From Candidatus Peregrinibacteria bacterium (lineage in GTDB: Bacteria > Patescibacteriota > Gracilibacteria > UM-FILTER-43-11), in the NCBI GenBank assembly GCA_016932495.1, contig JAFGCR010000048.1:1-41852 (forward strand): a stretch of DNA of 41,852 nucleotides. Direction: 5' to 3'. The notes below the pieces were generated by a model. It made no database searches. It saw only the letters and a list, made by a program, of their open reading frames with translations, and was not told the origin of the DNA. This document shows, in pieces, positions 1 through 41,852 of the stretch; position 1 is the stretch's first letter; every line of letters begins with the position of its first letter. The position numbers were made by a program, and so were the translations under genes.

Positions 1-450
1 AGGATAGGTCGTATCGGTACCACAAATGTTGGAGCCATCGGGGCCGGAGCCGTTGTAAGGGCTGACGCCGTCATAAGCACAGCCTTTTTCACTCACATCG
101 ATGGCTCCGCCGCTATTAATGGTAAAATTGCCGGCGGTCGTAATATCCAATCCGTCCGAATCTTCCCCCGTGTGCGTTAAAGTCACCCCGCTTTCAATGG
201 TCACCGAATTCACACTCAGGGGTTCGTCCAGAATACAAATGCCGTCTCCGCTGTCTTTGAAAGTGAGGTTATCGGAAGTGCCGTAACTGCTTTCCGTCAC
301 CGCCGTACTGTCACAGTTAATATCATAATCCGCCGCCCGCACTCCGATATTCTGAATATCATCATAAAAAACACCCCCCACAGCCACCATAACGGCAAGC
401 AAAAGCGCAAAAACGTAGTAATGAGATTGTGAGCGGAACACCTTTTTCAT
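1..450 (-). CDS. N-terminal part of a secreted, probably surface, protein (truncated by window edge)
   Basis: Reading leftwards from an ATG at 450-448, the frame stays open for 150 codons to the window edge. The protein starts MKKVFRSQSHYYVF and has a hydrophobic stretch (about residues 12-23, ALLLAVMVAVGG), consistent with a signal peptide or N-terminal anchor. The rest is rich in Asp, Ser, Thr and Gly with paired cysteines (NCDS, GICIL, GCAYDG, NICG) and short beta-type phrases such as FTINSGGAIDV. This resembles the start of large beta-helix or adhesin-like exported proteins, but no named family can be assigned. No Shine-Dalgarno site precedes the ATG. The gene continues beyond position 1. 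Confidence 0.75.
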   Translation of the reverse strand, partial: MKKVFRSQSHYYVFALLLAVMVAVGGVFYDDIQNIGVRAADYDINCDSTAVTESSYGTSDNLTFKDSGDGICILDEPLSVNSVTIESGVTLTHTGEDSDGLDITTAGNFTINSGGAIDVSEKGCAYDGVSPYNGSGPDGSNICGTDTTYP

Positions 451-460
451 TTATTTATTT

Positions 461-529
461 TCGTGTCTCGTGACTTGTGACTCGTGTCTCGTCTGTTTAT
501 CAGACATGAGACACTAGACACGAAACACT
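461..529. repeat. Self-complementary 7-nt word repeat (CTCGTGT family)
   Basis: The left arm is a run of variants of CTCGTGT/CTCGTGA with 7-nt period. After a TTTAT loop the right arm (CAGACATGAGACAC...) is largely its reverse complement. It lies about 10 bp upstream of the minus-strand ATG at 450. The same word recurs at 11939-11999 and 21611-21679. Function is unknown; a hairpin in RNA or DNA is expected. Confidence 0.8.
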
Positions 530-664
530 TATAATATTTTAATTTTTAATTTAAAGACATCTTATCACATAAGAGTTGTATATATAAATATATTCCTTAA
601 TTTATGGCTTCTTTTGAACCCGTTTTTATGGTAAAACTAATTTTGCCATTTAACCAAAAAAACC

Positions 665-850
665 ATGACTCAGGAAAAACCAACAGAAGAAGCATGTGAA
701 CCAGTTGATCCCAAAAATCAGGAAAGCAGGCAACCGCTTAATCCCCACTACTTAGCCGTTGCCATGGGCCAGGCGAATATGACGTATGTCCGGGCCTTGG
801 CCACGTTGCTGGTAGGTAAAAAGGAAGATAATCCGGATACCCATGAATAA
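665..850 (+). CDS. Hypothetical 61-residue protein
   Basis: A short acidic, polar protein (MTQEKPTEEACEPVDPKNQE at the N terminus) ending in a mildly hydrophobic helix (YVRALATLLVG). Its last 8 bases overlap the start of the next membrane protein, ending in the ATGAATAA junction, which suggests translational coupling and makes it more likely to be real. There is no Shine-Dalgarno site; the ATG follows an A-rich stretch as for most genes here. I recognise no family. It may be a small partner of the downstream membrane protein. Confidence 0.55.
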   Translation: MTQEKPTEEACEPVDPKNQESRQPLNPHYLAVAMGQANMTYVRALATLLVGKKEDNPDTHE

Positions 851-1649
851 ACAGCTTATCCGCTTAAAAATACTTCAGATCGTGGTGGACGGCTTACTCT
901 TGGTGGCCGCGTTCGCCTTTTCATATTTTCTGCGCATCGGCTTTTATTTTTCAACGGATTTCCCGTTCGATAAATACATGACCATCGCGCTTATCACCAC
1001 GCTGGTCACATTGGGATTTATGTTTTTCGCGCGGGCTTACAAACTGACCCAGCAGATCCGGAGCCTGCGGCACATGCAGCGGATTGCGTTTGTGGCGATT
1101 GAAAACGTGGCGGTATTTATGGTGCTGTATTACTTCGCGTACAGGAATTTCTTTTCACGACTGATTCTGGTTTACATCTTTTTGCTGACGTTTTTGTTTG
1201 TTTATTTCTGGCACCGGATGTTTAAATGGATTTTACAAAAAAGCGCGGAACGGGAAGTGGGGGTTTATAGAACACTGGTGATCGGTGCCAACCGACCCGC
1301 GGAAGAGATTATCAAACACCTGCTACAGACCAAATCCCACATCAAACCCGTGGCGATTATCGACGCGCAAGGGGGCGGAAAAAGCGTGATCGCGGGGGTG
1401 CCGGTGGTGGGCAAGATGAATGTTTTTGAAAAAGCCATCGCCCAGCACAACATCGACCATATCCTGCAAGTGGATCATCTGGAGCAAAGTTTAAATATCA
1501 TCAACTACGCCCTACAGAACAATCTTCAATTCATCATGCCGCCTGAATTACTCGGCATCTTCCAGGGGCATCAGCATGTGGAAGAAATCGAAGGTCAGCC
1601 GTTTTTAAAGGTGGTAAGGAAGAAGCAGTGGTGGGATAAGATTTGGTGA
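843..1649 (+). CDS. Orphan N-terminal (membrane plus CoA-binding-like) half of a polyprenyl glycosyl-phosphotransferase
   Basis: The 268-residue protein has about four transmembrane helices (roughly residues 9-32, 46-64, 83-100, 105-122), then a Rossmann-like domain starting VYRTLVIGANRPAEEI. This is the architecture of the N-terminal region of WbaP/WcaJ-type undecaprenyl-phosphate sugar transferases (CoA_binding_3 family). The C-terminal catalytic sugar-transferase domain, with its Asp-Glu pair and usual membrane hairpin, is absent; the protein stops at VVRKKQWWDKIW, followed by a repeat and a nucleotidyltransferase gene. It could be a regulatory or scaffold subunit working with a separate short PglC-like enzyme, or a remnant. 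The family assignment comes from topology and local motifs. Confidence 0.7.
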   Translation: MNKQLIRLKILQIVVDGLLLVAAFAFSYFLRIGFYFSTDFPFDKYMTIALITTLVTLGFMFFARAYKLTQQIRSLRHMQRIAFVAIENVAVFMVLYYFAYRNFFSRLILVYIFLLTFLFVYFWHRMFKWILQKSAEREVGVYRTLVIGANRPAEEIIKHLLQTKSHIKPVAIIDAQGGGKSVIAGVPVVGKMNVFEKAIAQHNIDHILQVDHLEQSLNIINYALQNNLQFIMPPELLGIFQGHQHVEEIEGQPFLKVVRKKQWWDKIW

Positions 1650-1660
1650 ACCTAATTACG

Positions 1661-1725
1661 ATGTCCAGTGTCCAATGTCCAGTGTCCAATAGGGCTTCAT
1701 CGGACATCGGACATCGGACATCGGA
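1661..1725. repeat. Self-complementary 7-nt word repeat (TGTCCAG/CGGACAT)
   Basis: Four units of the type RTGTCCA (7-nt period) are followed, after a short AGGGCTT spacer, by three to four copies of CGGACAT, the reverse complement of the same word. It fills the gap between the membrane protein and the nucleotidyltransferase and ends about 11 bp before the chosen ATG at 1737. Confidence 0.85.
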
Positions 1726-1736
1726 AATTGAAAATT

Positions 1737-2681
1737 ATGAAATGCATAATATTGGCTGGCGGTTTCGCAACACGCCTCTGGCCACTGACCGAAAATAAGG
1801 CAAAACCCCTCCTGCACCTGAAAGACAGGCCGATTATTTCGCATATCGCGGAAGGCTTGCCAGAGGATATGGAGATCATCATCTCCACCAACGCGGTTTT
1901 TGAAAGTGAGTTTAAAAAATGGGCGAAGGATTACCCTCATCGGCCGATTAAGATCTTTGTGGAGGATTCTTTTGATGATGAATTCAAAAAGGGGGCTCTG
2001 GGCGCCACGGCGATGGTCATCGGCCATGAGAAACTGGATGAAGATCTGCTACTGATCGCCGGGGATAATTATTTTGGTTTTAAGATGAAGGATTTTATTG
2101 ATTCTTATCAAAACCACCCGATACTGGCGGCTTATGATATTCAAAATCTGGATCTGGCTAAACGGTTTGGAGTTGTGGTATCGCGTGATGGACAAGTTGT
2201 CGAATTTCAGGAAAAGCCGCAGGAGCCGAAAAGCACGCTGGTAAGCACGGGCTGTTACATCTTCCCCAAAGAAAATCTGACTGACATTGTGGATTACGCC
2301 AAAGAGAAAAATGATGACCTGGGTGGAATTTTTGAATACTTACTTAAAAAAGGAGTGGCGGTCAATGTGTTTTCTTTTAAAGAAAAATGGTTTGATGTGG
2401 GTTCATTTGACGGCTATCTGCAGGCGAACCGTGAGTTATTGGATGGGCAGGTGATTGAAAACGGACGGGTAGAAAAAGAAGATTCAAAGTTTAAAGGCGG
2501 TGTGTATTTAGGCGACCGCGCGACGATCCGGAATTCAACACTGGAAAACACCGTGATCTTAAAAAACTGCAAGATCATCAACTGCGTGCTGAGAAACTGC
2601 ATTGTGGATGAAGGGGCGGAGCTGAAAAATATCGATCTGAGCCATAAGATGATCCGGCAGGGAAGCAGGATTGAGAAATAA
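1737..2681 (+). CDS. Sugar-1-phosphate nucleotidyltransferase with C-terminal left-handed beta-helix repeats
   Basis: The 314-residue protein begins MKCIILAGGFATRLWPLT, the nucleotide-binding GGxxTRLxPLT signature of glucose-1-phosphate thymidylyl/uridylyl/mannose-1-phosphate guanylyltransferases. It has K..PLL (substrate lysine region), LLLIAGDNYF with the metal-binding Asp, VVEFQEKP, and a C-terminal hexapeptide-like section (VYLGDRATIRNSTLENTVIL). It should make an NDP-sugar for envelope glycans. An in-frame ATG at 1668 would add 23 residues encoded by the heptamer repeat; I reject it because MKC is the normal family start. It lies downstream of the orphan phosphotransferase half. Exact sugar and nucleotide specificity cannot be read. 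Confidence 0.9.
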   Translation: MKCIILAGGFATRLWPLTENKAKPLLHLKDRPIISHIAEGLPEDMEIIISTNAVFESEFKKWAKDYPHRPIKIFVEDSFDDEFKKGALGATAMVIGHEKLDEDLLLIAGDNYFGFKMKDFIDSYQNHPILAAYDIQNLDLAKRFGVVVSRDGQVVEFQEKPQEPKSTLVSTGCYIFPKENLTDIVDYAKEKNDDLGGIFEYLLKKGVAVNVFSFKEKWFDVGSFDGYLQANRELLDGQVIENGRVEKEDSKFKGGVYLGDRATIRNSTLENTVILKNCKIINCVLRNCIVDEGAELKNIDLSHKMIRQGSRIEK

Positions 2682-2704
2682 ATTTTAAATTTATATTCAT
2701 CTCA

Positions 2705-2758
2705 CTGAAGGCGCGGAAACGCTTCCGCGCCGGCGCGATTGCAAAATCGCGCCTTCAG
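2705..2758. repeat. REP-like double hairpin (three-way-junction palindrome)
   Basis: An outer stem CTGAA/TTCAG (2705-2709/2754-2758) encloses two perfect 9-bp hairpins: GGCGCGGAA-ACGC-TTCCGCGCC (2710-2731) and GGCGCGATT-GCAA-AATCGCGCC (2732-2753). GAAGGCG.GATT ... AATC.CGCCTTC matches the palindrome repeated inside the transposase gene at 28636-28717. It lies 24 bp after the nucleotidyltransferase stop and could also act as a terminator or mRNA stabiliser. Confidence 0.85.
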
Positions 2759-2788
2759 AGATTTAAATAATAATTTTATATTTGTCTT

Positions 2789-2797
2789 TGATATAAT
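2789..2797 (+). promoter_or_regulatory. Extended -10 promoter upstream of secD
   Basis: TGATATAAT, a perfect TGnTATAAT extended -10, lies about 87 bp before the secD ATG. No good -35 box is visible at the usual distance. The last 25 bases before the ATG are word-like (TTAATCC, CCTTAC) with no Shine-Dalgarno site. Confidence 0.55.
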
Positions 2798-2884
2798 GTT
2801 GCACCACAGAGAGGTTTCCGCTAAACTAATTCCGCCCGTTTTACGAGCTCACTTCTTACTGATTAATCCTTAATCCTTACTAAA

Positions 2885-5230
2885 ATGTTTTCCAGATTTT
2901 CAAAAGGACTTGTCACTATTATCGTCGCTTCCCTTGTTATGGGTGTGGTGGCACTGCCTTATTCGGTTAAATCCAACTGGCCGGATAACGCGTTCGTGAA
3001 TTTTTTTAAAAACCCTAAAATCACCCTTGGTTTAGACCTGCAGGGCGGAACTCAGCTGGATTACCGCATCGACCTGCGCAACGCCTACGCCAAAAACGAA
3101 GATGATGATAAATATAATGATGTGCGCATCAACGATATCATCGAAGGCGTGCGCACCACGATTGAACGCCGGGTGAACGGACTGGGAGTTTCCGAGCCGC
3201 AGATATACCTGTCGAATGTGGCGGGCGAGGAGCACATTATTGTGGAGCTGGCGGGCATTAAGGATATCGAGGAGGCTAAAAAAGTAGTGGGGAAGACCAT
3301 TCAGCTGGAATTTAAAGAACAAAAAACAGTAATGGAAGCTGACGAAAAAGGAAAGGTCGAAGCCGAAGCAAATGCGATCCTGGCCGAAGCGCTTAAGCCC
3401 GATACGGATTTCAGGACCATCGCTTTAAATTCCCAGACCAGCGACAAAAAAATCGACTTCCGCGAGAATGAGACTCGATGGGCTTCAGAACTCCCTGCCC
3501 GTTATAAAGACCTTTTGCCGACTTTAAAGCCGCATGAGATCAACAAGGCACTGGTCGAAGGGACAGATGGCTATATTGTGGGGACGGGCGGCCAGCTGAC
3601 CGAACAAAAAGGCTTATTTATTGTCCAGTTCCTCGGCAAAGAAACAAAAGAGCGGACCAAGGAGGAAGTGAAAGAATTCCGCGAAGTGGCTGAAGCGTTT
3701 GGCAAACTGCGCGACACGGAAAATATGAAAAAACGCTCCGATTTCCCGGAAGACGTGGCCGCCATTCTTTGGGCGACTCCGGTAAATGAGCTGACAGATA
3801 TTATTGAATCCGGCAATGAATTGAAGGTTTATGAAATACTGGCAAAAGATGAAGGAGAGAGTGAAGTAAAAGCCAGCCATATCCTGATTGCTTATCAGGG
3901 CGCAGAGCGGGCCGCAGAAGATGTAACCCGCACCCAAACGGAAGCAAAAAAGGAGGCCGAACGATTATTAAAAGAAATTAAGAAGGATCCGGACCGTTTT
4001 GAAGAACTGGCTAAAGAATATTCGGATTGCACCTCGGCTTCTAACGGGGGTGACCTGGGTTTCTTCGGGACCGGTCAGATGACTCCGGCCTTTGAAGAAG
4101 CGGCTTTTGCCTTGCCGATAGGCGGAATTTCGGATGTGGTGGAAACGGAATTTGGCTATCATATTATTAAAACGACTGACAAAAAAGGCGGAGAGGAAAC
4201 CGTTTCCGTGGCCGTTCTTTCTGTGCCGAATAACGAAGCCAACCAGCAAAAACTGGAGGAAGAACTGAAACTGACCAAACCGTATGAAGTAACGGTTGAT
4301 GAGGAGGAATACAATTACCATGAACTGTTCTTCGACCTGACGCCGGACCCATGGAAATCCACGGGCCTGGATGGCGCGCATTTTAAATACGCTACCGTCA
4401 CTTATAACCAGCTCGGCTCCCCTCAGGTCAATATCGAATTCGACAGTAAGGGGGCGGATATGTTCGCGGATATCACGGAGCGGCTGGTGAATAAGCCGCT
4501 GGCGATCTTCGTGGGCGGTGAATTGATCTCCGCGCCGAATGTAAATGAAAAGATCAGCGGCGGCGCGGCCGTTATCACCGGTAATTATTCCATTACGGAG
4601 GCGCTCCAGCTGGCCAATGACTTAAACACAGGGGCCATCGACGCGCCGGTGATTCTGACGGGCCAATACACCATCAGCGCGACTTTGGGCGAAAGCGCCC
4701 TTCGTGTTTCTCTTCTGGCCGGCCTGATCGGCCTGATCATCCTGGCTCTTTATATGATTGCTTATTACCGGCTGATGGGCATCTTCGCTGTTTTTGCGCT
4801 TATCATCTATTCGATCATCATCCTCTTTGTACTTAAGACCACCGGCATTGTGATGACGCTGGCAGGCATCGCGGGCATTATCCTTTCTATTGGTATGGCG
4901 GTGGACGCGAACATCCTGATCTTCGAGCGCACAAAGGAAGAACTGAACTCCGGTAAAGGTTTTCAGGCGGCCCTTGTGGCGGGTTTTGAACGCGCCTGGT
5001 CTTCCATCCGGGATTCAAATGTCTCTTCTCTTATTACCTGCGCGATCTTATGGTTTTTCGGCAATTCCATCATCCGCGGTTTCGCCCTGATGCTGGCACT
5101 TGGTATTTTGGTTTCCATGTTTACAGCCATCACGGTCACGCGTAAATTCCTTCAGACCCTTACGGGCTCCCGGTTGGCAAAAAACCGTTTCCTGCTGGGC
5201 GTGAAGGAGATTGAGATAACGAATAGATAA
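2885..5230 (+). CDS. secD: SecD protein-export membrane subunit with embedded parvulin (PpiC) domain
   Basis: This 781-residue protein is longer than typical SecD (about 400-620). Residues 10-27 form TM1, followed by ITLGLDLQGGTQLDY, the SecD signature, and the first half of the periplasmic base (IERRVNGLGVSEPQI; TIQLEFKE). Residues 328-434 are a parvulin prolyl isomerase (VKASHILIAY, FEELAKEYSDC, GGDLGFFGTGQM, FGYHIIKTTDKK). Residues about 158-252 look like a diverged second parvulin-like unit. SecD resumes at about residue 495 (PQVNIEFDSKGADMFADIT), with TMs 2-6 at about 602-755 including GMAVDANILIFER. SecD uses the proton gradient to help SecYEG secretion; here an isomerase would sit where substrates emerge. 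No secF is adjacent. The C-terminal ITNR tail lies at the border of a repeat. Confidence 0.93.
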   Translation: MFSRFSKGLVTIIVASLVMGVVALPYSVKSNWPDNAFVNFFKNPKITLGLDLQGGTQLDYRIDLRNAYAKNEDDDKYNDVRINDIIEGVRTTIERRVNGLGVSEPQIYLSNVAGEEHIIVELAGIKDIEEAKKVVGKTIQLEFKEQKTVMEADEKGKVEAEANAILAEALKPDTDFRTIALNSQTSDKKIDFRENETRWASELPARYKDLLPTLKPHEINKALVEGTDGYIVGTGGQLTEQKGLFIVQFLGKETKERTKEEVKEFREVAEAFGKLRDTENMKKRSDFPEDVAAILWATPVNELTDIIESGNELKVYEILAKDEGESEVKASHILIAYQGAERAAEDVTRTQTEAKKEAERLLKEIKKDPDRFEELAKEYSDCTSASNGGDLGFFGTGQMTPAFEEAAFALPIGGISDVVETEFGYHIIKTTDKKGGEETVSVAVLSVPNNEANQQKLEEELKLTKPYEVTVDEEEYNYHELFFDLTPDPWKSTGLDGAHFKYATVTYNQLGSPQVNIEFDSKGADMFADITERLVNKPLAIFVGGELISAPNVNEKISGGAAVITGNYSITEALQLANDLNTGAIDAPVILTGQYTISATLGESALRVSLLAGLIGLIILALYMIAYYRLMGIFAVFALIIYSIIILFVLKTTGIVMTLAGIAGIILSIGMAVDANILIFERTKEELNSGKGFQAALVAGFERAWSSIRDSNVSSLITCAILWFFGNSIIRGFALMLALGILVSMFTAITVTRKFLQTLTGSRLAKNRFLLGVKEIEITNR

Positions 5231-5297
5231 CGAATGGACTGCGAATAGACTGCGAATGGACTGGTCAATTCGAAGTCAATACGATATCAATCCGAAC
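5220..5297. repeat. Self-complementary 11-nt word repeat (CGAATGGACTG)
   Basis: Three 11-nt units CGAATGGACTG/CGAATAGACTG are followed by three 11-nt units of TCAATNCGANN type, which are approximate reverse complements. It begins within the last codons of secD and ends one or two bases before the RNase H ATG, so it is the whole intergenic region. Related words occur at 35606-35666 and 38898-38998. Confidence 0.82.
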
Positions 5298-5298
5298 T

Positions 5299-5817
5299 AT
5301 GATTTCAAAAAGCCTCCAGGCACAATTAGATAAACATATTCCCAAACGCGAACAGCAGGCGTTTGTGGAGCTGGCGGTTAAAACCCAACTCCACAAACAT
5401 ATGGCCATGAACGCGGAAAGTATCGAGGTGTATGTAGATGGCGGTTCCCGGGGGAATCCGGGACCGGCTGGCGGGGGGTTTGCGGTATTCCGGGGCGGGG
5501 AAAATGTGCTGCAGGGTTCAGAATTCTACGGCGAAAAAACGAATAACCAAGCGGAATATCTGGCTTTACGCACGGCGCTTCGCGAAGTTTACAGCCGTTT
5601 CCCAGACCTTAAAATCCACTGCTTTATGGACAGTCAGCTCGTGGTGGAACAGATGAGCGGTAATTATAAAGTAAAAAACGCCAATATCCGCCCTCTGTTT
5701 GACGAAGTCCAGCGGATCGTGGGGCAATTCAAGGTATTTACCATCAGGCACATCGAGCGCGCCCAAAACAGCCTGGCTGACCAACTGGCCAATGAGGCGA
5801 TGGACCGGAAAAAGTAG
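5299..5817 (+). CDS. RNase HI-family ribonuclease
   Basis: The 172-residue protein contains an RNase H fold with all four acidic active-site residues: D47 in YVDGGSRGNPG, E86 in NNQAEYLAL, D111 in CFMDSQLVVEQM and D161 in LADQLANEA. The family cleaves the RNA strand of RNA-DNA hybrids, removing primers and R-loops. About 40 N-terminal residues (MISKSLQAQLDKHIPKREQQ) precede the fold and look helical; an internal ATG at residue 35 would remove most of this. The DGGSRGNPGPAG form is typical of the archaeal/Bacillus-type family rather than E. coli RnhA. It is separated from secD only by a word repeat and convergent with thioredoxin. Confidence 0.9.
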   Translation: MISKSLQAQLDKHIPKREQQAFVELAVKTQLHKHMAMNAESIEVYVDGGSRGNPGPAGGGFAVFRGGENVLQGSEFYGEKTNNQAEYLALRTALREVYSRFPDLKIHCFMDSQLVVEQMSGNYKVKNANIRPLFDEVQRIVGQFKVFTIRHIERAQNSLADQLANEAMDRKK

Positions 5818-5828
5818 TACAAGGGTCC

Positions 5829-5887
5829 AGTGCAAGTGCAAGAGTGTAATTTAATAACTTGCACTTTAAACTTGCCGCTTGCACTTA
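5829..5887. repeat. Self-complementary word repeat (TGCAAG/CTTGCA)
   Basis: Left arm CAGTGCAAGTGCAAGAGTG, AT-rich loop, then three reverse-complement words (CTTGCACTT, CTTGCCG, CTTGCACTT). It fills the gap between two convergent genes (RNase H and thioredoxin), so it may serve as a bidirectional terminator. Confidence 0.75.
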
Positions 5888-5891
5888 TTAG

Positions 5892-6215
5892 TTAGGAGTG
5901 CTTCTCAATCACTTCCATGAGCTGATCTTTTTGGTGTACGCCGACCATTTCTTCCACGACTTCACCATTTTTAAAAACTTTGAGGGCCGGAATACTCATA
6001 ATACCATACTGGCTGGCGAGTTCGGTATTTTCATCCACATTGACTTTCATGATCTTTGCCTTTCCTTCTGCCTCAGCAGATAATTCATCTAAAATCGGCC
6101 CCTGCATCTGACAAGGACCGCACCAGGGGGCCCAAAAATCTACCAGAACCGGCATATCTTTAACGCCTAAAACATCTGCCTGAAAAGTATCACCGCTTGT
6201 TTCTTGTGCTGACAT
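5892..6215 (-). CDS. trxA: Thioredoxin
   Basis: A 107-residue thioredoxin with the redox site W31-C-G-P-C35 (FWAPWCGPCQMQGP), the buried DFWAP segment and the cis-proline loop at P76 (GIMSIPALKVF). It reduces disulfides in cytoplasmic proteins such as ribonucleotide reductase or peroxiredoxins. The length is normal for a single-domain thioredoxin and there is no signal peptide, so it is cytoplasmic. No Shine-Dalgarno site; the ATG follows an AT-rich leader. It is convergent with RNase H and lies downstream of HU on the same strand, but a terminator between them indicates its own transcription unit. Confidence 0.95.
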   Translation of the reverse strand: MSAQETSGDTFQADVLGVKDMPVLVDFWAPWCGPCQMQGPILDELSAEAEGKAKIMKVNVDENTELASQYGIMSIPALKVFKNGEVVEEMVGVHQKDQLMEVIEKHS

Positions 6216-6313
6216 ATAAAAACATTTTAAAAATTAAATTTTGTTTATGCTGAAAGCATACAAAAAAGTAATTGATTTTTCAAGTTCACAGATTGTTTTG
6301 AATATCCCTTGGT

Positions 6314-6347
6314 AACAAAAACCCCCTATACCATTGGTAAGGGGGGT
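6314..6347 (-). terminator. Intrinsic terminator of the HU gene
   Basis: On the minus strand CCCCCTTACC...GGTATAGGGGG forms a hairpin (6321-6347) followed by TTTTTG. It lies about 30 bp after the HU stop codon. Confidence 0.8.
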
Positions 6348-6376
6348 CTGGTTTTTTTATTTGTGATTACTATGAC

Positions 6377-6652
6377 TTAGCGAACAGCGTCTTTAAGACT
6401 TTTGCCAGCTTTAAAAGCAGGGATGTTCATAGCAGGGATTTTGATTTTTTGGGATGGGTTGCGAGGATTCACACCCGTGCGGGCAGCGCGTTTGCTGACG
6501 CGGAACGTGCCAAAGCCGGTGATAGTCACGCTTTTACCCTTTTTAAGTTCTTTGGTGATGGATTCGAGGACAGCGTCTAAAGAAACACCAGCTGTTTTTT
6601 TGGTGACGCCAGCGTTGGACGCGATCGCGGTAACTAAATCTTGCTTAGTCAT
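6377..6652 (-). CDS. hup: HU-family nucleoid DNA-binding protein
   Basis: The 91-residue protein is a complete HU/IHF fold: MTKQDLVTAIASNAGVTKK, then VTITGFGTFRVSKRAARTG, the DNA-intercalating beta-arm motif NPRNPSQKIKIPA and a C-terminal helix (AFKAGKSLKDAV). It bends and compacts DNA as a dimer. It has a near-consensus promoter and an intrinsic terminator, so it is probably monocistronic and well expressed. The ATG lacks a Shine-Dalgarno site. HU versus IHF cannot be decided with certainty, but the sequence is closest to HU. Confidence 0.95.
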   Translation of the reverse strand: MTKQDLVTAIASNAGVTKKTAGVSLDAVLESITKELKKGKSVTITGFGTFRVSKRAARTGVNPRNPSQKIKIPAMNIPAFKAGKSLKDAVR

Positions 6653-6684
6653 AATAAAAAAAGATTAAGAATTAAAACAAAGGC

Positions 6685-6713
6685 AGTATAATCAGCAAAA
6701 ATCAGCGTGACAA
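6685..6713 (-). promoter_or_regulatory. Sigma70-type promoter of the HU gene
   Basis: On the minus strand TTGTCA, a 17-bp spacer and TATACT lie about 32 bp upstream of the HU ATG. It is one of the few clear two-box promoters in the window. Confidence 0.75.
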
Positions 6714-6864
6714 GGGTTTTTTCGCTTTAGCTAGCGAAAAAGTCGTTTGATACAATTTTGTATTCACATTTAATTCAGTATTTAAGCCAAAATCTGAATA
6801 TTTGACGAAAGAGGAAATTTGCTAGTAAAAATATTCTTCTTTTTGGCTTATTTAAAACAAAAAA

Positions 6865-6893
6865 CGGCGAAATGACGAAACGACGAAATGACT
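6865..6893. repeat. 8-nt word repeat (ACGAAATG), left of the four-helix-bundle gene
   Basis: GGCGAAATGACGAAACGACG followed by AAATGACTT shows 8-nt-period units. ACGAAACGACGA occurs in reverse complement on the other side of the four-helix-bundle gene, at 7413-7447. Confidence 0.65.
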
Positions 6894-6984
6894 TGACTTT
6901 TTAATCCTTAAACAAGTAATCTAAAGCGCCGAAAGTGAGAATCAGATAAATTTTTGTATTTTAATCGAATTACGTATCAACATA

Positions 6985-7323
6985 TTGAGATTTTTGGATT
7001 GGCAAATGTATCACGACGCCAAAGAACTGAATCAGAAAATCGGCAAACTTAGTGGACATTTTTCTATCGAAGTTAAGAAAAAATATTACAGCCAATTTAA
7101 TCGATCAGCTCTTTCAGTGGGTTTGAATATCGCTGAAGCAGCAGGGCGATATAGCGACATAGAAATGTGCAGACATTTTGATATTGCACTTGGTTCTCTC
7201 GCGGAAGTGGTGGCATGCGCTGATCATTTAAAAGATAAAGATATTTTAACGATTGATCGGTTTAGCGAAATTCATAATGCAGCCTTTCACATTGCCAAAC
7301 AAATACAAGGCATGAAGCATTAA
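6985..7323 (+). CDS. Four-helix-bundle protein (23S rRNA intervening-sequence protein family)
   Basis: The 112-residue helical protein matches the four-helix family: a W near the start, then SALSVGLNIAEAAGRYSDIE, equivalent to the conserved 'R.AVSIP.NIAEG.GR.S..E' core, then FDIALGSLAEVVACADHL. The family was first found in rRNA intervening sequences but is common elsewhere; the function is unresolved. The TTG at 6985 is used as start because FLDWQMY aligns with the family's conserved N terminus; an ATG at 7006 is the alternative. The usual Pro in the core is replaced by Gly (SVGLNIAEA). Related words in opposite orientation flank it. Confidence 0.75.
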   Translation: MRFLDWQMYHDAKELNQKIGKLSGHFSIEVKKKYYSQFNRSALSVGLNIAEAAGRYSDIEMCRHFDIALGSLAEVVACADHLKDKDILTIDRFSEIHNAAFHIAKQIQGMKH

Positions 7324-7412
7324 TATTTATAAAAATCCTCGCACCTTCAAAAGAAATATTAAAACGATTAATACGCTGTTGCCTTAAAATAATTTTGAAA
7401 TTTTCACTTCTT

Positions 7413-7447
7413 ATTGTATCGTCGTTTCGTTGTATCGTTGTATCGTA
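7413..7447. repeat. 8-nt word repeat (GTATCGTT), right of the four-helix-bundle gene
   Basis: TATCGTC, GTTTCGTT, GTATCGTT and GTATCGTA run in tandem and end about 11 bp before the topA ATG. The word is the approximate reverse complement of the 6865-6893 repeat and recurs at 9720-9748. Confidence 0.75.
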
Positions 7448-7458
7448 AGCTAAAATTT

Positions 7459-9687
7459 ATGAATCATATCATTATTGTCGAGTCGCCCGCCAAGGCCAGA
7501 ACGCTTAAAAAATTTCTGGGAGCCAAATATAACATCAAGGCTTCCATGGGGCATATCCGGGATCTTCCGAAAAAAGAATTGGGCATCGATGTCAAAAAAG
7601 GGTTTGAGCCAAAATATGAGATCAGTCCGGACAAGAAAAAAATTGTCAGGGAGCTCAAAGACCTTGTCCATAAATATAAAGACACGATGGTCTGGCTGGC
7701 CTCTGATGAGGACCGTGAAGGGGAAAGCATTGCCTGGCACCTGGTGCACGCACTGGATTTAAAGAAAGACCATTATAAGCGGATCGCTTTCCATGAAATA
7801 ACCAAACCGGCCATCTTGACCGCCCTGGAAAATCCCCGAAGCATTGATATCAATCTTGTCTACGCCCAGCAGGCCCGCCGTGTACTCGACCGTTTGGTGG
7901 GTTACAAACTCTCCCCTCTGCTATGGACGAAGGTCAGGGGCGGGCTGAGCGCCGGACGCGTGCAAAGCGTCGCGGTCCGCCTGGTAGTGGAGCGGGAGCG
8001 GGAGATCGAAGATTTCAAACCGGAAGAATATTGGAAGATCGATGTTGACCTGAAGGCAAAAAAAGGCAAATTCAATGCCGAGCTTATTCAGGTCAAAAAT
8101 AAAAAAGCAGAGGTAAAAAGCGGAAAGGAGGCGGCAGCGATTGTTAAAGACCTTAAGGGCGCCGATTATAAAGTGGCGGACCTTATCACCAGCGCGGCTA
8201 AGCGCTATCCCGCGCCTCCGTTTATCACCAGCACCCTCCAGCAGGAAGCTTCACGCAAGCTCGGTTTTTCGGTCAAACAGACCATGGTGGTCGCCCAGCA
8301 GCTTTATGAAGGGGTCGAACATGGCAAACAGCATACCGGTCTTGTTACCTATATGAGAACGGATTCATTTAATCTCTCCATGGAATTTTTGAGGGAAGTC
8401 CCCAAAGTGATTAAAAAATTATATGGTGAGGAGTACGCGCTTGAAAAACCCCGTTTCTTCACGAAAAAAACCAAAGGCGCGCAGGAAGCCCACGAAGCCA
8501 TCCGGCCCACGGACCCCAGTAAGACCCCCGAGAGCCTAAAGCCCCATCTGGATCCCCATCAATATAAATTGTATAAGCTGATCTGGGAACGGACCATGGC
8601 CTGCCAGATGCCCGAGGCAAAACTGGATGTGACCACTGTGACAGTGGAAACCGATAACGATTACACTCTTGTCGCCAAGGGGCAGGTGATCAGATCGCCG
8701 GGTTTTATGAAGGTATATGTGGAGGGCACTGATCATCCGGATGAAGCGCTGGCGAACAAAGAGCGGATCCTTCCGGAAATCGAAAAAGGTGAAGCGTGTA
8801 AACTAGTCAAGATCAACGATGAACAGAAATTTACCCAGCCGCCTGCCCGCTATACGGAAGCGACCCTGGTCAAAAAACTGGAGTCCGAAGGAATCGGCCG
8901 TCCTTCCACGTACGCACCGACGATCTCGACGATCATCCAGCGGGGTTATGTGGAAAAAAAACCAGATAAAAAACTTTATCCGCTGGAGATCGGCATTATT
9001 GTGAATGATTTTCTGATGAAGCACTTTAAAGACATCGTCAATTATAATTTCACGGCGGATATGGAGGAGAAACTGGATGACATCGCGGAAGGTAAGGTTG
9101 AATGGAAACCTGTGATAGAGGATTTTTATCAACCGTTTGAGAAAACACTGGAGGAAAAAAAGAAGACCATTAAAAAAACGGATGTGGTCAAAGAAAAGAC
9201 AGATGAAAAGTGTGAAATATGCGGCGCGCCCATGGTAATCAAATTGGGACGGAACGGCAAATTCCTGAGCTGTTCTAAGTATCCGGAATGCAAAAACGCC
9301 AAACCGCTCAAAGAAGACCGGAAAAAAGAAGAGAAACTGCAAAAAGAATTCAAAGATGAGAAATGTGAAAAATGCGGTTCGCCCATGGTGGTGAAGACCG
9401 GCAAATTCGGAGATTTTCTGGCCTGTTCCGCTTATCCCAAATGCAAGACCACCCGGCCTTTAGCCCATGCCATCGACGCGGAATGCCCGAAATGCGGCGG
9501 CAAACTGGTTGAAAAACGGACCAAGCGCGGAAAGGTGTTTTATGGCTGTTCCAATTACCCCAAATGCGATTTTGCCACATGGAGCAAGCCGGTTGATGAC
9601 CCATGCCCTGTCTGCAAAGGGCTTCAGACTCAGGCTAAAAAGAATCTGATCAAATGCGAAAAATGCGGGAAAGAAACGGAGGTTTAA
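7459..9687 (+). CDS. topA: DNA topoisomerase I (type IA)
   Basis: The 742-residue enzyme begins MNHIIIVESPAKARTLKKFL, the TOPRIM start with its catalytic Glu, followed by the acidic triad DEDREGESIAWH. The active-site tyrosine is Y298 in LVTYMRTDSF; SEGIGRPSTYAPTI is also conserved. The C terminus has three zinc-ribbon repeats (CEICGAP...CSKYPEC, CEKCGSP...CSAYPKC, CPKCGGK...CSNYPKC) and a final CPVC...CEKCG ribbon. It relaxes negative supercoils. A start at 7414 would add 15 residues read from the GTATCGTT repeat; I chose the ATG at 7459. No Shine-Dalgarno site. The next gene follows after 67 bp. Confidence 0.97.
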   Translation: MNHIIIVESPAKARTLKKFLGAKYNIKASMGHIRDLPKKELGIDVKKGFEPKYEISPDKKKIVRELKDLVHKYKDTMVWLASDEDREGESIAWHLVHALDLKKDHYKRIAFHEITKPAILTALENPRSIDINLVYAQQARRVLDRLVGYKLSPLLWTKVRGGLSAGRVQSVAVRLVVEREREIEDFKPEEYWKIDVDLKAKKGKFNAELIQVKNKKAEVKSGKEAAAIVKDLKGADYKVADLITSAAKRYPAPPFITSTLQQEASRKLGFSVKQTMVVAQQLYEGVEHGKQHTGLVTYMRTDSFNLSMEFLREVPKVIKKLYGEEYALEKPRFFTKKTKGAQEAHEAIRPTDPSKTPESLKPHLDPHQYKLYKLIWERTMACQMPEAKLDVTTVTVETDNDYTLVAKGQVIRSPGFMKVYVEGTDHPDEALANKERILPEIEKGEACKLVKINDEQKFTQPPARYTEATLVKKLESEGIGRPSTYAPTISTIIQRGYVEKKPDKKLYPLEIGIIVNDFLMKHFKDIVNYNFTADMEEKLDDIAEGKVEWKPVIEDFYQPFEKTLEEKKKTIKKTDVVKEKTDEKCEICGAPMVIKLGRNGKFLSCSKYPECKNAKPLKEDRKKEEKLQKEFKDEKCEKCGSPMVVKTGKFGDFLACSAYPKCKTTRPLAHAIDAECPKCGGKLVEKRTKRGKVFYGCSNYPKCDFATWSKPVDDPCPVCKGLQTQAKKNLIKCEKCGKETEV

Positions 9688-9750
9688 TTTCTGATTTCTG
9701 ATTTCAGATTTCTGATTTTTGTTGTATCGTTATTTTGTTATTTCGTTATG
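9688..9750. repeat. Word repeats TTTCTGA (7 nt) and GTATCGTT-like
   Basis: Four TTTCTGA/TTTCAGA units begin at the topA stop codon, followed by TTGTATCGTTATTTTG and TTATTTCGTTATG, related to the 7413-7447 word. There is no reverse-complement arm, so this locus is tandem only. It ends 4 bp before the next ATG. Confidence 0.75.
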
Positions 9751-9754
9751 TTAA

Positions 9755-11434
9755 ATGAGTAAAAACCTACTGCTTAAAAAATTACTGGAACGCCGGAAAA
9801 ACAAGACAACCTTGCTGGATCGTCTCCTGTTCGCCATTCTGGGAATCGGTTTCCTGATGATGATCGCTTTTTTTGTTTATCTGCTCTGGTTCACGCTTAC
9901 CAACCGAAGCGCTACCTATATATTACCCGCTGAAAAAACGGTCGCCTATTTTGAGCTGAAAGATCTTACGCTTCCCCCGCGGCTGGATCAGAAAACGATT
10001 TTTAACCTTACGGGCTTAAGCGCGGTCCTGAAACAGACCTTTCAGCTCGATATGGAAGACCTTCAGGAGCAATTGTCCCAGGGGCGGCTTGGATTAGCAC
10101 TGATTAAAAATGGCGACAATAAAAATAAACTTGTCCTGTTCTTCCGTATCCGCAGCCAAAAACAGGCGCTAGCCTTTTTCGAAGGCCTGGGGATGGGAGG
10201 AGAAAAGCTGACGGTGAGCGGCGATAAAAAACTGCCGATTTATTCCTATCCGCAAAGCAACCATTTTTCCTTCAGTTTTATCGGACCTTACCTGTTCATT
10301 GCTGAAAAACCTTCCACGCTGGAAATGATCCAGGCGGTCTACCGCGGTGAAGACGCTAACCTCAACGCGGATCCGGCTTACCGGAAATCGCTGGCCAACC
10401 TCCCCCGGCAAGCGTGGGGATATGGCTATCTCAATATCCAGGCGCTTTATTTCGGAGATAACAATCCTCTCAGCCAACTCATTGACCCCCTTAAGAACAT
10501 CACCGACCATCTGGTCCTGACCATCCAGAAAGAATACAATGGCTTCCATTTCAATACCCTCCTGTCGCTCGACCCGAAACTGCTGGCTCTGAAAAAGGGG
10601 TATACGGACTCGACCCGTTTCGCCTACAGCCTGGCGGACTTTTTAGGCTCCCAGAATCTGGCCGCTTATATAGGAGGGGCTAATTTAAGCGATGAGTGGC
10701 AGAACACGCTCGAGACCATCAGCCAGCTCAATCCTGCCTACGGCATCATCCTCGAGGGAGTGGTGCGGGCGCAGGTGAACCGCATATTCGGGGAAGATGT
10801 GAGTTTACGGAATGATATTTACCCTTTGTTTGAAGGGGAATATGCTTTGGCCTTTGAATACCTGGAAAACGGACAGCTCGGCATTAAACTGATCCTGAAA
10901 CACAATGACCGGACGTTCGCGGAGGTTAAATTAAAAAAACTGCTGGAAGGCTTCCAGACCCTGGCCGCCCAGTTCGCCCCGCGCCTGAAAGAATTTACCC
11001 TGCCGGACGGCACGGAAAGCCGGGAGCTGGTGGCCGACCCGTCACGCCTCAAAGAAATCAGCGAAATATATGAAGATTATGAGATCAACTGTCTTGATGT
11101 CTCTGATTCCGCTTATGGGTTCTGTTACGCGGTGACTGATGAACTCATCATCATGGGCAACCATCCTGAATCGATTAAAGAAACTATTGACCTGAGCATC
11201 TCACCCCGTTTCATTTTGTCTCAATCTCAATCGTTCCGCCAGGCGCTGAGTAATTTGAGCGCGGTGAGCGATGAGATCACTTTTGTGGATCTGCAGAACC
11301 TTCACCCGCTTCTGATGAACACGCCCCTGGGCGTTTACAGCCAGAACCTCCTCAGCTCTTTTGAAGCCGTCACGTGGATCAAACATTATTTTAATGATGG
11401 AGTGAGCACGGAAGGGTACCTTTTGCTGAAATAA
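9755..11434 (+). CDS. DUF3352-like membrane-anchored protein
   Basis: The 559-residue protein has a basic N terminus (MSKNLLLKKLLERRKNK), one transmembrane helix at about residues 24-47 (LLFAILGIGFLMMIAFFVYLLW) and a large outside domain. ATYILPAEKTVAYFELKDL, repeated 'LGLALI/YGYLNIQ/ALAFEYLENGQ' strands and paired LLSS/LSL segments resemble DUF3352 proteins, which lack a known function. It follows topA closely and may be cotranscribed with it. No catalytic motif is visible. The start is preceded by the repeat and no Shine-Dalgarno site. Family call is moderate. Confidence 0.65.
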   Translation: MSKNLLLKKLLERRKNKTTLLDRLLFAILGIGFLMMIAFFVYLLWFTLTNRSATYILPAEKTVAYFELKDLTLPPRLDQKTIFNLTGLSAVLKQTFQLDMEDLQEQLSQGRLGLALIKNGDNKNKLVLFFRIRSQKQALAFFEGLGMGGEKLTVSGDKKLPIYSYPQSNHFSFSFIGPYLFIAEKPSTLEMIQAVYRGEDANLNADPAYRKSLANLPRQAWGYGYLNIQALYFGDNNPLSQLIDPLKNITDHLVLTIQKEYNGFHFNTLLSLDPKLLALKKGYTDSTRFAYSLADFLGSQNLAAYIGGANLSDEWQNTLETISQLNPAYGIILEGVVRAQVNRIFGEDVSLRNDIYPLFEGEYALAFEYLENGQLGIKLILKHNDRTFAEVKLKKLLEGFQTLAAQFAPRLKEFTLPDGTESRELVADPSRLKEISEIYEDYEINCLDVSDSAYGFCYAVTDELIIMGNHPESIKETIDLSISPRFILSQSQSFRQALSNLSAVSDEITFVDLQNLHPLLMNTPLGVYSQNLLSSFEAVTWIKHYFNDGVSTEGYLLLK

Positions 11435-11442
11435 TTCTTCCA

Positions 11443-11506
11443 AGTGAGTAGTTTGTAAGTTGTAGTGAGTAGTGAGCTACAACCTACAAACTACAACCTA
11501 CAAACC
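11443..11506. repeat. Self-complementary 7-nt word repeat (CTACAAC)
   Basis: GTAGTTTGTAAGTTGTAG and GTGAGTAGTGAG form the left arm. The right arm is CTACAAC-CTACAAA-CTACAAC-CTACAAA with strict 7-nt period. It sits between the DUF3352-like gene and the groES promoter. Confidence 0.8.
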
Positions 11507-11513
11507 AGAAATG

Positions 11514-11541
11514 TTGACAACAAGTCCAAGATTGCTAGAAT
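11514..11541 (+). promoter_or_regulatory. groESL promoter
   Basis: TTGACA (11514-11519), a 16-bp spacer and TAGAAT (11536-11541) lie immediately upstream of the CIRCE element, so repressor binding would overlap the start of transcription. Confidence 0.8.
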
Positions 11542-11544
11542 GAT

Positions 11545-11571
11545 TTAGCACTCAGTTATTTAAAGTGCTAA
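11545..11571 (+). promoter_or_regulatory. CIRCE operator (HrcA-binding site)
   Basis: TTAGCACTC, a 9-bp spacer, then AAGTGCTAA matches the CIRCE consensus (TTAGCACTC-N9-GAGTGCTAA) with one mismatch. It places groES-groEL under HrcA heat-shock repression. No hrcA gene is in the window. Confidence 0.93.
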
Positions 11572-11648
11572 ACTATTGAAAATTGAAGATCCAAAAATTC
11601 CAAGATTAATTTTCAATCTTCAATCTTTTAATTTTTAATCAAAATGAT

Positions 11649-11939
11649 ATGAACATCAGACCTCTTAATGGTTATGTTGTTATTAAGCCTCTTGAACAGG
11701 AGGAAATGACCAAAAGCGGGATTGTGATCCCTGACACGGCCAACAAAGAAAAACCCCAGGAAGGAGAAGTGGTGGCGGTGGCCAATAAAAACATCAGCAG
11801 TAACGGCACCGAACTCCCGATTGAAATGAAAGTGGGCGATAAGGTTTTATACGGCCGTTATTCCGGCGAGGATGTGAAAGTGGACGGCGTGGAATACAAA
11901 ATCGTGGAAATGACGTCTGTACGCGCTATTGTGGCGTAG
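11649..11939 (+). CDS. groES: Co-chaperonin GroES
   Basis: The 96-residue protein is a complete GroES: MNIRPLNGYVVIKPLEQEE, the mobile-loop region KSGIVIPDTANKEKPQEGEV, and GDKVLYGRYSGEDVKVDGVE. It caps the GroEL ring during ATP-driven folding. It is first in a two-gene operon with groEL behind a promoter and CIRCE operator, with a leader of about 100 nt. No Shine-Dalgarno site precedes the ATG (AATCAAAATGATATG). The upstream ATG at 11644 is not in a useful frame. Confidence 0.97.
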   Translation: MNIRPLNGYVVIKPLEQEEMTKSGIVIPDTANKEKPQEGEVVAVANKNISSNGTELPIEMKVGDKVLYGRYSGEDVKVDGVEYKIVEMTSVRAIVA

Positions 11940-11999
11940 TGACTCGTGCCTAGTGACTAGTGACTCGCGAGACCCGAGGCACGAAGCACGAGACACGTT
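11939..11999. repeat. Self-complementary 7-nt word repeat (GACTCGT/ACGAGAC) between groES and groEL
   Basis: GACTCGT, GCCTAGT, GACTAGT and GACTCGC form the left arm. CGAGGCACGAAGCACGAG and ACACG form the reverse-complement arm. It starts right after the groES stop, inside an operon, so it would be transcribed and could fold in the groES-groEL mRNA. It shares its word with 461-529 and 21611-21679. Confidence 0.85.
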
Positions 12000-12018
12000 A
12001 AAAATTTATAATTTTTAA

Positions 12019-13683
<1,665 letters not shown>

Positions 13684-13733
13684 ATTTCTGAATCCCTTTA
13701 AAAAAGGGGTCCATTACTCCCCAAAATATCTGA

Positions 13734-14099
13734 ATGAGATTTAAACGATTAATCATTTTCGGAATTGTTGCTCTTGCTGTGTTTTTGATCTTTTTCGCTT
13801 TTTCTTTACGCGGAATCTACACGGGCGTGAAGGAGATCTGTGATGAGTATCAGGGACGTTTTGGAGGTGAAAGCTGTGCTCAATCGCTGATGATGTCCAT
13901 TGATTCGATTGAGACTTCGGTCCAGGAAAAAAACGACGCCCTATGGGCACTCAGTCAGCTGGGACGGGAAGAATCCCTTCCGTTCCTGTATCAACTTGAA
14001 AAGCAGCAAAATGAGCGCCTTTCTGATATAATGCTCCACCGCGCTATCCGTTTTTCGGAAAGATGGACGCTGACCAAATGGATGTATAAAAATCTTTAA
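13734..14099 (+). CDS. Hypothetical membrane-anchored protein
   Basis: The 121-residue protein has a single N-terminal transmembrane helix (about residues 6-26, IIFGIVALAVFLIFFAFSL) and an otherwise helical soluble part with two cysteines (EICDEYQ, GESCAQS) that could form a disulfide outside the cell. The C-terminal half (ALWALSQLGREESLPFLYQL) resembles a HEAT-like helical pair. It follows groEL by 50 bp and is one base from the next gene, so the two probably form a transcription unit. I do not recognise a family. Confidence 0.65.
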   Translation: MRFKRLIIFGIVALAVFLIFFAFSLRGIYTGVKEICDEYQGRFGGESCAQSLMMSIDSIETSVQEKNDALWALSQLGREESLPFLYQLEKQQNERLSDIMLHRAIRFSERWTLTKWMYKNL

Positions 14100-14100
14100 T

Positions 14101-14394
14101 ATGTCTTTTGAACGTTATTTCCCCGGCCATGAATCATTAGATTCCAAGCCATTGGATGGTGGTGAAGAACTTCATATTGTAAAATTTGAGGACCATCATG
14201 CTAATCCGCCCAAAGAGATTTTTCAGCTATGCTGTACGGGAGACGGAGGTGGTTTTATGATTCCGTTTCCAGAAAACGCCCGGCACTATAAATTGAGTGA
14301 GATCGTCGAGATGTACCGTGCAATCAAAACGAGAGAGGATGTAATAAAAACACTTCGACAACTCCAAGGAGAGGATAGGCGAAATTCGGATTAA
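14101..14394 (+). CDS. Hypothetical 97-residue protein
   Basis: A soluble acidic protein (MSFERYFPGHESLDSKPLDG at the N terminus) with a central FQLCCTGDGGGFMIPFPENA and a C-terminal helix (IVEMYRAIKTREDVIKTLRQ). It starts one base after the previous stop codon, which suggests coupled translation. A TGATATAAT extended -10-like sequence lies at about 14024-14032 within the upstream gene. No known family or catalytic motif is recognised. Confidence 0.6.
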   Translation: MSFERYFPGHESLDSKPLDGGEELHIVKFEDHHANPPKEIFQLCCTGDGGGFMIPFPENARHYKLSEIVEMYRAIKTREDVIKTLRQLQGEDRRNSD

Positions 14395-14444
14395 GCTGGT
14401 CGTTTGGGAGGTTTTTTGATATGGTTTCCGAGGATTAAGTTTGC

Positions 14445-14480
14445 ACTTAGTCCCTCATCCTTAGCTCTTAGTCCTTAGCC
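14445..14480. repeat. 7-nt word repeat (TTAGTCC)
   Basis: TTAGTCC, CTCATCC, TTAGCTC, TTAGTCC and TTAGCC run in tandem and end one or two bases before the AsnRS ATG. The word resembles the AATCCTTA words in front of secD (2862-2883). A GGATTAAG upstream (about 14432) is a possible remnant of a complementary arm. Confidence 0.65.
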
Positions 14481-14481
14481 A

Positions 14482-15774
14482 ATGATTATCCGAATCTCAG
14501 ACGCCAAAAACCATGTCGATCAGGAAGCCACCATTCAGGGGTGGATGTATAACAAGCGCGGCAGCGGAAAGATCTATTTTCTCCAGTTGCGGGATGGGAG
14601 CGGGCTGATGCAGGCGGTGGCCTGCGAAGGAGACACGCCCGACAGCGCGATGAAGACCGCCGGAGATCTGCAGATGGAAACTTCTTTAAAGGTAACCGGA
14701 AAAATCACCCAGCACCCTAAACATGATGATGTTTTTGAGATGCAGGTCACAGACATTGAAGTCATCCACCAGCCGGCAGAAGAATATCCCATCAGCAAAA
14801 AGGAACATGGGCCGGATTTTCTATTGGATAACCGGCATCTGTGGCTCAGGAGCAGTAAGCAATGGGCCATTCAGCGGGTGCGAAACACCATCATCAACGC
14901 GACGTATGACTATTTCAATCAGAACGGATTCATTAAAATCGACTCCCCTATTCTCACGCCCAACGCGTGTGAAGGGACGACGGAATTGTTTGAAATCGAG
15001 TATTTTGATGAAGGGAGTGCGTACCTGAGCCAATCCGGACAGCTGTATCTGGAGGCCGCGGTGATGAGCCATGGACGTGTGTTCGATTTCGGCCCGGTGT
15101 TCCGCGCGGAAAAAAGCAAGACCCGCCGGCATTTAACGGAATTCTGGATGATGGACGCGGAAATGCTGTGCGACCATGAGGAAAACCTGAAAATACAGGA
15201 AGAACTGATCTGCCACATAATTAAAAAGGTATTGGATATAAATCAAAAAGAACTGACGATCCTGGAGCGGGACATCGAACCGTTAAGAAAGATCAAAGCG
15301 CCGTTCATCCGCAAAACCCATGCGGAGGTGGTGGAGGAATTAAGGGGAATGGGCTCGGATATCCAGCCCGACCATGACCTGGGCGGGGATGATGAGACCA
15401 TTCTTACCCAAAAATACGACCAGCCGATCTTTGTGGAAAAGTATCCGGCGGAAGTGAAGGCTTTTTATATGAAACGCGACCCAAAAGACGATAGCCGGGC
15501 CTTGTGCGCCGACTTACTGGCGCCGGAAGGGTACGGGGAGATCATCGGCGGGTCTCAGCGTGAAGATGATTATGATGTGCTGATGGCGCGCATTAAAGAA
15601 CACAAGCTCGACCCCAAGGTATTCGAGTGGTATCTGGACCTGCGGAAATACGGCTCCATGCCGCACAGCGGGTTTGGGTATGGATTGGAACGCATCACCG
15701 GCTGGATCTGCGGTACTCAGCACATCCGCGAGACCATTCCCTTCCCACGGATGATCAACCGGATAAAGCCTTAA
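14482..15774 (+). CDS. asnS: Asparaginyl-tRNA synthetase
   Basis: The 430-residue class IIb synthetase has an N-terminal OB-fold anticodon-binding domain (ATIQGWMYNKRGSGKIYFLQ) and a catalytic core. The core includes motif 2 (FGPVFRAEKSKTRRHLTEFW), YPAEVKAFYMK, which distinguishes AsnRS from AspRS, EIIGGSQRE, and motif 3 GFGYGLERITGWICG. It charges tRNA-Asn directly, so the Asp-tRNA-Asn amidation route is not needed for Asn. The length is normal. The ATG directly follows a word repeat, without a Shine-Dalgarno site. It is convergent with the next gene, with only one base between stop codons. Confidence 0.97.
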   Translation: MIIRISDAKNHVDQEATIQGWMYNKRGSGKIYFLQLRDGSGLMQAVACEGDTPDSAMKTAGDLQMETSLKVTGKITQHPKHDDVFEMQVTDIEVIHQPAEEYPISKKEHGPDFLLDNRHLWLRSSKQWAIQRVRNTIINATYDYFNQNGFIKIDSPILTPNACEGTTELFEIEYFDEGSAYLSQSGQLYLEAAVMSHGRVFDFGPVFRAEKSKTRRHLTEFWMMDAEMLCDHEENLKIQEELICHIIKKVLDINQKELTILERDIEPLRKIKAPFIRKTHAEVVEELRGMGSDIQPDHDLGGDDETILTQKYDQPIFVEKYPAEVKAFYMKRDPKDDSRALCADLLAPEGYGEIIGGSQREDDYDVLMARIKEHKLDPKVFEWYLDLRKYGSMPHSGFGYGLERITGWICGTQHIRETIPFPRMINRIKP

Positions 15775-15775
15775 G

Positions 15776-16666
15776 TTATCGTGGTTTTCGGGTGGAAACG
15801 CTAGTGACTTTTGTCATGCCTTCATCAGGAGGTGTTTTTTTGGCCACTGTTTCACTCTTATCTCCACTGATTATATTTCCTTCTTCCAAATCCATTTTTT
15901 CAAAATCCGCCACATAGACAGGAGGCTCTTTTGCTAACATTTCATCTACTTCCCCCATCGTCTGCACCCATGCGACGTCATCTTCCATATCTCTGCCTTC
16001 AGAACGATGTTTTTCAATATAGGCTTTAACAGCATGGTCTGTTATATCAGTCCATCCTGTTGTAAGGACCTCAGGATGAACGATTGCCAGTGCACCAGTC
16101 ATCATCACCTCTTCATCAGGATTTAACCCAAAGCCTTCCGGCTTTTTTTCTGCGCCTTCCTGTGAAAAAAGATCTCCTTCAGGCATGCGCTCATCTGGCT
16201 TGATTAAAGGAACGGTTGCTTTATAGGCGTCTGAATATTCTTTATTGGTCTCCATCATCTTATTGTGGACGGTGGTCCAGTTTTGAGCGTCAAGACGCTT
16301 GCCGGCAAAACCTGATGTTTTTATCGCTTCGCCCACAGACCCTTTTTTGTCTCCCCAAAAACGTTTATCGTAAGCCATTTCAAAAGCGAATAAGGCTTCT
16401 TTTGAAGCCCTCTCTCTTTCCAGCTTTTCTTTGGCGCTGGCCTTTTTTCCCATAGCTTCTTTCCGCTTTTCAACGCTGGCTTTCTGTGCTGCTAATTTTT
16501 CCTGCATTTCACTTTTTTTGCGTTTGGCCTCTGCCAATAGCCTTTGCTTTTCTGCCCAATCTGAAGACATGTCTTCAATACCTAATGAAGGTGATACGGG
16601 TTTTATATCCCTAAGTCTTTTTTCGACAGGACCGCTTGTTTTAAAGTCGGGCGTTTCTTTTGCCAT
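15776..16666 (-). CDS. Hypothetical charged coiled-coil protein
   Basis: The 296-residue protein is very rich in Lys, Glu and Ala. Residues about 36-95 form a strong predicted coiled coil (EKQRLLAEAKRKKSEMQEKL onward). The C-terminal half is acidic (DEVDEMLAKEPPVYVADFEKM fragments). There is no signal peptide or membrane helix, so it is probably cytoplasmic. It has its own extended -10 promoter, closely similar to that of the small coiled-coil gene at 32461-32643. I recognise no family; such proteins are common lineage-specific genes in Patescibacteria. Confidence 0.7.
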   Translation of the reverse strand: MAKETPDFKTSGPVEKRLRDIKPVSPSLGIEDMSSDWAEKQRLLAEAKRKKSEMQEKLAAQKASVEKRKEAMGKKASAKEKLERERASKEALFAFEMAYDKRFWGDKKGSVGEAIKTSGFAGKRLDAQNWTTVHNKMMETNKEYSDAYKATVPLIKPDERMPEGDLFSQEGAEKKPEGFGLNPDEEVMMTGALAIVHPEVLTTGWTDITDHAVKAYIEKHRSEGRDMEDDVAWVQTMGEVDEMLAKEPPVYVADFEKMDLEEGNIISGDKSETVAKKTPPDEGMTKVTSVSTRKPR

Positions 16667-16695
16667 GATATTTATTTTAATTTATATATTATAAA

Positions 16696-16704
16696 ATTAT
16701 ACCA
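16696..16704 (-). promoter_or_regulatory. Extended -10 promoter of the coiled-coil hypothetical gene
   Basis: The minus strand reads ATATGGTATAATTTTATAAT, a perfect TGnTATAAT, about 30 bp upstream of the ATG. It is nearly identical to the sequence at 32667-32675. Confidence 0.6.
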
Positions 16705-16740
16705 TATTTAAAAATAAATGGCAAGTTTTTAAAGGAATTT

Positions 16741-16788
16741 CTCCGGGTTGGTCGAAATGACAAAAAAAGTGGCTGAAATGACAAAAGA
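16741..16788. repeat. Fragment of GTCATTTCGA-type repeat
   Basis: TTGGTCGAAATGACA and a second GGCTGAAATGACA occur in tandem downstream of the yjbQ-like gene. The word is the reverse complement of the TGTCATTTCGA end of the inverted element at 34280-34350. Confidence 0.45.
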
Positions 16789-17178
16789 TTATGACTCTTT
16801 AACCCAAACCTCTCTTTCCCTTGGCCCATCGAATTCGCAAAAATAGATTGTCTGCCATTGGCCGAGTTTTAACTCTCCGCCTTCCACAAATACCTGAACC
16901 GAGGAGCCGATGAGGGAGGATTTGATGTGAGCGTCGGAATTACCTTCCTCGTGATCGTATTCCAAATCCAGCGGCACCAGGTCGTTCAGCCGGCGGAGGA
17001 TGTCGCGCTGGACCGCTGGGTCGTCGCTTTCGTTGATGAGGACACCGGCCGTGGTATGCGGGCAGTAAACGGTAACAATACCGTCTTCGATCTTCATGTT
17101 CGCGACAGCGTTTCGGACGGCGTCAGTAATATTATTTATTACGGTTCTGCCTTTGGTTGAAATAGTGATTTTTTTCAT
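16789..17178 (-). CDS. yjbQ: YjbQ/UPF0047 family protein
   Basis: The 129-residue protein carries the family's conserved blocks: VYCPHTTAGVLINESDDPAV, EGNSDAHIKSSLIGSS and LGQWQTIYFCEFDGPR. The histidines of these motifs bind a metal in known structures. The family is linked to thiamin phosphate synthase-like or phosphatase activity in older literature, but the physiological role is unsettled. I start at ATG 17178 (MKKITISTKGR); a longer frame to 17301 would add residues antisense to nothing conserved and overlap femAB heavily. The start overlaps the femAB stop as ATGA, indicating coupled translation. Confidence 0.9.
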   Translation of the reverse strand: MKKITISTKGRTVINNITDAVRNAVANMKIEDGIVTVYCPHTTAGVLINESDDPAVQRDILRRLNDLVPLDLEYDHEEGNSDAHIKSSLIGSSVQVFVEGGELKLGQWQTIYFCEFDGPREREVWVKES

Positions 17179-18098
17179 CGGAATTTTTTGTAACATTGAT
17201 AAATAAAATACCAGAACGGCCTGAGCACCATCTCCTTGGCCTGCGGGTAATCGACCACCCGGCCACCGAATTTTTTCTTGAATTCTGTTACCCCCGACCA
17301 CGCATGCCCTTCAGCCCCTTCGGGTGCGATGCCTAAAAAGTCATAATGCTTACAGCCCCGTTTTTTAGCTTCCTTAATCGCCTCCCACTGGATCAGATAC
17401 GGTGCCATTGTGTTGCGGTAGGTTTCGGCGGACGCGCCGTAATAATAAATCCCCCATTCATCCAGATACACAAACAGTCCGCCCGCAATCACCTCTCCAT
17501 TGCATTTAGCCAGTAACAAGTGGGCATTTTCGGGCATGGATTGTAACATTTTGCGGTAATAGGACTTTGGATGGATACCAAATTTATCCCGGAAGCCGGT
17601 GGAAGAAAGGAGGTGGTAAAAGGTGTCGGTGTCGAGACTAGACTTAACGGTTACCTCGTGCTTTTCCGCAACCTTGATATTGTAACGGCCCTTGGGTTTC
17701 ATCTGTTTTAAGAGCTCTTCTTCACTTTGTTCCAGATCGAGGATGAGACTGGTTTGCGGTTGAGTATCATGCTGTGAATTTTTTAGTCCGTAATCCTTAG
17801 TTTTTAGCGCTTCAAAGGGAGACAAACGGACGAAAATGGCCTTTTGTTTTTTGGCGGCTTCCCGGATATCCATCAAAATCTGCAACAAACCTTTTCCATT
17901 TTTAAAAAGCGGGCCTCGCGGGCATTCCAGCCAGGAGAATCCGAGAGGCAGATCATGTTTTACCAGCAAAGCGGATGCGCCATCGGCTTCGAGCAGAAAG
18001 ACTTTCCGGTGGACCGCACTCTGAAAAGCCGACCATAATGGGTGCTGCCACAAATTACGCCGTTTATTTCCCTTCCAGAAAGCGAGGTAGTTATTCAT
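17175..18098 (-). CDS. FemAB/FemX-like peptidyltransferase (GNAT fold)
   Basis: The 307-residue protein has the paired GNAT layout of the FemAB family: an N-terminal half with WQHPLWSAFQSAV and LECPRGPLFKN, a central LKQMKPKGRYNIKVAEKH block and a C-terminal half with GIYYYGASAETYRNTMAPYL and KHYDFLGIAPEGAEGHAWSG. The family adds amino acids from aminoacyl-tRNA to the peptidoglycan stem peptide to build cross-bridges. The amino acid cannot be inferred. It overlaps purN by 8 bp upstream and yjbQ by 4 bp downstream, so the three genes form one unit. No coiled-coil tRNA-synthetase-like insertion is visible, as in short FemX forms. Confidence 0.88.
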   Translation of the reverse strand: MNNYLAFWKGNKRRNLWQHPLWSAFQSAVHRKVFLLEADGASALLVKHDLPLGFSWLECPRGPLFKNGKGLLQILMDIREAAKKQKAIFVRLSPFEALKTKDYGLKNSQHDTQPQTSLILDLEQSEEELLKQMKPKGRYNIKVAEKHEVTVKSSLDTDTFYHLLSSTGFRDKFGIHPKSYYRKMLQSMPENAHLLLAKCNGEVIAGGLFVYLDEWGIYYYGASAETYRNTMAPYLIQWEAIKEAKKRGCKHYDFLGIAPEGAEGHAWSGVTEFKKKFGGRVVDYPQAKEMVLRPFWYFIYQCYKKFR

Positions 18099-18705
18099 GG
18101 ATCACAACGTGGTTATCTTTGACTTTAATTTTTCCATCCGCGAACAGCTGGACCACTTTGGGATACCATTCTTTTTCCAGCGCCTGCACTTTGTCTTTCA
18201 GGGTTTCCGGTGTATCGGACGGATCGACGGAACAGGATTTCTGTAGGACGATGGGGCCGGTATCTACCCCTTCGTCGATCAGATGGATGGTCATGCCGGT
18301 TTCCGTTTCGCCCGCCTCAATCACCGCGCGGTGGACATCCATACTCATCCCGCCGCCGAATTTTGGCAACAGACTCGGGTGGATGTTGATGATCCGGTTA
18401 CGGTATTTATCGACCATGCCGTTGCTGATGATCCGCATATAACCGCCGAGGACAAGAAGGTCGGGTTGATATTCATCCAAAACTGCCATCACTTTTTTAT
18501 CAAAGTCCTCACGGCTTTCTCCCTTTTGATCGACTATATGATAGGGAATGCCGGCTGATATGGCTTTTTCAACCGCTCCGCATTCTTTGTTGGTCACCAA
18601 ACAGCAGATCTGCACGCTATCTTTCAAAATCCCTGACTTTTTGGCGTCTAAAAGGGACTGGAAATTGGTGCCATTGGTGGAGGCGAGAACAGCGACTTTG
18701 TACAT
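18091..18705 (-). CDS. purN: Phosphoribosylglycinamide formyltransferase
   Basis: The 204-residue enzyme transfers a formyl group from 10-formyl-THF to GAR, step 3 of purine synthesis. It shows AVLASTNGTNFQSLLDA at the N terminus and the catalytic triad N107 and H109 (IINIHPSLLPKFGGG) and D148 (DEGVDTGPIVLQ). The length fits PurN. It leads a three-gene unit with femAB and yjbQ although these do not share a pathway. The other purine gene in the window, purH, is 14 kb away. No Shine-Dalgarno site. Confidence 0.94.
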   Translation of the reverse strand: MYKVAVLASTNGTNFQSLLDAKKSGILKDSVQICCLVTNKECGAVEKAISAGIPYHIVDQKGESREDFDKKVMAVLDEYQPDLLVLGGYMRIISNGMVDKYRNRIINIHPSLLPKFGGGMSMDVHRAVIEAGETETGMTIHLIDEGVDTGPIVLQKSCSVDPSDTPETLKDKVQALEKEWYPKVVQLFADGKIKVKDNHVVIHE

Positions 18706-18760
18706 AATAACTTAATAATATTTTGATGTAATGACGATACAATACTTTTGTAAAATTTCC

Positions 18761-18888
18761 AATTTCCAAAGCTCAATTCATAAATCTAATCAACCGACTT
18801 TAATCTCTGAATTTAGTTCAGAGTCTCTCCGAGATTCTGCTTACCGGTGAGTTCCTGAACTAAATTCAGGAATTGATCATTGGAAATT
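18761..18888. repeat. Nested inverted repeat containing two inverted palindromes (REPIN-like)
   Basis: CTGAATTTAGTTCAG (18807-18821) and its exact reverse complement CTGAACTAAATTCAG (18855-18869) are each near-palindromic. They are separated by 33 bp that hold the small hairpin TCTC-TCC-GAGA. Outer arms AATTTCCAA (18761-18769) and TTGGAAATT (18880-18888) enclose both. The layout resembles a REPIN and ends 4 bp before a -35 box. Confidence 0.75.
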
Positions 18889-18892
18889 AAAT

Positions 18893-18920
18893 TTGACTTG
18901 TCAAATTTTACGGATAAAAT
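18893..18920 (+). promoter_or_regulatory. Promoter of the small cassette gene
   Basis: TTGACT (18893-18898), a 16-bp spacer and TAAAAT (18915-18920). Transcription would start near 18927. Confidence 0.75.
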
Positions 18921-18926
18921 AGTGGC

Positions 18927-19047
18927 GGTCTGTTTTTAGACTCTTGCCCACCCTATTCGGTGTGGCTGATCTTAAGACCAAGGGAGCATCGCAAACCGCA
19001 AACCTGTTAGTGTAGGAACGAAAACCCAACCTCAAGGAGGAGCGTAC
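18927..19047 (+). promoter_or_regulatory. Structured 5' leader with Shine-Dalgarno site
   Basis: The leader of about 120 nt can form GTCT-GTTTTT-AGAC near its 5' end and GCC-C-ACC-CTATTC-GGT-GT-GGC. AGACC near 18978 could instead pair with the early GGTCT, giving mutually exclusive folds. It ends in CAAGGAGGAGCGTAC just before the ATG. No known riboswitch class is recognised. Confidence 0.45.
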
Positions 19048-19257
19048 ATGGCACAGAATGGCTGCTTTTCAACACTGCATCCGAAGGACCAGCGGAAGAT
19101 CAAGACCCTCGCCATCAGACGGCGAGAAGAAATCGGAAATTACCCGGCGGAAGTTACACTGAAGGTCCCGTCGGTAAGAAGGGGGACGGCGCGAATCATC
19201 GCAGTCTTCACTGAGGAGGGCGTGCGGGACGCGCGTACCGGACACCCGATCATCTGA
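19048..19257 (+). CDS. Hypothetical 69-residue basic protein (self-contained cassette)
   Basis: The basic protein (MAQNGCFSTLHPKDQRKIKT at the N terminus; VPSVRRGTARIIAVFTEEG in the middle) has no recognised family. Expression signals are textbook: TTGACT/TAAAAT promoter, AAGGAGG 7 nt before the ATG, and a GC hairpin terminator with seven Ts about 45 bp after the stop. This contrasts with nearly all neighbours, which lack a Shine-Dalgarno site. Third codon positions are strongly G/C. The combination suggests high expression or recent acquisition. It might be a small nucleic-acid-binding protein because of its charge, but that is only a guess. Confidence 0.8.
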   Translation: MAQNGCFSTLHPKDQRKIKTLAIRRREEIGNYPAEVTLKVPSVRRGTARIIAVFTEEGVRDARTGHPII

Positions 19258-19301
19258 TCAACTGACCTAGAACTGTTCGAACTGGTTTGCATGCATCCAT
19301 T

Positions 19302-19333
19302 CGGGGCGTACCGCAAGGGCGCCCCGTTTTTTT
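19302..19333 (+). terminator. Intrinsic terminator of the small cassette gene
   Basis: GGGGCG (19303-19308), an 11-nt loop, CGCCCC (19320-19325), then G and TTTTTTT. Confidence 0.88.
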
Positions 19334-19491
19334 ATATATTTAAAAAAGGCCAACCTAATCACGACGAGAATGAGAAATCGAAAACTTGGCTAATACTTGT
19401 GTTGCACCGAGCTTACTCCACCGAATATAGCTATAATGCCGACAAACCTGAAAACTTTTTAAGTATATTTGGTTTGTTAGAAAAAGAGTTT

Positions 19492-20217
19492 TCAAGTTTT
19501 CAAGTTTTTAAAATCCGATGAATAAAAATGCTTATAAATGCACTTTTTGGGGTGAATGAAATAATCCTTTTCCGAAAAGGCTTTATCCGACCATTTCACG
19601 TCCAATCCGCGCGCGATGACAAAAGGAACGGAGGCATCAGTTTCACCCATCAACAAATTAGCAGCGGACGCCAAATCATCCGCGACAGCGATTTGTGTAT
19701 AAACCATCTTTTTCCCAAACAGGTCCTTTTTACCCCGCTCATCCTGCACTCCGTAAAATCCCGCCCACCCGATGGCGATGCCGGACGTACCCATTCGAAG
19801 CGGCTGACAATGGGAATCGCTAATAATCATTCCCAATTTTTTTATTTTTTCAATTTTCTTCAATTTTTTTAACAAATCACGCGCGGCTTCAAACGGCCGC
19901 TCAGGCCACAAAACGACTGTTCCTTTTGGCGTATTGCTGTTATCGATGCCGGCATTGGGGATGAGGATTTGATTCTTGAGTGTGATGACCATTTCGCCAT
20001 CTTCCAGAACCGCATCGGCTTCTTTTTTAATCAGTTCTCTGAATTTTTTTTTACTCTCCACAGACATTAAACGACCCTGGCTGTATGCCACAGCTTTGGA
20101 AGCGACCACGATAACATCGCCCTCTTTAAGCTTTCCTTTTCCGATTGCCTTTCTGAACGCGGTGAGCAGGTCGCCGCCTGGTTTCAGGAGCCGGCTTTTT
20201 AGAGGCAGGAGTTCCAT
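19492..20217 (-). CDS. CofE-like coenzyme F420-0:L-glutamate ligase family protein
   Basis: The 241-residue protein carries the family's blocks: EGDVIVVASKAVAYSQGRL, NAGIDNSNTPKGTVVLWP, GMIISDSHCQPLRMGTSGIA, IGWAGFYGVQDERGKKDLFG and ADDLASAANLLMGETDAS. Authentic CofE adds glutamate to F420-0 using GTP. There are no F420 synthesis genes here, and such homologues occur in Patescibacteria without F420, so the substrate is uncertain. The start is placed at ATG 20217 (MELLPLKSRLLKPGG); the 12-residue extension to 20253 is read from a word repeat. The C terminus lies in an AT-rich region. Confidence 0.85.
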   Translation of the reverse strand: MELLPLKSRLLKPGGDLLTAFRKAIGKGKLKEGDVIVVASKAVAYSQGRLMSVESKKKFRELIKKEADAVLEDGEMVITLKNQILIPNAGIDNSNTPKGTVVLWPERPFEAARDLLKKLKKIEKIKKLGMIISDSHCQPLRMGTSGIAIGWAGFYGVQDERGKKDLFGKKMVYTQIAVADDLASAANLLMGETDASVPFVIARGLDVKWSDKAFSEKDYFIHPKKCIYKHFYSSDFKNLKT

Positions 20218-20221
20218 ATTG

Positions 20222-20362
20222 AAGTAAAATACGAAATTCGAATCTCGAAACACGAAATAATTTTCAAATTTTTAAAATCTCAAATTCCAAATGTTTAGAA
20301 CATTTAATATTCGTACTTTAAGATTTTTTTCGAATTTTGGATTTCGGATTTCGAGATTTTTT
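20222..20362. repeat. Word repeat region (CGAAATTC / GATTTCG), partly coding
   Basis: CGAAATTCGAATCTCGAAAC and CACGAAAT on one side face CGAATTTTGGATTTCGGATT and TCGAGATTT on the other; the two sides are approximate reverse complements around an AT-rich centre. The right arm extends into the O-antigen-ligase-like gene and encodes its last dozen residues (KSRNPKSKIRKKS). Confidence 0.65.
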
Positions 20363-21598
20363 AACGTCCAATTTTTGCAAAACCAAAACAGAAGCAATTA
20401 TTAACCAAAATATCATGGCCAGATCATTTTTCCAGAAAGGCATATCGAACAAACCGTGAACCAGAATGCCCCATAAAGCGATGAGCGGATAGGCAAAAGA
20501 CGTATGGCATAAAACGATGAGAAACAAAAAGGCCAAAAGCCCGATCAGGCCCGCGTTGAGCCAGAAGCCGATAAAGATGTTGTGGGAATGGGGCATGTTC
20601 CATTCCAGCGGGGCGCGCTGAAGCACTTCCGGGGCATTGACCTGATAGTTCGCCTGAAAAAGCCCCGGTCCCACCCCTGTAAACACATGGCTTTTAATGA
20701 GGTGATAAGACGTTTGGTAGATTTCCAGGCGGACTGTGGTGCTGGAGCGATTTTTAAAATCCAGAAACTGCCTGAATTTAGGGGTGTTTACCTGTGTCGC
20801 AATAATCACAACAAACGTCGCCCCCAGTACCATCAAAGCCAGCCCGATCTTCTTCCGCTGTTTCGGATTTTTAAGAAAAAAGTAAAATGCATATAATCCG
20901 AGTGCGCCGAATACACCGATGATCGCGGCGTAGGATTGAGTAAAAAAGAGACTGTAGAGCAGGACGACTAACGTGGAAAGACCAATGTAATCCTGATGAG
21001 AGGGAGGGGCGGCTCCGCGCCGAAGGAGGAAATAGATGTTGATAAGGATCGCCGGAACAATGTAAAGCGCCAGGTAATTGGCGGATTCGTAAAACCCGCG
21101 CAGGCGGAGATCGATCGTTACTCCCGCGCCGAACAGGCCGAATCCGTACGCCAGCAAACAGACCAGTGTGGCGGAGTAAACAAAATAACGGAGGATCTTT
21201 TCGACGTCTTTTTCGGTTTTTAGTACCTGCGTCAGCACCGCGAAATACAAAATGGGCGCCATCACCCACCCTTTCCAGACCCCCAAAGTGGTGCGTTTAG
21301 CGTTCAGGAGTTCGCCGCTCGGCAGACTGATAAATTCCGGCGCGGCCAGGGCGCCCAGCGTGGCGCCGGCTAAGATAAAAAAAGCCGCGTACCAATACCA
21401 GCGTGTTTTTTTATCCCACACCACCTGATGATGATCCTGAAACAAGCTTAGAATCCACAAGCCGAAAACCAGATAAATGAACAGTTCGGTGGCGGTGAAT
21501 GGGATGCCAAAGGCTTGAAAACGCAGGAAATACGCCGGAAATAAGAATGGCGAAATGAATAGTAGCTTCCGGACGAATTGTGAAAGGGGTGGTTTCAT
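20318..21598 (-). CDS. O-antigen ligase/polymerase-like (Wzy_C family) membrane protein
   Basis: The 426-residue protein has about ten to twelve hydrophobic helices and the family's outside loop with FTGVGPGLFQANYQ and MPHSHNIFIGFWLNAGLIGL, in which the His residues are conserved in WaaL/Wzy-type proteins. LRLRGFYESANYLALYIV is also typical. Such proteins polymerise or ligate lipid-linked glycans at the outer face of the membrane. Substrate cannot be deduced. It sits between hpf and the CofE-like gene on the minus strand. Its extreme C-terminal tail is encoded by a word repeat and is probably not functional sequence. Confidence 0.85.
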   Translation of the reverse strand: MKPPLSQFVRKLLFISPFLFPAYFLRFQAFGIPFTATELFIYLVFGLWILSLFQDHHQVVWDKKTRWYWYAAFFILAGATLGALAAPEFISLPSGELLNAKRTTLGVWKGWVMAPILYFAVLTQVLKTEKDVEKILRYFVYSATLVCLLAYGFGLFGAGVTIDLRLRGFYESANYLALYIVPAILINIYFLLRRGAAPPSHQDYIGLSTLVVLLYSLFFTQSYAAIIGVFGALGLYAFYFFLKNPKQRKKIGLALMVLGATFVVIIATQVNTPKFRQFLDFKNRSSTTVRLEIYQTSYHLIKSHVFTGVGPGLFQANYQVNAPEVLQRAPLEWNMPHSHNIFIGFWLNAGLIGLLAFLFLIVLCHTSFAYPLIALWGILVHGLFDMPFWKNDLAMIFWLIIASVLVLQKLDVKKSRNPKSKIRKKS

Positions 21599-21610
21599 TT
21601 ATAAAATGAC

Positions 21611-21679
21611 GTGCAACGTGTCTCGTGTCTCGTGTCTAGTGAGATCACGAGTCACGAAACACGAGTCACGAGACACGAA
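21611..21679. repeat. Self-complementary 7-nt word repeat (CGTGTCT/CACGAGT)
   Basis: CGTGTCT-CGTGTCT-CGTGTCT-AGTGAG is followed by CACGAGT-CACGAAA-CACGAGT-CACGAGA-CACGAA with 7-nt period. The second arm is the reverse complement of the first. It lies directly against the hpf stop codon and fills the hpf/O-antigen-ligase gap. Same family as 461-529 and 11939-11999. Confidence 0.9.
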
Positions 21680-22249
21680 TTAGTCGTTATCCATTTTCGG
21701 CTCAATAATACCGTAATACCCGTCACTGCGCTTGTAGATCACGCTGAAGCGGTGAGTATCCATATTATTGAAAAGGAAAAAGCTGTGGCCAATCATTTCC
21801 ATCCGCTCGATCGCTTCTTCTTCGGTCATCGGCGCGTTGGCGGAAAATCGTTTTCGCCTTAAAACTTTTGGGATCTCAAATTCATCGGACGGCTTTTTGG
21901 TCTCTTCCAGTTCTTTGGCCCCCAAACCCTTTTTCTCAGAACGGTGTATTTTGGCCTTATAACGTTCAATGGGCTTGTGGATCTTGTCCAGGCAGTCATC
22001 CACCGCGTTTTCAATGCTTTCTTCGCGTGATTCAGCCCGCAGGACCGCATTCGGAGCGAAGATGGTCAGCTGGCAGGCGTACGCGTCTTCTGTTTTACGG
22101 GCTTTTTCATGCCTCACTTCCACTCTGAATTCAGCGGATTCGTCATCTAGGCGGTCAGCGAAATTTTTTAATTTTTCGACTTTGGATTTGATCAGTTCTT
22201 TTTGGGCATCGCTCAGACTAAGGTTCTGCGACTTGATTTTGATTTGCAT
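21680..22249 (-). CDS. hpf: Ribosome hibernation promoting factor, long form
   Basis: The 189-residue protein has an N-terminal HPF/RaiA ribosome-binding domain (about residues 1-105: MQIKIKSQNLSLSDAQKELI, FRVEVRHEKARKTED, ESIENAVDDCLDKIHKPIER). A charged linker leads to the C-terminal dimerisation domain (about 130-189: RKRFSANAPMTEEEAIERME, GHSFFLFNNMDTHRFSVIYK, DGYYGIIEPK). Long HPF pairs 70S ribosomes into inactive 100S dimers in slow growth. The C-terminal domain is complete. It is first in a minus-strand series with the O-antigen-ligase-like gene. No Shine-Dalgarno site. Confidence 0.95.
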   Translation of the reverse strand: MQIKIKSQNLSLSDAQKELIKSKVEKLKNFADRLDDESAEFRVEVRHEKARKTEDAYACQLTIFAPNAVLRAESREESIENAVDDCLDKIHKPIERYKAKIHRSEKKGLGAKELEETKKPSDEFEIPKVLRRKRFSANAPMTEEEAIERMEMIGHSFFLFNNMDTHRFSVIYKRSDGYYGIIEPKMDND

Positions 22250-22402
22250 ATTTTTAAAAAATTACAAAAATGATAAGAACAACTTCATATTACCAAATTG
22301 TCATTGAAAATTGAAAAATAAAAAATAAAAATTGTTTTTGCTCTCTTGAATGAGCTAAAGAAACATGTTAGGCTTTATTTGCTCACACCTAACTAAAACA
22401 AA

Positions 22403-24244
22403 ATGTTTTTTAAACTCATTGCTGACACCTTCTCTGTAGCGCGTGATTCTGATCACTTTATTCAGCTTAAGACCTTAAAAAAACCGAATACCGACGACCA
22501 GGTCTGGCTGGCGATTGAAATTGTGGGCGACAGTAAATACGCCCGTTCCACCGCGCAAAGCATCATGGAGACGGTCGAGGAAGTTTATTTTGACCAATTC
22601 GAGCTGAGCCCGTACGAACGCTTTGAACAGGCGCTCAAAGAGGTGAACCTGATTGTGAATAACCTGCGGGAAAAACGCAAAAAATCTTTTGGGAAGATCA
22701 ACGCGATCATGGCGGTTTTTTCCGGTCAGGAACTGCATCTGACACAAGCCGGCGACAGTGAAGCTTACCTCATCCGCAACAACAAATTCTCTATGATCAG
22801 CGAGGGGCTCAACAGTAAATCGAAAGACCTGTTTGTGAATATCGCGAGCGGTGAACTGACCACCGACGACAAACTGATCTTCTCCACCGGCCGCCTCCTG
22901 CGGCTCGCCACCCATTCGCAGATCGTCCAGTTGTTTACTGATGGCGTGGCGGAAGCCATCGAATCGACCCGTGAACTGACGATGAACGATGAGGAGCTGA
23001 GCATCGGGGTGATCTGTATGCATATTAAGCTCCTGCAAAAAGGGTCAAGTGATTCTGCAGACCGTTCCCCGAATCCCGTCTGGCTCTCTGTCAAAAAATT
23101 CTTCGGAGCCGCTGCCAATTTTTTAACTGAAAAAGCCGGCCGGAAAACCCACATAAGCAAACGGAATGTGCTTTTGGCCCTAGCCGCCATCATGATCATT
23201 CTGGTGGTGAGTGTCTCATTTTTAATGAACAGCCGGCGCGACAATGCCATCCGGGAGGAATATCGCACCAGGATCGAACAGCTCAACCAGGATCTTCATG
23301 TAGCCAACACTAAAGGCTATGCGAATGACAAGGAAACCGCCAACGCGATCCTCGAAAAAGTAGAAAAAGAATCCCGGGAAATCCTAGACAGCGGCTATTT
23401 CCGGGCTGAGACCCTGGCCCTTCTTGATAAAATCCAGGCCGCCCGGGACAGCATCAATAACACCGACCGTTTAAAAGAACTGGTGCCCTATATCGATTTA
23501 TCCGCAAAAGGCGACAATGTGAAGGCGCTTGGCATCATGAGCCTGAACAGCAATTTCTTTATTTACGAATACAACCGGCTTTATGAAGTGATCCTGGATC
23601 AGGTACTGGATCCGCGCCAGATCGATGACACCGAAGTGGTCATCGCCGGCACCGCCATGGAAGACCAGGACGCGCTGGTGTTCCTGACCCAGTCCGGAAG
23701 GGTAATGGAATACGCCGATGGGCTGATCCACTTTGCTAACACCGATGACCAGGCCTGGAAATCAGGAGTCGATGTGGCGGCTTATGGTAAATATATTTAC
23801 GTGCTCAACCCCACGGAAAACCAGATCTACAAATATTCCCGCCTGCGCAACAAGTATTCCGCCCGCACCGATTACAATGGCGACGCAGACCTTTCGGGCG
23901 GGATTTCCATGACGATCGATGGGGATATTTATGTGCTGAAAGACGGCGGCCGGATCGTACGGATCTACAAATCAAAACAACAGCCGTTTAAGATCGAGGA
24001 TCTGGCAGTGGATATCTCTGCTTCGACGCAGATCTTCACACGCCCTGAAATCGACAATCTTTATCTGCTCGACCCAACCAATAAACGGGTGGTCATCCTG
24101 ACTAAGAGCGATAGCGGCAACTCCCGCTATTACGGCCAGGTGGTCTTTGAAGAGCTCAACAACATCCGGCAGATCTATGTGGAGGCGAATGAGAACTTCC
24201 TGTATGTGCTGACGGATAAGGAGGTTTATAAGGTGGAGATCTAA
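22403..24244 (+). CDS. Membrane protein with degenerate PP2C-like domain and extracellular propeller-like domain
   Basis: The 613-residue protein has three parts. Residues 1-215 resemble a PP2C/SpoIIE phosphatase (INAIMAVFSGQELHLTQAGD and SEAYLIRNNKFSMISEG; late TDGVAEAIE), but the first metal-binding DGMGG-type motif is replaced by AIEIVGDSKYA, so it may be inactive. Residues about 254-276 form one transmembrane helix (LLALAAIMIILVVSVSFLM), followed by a coiled coil (about 282-345). Residues about 355-613 contain repeated four-strand phrases (YVLNPTENQIYKYSRL, YVLKDGGRIVRIYKSK, YLLDPTNKRVVILTKS, YVLTDKEVYKVEI) like a beta-propeller. It looks like a sensor spanning the membrane. The exact family is not certain. 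Confidence 0.72.
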   Translation: MFFKLIADTFSVARDSDHFIQLKTLKKPNTDDQVWLAIEIVGDSKYARSTAQSIMETVEEVYFDQFELSPYERFEQALKEVNLIVNNLREKRKKSFGKINAIMAVFSGQELHLTQAGDSEAYLIRNNKFSMISEGLNSKSKDLFVNIASGELTTDDKLIFSTGRLLRLATHSQIVQLFTDGVAEAIESTRELTMNDEELSIGVICMHIKLLQKGSSDSADRSPNPVWLSVKKFFGAAANFLTEKAGRKTHISKRNVLLALAAIMIILVVSVSFLMNSRRDNAIREEYRTRIEQLNQDLHVANTKGYANDKETANAILEKVEKESREILDSGYFRAETLALLDKIQAARDSINNTDRLKELVPYIDLSAKGDNVKALGIMSLNSNFFIYEYNRLYEVILDQVLDPRQIDDTEVVIAGTAMEDQDALVFLTQSGRVMEYADGLIHFANTDDQAWKSGVDVAAYGKYIYVLNPTENQIYKYSRLRNKYSARTDYNGDADLSGGISMTIDGDIYVLKDGGRIVRIYKSKQQPFKIEDLAVDISASTQIFTRPEIDNLYLLDPTNKRVVILTKSDSGNSRYYGQVVFEELNNIRQIYVEANENFLYVLTDKEVYKVEI

Positions 24245-24249
24245 TTTAC

Positions 24250-24340
24250 CGATTGAGGACCCAATGGAAGACCCAATTGATTGTGTCTCTGATATTCAGT
24301 CAATTGGGTCTTCGATGGGCCTTCTATTGGGTCATTTTTG
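24250..24340. repeat. Self-complementary 12-nt word repeat (ATTGGGTCTTCT)
   Basis: GAGGACCCAATGGAAGACCC and AATTGATTG form the left arm. CAATTGGGTCTTCGATGGGC and CTTCTATTGGGTC form the right arm, with a 12-nt period. It fills the gap before the ribBA promoter. The same words recur inside the lipoprotein gene at 31168-31253. Confidence 0.82.
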
Positions 24341-24377
24341 GTTTTATTGTATACTGTTACCCACCTAACCAACCCCC

Positions 24378-25568
24378 ATGCATTCCATCCACTCCGCACT
24401 CAAAGACCTGCAGGCCGGCAAAATGATCATCGTGACAGATGACGAAGACCGTGAAAACGAAGGCGACCTGATCGCCGCGGCTGAAACCATCACGCCAGCC
24501 ACCATCAACTTTATGGCCAAAGAGGGGCGGGGGCTTGTTTGCGTGGCCATGGAACAGGAGATGGCCTACCGACTCAACTTCCATCCGATGGTGGCGAATC
24601 CGGACGGCAATTGTAATTTTACGGTTTCAGTCGATGCTAAAAAAGGCACCACTACCGGCATTTCCGCGGCCGACCGGGCAAAAACCATTCAGACCATGCT
24701 CGACCCGAAATCCTCCGCCAACGATTTCATCCGCCCCGGCCACATGTTCCCGCTTATCGCCAAACCCGGCGGCATACTGGTACGTGCCGGCCACACCGAA
24801 GCGGCGGTGGACCTGATGCGGCTGGCCGGCCTGACGCCCGCGGGCGTGATCTGTGAAGTGATGAAAGACGACGGCACCATGGCACGCCTGCCGGATTTGA
24901 AAACATTCGCCCAAAAACACGACTTAAAGATCATCACCATCCAGGATCTTATCCACTACCGCAACCAGCACGAGAAACTGGTGACCAAAGAAGTGGAAAC
25001 CGATCTGCAGACGGAGTACGGCACGTTCCGCATTCACGTTTATCACAGCCAGATCGACCTGAAGGAGCATGTGGCGTTTGTGATGGGAGACATTAAAAAA
25101 GCCAAAAACGTCCTCGTACGCGTGCATTCTGAATGCCTCACCGGTGACCTTTTTCATTCCAAACACTGCGACTGCGGCCAGCAGCTCGACCAGTCGCTTA
25201 AGCTCATCAGCCAGCGGGGATGCGGGGTACTGCTTTATATGCGGCAAGAGGGCCGCGGCATCGGGCTGGCAAATAAGATCAAAGCCTACAAACTGCAGAA
25301 AAAAGGACTGGACACCGTGGAAGCCAACCATCAGCTCGGTTTTAAATCCGACCTCCGTGACTACGGCATCGGCGCGCAGATTTTAGCAGACCTCGGGCTG
25401 AAAGAAATTGAGATTTTAACGAATAATCCGAAGAAATTGGTGGGGCTGGAAGGTTACGGCCTTAAAATCACCAAACGGATTCCTATTGAGATCAAGCCGA
25501 ACGACATCAATATTAAATATTTGAGGACGAAGAAGGCGAAGATGGGGCATATTTTGAAAAATTTGTGA
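24378..25568 (+). CDS. ribBA: Bifunctional 3,4-dihydroxy-2-butanone-4-phosphate synthase / GTP cyclohydrolase II
   Basis: The 396-residue enzyme makes both riboflavin precursors. Residues 1-200 are Rib[17 protein letters not shown] (metal-binding acids), [47 protein letters not shown] and [19 protein letters not shown]. Residues 205-396 are RibA: zinc ligands C253, C264 and C266 ([20 protein letters not shown]), [17 protein letters not shown] and [17 protein letters not shown]. All key residues are present. No ribD, ribE, ribH or FMN riboswitch is nearby, so the gene stands alone. A TATACT -10 lies about 24 bp upstream of the ATG; no Shine-Dalgarno site. Confidence 0.97.
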
Positions 25569-25586
25569 TTTTTGAAATGATAAATG

Positions 25587-25595
25587 TGGTATAAT
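25587..25595 (+). promoter_or_regulatory. Extended -10 promoter of the zinc-ribbon membrane protein gene
   Basis: TGGTATAAT lies 22 bp upstream of the ATG at 25618, giving a very short AT-rich leader. Confidence 0.6.
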
Positions 25596-25617
25596 CTGCT
25601 AAAATAACAATTAAAAT

Positions 25618-27705
25618 ATGCGTTGCGAAAAATGTAACCGATATCTGGGGATTTTCCAGCGTTTTTGCCCTAAATGCGGCAAGGCGGTCACCCCCAAGCA
25701 GAGAAAAAAAAGTCTAATCACTTTTACAATATGGGTTGTCCTGTTTCTGCTGTTTACCGCGGCCCTCTATTTTATCCTAAAAAATGATGTAACTTTTTCG
25801 GAAGATTTTTCCAATCTGCACACCTTTTTCATTTCAGCTTTCATATCCCTTGTGCTTGTCGAGCTGATTGTCATTACCTATTGGATTATCATGGCCCTGG
25901 CGCGCTTAATCATACGGCAGCCGGTTTTTGGCTCTATTCTACTGGTCATCATCCTGGCGTTTGGCGGATTGGGCTATTATGCCTATTGGAGTGATGTTAG
26001 TGAAAAGGCGTTCGCCGATTCTCTTTCCCTGATCCAGGACAATCTGGTAGAACTGCATGTCGCCAAGATCACAGGAGACTCATTGATTGAAAAAAAACCG
26101 ATTCTGGGAGCTTCGTGGGAAAAAGTCAGTCTTCAGGCACAAATGGTGGCTGGCCGGCTGACATATCTTTCAGTCCCCAAAGGGCTGATTGCCTACCGCG
26201 AATCAGCTCTGAGCTGGGCTAATGCCGTCGCGGAAGCGGCTCAGGAGAACAGCAGTTGGCAGGAGGTATTGCCGGATCATCCGGTTCCCTTTGCATTAAA
26301 ACTGAGTGAAAAACAGGCCCAGAAATTGTTTAAGGACGCCAGTAAAAAAATCGCCGAGCTTAAGGAATTCGGTGATGCTGCCATCCAAACAGACAGTAAG
26401 GTAGTCATGCTGTACGTCGGAGCCAGGCTGAAAGTCCAGCGCCATTGGCTGGAGGGGGTACTCTATTCAGAGAAAAAAAATTCCCTGCTGTCGGCACTGA
26501 CGCCTCCGGTTTTTGCCGCCGACTTTAAAAATTTAGCAACCATGCCGGATCCTAGCGGGGGATGCGCCGTAGACGTTCCTTATTATCAGCAAACCGGCAA
26601 AACAAGATGCATACAGACAGGAGCAACCCAGCCGACACCGCCTGCTCAGCCACTCACGACACCTCCTCAGGAACCTCAGCAGAAAGACTTGAAGTTGGAG
26701 CCAATTGAGCTGAAGATTGACGGCCCTACCCGGATTCAGGATCAGAATCCAAATCGGAATCAGAATATAAACGACCCGACGATACAGGATGGAGTCAGTA
26801 AAAATATCCAGAGCCGGTCAGGAGAAGATTATAATGTAGGCAGCGGCAAACTGGCCGGCACGTACAACTCAGCTACCCGCCGGCAGGTCTGCATCGGGCG
26901 GGGCGGAGTATCCACCGGCCCGGCTGGCAATGTGTATTGCCTTGAGGATGTGGTCGTGTCAACAACGGATATTGATTCGTCGGCCATCGAATTCGCCAAG
27001 GGGAATAAAGACGCGAAAAACGGCTGGGACAATGGATGGCATAATCTGGAAGGGGCTGGCCTGACCGTTGGTGAGCCCACTCTCTCTGCTTCTGGCCATA
27101 GTCCGACGGTACAGGCTTTTTATGACAGTTGCGCTAATAAGGGAGGGATTGTTGGAGGCACGGGTACCACTAAAACCGGCCTTCCCACCACTGAGTCCGG
27201 TTATACCTGTGAGTATAAAAATGACGAAGCGACTGGCTGTTGGGATTTTCTGACTTATTCGGGAGGCCGTTACATGGGCGGTAATCCCGGCTGCGCGGAA
27301 CAAGGTACTTTGCCTGAATTTAATGAGGAAAAAGCTAAAACAGCCAATGGCGGAGGCAAATGGGATGGCATTTATGTCGTGTCTGGCGGCACTTTTTCTT
27401 GCTCAGGAGATTTTTCTTCTTCTCTCCCCATCCCCTCAACAACCGCCCCCGTAATTAATAATGTTTTAGGGACCACCGTGGGCCCTCTGCCGATCAATGG
27501 CAATGTCGCGATCTATAACCTGTCGATTGGCTCAGAGGAAGAAGGTGTTTTTACCAGCCTCAATGAAATAGACTCCTTCCGATTTTATAATCAGGGGGAC
27601 GTTTATGGTGTTACCGCTTCCTATGACGCGACCATCACTGCATCAAAGGACGGGGAAACACATGTTGCCGTGTGCCACGGAAGTGTTTCAGGCGTCCGGC
27701 AGTAA
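25618..27705 (+). CDS. Zinc-ribbon membrane protein with large C-terminal outside region
   Basis: The 695-residue protein starts with a zinc ribbon (C3, C6, C17, C20: MRCEKC...FCPKCGK). Three hydrophobic helices follow at about residues 33-54, 66-96 and 101-123, then a helical domain (about 125-300). LTPPVFAADF at about 300 looks like a signal-peptidase AXA site in the middle of the chain. After a Pro/Gln/Asn-rich linker (about 335-405) comes a Cys/Gly-rich domain (GVSTGPAGNVYCLEDVVVST, ATGCWDFLTYSGG, CSGDFSSS) with beta character. No enzyme motif is recognised. It could be a fused or processed surface protein. Confidence 0.75.
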   Translation: MRCEKCNRYLGIFQRFCPKCGKAVTPKQRKKSLITFTIWVVLFLLFTAALYFILKNDVTFSEDFSNLHTFFISAFISLVLVELIVITYWIIMALARLIIRQPVFGSILLVIILAFGGLGYYAYWSDVSEKAFADSLSLIQDNLVELHVAKITGDSLIEKKPILGASWEKVSLQAQMVAGRLTYLSVPKGLIAYRESALSWANAVAEAAQENSSWQEVLPDHPVPFALKLSEKQAQKLFKDASKKIAELKEFGDAAIQTDSKVVMLYVGARLKVQRHWLEGVLYSEKKNSLLSALTPPVFAADFKNLATMPDPSGGCAVDVPYYQQTGKTRCIQTGATQPTPPAQPLTTPPQEPQQKDLKLEPIELKIDGPTRIQDQNPNRNQNINDPTIQDGVSKNIQSRSGEDYNVGSGKLAGTYNSATRRQVCIGRGGVSTGPAGNVYCLEDVVVSTTDIDSSAIEFAKGNKDAKNGWDNGWHNLEGAGLTVGEPTLSASGHSPTVQAFYDSCANKGGIVGGTGTTKTGLPTTESGYTCEYKNDEATGCWDFLTYSGGRYMGGNPGCAEQGTLPEFNEEKAKTANGGGKWDGIYVVSGGTFSCSGDFSSSLPIPSTTAPVINNVLGTTVGPLPINGNVAIYNLSIGSEEEGVFTSLNEIDSFRFYNQGDVYGVTASYDATITASKDGETHVAVCHGSVSGVRQ

Positions 27706-27756
27706 ACGGATTGTTCCTGACTGCTTGTGTATTTATAAGGAATCCTCACCTTAAAA

Positions 27757-27765
27757 TGCTATAAT
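27757..27765 (+). promoter_or_regulatory. Extended -10 promoter of the GNAT gene
   Basis: TGCTATAAT lies 23 bp upstream of the ATG at 27789, with no clear -35 box. Confidence 0.6.
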
Positions 27766-27788
27766 ATTTTTGTATTAATAGTTTTTTT

Positions 27789-28256
27789 ATGGTCACCATC
27801 CGCCCTGCTAAAATCAAAGATGCGCCTGCAATTGCCAAGCTCAATATGGAGCTGATGAAACATGTGGGAAAATACGATAAAATCTTTAAGCTGCGGCCGG
27901 GGGCGCTTGCCAAAATGGAAGAATGGCGCCGGAAGGGGGTTTACAGCTCACGCAACAAACTGTTAGTGGCTGAAGATGATAATAAGATAGTGGGCTATAT
28001 GGCTGCCGGCATAAAAAAAAGACCGTCCATCTATGAAGTCCGGGAAGTCGGAGTAATCAGCGATGCTTATGTGTTGCCGGCTTACAGACGACAAGGAATC
28101 ACTAAAAAATTTGTTGAACAGGCGCTTAAATGGATGAAGAAAAAAGGAATGACACATGTCCATTTGTACGCGGTTACAAAAAATGAGGTGGCGATAGAAG
28201 TATGGAAAAAATTTGGATTCAAAGAATTTTTAAAAGAGAAGTATCGCAGGATATAA
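27789..28256 (+). CDS. GNAT-family N-acetyltransferase
   Basis: The 155-residue protein has a GNAT fold: VTIRPAKIKDAPAIAKLNME at the N terminus, KLLVAEDDNKIVGYMAAGI (central strands), the acetyl-CoA pyrophosphate-binding loop YVLPAYRRQGITKKFVEQAL (R/Q-x-x-G pattern RRQGIT) and a terminal AIEVWKKFGFKEF motif B. It would transfer an acetyl group to an amine of an unknown substrate. It has its own extended -10 promoter and no obvious partner genes. Sure of the fold, not of the substrate. Confidence 0.9.
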   Translation: MVTIRPAKIKDAPAIAKLNMELMKHVGKYDKIFKLRPGALAKMEEWRRKGVYSSRNKLLVAEDDNKIVGYMAAGIKKRPSIYEVREVGVISDAYVLPAYRRQGITKKFVEQALKWMKKKGMTHVHLYAVTKNEVAIEVWKKFGFKEFLKEKYRRI

Positions 28257-28341
28257 ATCATGGATTTGACATTTTATTTTAGATTGTGATACACAGATAC
28301 GCTTAATCAATTAATTTTTTGTATTTAAATGAATAAGAGAT

Positions 28342-28995
28342 ATGAAACTCCACCGGAATTCCCAAAAGCGCATTTATTTTAAAGATGCGATCTATTTCGT
28401 TACCTGTAAAGCTTTCGACAATTATCCGTATTTTAAGGAGCGGATATTTTGTGATTTATTTGTGGAAAATTTGCGGTTGTGCAAACGATTGAAAGGATTT
28501 TTGTTATTCGGATGGGTATTGACTTATGATCATTTCCATTTATTGGTGATGCCGGGGGATGGATTTAATATTTCGAAAATTATGCAATTTTTAAAACGAC
28601 ATATTAACCGTGATATTAATTTTTTATTGTACTCTGAAGGCGGGATTCGCGAATCCCGCCTTCGGGAAAAAATTCGCGAATCCCGCCTTCGGGAAAAAAT
28701 TCGCGAATCCCGCCTTCTGGGTGGTGAATATGAACATTTACAATCAATTATCGATGAACATGATAAAAAATTAATATTATCCCGATTACAATTTCATCAA
28801 AACCATTCCAATCCCCATTCACATCCTCCATTCCGATGGCAGGAATCATTTCATGATCATTATATTCGTAACAATCGTGATTTCGATTATCATATGGACT
28901 ATATTGAATACAATCCTGTAAAACATGATTTACCGGACAACTGGCCATATATTTTTACAAATCCGGATTATGAGGATTTGATCGATGAATGCTAA
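28342..28995 (+). CDS. REP-associated tyrosine transposase (RAYT, Y1/HUH family) with internal REP-derived repeats
   Basis: The 217-residue protein is a Y1 transposase of the TnpA_REP type. It has a strand IYFVTCKAF, the HUH metal site H64-F-H66 in LTYDHFHLLVMP, FLKRHINRDIN, then WQESFHDHYIRNNRDFDYHM and DYIEYNPVKHDLPDNW with candidate catalytic tyrosines. RAYTs process REP palindromes in bacterial chromosomes as single-copy genes. Residues 102-128 are three in-frame 9-residue repeats (IRESRLREK, IRESRLREK, IRESRLLGG) encoded by copies of a palindrome, in the linker between the HUH and Tyr parts. It lies 9 bp upstream of murJ. The repeats may disturb or merely decorate activity. Confidence 0.9.
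   Translation: MKLHRNSQKRIYFKDAIYFVTCKAFDNYPYFKERIFCDLFVENLRLCKRLKGFLLFGWVLTYDHFHLLVMPGDGFNISKIMQFLKRHINRDINFLLYSEGGIRESRLREKIRESRLREKIRESRLLGGEYEHLQSIIDEHDKKLILSRLQFHQNHSNPHSHPPFRWQESFHDHYIRNNRDFDYHMDYIEYNPVKHDLPDNWPYIFTNPDYEDLIDEC
28636..28717. repeat. In-gene palindromic tandem repeat (27-bp unit)
   Basis: A perfect 28-nt palindrome (28636-28663; half-site GAAGGCGGGATTCG) is followed by two more partial copies ATTCGCGAATCCCGCCTTC at 28672 and 28699, linked by GGGAAAAA. The unit length is 27 bp, a multiple of three, so the reading frame is kept. The palindrome matches the REP-like element at 2705-2758. Confidence 0.92.
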
Positions 28996-29004
28996 TATTA
29001 AAAC

Positions 29005-30369
29005 ATGATCAAATTTTTAAAAGCCCTCAAAGAATCCGGCGACTGGAAAACGCTCCTTTTTCATTCGTCATGGTCGCTCACGCTGACCGCGGGGCTGAGC
29101 TATGGAATGGGGATGTTGCGTGATAGGATTTTCGCGCAGACGTTTGGCTTGTCGCGGACATTGGATATTTACAACGCGGCCTTTGTGATTCCGGACATGA
29201 TGCTGGGAGTGCTGGTGGGAACGGCGCTGTCGGCCGCCTTTGTGCCGATATTTACCAAATTGTATGATGAAAAAAAGTCGCTCGGTTACGCGTACGCCCA
29301 TCAGATGATAACGTGGGGAGTAACGCTTATTGTAACAATCGGGATTGTGGTGGCCATCTTCCTCCCCTCTTTCGCCCACCTGCTCGTACCGGGTTTTGAG
29401 GGGGAGGATTTGAAGCAGTATATTTTGCTGACACGGGTGATGCTCCTTTCTCCTATCTTATTCACCCTCAGCAATTCATACGGCCGGATCCTTATCAGTG
29501 TGAAGGAGTTTTTCTGGTGGGGACTTTCGCCCGCTTTATACAATCTGGGGATCATTATCGGCGTGCTGTTCCTGGTGCCCCGTTTTGGGATGCTAGGATT
29601 GGTTTTGGGGACGCTATTCGGGGTTCTTCTGCATTTAGCCAACCGCTTCGCCCCGCTCAAACGGAAGAAGTACGGGTTCAGGAATAAAATCGACTTCACT
29701 TTTTCATCAGAAATGGGAGAAACGGTAAAGCTCATGCTGCCGAAGATCTTTCAGTACAGCATGTGGTTTATTCTGCTGATGGTCTTTACCAATGTCGCCT
29801 CCAAACTGCCGGAAGGGAGCATCGCCGCTTATAACTACGCCCGAAACTTCCAGAGCCTGCCGGTGAGCTTACTGGGGATCGCGATCTCGATGGCGATGTA
29901 TCCGGTACTTTCGCATGATGCCGGTAAAGGGAATTACAAAAAATTCCGAAATGATTTTAAGCGGAACCGCTTTAAGCTGATCGTTTACACGGTGCTGGCG
30001 GCAATTGCACTGGGTATTTTAAGTCGTTTTGTGGTCAGTTTACTGCTGGGTGGCGGAGCATTTGGCGCGAATGATATCCATCTGGTTTCCATGACGCTGA
30101 TCCTTTACTGCTTCACCATTCCGCTGGAAAGCCTGATGCATTGTTACCACCGCGCGTTTTATTCGCTCCGGAATACCATTACCCCCTCAGTCATCCACGT
30201 GGGGATTATCTTTTTGGTCATCGGGGCAGTAACGTGGCTGGCCCCTGTGATCGGCGTGTACGCCATTCCGGTCAGCTTCGCGTGCGGGACCTTCGTCCAG
30301 ATCGTTTTACTGGCAATCCTCTTTCCGGGCCTTTTGGAAAAAAGAGAACGACTCAGTTTACAAGAGTAA
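29005..30369 (+). CDS. murJ: Lipid II flippase MurJ
   Basis: The 454-residue polytopic membrane protein has about 12-13 hydrophobic helices and MVF-family signatures near the N terminus (LSYGMGMLRDRIFAQTFGLS, FVIPDMMLGVLVGTALSAAF) plus FNSYGRIL-like and YNLGIIIGVLFLVP segments. MurJ exports the peptidoglycan precursor lipid II across the inner membrane. It is shorter than E. coli MurJ (511), with about one or two C-terminal helices fewer. It begins 9 bp after the RAYT stop without a Shine-Dalgarno site, and its last 17 bases overlap a convergent small gene. Confidence 0.93.
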   Translation: MIKFLKALKESGDWKTLLFHSSWSLTLTAGLSYGMGMLRDRIFAQTFGLSRTLDIYNAAFVIPDMMLGVLVGTALSAAFVPIFTKLYDEKKSLGYAYAHQMITWGVTLIVTIGIVVAIFLPSFAHLLVPGFEGEDLKQYILLTRVMLLSPILFTLSNSYGRILISVKEFFWWGLSPALYNLGIIIGVLFLVPRFGMLGLVLGTLFGVLLHLANRFAPLKRKKYGFRNKIDFTFSSEMGETVKLMLPKIFQYSMWFILLMVFTNVASKLPEGSIAAYNYARNFQSLPVSLLGIAISMAMYPVLSHDAGKGNYKKFRNDFKRNRFKLIVYTVLAAIALGILSRFVVSLLLGGGAFGANDIHLVSMTLILYCFTIPLESLMHCYHRAFYSLRNTITPSVIHVGIIFLVIGAVTWLAPVIGVYAIPVSFACGTFVQIVLLAILFPGLLEKRERLSLQE

Positions 30370-30598
30370 CTCCTCTGGCCTTCTCAATCGCTTTCAATAA
30401 ATCCTCCCTGGTCCCCCGGACTAAGGTGATTTTCCATTGGTCTTTTTTTGCCCCCTTATCAATTAAAAAAACAATATGTTCTCTTACATTCGCAAAAACA
30501 GCTCCAAGACGGATGGCTTCATAAGGATACAATCCTGATTGGACGACTACCTTTTCCCGCTCATCTTGCTTTGCCATAAAAAAGGGATTGGATGTCAT
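30353..30598 (-). CDS. Hypothetical 81-residue protein
   Basis: A small soluble mixed alpha/beta protein (VVQSGLYPYEAIRLGAVFAN; HIVFLIDKGAKKDQWKITLV; a final helix DLLKAIEKARGV). The first base of its ATG is the last base of the upstream lipoprotein's stop (TAATG), indicating coupled translation. An internal ATG at 30577 (MAKQDERE) is an alternative start. It overlaps the 3' end of murJ by 17 bp in convergent orientation. No family recognised. Confidence 0.65.
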   Translation of the reverse strand: MTSNPFFMAKQDEREKVVVQSGLYPYEAIRLGAVFANVREHIVFLIDKGAKKDQWKITLVRGTREDLLKAIEKARGVTLVN

Positions 30599-31338
30599 TA
30601 TTTTAACACAATCACCTTCCGCATCCCCAGGTTGATATTGGTGTCATGCCATTCGTGCATAGCGGATAGAATGGTTTGATAGGGGTAGATGAAGTTCTCC
30701 CCCCGCTTGGTGCCCACATCATTGGTAATAAAATGCTTTTTATCGTATCCCTTGATGACCATCATGTGATACAGGGGGCCCTCCCCGGAATAAAACGGAT
30801 TGCCCAGCTGGCGGCCGGCAAAGGGGGCGATGACCACATAACCGTCCGCGATAAATTCTTTCAGCTCTCCAACGGTCGGTTCTTCGATGAGGGCCATCTG
30901 GATATTGGCGGATGACAGATCTAGAAAATGGCCTTTGATCATCATGGCAGTTTGTTCGATATTGGAGTGTTTGTAATCTCCAAAATGTTCTTTCTGCCAT
31001 CCTACCAATGCCAGCACTTCTTCTTTAAATTGTTCTTTGGTGAGCGGTTGGCCGGTGACGTAATACCAAGCCAGCACGCTGGCCGCCTCTTCACACGCTT
31101 CCTGCCAGGGTAGGCCCCAGTCAGCGTCGGGAGCCTGTGGAAAGAAAGGGACGTTTAAATTGATTTCCGATGGAGGGCCCATTGAGGGCCCGATTGATTG
31201 ATTATCAGTTGCGCCATCTATTGGGTCTTCTATTGGGCCGTCTATTGGGTCAACAACGGGAACATCACTTTTAAAATTCGCCACATTTGGAGTGCAGGCA
31301 GTTAAGAGAAACAATGGTAGGATGAGGAATTTTTTCAC
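30598..31338 (-). CDS. C39-like cysteine peptidase lipoprotein
   Basis: The 246-residue protein has a lipoprotein signal peptide (MKKFLILPLFLLTAC, Cys15), a low-complexity linker (about residues 29-56) and a C39_2-type papain-like domain. This starts NVPFFPQAPDADWGLPWQEA, with C82 in EACEEAASV, H191 in GPLYHMMVIKGYD and D207 in FITNDVGT as the likely triad. It would act outside the membrane; the substrate is unknown. The linker (VVDPIDGPIEDPIDG...) is encoded by the same 12-nt words as the intergenic repeat at 24250-24340. It is translationally coupled to the small gene downstream. Confidence 0.88.
   Translation of the reverse strand: MKKFLILPLFLLTACTPNVANFKSDVPVVDPIDGPIEDPIDGATDNQSIGPSMGPPSEINLNVPFFPQAPDADWGLPWQEACEEAASVLAWYYVTGQPLTKEQFKEEVLALVGWQKEHFGDYKHSNIEQTAMMIKGHFLDLSSANIQMALIEEPTVGELKEFIADGYVVIAPFAGRQLGNPFYSGEGPLYHMMVIKGYDKKHFITNDVGTKRGENFIYPYQTILSAMHEWHDTNINLGMRKVIVLK
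31168..31253. repeat. 12-nt self-complementary word repeat inside the lipoprotein gene
   Basis: Left arm GATGGAGGGCCCATTGAGGG and CCGATTGATTGA; right arm CTATTGGGTCTT, CTATTGGGCCGT, CTATTGGGTCAA. A period of 12 keeps the frame and encodes repeated Pro-Ile-Asp/Glu-Gly/Asp units. The words match 24250-24340. Confidence 0.85.
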
Positions 31339-31351
31339 AATACTTTCAAAA

Positions 31352-31426
31352 TGGTAGGGCCAAGGGGAATCGAACCCCTGTTGTCGGAATGAAAACCCGA
31401 TGTCCTAACCACTAGACGATGGCCCC
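31352..31426 (-). tRNA. tRNA-Glu (anticodon UUC)
   Basis: On the minus strand GGGGCCA pairs with TGGCCCT (one G-U), followed by A73 and an encoded CCA (31354-31352). The anticodon arm is TCGGG-TTTTCAT-TCCGA with anticodon TTC. The T arm has GGTTCGATTCC and the D arm TCTAGTGGTTAGGA. All are normal for bacterial tRNA-Glu. Confidence 0.96.
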
Positions 31427-31483
31427 GCGTTTGCATGGTATGCAGAGAAATTATACTGAGGGAGACCAAAATGTCAAAAGAAT

Positions 31484-31681
31484 TTAAAACGACCAGAACT
31501 CCTCAGGGCCCCAAACACGTTCCCATTCCTTTCGCCATTCCCTTATTTCCTCTTCGGTGCTTGGCAAAGGCTCAAAATGGCCTTGCTGCTGTTCGCGTAT
31601 TTGCCGGAAAAAAGGAGTATCCGGCAAACTTAAAACACCCGCCCCTTTTTCTGAACCAGATTCGCTGTTCATAGTGAACAA
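31484..31681 (-). CDS. Hypothetical 65-residue protein
   Basis: A short acidic, aromatic-rich protein (LPDTPFFRQIREQQQGHFEP; EEEIREWRKEWERVWGPEEF). An alternative start lies three codons inside (MNSESGSEKGAG). It lies between the tRNA and a larger hypothetical on the same strand. The C-terminal amphipathic helix looks like real protein, but there is no family match and no Shine-Dalgarno site. Moderate support only. Confidence 0.5.
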   Translation of the reverse strand: MFTMNSESGSEKGAGVLSLPDTPFFRQIREQQQGHFEPLPSTEEEIREWRKEWERVWGPEEFWSF

Positions 31682-31759
31682 AAATTTATTAAAAATAAAC
31701 CGGTTTCAGTATCCTCCTGCCTGTTTTAATTGTCAATTACGCTGGCACCCCTGTAACAT

Positions 31760-32449
31760 TTATCGACTTCCCCTTTCTCTGGCTGCCACCATGGTTTTTT
31801 CACGGTCGGTCCGCACCACATAAGCCACTTCTTCTAATTCCTCACTCGACAATTTTTGCATCTCCGTGCCGCTGCCTGTGTGCTCCACATAATGAAAAAC
31901 AGGCTTCGTCCCCGCCCTATAATCAACGGTGACATGAAAAACAGGAGCTCCGTCAGGATTTTTATAAAGGTAATTTTTCATTAAATGCTCATTATCCGTG
32001 CTCACTTCACATTCCATGCCACCGACCAATGAGCGCAGTTGTTTATCGACTTGGGATGTATTATTTTCCAGCGCGTTATTGAGCGAAAGGGTCATCAAGT
32101 CATCCACAGACTTTGCCTGCCCCAAAGGACGCTGGCCAAAAGGGGTGTAATCCACCAGATAATAAATATCTTTATCCGCGTCATAAGCCACGTCCATGAC
32201 GTTTTTACCCTCTTTGTTTTTAAACTGATAAAAAGTCATATTATCCATGTCCCGGGTATCGACGTTTAATCCATAAACGGAACCCATTTCCTCGAACATG
32301 GTGCCGAGGTCTTTTTCAGCGGTTTCGATTTTTAATTGGCAGGAATCAGCCGTGCACATTTGGCTTTCACCGGATTCCTGAGGGGTCTCCTCTCCGGCAA
32401 AATAGATGAAATCAGGTTTTTGGACTTTTGGGTGATGGAATAAAAACAT
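31760..32449 (-). CDS. Hypothetical 229-residue protein
   Basis: A soluble acidic protein with three cysteines (QMCTADSCQL, GMECEVSTD) and alternating strand/helix composition (FYQFKNKEGKNVMDVAYDAD; PVFHVTVDYRAGTKPVFHYV). No signal peptide or transmembrane helix. It starts 11 bp after a small coiled-coil gene and is probably cotranscribed with it from the extended -10 promoter at 32667. I recognise no family. Confidence 0.65.
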   Translation of the reverse strand: MFLFHHPKVQKPDFIYFAGEETPQESGESQMCTADSCQLKIETAEKDLGTMFEEMGSVYGLNVDTRDMDNMTFYQFKNKEGKNVMDVAYDADKDIYYLVDYTPFGQRPLGQAKSVDDLMTLSLNNALENNTSQVDKQLRSLVGGMECEVSTDNEHLMKNYLYKNPDGAPVFHVTVDYRAGTKPVFHYVEHTGSGTEMQKLSSEELEEVAYVVRTDREKTMVAARERGSR

Positions 32450-32460
32450 GTGGATCGTGG

Positions 32461-32643
32461 TTAAAGATTATTGATTTCTTTTTCAATAGCGGCCAGCTCC
32501 TGATTGTGGACAGCTGCCTCTTTTTTTTGGCTCTCCTCCGTGTGCTTATGGTTTAACCAGTGCTTGGCGGCTTCGGCCTGAGCCGTGATGTTTTTCATAC
32601 GCCGGATCAATTCCGGCGATGCTTTTTTGTTTTGATCAGGCAT
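32461..32643 (-). CDS. Hypothetical 60-residue coiled-coil protein
   Basis: A short Lys/Glu/Ala-rich helical protein (MPDQNKKASPELIRRMKNIT; QELAAIEKEINNL at the end). It is preceded by a TGTTATAAT promoter in a context almost identical to that of the coiled-coil gene at 15776-16666. It forms a likely two-gene unit with the next hypothetical. No family recognised. Confidence 0.6.
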   Translation of the reverse strand: MPDQNKKASPELIRRMKNITAQAEAAKHWLNHKHTEESQKKEAAVHNQELAAIEKEINNL

Positions 32644-32666
32644 TTTTTAAAAACAATTATCATAAA

Positions 32667-32675
32667 ATTATAACA
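32667..32675 (-). promoter_or_regulatory. Extended -10 promoter of the small coiled-coil gene
   Basis: The minus strand reads ATATGTTATAATTTTATGAT, a perfect TGnTATAAT, about 24 bp before the ATG. Compare 16696-16704. Confidence 0.6.
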
Positions 32676-32752
32676 TATTTTTAAATAATATGCAATATTT
32701 TCCTATCTCCAAAAACTTCGCTATACTGTTTACATCCCTAATCCCCTGAATC

Positions 32753-34273
32753 ATGATCAAGCGAGCGCTTATTTCGGTTTCCGATAAAAACGGCATTGTC
32801 GATTTTGCCAAAGGCCTGGATGAAAAGGGTGTCGAAATTCTGTCGACAGGAGGAACGGCCAAACTGCTTCGGGACAATGGCATTGATGTGGTGGACGTGA
32901 GCGAATATACCGGCCATCCAGAGATGATGGATGGGCGGGTCAAAACCCTCCATCCTAAAATCCACGGGGCGCTGCTGGCCTTGCGCGACAATCCAGACCA
33001 CATGAAATCGGCTAAGGAGCATAATATCGGCATGATCGACCTGGTCGCCGTAAATTTATATCCGTTCGAAGAAACCATCCGGAAAAAAAAGACCACACTG
33101 GAAGACGCGGTGGAGCAGATCGATATCGGCGGGCCATCGATGCTCAGGAGCGCGGCCAAAAATTTCCGTTTTGTTACCGTCGTAACCGACCCGGCGGATT
33201 ATCAGCCGGTGCTGAAAGAAATCCAGAAAAAAGGTGATACGGATGAAGATACACGGCGGCGACTGGCGGAAAAGGTATTTGAAAGGACGGCGACGTACGA
33301 CAGCACCATCGCCAACTACCTGACCGGCGGGAGAACAAAGCATATTGTGGTGCAGAAAATAAGCGACCTGCGCTATGGAGAAAACCCGCACCAGAAAGCC
33401 GGTTTCTATAAAGACCATAACCATGCCGGCCAAGCCTGTATTCCGAACGCGGACGTATTACAAGGTAAGGAGCTTTCTTACAACAACATCATGGATGCGG
33501 ACGCGGCGTTGAGTTTGGTCCGTGAGTTCAATGACCCCTGTGTCGCGTTTATCAAACACGCCAACCCCTGCGGGATCGCGGTGGCCAAAAACATCAATGA
33601 CGCGTTCATCAACGCCTATGAAGGAGACCCGAAATCCGCTTTCGGCGGGGTCATTGCTTTTAATCGGAGTTGTACGGCTGACCTGGCCGAAACAATCACC
33701 GGCAAATTTTTTGAAATTGTCCTGGCGCCGGATTTTGAACCGGACGCGATTGAGATCTTTAAGAAAAAACCTAATCTGCGAGTGTTAAAATTAGGAGAAA
33801 TCAGGCCAGAAGAAGCTGGTGAAACCTATCGCAAAGTCTCCGGCGGGCTGCTGGTGCAGGATCTGGATACCAAACGGATTATCAAAGAAGATCTGAAAGT
33901 GATGACCAAACGCGCACCCACCGACCAGGAGATGAAAGACCTGCTGTTCGGCTGGCATGTGGTCAAACACGTTAAATCCAACGCCATTGTTTTCGCTAAA
34001 AACGGTATGACAGTGGGAATCGGCGCCGGGCAGATGAGCCGGGTGGACGCGGTGGAACTGGCGATTAAAAAATCCCTCAACCGCGAGGATGGTTCGGTGA
34101 TGGCCAGCGACGCGTTTTTCCCGTTTCCGGACAGTGTGGAGCGTGCCGCGGAACGCAAGATCACCGCCATCATCCAACCGGGCGGTTCGATTCGGGACGA
34201 AGAGGCGATCGCCGCCGCCGACAAAGCCGGACTGGCAATGGTGTTTACGGGCGCACGGGCGTTTTTGCACTAA
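32753..34273 (+). CDS. purH: Bifunctional AICAR transformylase / IMP cyclohydrolase
   Basis: The 506-residue enzyme catalyses the last two steps of IMP synthesis. Residues 1-145 form the MGS-like cyclohydrolase domain (RALISVSDKNGIVDFAKGL, EILSTGGTAKLLRDNGI, RVKTLHPKIHGALLA). The AICARFT domain follows with LRYGENPHQKAGFY, KHANPCGIAVAKN, YEGDPKSAFGGVIAFNR, MTVGIGAGQMSRVDAVELA and ASDAFFPFPDSVE. The Lys-His catalytic pair is present (KHANPCG). With purN it suggests at least a partial de novo purine pathway. The ATG at 32753 lacks a Shine-Dalgarno site and follows a TATACT -10 about 30 bp upstream. Confidence 0.97.
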   Translation: MIKRALISVSDKNGIVDFAKGLDEKGVEILSTGGTAKLLRDNGIDVVDVSEYTGHPEMMDGRVKTLHPKIHGALLALRDNPDHMKSAKEHNIGMIDLVAVNLYPFEETIRKKKTTLEDAVEQIDIGGPSMLRSAAKNFRFVTVVTDPADYQPVLKEIQKKGDTDEDTRRRLAEKVFERTATYDSTIANYLTGGRTKHIVVQKISDLRYGENPHQKAGFYKDHNHAGQACIPNADVLQGKELSYNNIMDADAALSLVREFNDPCVAFIKHANPCGIAVAKNINDAFINAYEGDPKSAFGGVIAFNRSCTADLAETITGKFFEIVLAPDFEPDAIEIFKKKPNLRVLKLGEIRPEEAGETYRKVSGGLLVQDLDTKRIIKEDLKVMTKRAPTDQEMKDLLFGWHVVKHVKSNAIVFAKNGMTVGIGAGQMSRVDAVELAIKKSLNREDGSVMASDAFFPFPDSVERAAERKITAIIQPGGSIRDEEAIAAADKAGLAMVFTGARAFLH

Positions 34274-34279
34274 TTTTTT

Positions 34280-34350
34280 GTCATTTCGAGCCTGTCGAGA
34301 AATCCCTTTAAATATTTAAATTAGGGATTCCTCCACTTCGGCCGGAATGA
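34280..34350. repeat. Inverted REPIN-like element (TCATTTCGAG ... CGGAATGA)
   Basis: TCATTTCGAGCCTGTCGAGA then AATCCCT (34301-34307) faces AGGGATT (34323-34329) and CTCCACTTCGGCCGGAATGA. The halves are imperfect reverse complements around a TTTAAATATTTAAATT centre. It lies between purH and tilS. Related half-sites occur at 16741-16788. Confidence 0.75.
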
Positions 34351-34363
34351 AAAAAGGCGTTTT

Positions 34364-34372
34364 TGGTATAAT
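34364..34372 (+). promoter_or_regulatory. Extended -10 promoter giving a leaderless tilS mRNA
   Basis: TGGTATAAT ends 7 bp before the ATG at 34380, so transcription should start at or next to the A of the ATG. Confidence 0.65.
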
Positions 34373-34379
34373 ACAAACG

Positions 34380-35603
34380 ATGCTAAAAACGATTCAAAAA
34401 ACACTGGCTACCCTTCCCCCCTTCAGAAAGGTGGTCGTTGGTGTATCCGGCGGGGCGGATAGCGTGGCGCTGGCCCATATTCTGATCCAGCTGAAATACA
34501 ACGTCACCATCGCCCATCTGAACCACGGACTACGAGGGAAAGAAAGTGATGCGGATGAAGCTTTTGTGGAACATCTGGCCAAAAAATGGAAGGTGCCGTG
34601 CGTTACCCATAAGATCCAATTGTCGGCCAAAGGGAATACCGAAAACAGCGCACGGCTGATCCGTTACGCGTTTTTAGAGAAAGTAAGAATAGCTGAAAAA
34701 GCGGAATTCATTGCCATCGCCCATCACCTGGATGACCAGATCGAGACGATCCTGATGCATATGCAGCGGGGGGCGGGATTAAGGGGTTTATGCGGGATGC
34801 AGTTAAAAAACGGTAACGTCATCCGTCCGCTTTTAGGATTGAGAAAAAAAGAGCTGGAAGCTTATCTGAAAAAAGAAAAGGTCGGCTTCCGGACTGATGC
34901 CAGTAATTTTGATCAGCGGTTCCGGCGCAATTTATTCCGCCACAGGATTATTCCTGAGCTTAGAAAAAAGTATAAAGACCTTGATAAAAAATTATTACGA
35001 TTGTCCGCCGCCGCCCAAAAAAGACTGGAGACAATCGAAAAAAAGGCGGCGGAATGGATGAGGAAAAATGTGACCGATTTCGGATTCGGGCGATTGGAAT
35101 TTTTAAAACTTTCTGACGCAGTACAGTCCGAAGTCCTGTTCCAGATCATCGGCTATCGGGATGTATACCGCAAATCTATTGAAAAAATCAAAGCCCTGAT
35201 CAAAAAAGGAATTACCGGAAAACAAAAACAAATCGGGCCGCTCACCTTTAAAAATCAGTATGACAGGATCACTTTTTTTAGGGGATTTAAAGCACCTAAA
35301 AGCCCCAAACCGGTCAGGCTGACGGCAAAAGAAATCCGTTGGGGAAAATGGGCTTTAAAATATGATGGAAATGAGGCTTTATTCGCGCGGCCTTGGCAAA
35401 AAGGCGACCGTTTTAAGCCTGCCGGCATGCGTGGAAGTAAAAAGTTACAGGATTTTTTTGTGGACCGGAAAATCCCCAAATCCGAACGGCATCAAATTCC
35501 TATTATCACCGACAAAACAGACCGGATCGTAAGTGTCGCGCATTTTCGGGTTGCAAAGGATGCCGTTCATTTGAAACAATGTTTAAAAATTAGTAGAATT
35601 TAG
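34380..35603 (+). CDS. tilS: tRNA(Ile)-lysidine synthase
   Basis: The 407-residue enzyme modifies C34 of tRNA-Ile(CAU) to lysidine so that it reads AUA. It has the PP-loop VVGVSGGADSVALAHIL (SGGADS at residues 23-28), IAHLNHGLRGKESDADE, IAIAHHLDDQIETILMHMQR and the C-terminal domain (ARPWQKGDRFKPAGMRGSKK, LQDFFVDRKIPKSER). An in-frame ATG at 34347 would add 11 residues, but the promoter lies between the two ATGs, so 34380 is chosen and the mRNA is probably leaderless. The gene is followed by a word repeat. Confidence 0.96.
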   Translation: MLKTIQKTLATLPPFRKVVVGVSGGADSVALAHILIQLKYNVTIAHLNHGLRGKESDADEAFVEHLAKKWKVPCVTHKIQLSAKGNTENSARLIRYAFLEKVRIAEKAEFIAIAHHLDDQIETILMHMQRGAGLRGLCGMQLKNGNVIRPLLGLRKKELEAYLKKEKVGFRTDASNFDQRFRRNLFRHRIIPELRKKYKDLDKKLLRLSAAAQKRLETIEKKAAEWMRKNVTDFGFGRLEFLKLSDAVQSEVLFQIIGYRDVYRKSIEKIKALIKKGITGKQKQIGPLTFKNQYDRITFFRGFKAPKSPKPVRLTAKEIRWGKWALKYDGNEALFARPWQKGDRFKPAGMRGSKKLQDFFVDRKIPKSERHQIPIITDKTDRIVSVAHFRVAKDAVHLKQCLKISRI

Positions 35604-35605
35604 TT

Positions 35606-35666
35606 AATCGGTAACGAATGGACTAGTTTAAATCAATCCGATTCAATCCGCATCTATTCGTAACCA
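35606..35666. repeat. Self-complementary word repeat (CGAATGGACT / ATTCGTAACC)
   Basis: CGGTAACGAATGGACTAG on the left; TCAATCCGATTCAATCCGCA and TCTATTCGTAACC on the right. GGTTACGAATAGA, the reverse complement of the right end, matches the left end. Same word family as 5220-5297 and 38898-38998. Confidence 0.75.
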
Positions 35667-35681
35667 AAAAACCATTTCTAA

Positions 35682-36875
35682 ATGAAAAAACTTTTTGCTT
35701 TTAGTTTGATCATCGGCGTCTTCTCGATTCTGGCAGCTCATTCGGTCCAGGCCGACACATTGTATCGCGTTCAGCTCGATGAAGTGATCAGCCGGCGGAG
35801 TATTACCATCCTTCATCCGGAGACCCATGAGCCGTATTTGTTACACCTGCAGACAGGCTGCGGGGAATTGACCGATGGACAGAACGTGTCGGTTTCCATC
35901 CGCGGGGCCCTGAATTCAAACGGGGATGTTCTGAAAGTAGATGCCACCCACCAATGCGCCATCGACCAGGCGGAAACTTATACCCAGAAATATTATGTGA
36001 AATTTGTTTTTACCGGCAACACGGAGGCGTGGGTCATCGATGAATCGGGTGAGGAATATTTTATGGAATATCTGCCTTTCTGCCAGGCGATGCCGCGCTA
36101 TCTAAAAGACCATATTTATATCCTCCAGGGGACTTCCGGACTGGCTAAAGGCGACAAGATTTATTTGCCGAATAAGGACGGCCAGTGTTCCGTGGATTAC
36201 GTGCGCCGCCCCCCTCATTTCACACCGGATGAAAAAACGCCTGAAGAGCCTCAGAAAAAAATAGCGGCTGACATTCAGGTTCCGACAGCTGTCACCAATG
36301 TACGGGCTTCTGCGGGCAATAAAAAAGTAAGTTTAACCTGGCGCGCGGCCACGGACAATGAAGGGATTGATCATTACGTCGTAAGTTACAACAACGGCCG
36401 CCTGACCACCAAAAATATCCCCTGGCAAAACATGCCAAATCAGGCCGAGACTAAAAATACGTATCTGACCATCAGCGGCCTGGAGAATAATGAGACTTAT
36501 TTTTTCTGGGTGCTGGCAGTCGACACAAGCGGGAATGTGAGCGATGACTGGAGCACGGTAGCGCAATCAACTCCAAAAGCGTCTGTGCTTTCAGAAGATA
36601 TGTTTTCGGATGGTGATACGAATTTAGACGTGAGGATTGACAATGAGAGTGTCCGCTCCTTCTTTGTTCGCTGGAATCCAGTGCCGGATGTAGACCGTTA
36701 CACGGTAATCCTTGAAACAGACGGAGAACGGGAATTCACTCTAAACGACCTGGCCAAGCAATATATCCGCGTTCTCAAGCGCTCACATCGCGAAGGAAAA
36801 ACGCTTAAGCTGACAGTGCGGGCCTACAGCCTGAAAAGTTTCCTCAAAGAAGAGACGATTGAATTCAGTTTTTAA
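35682..36875 (+). CDS. Secreted fibronectin type III domain protein
   Basis: The 397-residue protein has a signal peptide (MKKLFAFSLIIGVFSILAAH, probable cleavage after A24 in SVQADT). An N-terminal region of about 170 residues with paired cysteines follows (TGCGELTDGQNVSVSIRGAL; HQCAIDQAE; FCQAMPRY; GQCSVDYV). A fibronectin type III domain lies at about residues 196-295 (PTAVTNVRASAGNKKVSLTW; YLTISGLENNETYFFWVLAV; DTSGNVSDDWS). The C-terminal 100 residues resemble a second, diverged FN3-like module (RSFFVRWNPVPDVDRYTVIL; TLKLTVRAYSL). It is probably a cell-surface binding or structural protein; ligand unknown. Its stop overlaps the convergent next gene by 4 bp. Confidence 0.82.
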   Translation: MKKLFAFSLIIGVFSILAAHSVQADTLYRVQLDEVISRRSITILHPETHEPYLLHLQTGCGELTDGQNVSVSIRGALNSNGDVLKVDATHQCAIDQAETYTQKYYVKFVFTGNTEAWVIDESGEEYFMEYLPFCQAMPRYLKDHIYILQGTSGLAKGDKIYLPNKDGQCSVDYVRRPPHFTPDEKTPEEPQKKIAADIQVPTAVTNVRASAGNKKVSLTWRAATDNEGIDHYVVSYNNGRLTTKNIPWQNMPNQAETKNTYLTISGLENNETYFFWVLAVDTSGNVSDDWSTVAQSTPKASVLSEDMFSDGDTNLDVRIDNESVRSFFVRWNPVPDVDRYTVILETDGEREFTLNDLAKQYIRVLKRSHREGKTLKLTVRAYSLKSFLKEETIEFSF

Positions 36876-37672
36876 TCCCTATACTCTAAAGTATCTTCCG
36901 TGATCCAATACCAATTCCCATGCCCCGTAAGAAGGAAGGTGTTTTCGCCATCGGTGCACTTTTTGCCTTTCAGATCAGCTTTTGGGTCTTCCAGGTTGAT
37001 CGGCGTATTAGAAAAAGCAAGCGCCGGTTCGCTCGCTACCAAAACAAAACTTTTTACCACCACTTGTCTGCCTTCGATTTTGGTATAATCCGCGTCCGTA
37101 CATTTTCCTTCCTGGTATTGCTGACGGAATTTTTCGAGGAGTCGGTCTTCCTCCCGTTCTTCTTTGACGAGCTCCACGGTTTTAACGGTCGGTTCGATCA
37201 ATTGGGTTTGAATATAAGCCGCATAACTCTGGTAACTTTCCTGAGCGGCTGTCAGTATAAAAATATAAAGAAAAAAGGATATGATGAAAAAGAGGATATG
37301 ATAGATCTTCCGCCCGATAGCTACAGGTGAGCTTTTCCGGATGTTGATAAGACCGATCAGGACCATAACCAAGGCCAGTAACACGGCAAACAGCCTCATT
37401 TCATTTGAAGCGGTCACCAAAAGTTCGAGCAAAGGCGTACAGAAAAGCATGCAAATAACAAAAATCATCAGGGTAATGATGACCAGCCACCGGATCAGCC
37501 GGCCGTGATAGACCTTGGCGCGGATAACGGTATCGATCATGAATTGCCAATTCGCCTGCCCGATCCGGTTCAGCAAAAAAATCACGATTATTTCCAGTAA
37601 AGAAAAAGTGACCAGAAAAACCAGGAAGAAAATCAGAGGGGGAATCAATTTGCTGTAAAATACTGGCTCCAT
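36872..37672 (-). CDS. Hypothetical four-helix membrane protein with outside domain
   Basis: The 266-residue protein has four hydrophobic helices at about residues 10-34, 60-84, 90-108 and 124-144 (for example LIFFLVFLVTFSLLEIIVIF), then a C-terminal domain of about 115 residues with two cysteines (GKCTDADYTKIEGRQVVVKS; KKCTDGENTFLLTGHGNWYW). The first helices may resemble a small transporter half, but no motif is recognised. It lies between an FN3 protein and a coiled-coil membrane protein and may belong to envelope maintenance. No Shine-Dalgarno site. Confidence 0.7.
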   Translation of the reverse strand: MEPVFYSKLIPPLIFFLVFLVTFSLLEIIVIFLLNRIGQANWQFMIDTVIRAKVYHGRLIRWLVIITLMIFVICMLFCTPLLELLVTASNEMRLFAVLLALVMVLIGLINIRKSSPVAIGRKIYHILFFIISFFLYIFILTAAQESYQSYAAYIQTQLIEPTVKTVELVKEEREEDRLLEKFRQQYQEGKCTDADYTKIEGRQVVVKSFVLVASEPALAFSNTPINLEDPKADLKGKKCTDGENTFLLTGHGNWYWITEDTLEYRD

Positions 37673-37806
37673 AGGAATTTTAGTTTTGTTTTGTTCTACT
37701 CTAAAGGACTTGATTTAAAATGACAAGATGGTCTTTAAACAAGCGGAAGGTATTGTAAAGTGTGAACGGAATTTGATAAAATCTTTAGGTGGTAACCAAT
37801 GGTGCC

Positions 37807-38181
37807 ATGACAAAATTTTTACTTAAATTAGTTTTTGTGGTTATTGGGTTTTATCTGCTTCTGCAGATGCCCTTTTATAAGGACCTGGTCAGCCGGATCC
37901 GGACATCTTTCGACGAAAAAGTGCAGAATGTCGGGGAAGAAGTGACGCGGGTAAAAGGAAAAATTGAAACCGCCAAAGAAAAAATCGATCAGACCAAAGA
38001 AACCGTTACTAATATCACCAACAAGGTAAAAGACACGACTGAGGCGGTCGAAGGGGTATGGACGTCCCTGAACGAAGCTCAGGATACCGTGGATAAAATG
38101 CTGAACGGCGAAGAGGGGGAAACGGTTCCTGAACCCAAGGCGGATGATAAACCAGCCAACGAAGGCGGAACAGGGGAATAG
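37807..38181 (+). CDS. Hypothetical membrane-anchored coiled-coil protein
   Basis: The 124-residue protein has one N-terminal transmembrane helix (MTKFLLKLVFVVIGFYLLLQ), then a long heptad-rich region (about residues 30-95) of Lys, Glu and Thr (VTRVKGKIETAKEKIDQTKE) and an acidic, Pro-rich tail. A GTG at 37789 gives six more residues, but the ATG at 37807 fits the hydrophobic start better. The arrangement resembles YtxH-like or apolipophorin-like small proteins without being a confident match. Convergent with rsmE. Confidence 0.68.
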   Translation: MTKFLLKLVFVVIGFYLLLQMPFYKDLVSRIRTSFDEKVQNVGEEVTRVKGKIETAKEKIDQTKETVTNITNKVKDTTEAVEGVWTSLNEAQDTVDKMLNGEEGETVPEPKADDKPANEGGTGE

Positions 38182-38182
38182 T

Positions 38183-38896
38183 CTAATCCCCGCTTAGCAA
38201 AACGATGCTTAAAGCCGCGATGGCGGCGGTTTCAGTGCGCAATATTCTTGGGCCGAACGTAAAACAATCGACCTTGTTCTTGATGGCTAAATCGATTTCC
38301 TTTTGGTCAAATCCCCCTTCCGGACCGATGAAGATATGGGCCTCTTTGTGTGTTTGAATGGCCGGCAGGTAATCGGCCAACGATTTTTTGTCTTCATATT
38401 CATATGCCAAATAAGCGTGTTTGGTTTTTTTGATGGCCTCGGCAAAGTTTACCGGGTGATGGAGAGCCGGAATATGGGTTCGCCGGCTTTGTTCGGCGGC
38501 TTCGATGGCGATCATCTGCAGGCGTTCAAATTTGCTCAGCCGCTTTTTTTCCGTACGATCTGTTATTAAAGGGTAGATATGATTCACGCCGATTTCGGTC
38601 GCTTTTTGCACCACCCATTCAAACAAGGCGGGTTTTTTGGGAATCGCCTGATAAAGATGGATGTCGAGTTTTGGTTCTGTATTCCGTTCAACAGCCTCCA
38701 TGACATTCCCGATGATCTTCCTGCGGTCGATTTCCAGAACCTCCACCACGACCTCCCTTCCTTTCCCATCAAAAATACTGAATTTGCTTCCGGTCCGCAT
38801 GCGCAAAACTTTGCCGGCCTGAAAAACGACCCGCGGTTCACGGATATCGATGATGTTCTTCTGAATATCCGGTGAAGGGATGTAAAAACGTTGCAT
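38183..38896 (-). CDS. rsmE: 16S rRNA (uracil1498-N3)-methyltransferase
   Basis: The 237-residue SPOUT methyltransferase has an N-terminal PUA-like domain (MQRFYIPSPD; RIR-type VLRMRTGSKFSIFDGKGREV) and a C-terminal trefoil-knot domain. Motifs are YQAIPKKPALFEWVVQKATE, LGVNHIYPL-like IGVNHIYPLITDRT, AAEQSRRTHIPAL, FIGPEGGFDQKEIDLA and FGPRILRTETAAIAALSI. It methylates U1498 in the decoding-site helix of 16S rRNA with AdoMet. Length is normal. It lies 89 bp downstream of ftsK on the same strand, the gap filled by a word repeat. Confidence 0.95.
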   Translation of the reverse strand: MQRFYIPSPDIQKNIIDIREPRVVFQAGKVLRMRTGSKFSIFDGKGREVVVEVLEIDRRKIIGNVMEAVERNTEPKLDIHLYQAIPKKPALFEWVVQKATEIGVNHIYPLITDRTEKKRLSKFERLQMIAIEAAEQSRRTHIPALHHPVNFAEAIKKTKHAYLAYEYEDKKSLADYLPAIQTHKEAHIFIGPEGGFDQKEIDLAIKNKVDCFTFGPRILRTETAAIAALSIVLLSGD

Positions 38897-38897
38897 A

Positions 38898-38998
38898 ATT
38901 CAAATAGTGGGCCGTATGGTGGCTCGCATTGTGGGCCGTATGGTGGCTACTATCCGGTCCACTACTCGGCCAACTATTCGAGTCACTATTCGTTTATA
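38898..38998. repeat. Self-complementary 12-nt word repeat (ATAGTGGGCCGT / CGAATAGTGACT)
   Basis: On the plus strand four 12-nt units (ATAGTGGGCCGT, ATGGTGGCTCGC, ATTGTGGGCCGT, ATGGTGGCTACT) are followed by complementary words. Read on the minus strand these are CGAATAGTGACT, CGAATAGTTGGC, CGAGTAGTGGAC and CGGATAGTAGCC. The first minus-strand unit supplies the last codons and TAG stop of ftsK. Confidence 0.88.
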
Positions 38999-41154
38999 TA
39001 AATCTCCCTCGGTTTCGCTCCGTTTGTCGGGCCGATGGCGCCGTTTTCCTCCAGAATATCGAGGATGCGGGCAGCGCGGGCGTATCCGATACTCAGGCGT
39101 CGCTGAAGGAGGGAGGCGGAAGCTTTCCCTGTTTCGCGGATAACCCGTAAAGCGTCGTTATAAAGGTCATCCTGGCTCATGCCGTCGTTACCGGTCCCGA
39201 CCATACCTGTATCCACCCCCGATGAGGAAGGGGTTGTAATCGTCTCATCATAAGACGGTTCGGTGGTCAGTTTGATGCGATTCGTGACCTGTTCGATCTC
39301 TTTACTGGACACGTACACGCCCTGCACACGGATCGGACGGCTCATATTGCCCGGGAGGTAAAGCATATCTCCCATGCCCAGCAAGTCTTCGGCGCCGATG
39401 CCATCGATGATGGTGCGGGAATCAACACCCGTGGTGACGGTGAAAGCAATACGCGCCGGAATATTGGCTTTGATCACCCCCGTGATGACATTCACGCTTG
39501 GGCGCTGGGTGGCAATGATCAGATGTATGCCGACAGCGCGCGCCATCTGGGCGATGCGGCAAATCACCATTTCCGTTTCCTTCTTGGTCGCCTGCATCAT
39601 CAGGTCGGCTAATTCATCGATGACGATGACGATCTTATACATCCGTTTCGGCTCACCCGCGTTATATTCATCAATATTCCGATAGCCCTTTTCAGCAAAC
39701 AGCTGATACCGGCGCTGCATTTCGGACACTGCCCATTTTAAAGACGAATGGGCCTTGTCGGCCTGAGTGATGACCGGAGTGAGAAGGTGCGGGATGCCGT
39801 TATAGGCAGTGAGTTCGACCCGTTTCGGATCGATCATAATAAATTTAAGGTCTTCCGGAGAATTCTGGTACAGAAGGGATAAAAGAAATGTGTTCATCCC
39901 AACCGATTTACCGGATCCCGTAGCTCCGGCGATGAGAAGGTGGGGCATAGAAGCCAGATCATCCACAACCGGTGACCCGCTTACATCGCGACCCACAGCA
40001 AGCGTCAGTTTGGAGCCAACACTGTTAAATTCCTGACTTTCCAATAATTCGCGTAAACGGACGACCATGCGTTTTTCATTCGGCACTTCGATCCCGACCA
40101 GTGATTTGCCGGGAATCGGCGCTTCGATACGGATAGATTTTGCCGCAAGGGCCAGGGCAATGTCGTTCTTTAGCGCCGTGATCTTCGTCAGCTTGATCCC
40201 CTCATAGGGCTGAAGGGTGTACTGCATCACGGAGGGGCCGATGTTGACGTCTTTCATGGCGACGTCGATGTTGAATTGTGCCAATTTTTCCTTGATCTTT
40301 TCCGCGTTGGATTTTAACACCTTGTCACTCACAAAAACCTGGGAAGTGGCATTGCTTAAAAGATTTAAGGACGGCAATTCCCAATCGCTGTAATCCACTT
40401 CTTTTTGGGGCAGAGGCTGAGCCGTTTTTTTAACAGCTTCCGGTTTCTGGATCGTCACTTTCACTTCGGGAGGTCCAGGGCGCTTTTCAGTTTTGGGGAC
40501 TGGCGGAATGTCGGTTTCTGGCTTGATGTTAGGTTTAACAATATTGAGTTCCCCCTCTTTCTGCAGGCGAGCGCGGTCTTTGGCAGACGTTTTGGCGCTG
40601 ATTTTAATGCCCCGCGATGGAATGAGGAAGATGAGTATCTTCCTCAATGAGATCTCAAAAGTGATCAGCATCGCGATAAGCAGGACCGCGCCCAATACCA
40701 CTTTTGCGCCCGTGTCGGAAATAAAGATGCGGAGAAGGACTGACGATAAAAATCCGACATAACCGCCGTGCGCTTCAACATTATCCAGCATGCCGTCCAT
40801 GGTCGTGCGCATATGAATCAATCCCAAACTGGAAAACAGTAATAAAGCTATGCCCGTGTAGCGGGTGGCATCGAAACGGATCCGATGAGAAACAAAAAGC
40901 GTGATTCCCAGCAATAAAAAGAGGACCGGCAAACCATAAATGCCGATTCCGAAGATCAGGCGGAGGTATTCATTTAAAAAATTCCCGACCATGCCGGCCT
41001 TGTTGGCAATCACCAGGTAAAAAATAGCGGCCAGGCCAAGGTAGATCACCGCTCCGACCTCACGGGCGATGCCGGATTCCAGTTCGATCTTGAAATCTTT
41101 TTTGCGGAGGCGCGATGTCTTACGCGAGGAGAGCACTCGTCGTTTTACAGCCAT
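38986..41154 (-). CDS. ftsK: DNA translocase FtsK
   Basis: The 722-residue protein has four N-terminal transmembrane helices within about residues 30-180, a Pro/Lys-rich linker (about 190-260; TEKRPGPPEVKVTIQKPEAV) and an alpha/beta motor. The motor has a Walker A motif GATGSGKS at 410-417, FIMIDPKRVELTAYNGIPHL, the Walker B segment VIVIDELADLM, and IIATQRPSVNVITG. A C-terminal gamma winged-helix domain (about 655-720; SASLLQRRLSIGYARAARIL) reads KOPS-like sites. It pumps chromosome ends through the division septum. It is shorter than E. coli FtsK because of a short linker. The stop codon is supplied by a word repeat. Confidence 0.97.
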   Translation of the reverse strand: MAVKRRVLSSRKTSRLRKKDFKIELESGIAREVGAVIYLGLAAIFYLVIANKAGMVGNFLNEYLRLIFGIGIYGLPVLFLLLGITLFVSHRIRFDATRYTGIALLLFSSLGLIHMRTTMDGMLDNVEAHGGYVGFLSSVLLRIFISDTGAKVVLGAVLLIAMLITFEISLRKILIFLIPSRGIKISAKTSAKDRARLQKEGELNIVKPNIKPETDIPPVPKTEKRPGPPEVKVTIQKPEAVKKTAQPLPQKEVDYSDWELPSLNLLSNATSQVFVSDKVLKSNAEKIKEKLAQFNIDVAMKDVNIGPSVMQYTLQPYEGIKLTKITALKNDIALALAAKSIRIEAPIPGKSLVGIEVPNEKRMVVRLRELLESQEFNSVGSKLTLAVGRDVSGSPVVDDLASMPHLLIAGATGSGKSVGMNTFLLSLLYQNSPEDLKFIMIDPKRVELTAYNGIPHLLTPVITQADKAHSSLKWAVSEMQRRYQLFAEKGYRNIDEYNAGEPKRMYKIVIVIDELADLMMQATKKETEMVICRIAQMARAVGIHLIIATQRPSVNVITGVIKANIPARIAFTVTTGVDSRTIIDGIGAEDLLGMGDMLYLPGNMSRPIRVQGVYVSSKEIEQVTNRIKLTTEPSYDETITTPSSSGVDTGMVGTGNDGMSQDDLYNDALRVIRETGKASASLLQRRLSIGYARAARILDILEENGAIGPTNGAKPREIYINE

Positions 41155-41217
41155 GGACTTTTCTGATTATAAAGCTAAAGACTGGATTTTATTTTACTGG
41201 TTTTTCGAGTGAGACAC

Positions 41218-41267
41218 AAGAAAAGACAAAGAGCCCCCCTCCTCCCGCGATGCGGGATTCGGGGGGC
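41218..41267 (-). terminator. Intrinsic terminator of the GC-rich lipoprotein gene
   Basis: On the minus strand GCCCCCC and GGGGGGC arms (41267-41261 and 41239-41233) enclose an inner CCCGC-ATC-GCGGG hairpin, followed by the T-rich TCTTTGTCTTTTCTTG. Confidence 0.75.
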
Positions 41268-41287
41268 CGGATGAAAGCTGCCTGATG

Positions 41288-41644
41288 CTAGTTGGGGGCG
41301 TAGGTGCCCCGGACGAAGGTTTCCTGGCCCGCCATCAGCTGGAAGTCGATGGCGCCCGGGCTACGATAGCCGGGAACCTCCTCAAAGGTGACCGTGTACC
41401 CCTCCGCGGGCAGAAGGGAACACTTGAAGGTGATGTCGTCCACGGAGTACGTCTCGTGTCGGTTCAGGATGCTGAAGGGGCATGCGGCCACGTTGCTGTC
41501 CACGCAGATGATCCCGCCGAGGAAGTCGTCTTCCTCACCGAAGTCGTGATACACGGTCTCCGTGTGGATCTGGGGGTCTTCCTGGCACCCCTGGGTCAAA
41601 GCGACGACCGATAGGACGGCCAACGGCAGAAGAAAACGATTCAT
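41288..41644 (-). CDS. Hypothetical putative lipoprotein, GC3-rich, self-contained cassette
   Basis: The 118-residue protein has a signal peptide (MNRFLLPLAVLSVVALTQGC) whose C20 could be a lipidation site, although T-Q-G-C is a poor lipobox. The mature part has CVDSNVAACPFSILNRHETY and beta-type phrases (YTVTFEEVPGYRSPGAIDFQ). Third codon positions are strongly G/C, unlike its neighbours. It has a TTGACA-17-TAAAAT promoter, a leader of about 80 nt, AAGGAGG 5 nt before the ATG, and a terminator. It shares this style only with the gene at 19048-19257. No family recognised. It may be horizontally acquired. Confidence 0.8.
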   Translation of the reverse strand: MNRFLLPLAVLSVVALTQGCQEDPQIHTETVYHDFGEEDDFLGGIICVDSNVAACPFSILNRHETYSVDDITFKCSLLPAEGYTVTFEEVPGYRSPGAIDFQLMAGQETFVRGTYAPN

Positions 41645-41852
41645 TGGAACCTCCTTGGTATCCGAAAAGGTTTAAGAACAAGCAGCTTGCTTTATGCGGC
41701 AGCCAACTGGCGCACACATAAAAGGCGATTATTTTATAATATAAACTAAAATTTGTCAATTAAAACCGCACAATAACCATTGTAAGTAATTCTGATGTTT
41801 TTTTGTTTTTTGTTTTTTAACCCCCTCCGTCTCATCTCCGCTAAGGCTCCGA
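41645..41852. other. Leader, promoter and AT-rich right edge
   Basis: This stretch holds the leader of the lipoprotein gene with small hairpins (GCCAGTTGGC; CAAGC-T-GCTTG) and its promoter. The last 90 bp are T-rich and show no gene. Confidence 0.5.
41731..41759 (-). promoter_or_regulatory. Promoter of the GC-rich lipoprotein gene
   Basis: On the minus strand TTGACA (41759-41754), a 17-bp spacer and TAAAAT (41736-41731). It is the most consensus-like -35 box in the window besides that of groES. Confidence 0.78.

Follow-up and report, generated by a model that had tools for sequence, protein, structure and literature searches.

A 54-bp element at positions 2705-2758 of the window (the whole 41,852-nucleotide stretch analysed, contig C18 of the 1.175-Mb genome G000, a Patescibacteria genome of Peregrinibacteria type) is quite probably a head-to-head heterodimer of two REPs with zero spacer, that is, a REPIN-like, miniature non-autonomous element with a CT-GAAG tag, spread in trans by a REP-associated tyrosine transposase (RAYT) of the clade found in the same window. 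The first-pass annotation had proposed a REPIN tied to a RAYT, and this proposal is supported by the scattered copies, the compensatory changes among them and the occurrence of full copies only in genomes with a RAYT of this clade.

The element, with its hairpins in the order A-B on the + strand, follows a sugar-phosphate nucleotidyltransferase gene (1668-2681, + strand), whose stop codon lies 23 bp 5' of it, and precedes by 126 bp a secD gene (2885-5230, + strand), whose product carries a PPIC rotamase domain inserted between its SecD domains. The outer tag CTGAA (2705-2709), which belongs to the CT-GAAG foot, pairs with TTCAG (2754-2758) and encloses hairpin A (2710-2731; 9-bp stem GGCGCGGAA/TTCCGCGCC, loop ACGC), the more variable half, and hairpin B (2732-2753; 9-bp stem GGCGCGATT/AATCGCGCC, loop GCAA), the more conserved one. 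The earlier description of two hairpins with 9-bp stems and 4-nt loops within CTGAA/TTCAG in 54 bp was exact, both stems and the outer stem being perfect. Folded as single-stranded DNA, the element reached -27.2 kcal/mol compared to -12.2 ± 2.2 kcal/mol for shuffled sequences (z = -6.7). Base pairing continues beyond the element (2680-2704 with 2759-2783) into two AT-rich arms at 2682-2704 and 2759-2783, the right arm being partly complementary to the left; sequence similar to the left arm also surrounds the C32 and C45 copies. No intrinsic terminator (a GC stem followed by a T-run or U-tract) was found at the element, and an Rfam search with it gave no family above the gathering score. A terminator and a structured RNA family were thus rejected as its identity.

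Copies of the element are dispersed in the genome. G000 was searched as joined stretches with 145 bases of contig C16 left out, and about 10 full-length copies were found between genes on different contigs, including C30, C31, C32, C39, C43, C44, C45, C47 and C10. This is a low number for a REP family. The annotation had named a unique occurrence conserved only at this locus as the observation that would speak against its proposal, and dispersed copies were found instead. The unit on C32 resembles the window element together with its AT-rich flanks (84.5% over 110 bp). Single-hairpin relatives were also present, for example at C23:46640, C28:24316, C16:16315 and C25:36434. The foot CTGAAGGCG occurred 52 times in G000 against 7.8 expected from base composition, and a whole-genome scan for perfect hairpins of 8 bp or more standing side by side gave 14 pairs, several of them copies of this family, against none in one shuffled genome. 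With regard to gene context, 13 of 16 contexts were tandem, three convergent and none divergent, so that in all 16 the element was 3' of at least one gene.

An alignment of 23 copies from eight genomes was used to examine the fold. All 23 have hairpin A (GGCGNGGAT-type, variable) followed by hairpin B (GGCGCGATT, conserved) on one strand, and in all 23 the two REPs are inverted as one unit, A plus reverse B, with the tags outside. The stems were paired in 96.8% of the alignment cells. Double-sided (compensatory) changes were found in 11 of the 23 base pairs, compared to a mean of 3.4 for shuffled alignments (none of 500 reached the observed number) and 0-2 for slid pairings. The outer tag pairs co-vary as well, reading CTGAA/TTCAG, CTGTA/TACAG, CCGTA/TACGG, CCGAA/TTCGG or TTGAA/TTCAA, while the loops vary freely and in intergenic copies are mostly not self-complementary. 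Since the spacer between the REPs is zero and the unit forms two hairpins with an outer stem rather than one long hairpin, we call it REPIN-like and not a classical REPIN. Read as a REP, each half is, judging from its sequence, a CT-GAAG tag followed by a palindrome. The left foot is GAAG in 21 of the 23 copies, the window copy among them, and GTAG in the copy on C43 and in G002_C56; the window element therefore differs from GTAG-tagged REPs, which have a GTAG (or GT[AG]G) foot. These two copies carry CT-GTAG or CC-GTAG, which makes GAAG look like a variant form of the GTAG guide.

The candidate mobilising enzyme is encoded at 28342-28995 (+ strand) of the window. This ORF scored 89.7 bits against NCBI model NF047646 (cut-off 80), the profile of its clade matched the solved TnpA_REP structure 4er8 (E 4e-10), and H64, H66 and Y187 of the HuH and Tyr motifs were invariant, which places it among the RAYTs (TnpA_REP). 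G000 encodes three RAYTs of this clade (the window copy and one each on C33 and C23), so a cognate RAYT is present in the genome that holds the copies. The window RAYT gene contains a palindrome with a perfect 28-bp dyad (28634-28663, + strand), followed by two more 27-nt units to 28719. It had been claimed that the element is identical in sequence to this palindrome. The 9-nt foot CTGAAGGCG is indeed common to both; beyond it the match is partial. By hand count, hairpin B on the reverse strand agrees with the palindrome at 21 of 27 positions, differing in the loop and in one compensatory base pair, and hairpin A at 15 of 27. A perfect dyad of at least 18 bp was found in the matched region of 34 of 48 RAYT loci, with 31 distinct 28-nt cores, most of which read GAAGGCG...CGCCTTC. 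These in-gene dyads are symmetric through the centre, unlike the loops of the intergenic hairpins. No full-length double was found in the scanned 500-700 bp flanks of RAYT genes; the loci mostly have in-gene palindromes, and single flanking REPs were seen at L230, L232, L253, L255, L258, L259 and L262. None was seen beside the window RAYT gene, the neighbours of which are an acetyltransferase-like gene and murJ. The comparable region of the sister species (G001) has no RAYT, and the window RAYT was therefore gained or lost there.

The distribution of the element follows that of the RAYT clade. In a class-wide survey of 242 genomes, strong full-length copies (above about 50 bits) were present in nine, and all nine had a clade RAYT, compared to 23 of the 242 overall (Fisher p = 1.2e-10, a test which ignores shared ancestry). 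Eight of these nine belong to one family, in which full copies were found in 8 of 10 RAYT-bearing genomes and in none of eight RAYT-less ones (p = 0.001, kinship ignored). The ninth genome, G061, is from another family and its candidate copy scored 50.4 bits. Weak single-hairpin matches were detected in three further genomes of the family (G005, G013 and G014), which are 79-81% complete and in which no clade RAYT was found. From these sequence relationships we infer that the element is mobilised by the RAYT. TnpA_REP is known to act on the tag together with the hairpin and to cleave at CT (PMC8266576). On this reading, single-stranded DNA of the element would form the two hairpins, with the tag stem closing them, and a clade RAYT of G000 (the window, C33 or C23 copy) would recognise the tag and the hairpins, cleave next to the tag, presumably at CT, and copy or move the unit elsewhere. 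The new sites would mostly lie directly 3' of genes, where an insertion would be tolerated.

Comparison with relatives showed that the site is occupied in G001 too, where the element is inverted together with its AT-rich arms. The two sites are identical at 92 of 103 positions when one is inverted and at 70 of 103 in direct orientation, and the outer sequence is collinear. In G003-G007, five other genera with the same nucleotidyltransferase-SecD synteny, the spacer was without the element; the corresponding spacers of G002, G008, G010 and G011 also lacked it, although there the neighbour gene differs or is unidentified. Elsewhere, the places of the G000 copies on C30, C31, C32 and C44 are taken by unrelated sequence in G001, and several orthologous spacers in G001 hold a different hairpin. 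A search at 16 elements of G000 and 16 of G001 revealed no target duplication or exact junction that would mark a clean empty site, because the spacers of the sister species diverge from end to end. At C23:46640, a single 32-bp REP lies exactly where G001 has a double, which suggests from the sequence that one hairpin was lost. The copy at C45:22180 is identical in both species (54/54) and is part of a block of about 220 bp without any difference. Strong purifying selection on this copy was rejected, since the identity spans the whole block and is thus no evidence of constraint.

The opposite orientation in the two species might reflect two independent insertions of a unit of about 105 bp at the same spot instead of an inversion in place. 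The unit with AT-rich flanks on C32 is in keeping with this, indicating that whole units may move. However, both insertions would have had to hit the same spot in a short spacer with the outer sequence left collinear, and the species pair (89%) is closer than the paralogue pair; a single inversion is simpler, and we regard two insertions as rather unlikely. In the preferred reading of a REPIN-like element spread by the RAYT, the flip would instead have arisen when the inverted arms on either side recombined or served for a template switch. The flanks bear on a more far-reaching version. The 15-base flanks of the 23 copies were complementary to each other locus by locus, with 171 pairs against 121.6 ± 9.0 for permuted flanks (0 of 5000), as in G012 (ggaagacggattttt / aaaaatccgtcttcc), G007_C2 and G006_C122, and either hairpin tips as insertion sites or growing arms are therefore needed to explain it. 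It is conceivable, although we think it unlikely, that the RAYT not only inserts the element but also flips the unit in place, and that the copies build or select a palindromic nest around themselves. In such flipping, the folded unit might be excised and joined again, or the template might be switched at its growing arms, so that the unit is inverted within inverted arms specific to its locus.

A role in RNA was considered as well, in which the double hairpin, transcribed at the 3' end of the nucleotidyltransferase mRNA, would act as a terminator or end protector and would have been passively spread and kept by the host for this use. Such a role would fit the position of all 16 copies 3' of at least one gene and of none between divergent genes, the very stable RNA fold of the element with its AT-rich arms (-40.2 kcal/mol), and the presence of another hairpin in the same spacer of the sister at several orthologous sites. 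However, there was neither a U-tract nor a match to a terminator or Rfam family, the spacers of more distant relatives at this site do without the element, and a tie to one RAYT clade is not predicted by such a role, making this account improbable; as a secondary use of a mobile element, an RNA role can exist. Still far less probable, to the point of being negligible, is a vertically conserved, site-specific part of the nucleotidyltransferase-SecD locus, such as a regulatory cruciform. Occupation of the site in both species of the genus would agree with it, but the copies scattered over unrelated loci already refute it, five other genera lack the element at the syntenic site, and its orientation is not conserved.

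The REPIN-like element can be compared with known REP systems. REPINs were described as REP doublets forming hairpins in Pseudomonas fluorescens SBW25, and the present element shares with them the inverted REP pair forming one unit, the compensatory changes, the extragenic location and the tie to a RAYT (PMC3116915). It differs in having no spacer, and hence two hairpins with a tag stem where SBW25 REPINs form one long hairpin, and in its unequal halves, its CT-GAAG tag and its number of about 10 copies against hundreds in SBW25 (PMC3116915). As far as the excerpted survey of GTAG-tagged REP families describes them, these have the same short perfect stems, outside tags, head-to-head heterodimers and position 3' of genes that are paired in tandem or convergently; the REPs of some dimers are only 1-5 bp apart, and in A. 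variabilis (GTAG-15) and H. neapolitanus dimers lie inside longer palindromes (PMC3733652). In contrast to that description, most copies here have GAAG where GTAG is expected, and the excerpt does not name Patescibacteria among its lineages (PMC3733652). The RAYT resembles TnpA_REP subclass 2.4, as outlined in part of its classification, in the in-frame REP between the HuH and Tyr motifs and in the double-foot palindromes, whereas that subclass has GT[AG]G feet and an NH[IFV]H motif and the window-RAYT clade has GAAGGCG feet and a DHFH motif (PMC6006769). On the features given there, the clade may therefore be a different subclass. Single hairpins of the family appear to lie in-frame within genes of the sister species as do Rickettsia palindromic elements (RPEs) in the same excerpted survey, unlike which the element at 2705-2758 is extragenic and RAYT-linked (PMC3733652). 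Closely spaced dimers, dimers within palindromes and REPs inside genes are already known; the tag, the lineage, the fixed polarity and the probable in-place flip are new. The finding extends the REP/RAYT system, in the form of a compact heterodimer with a tag other than GTAG, to Patescibacteria with their small genomes, and shows that very small genomes are able to maintain such elements in a family-wide association with their transposase. The roughly 10 copies per genome, the palindrome-bearing RAYT genes and the same-site flip form a natural series for testing recognition of the tag, the polarity of REPINs and how palindromic flanks arise.

Several other hairpins were noticed. Single REP hairpins apparently lie within genes of G001 (C10:34066, C11:68020-68046, C11:66202-66228, C12:75080-75106, C12:74945-74971 and C2:1668-1694) and G000 (C16:16290-16315); by eye they are read in the frame xCT-GAA-GGC, giving EGADxNPRP-like peptides within acidic regions, and resemble Rickettsia RPEs. 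In-gene palindromes of 20-52 bp, centre included, occupy about the same place in the reading frame of RAYT genes of this clade from Patescibacteria, Cloacimonadota, Spirochaetota and others, the genes on C23 and C33 of G000 included. Their perfect symmetry is striking, in-gene REPs as such being known for subclass 2.4; in the window RAYT the 27-nt unit is tripled. In the window, the spacers at 445-528, 1660-1725, 5220-5263, 11940-12005 and 21593-21680 hold long imperfect hairpins or arrays built of short repeated words (GTGTCTCGTGTCTAGTG..., CGGACATCGGACATCGG...), and the hairpins at orthologous spacers of the sister species use quite different words, indicating fast turnover at the same position. 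Triple hairpins of a second family with GTAGAGACG tags, and a second RAYT clade that bears GTAGAGACGCAAAATnTTGCGTCTCTAC inside its gene, were seen at loci in G000 (C23:65067-65147 and C40:3952-4022), G001 (C10:24552-25148) and G010 (C69).
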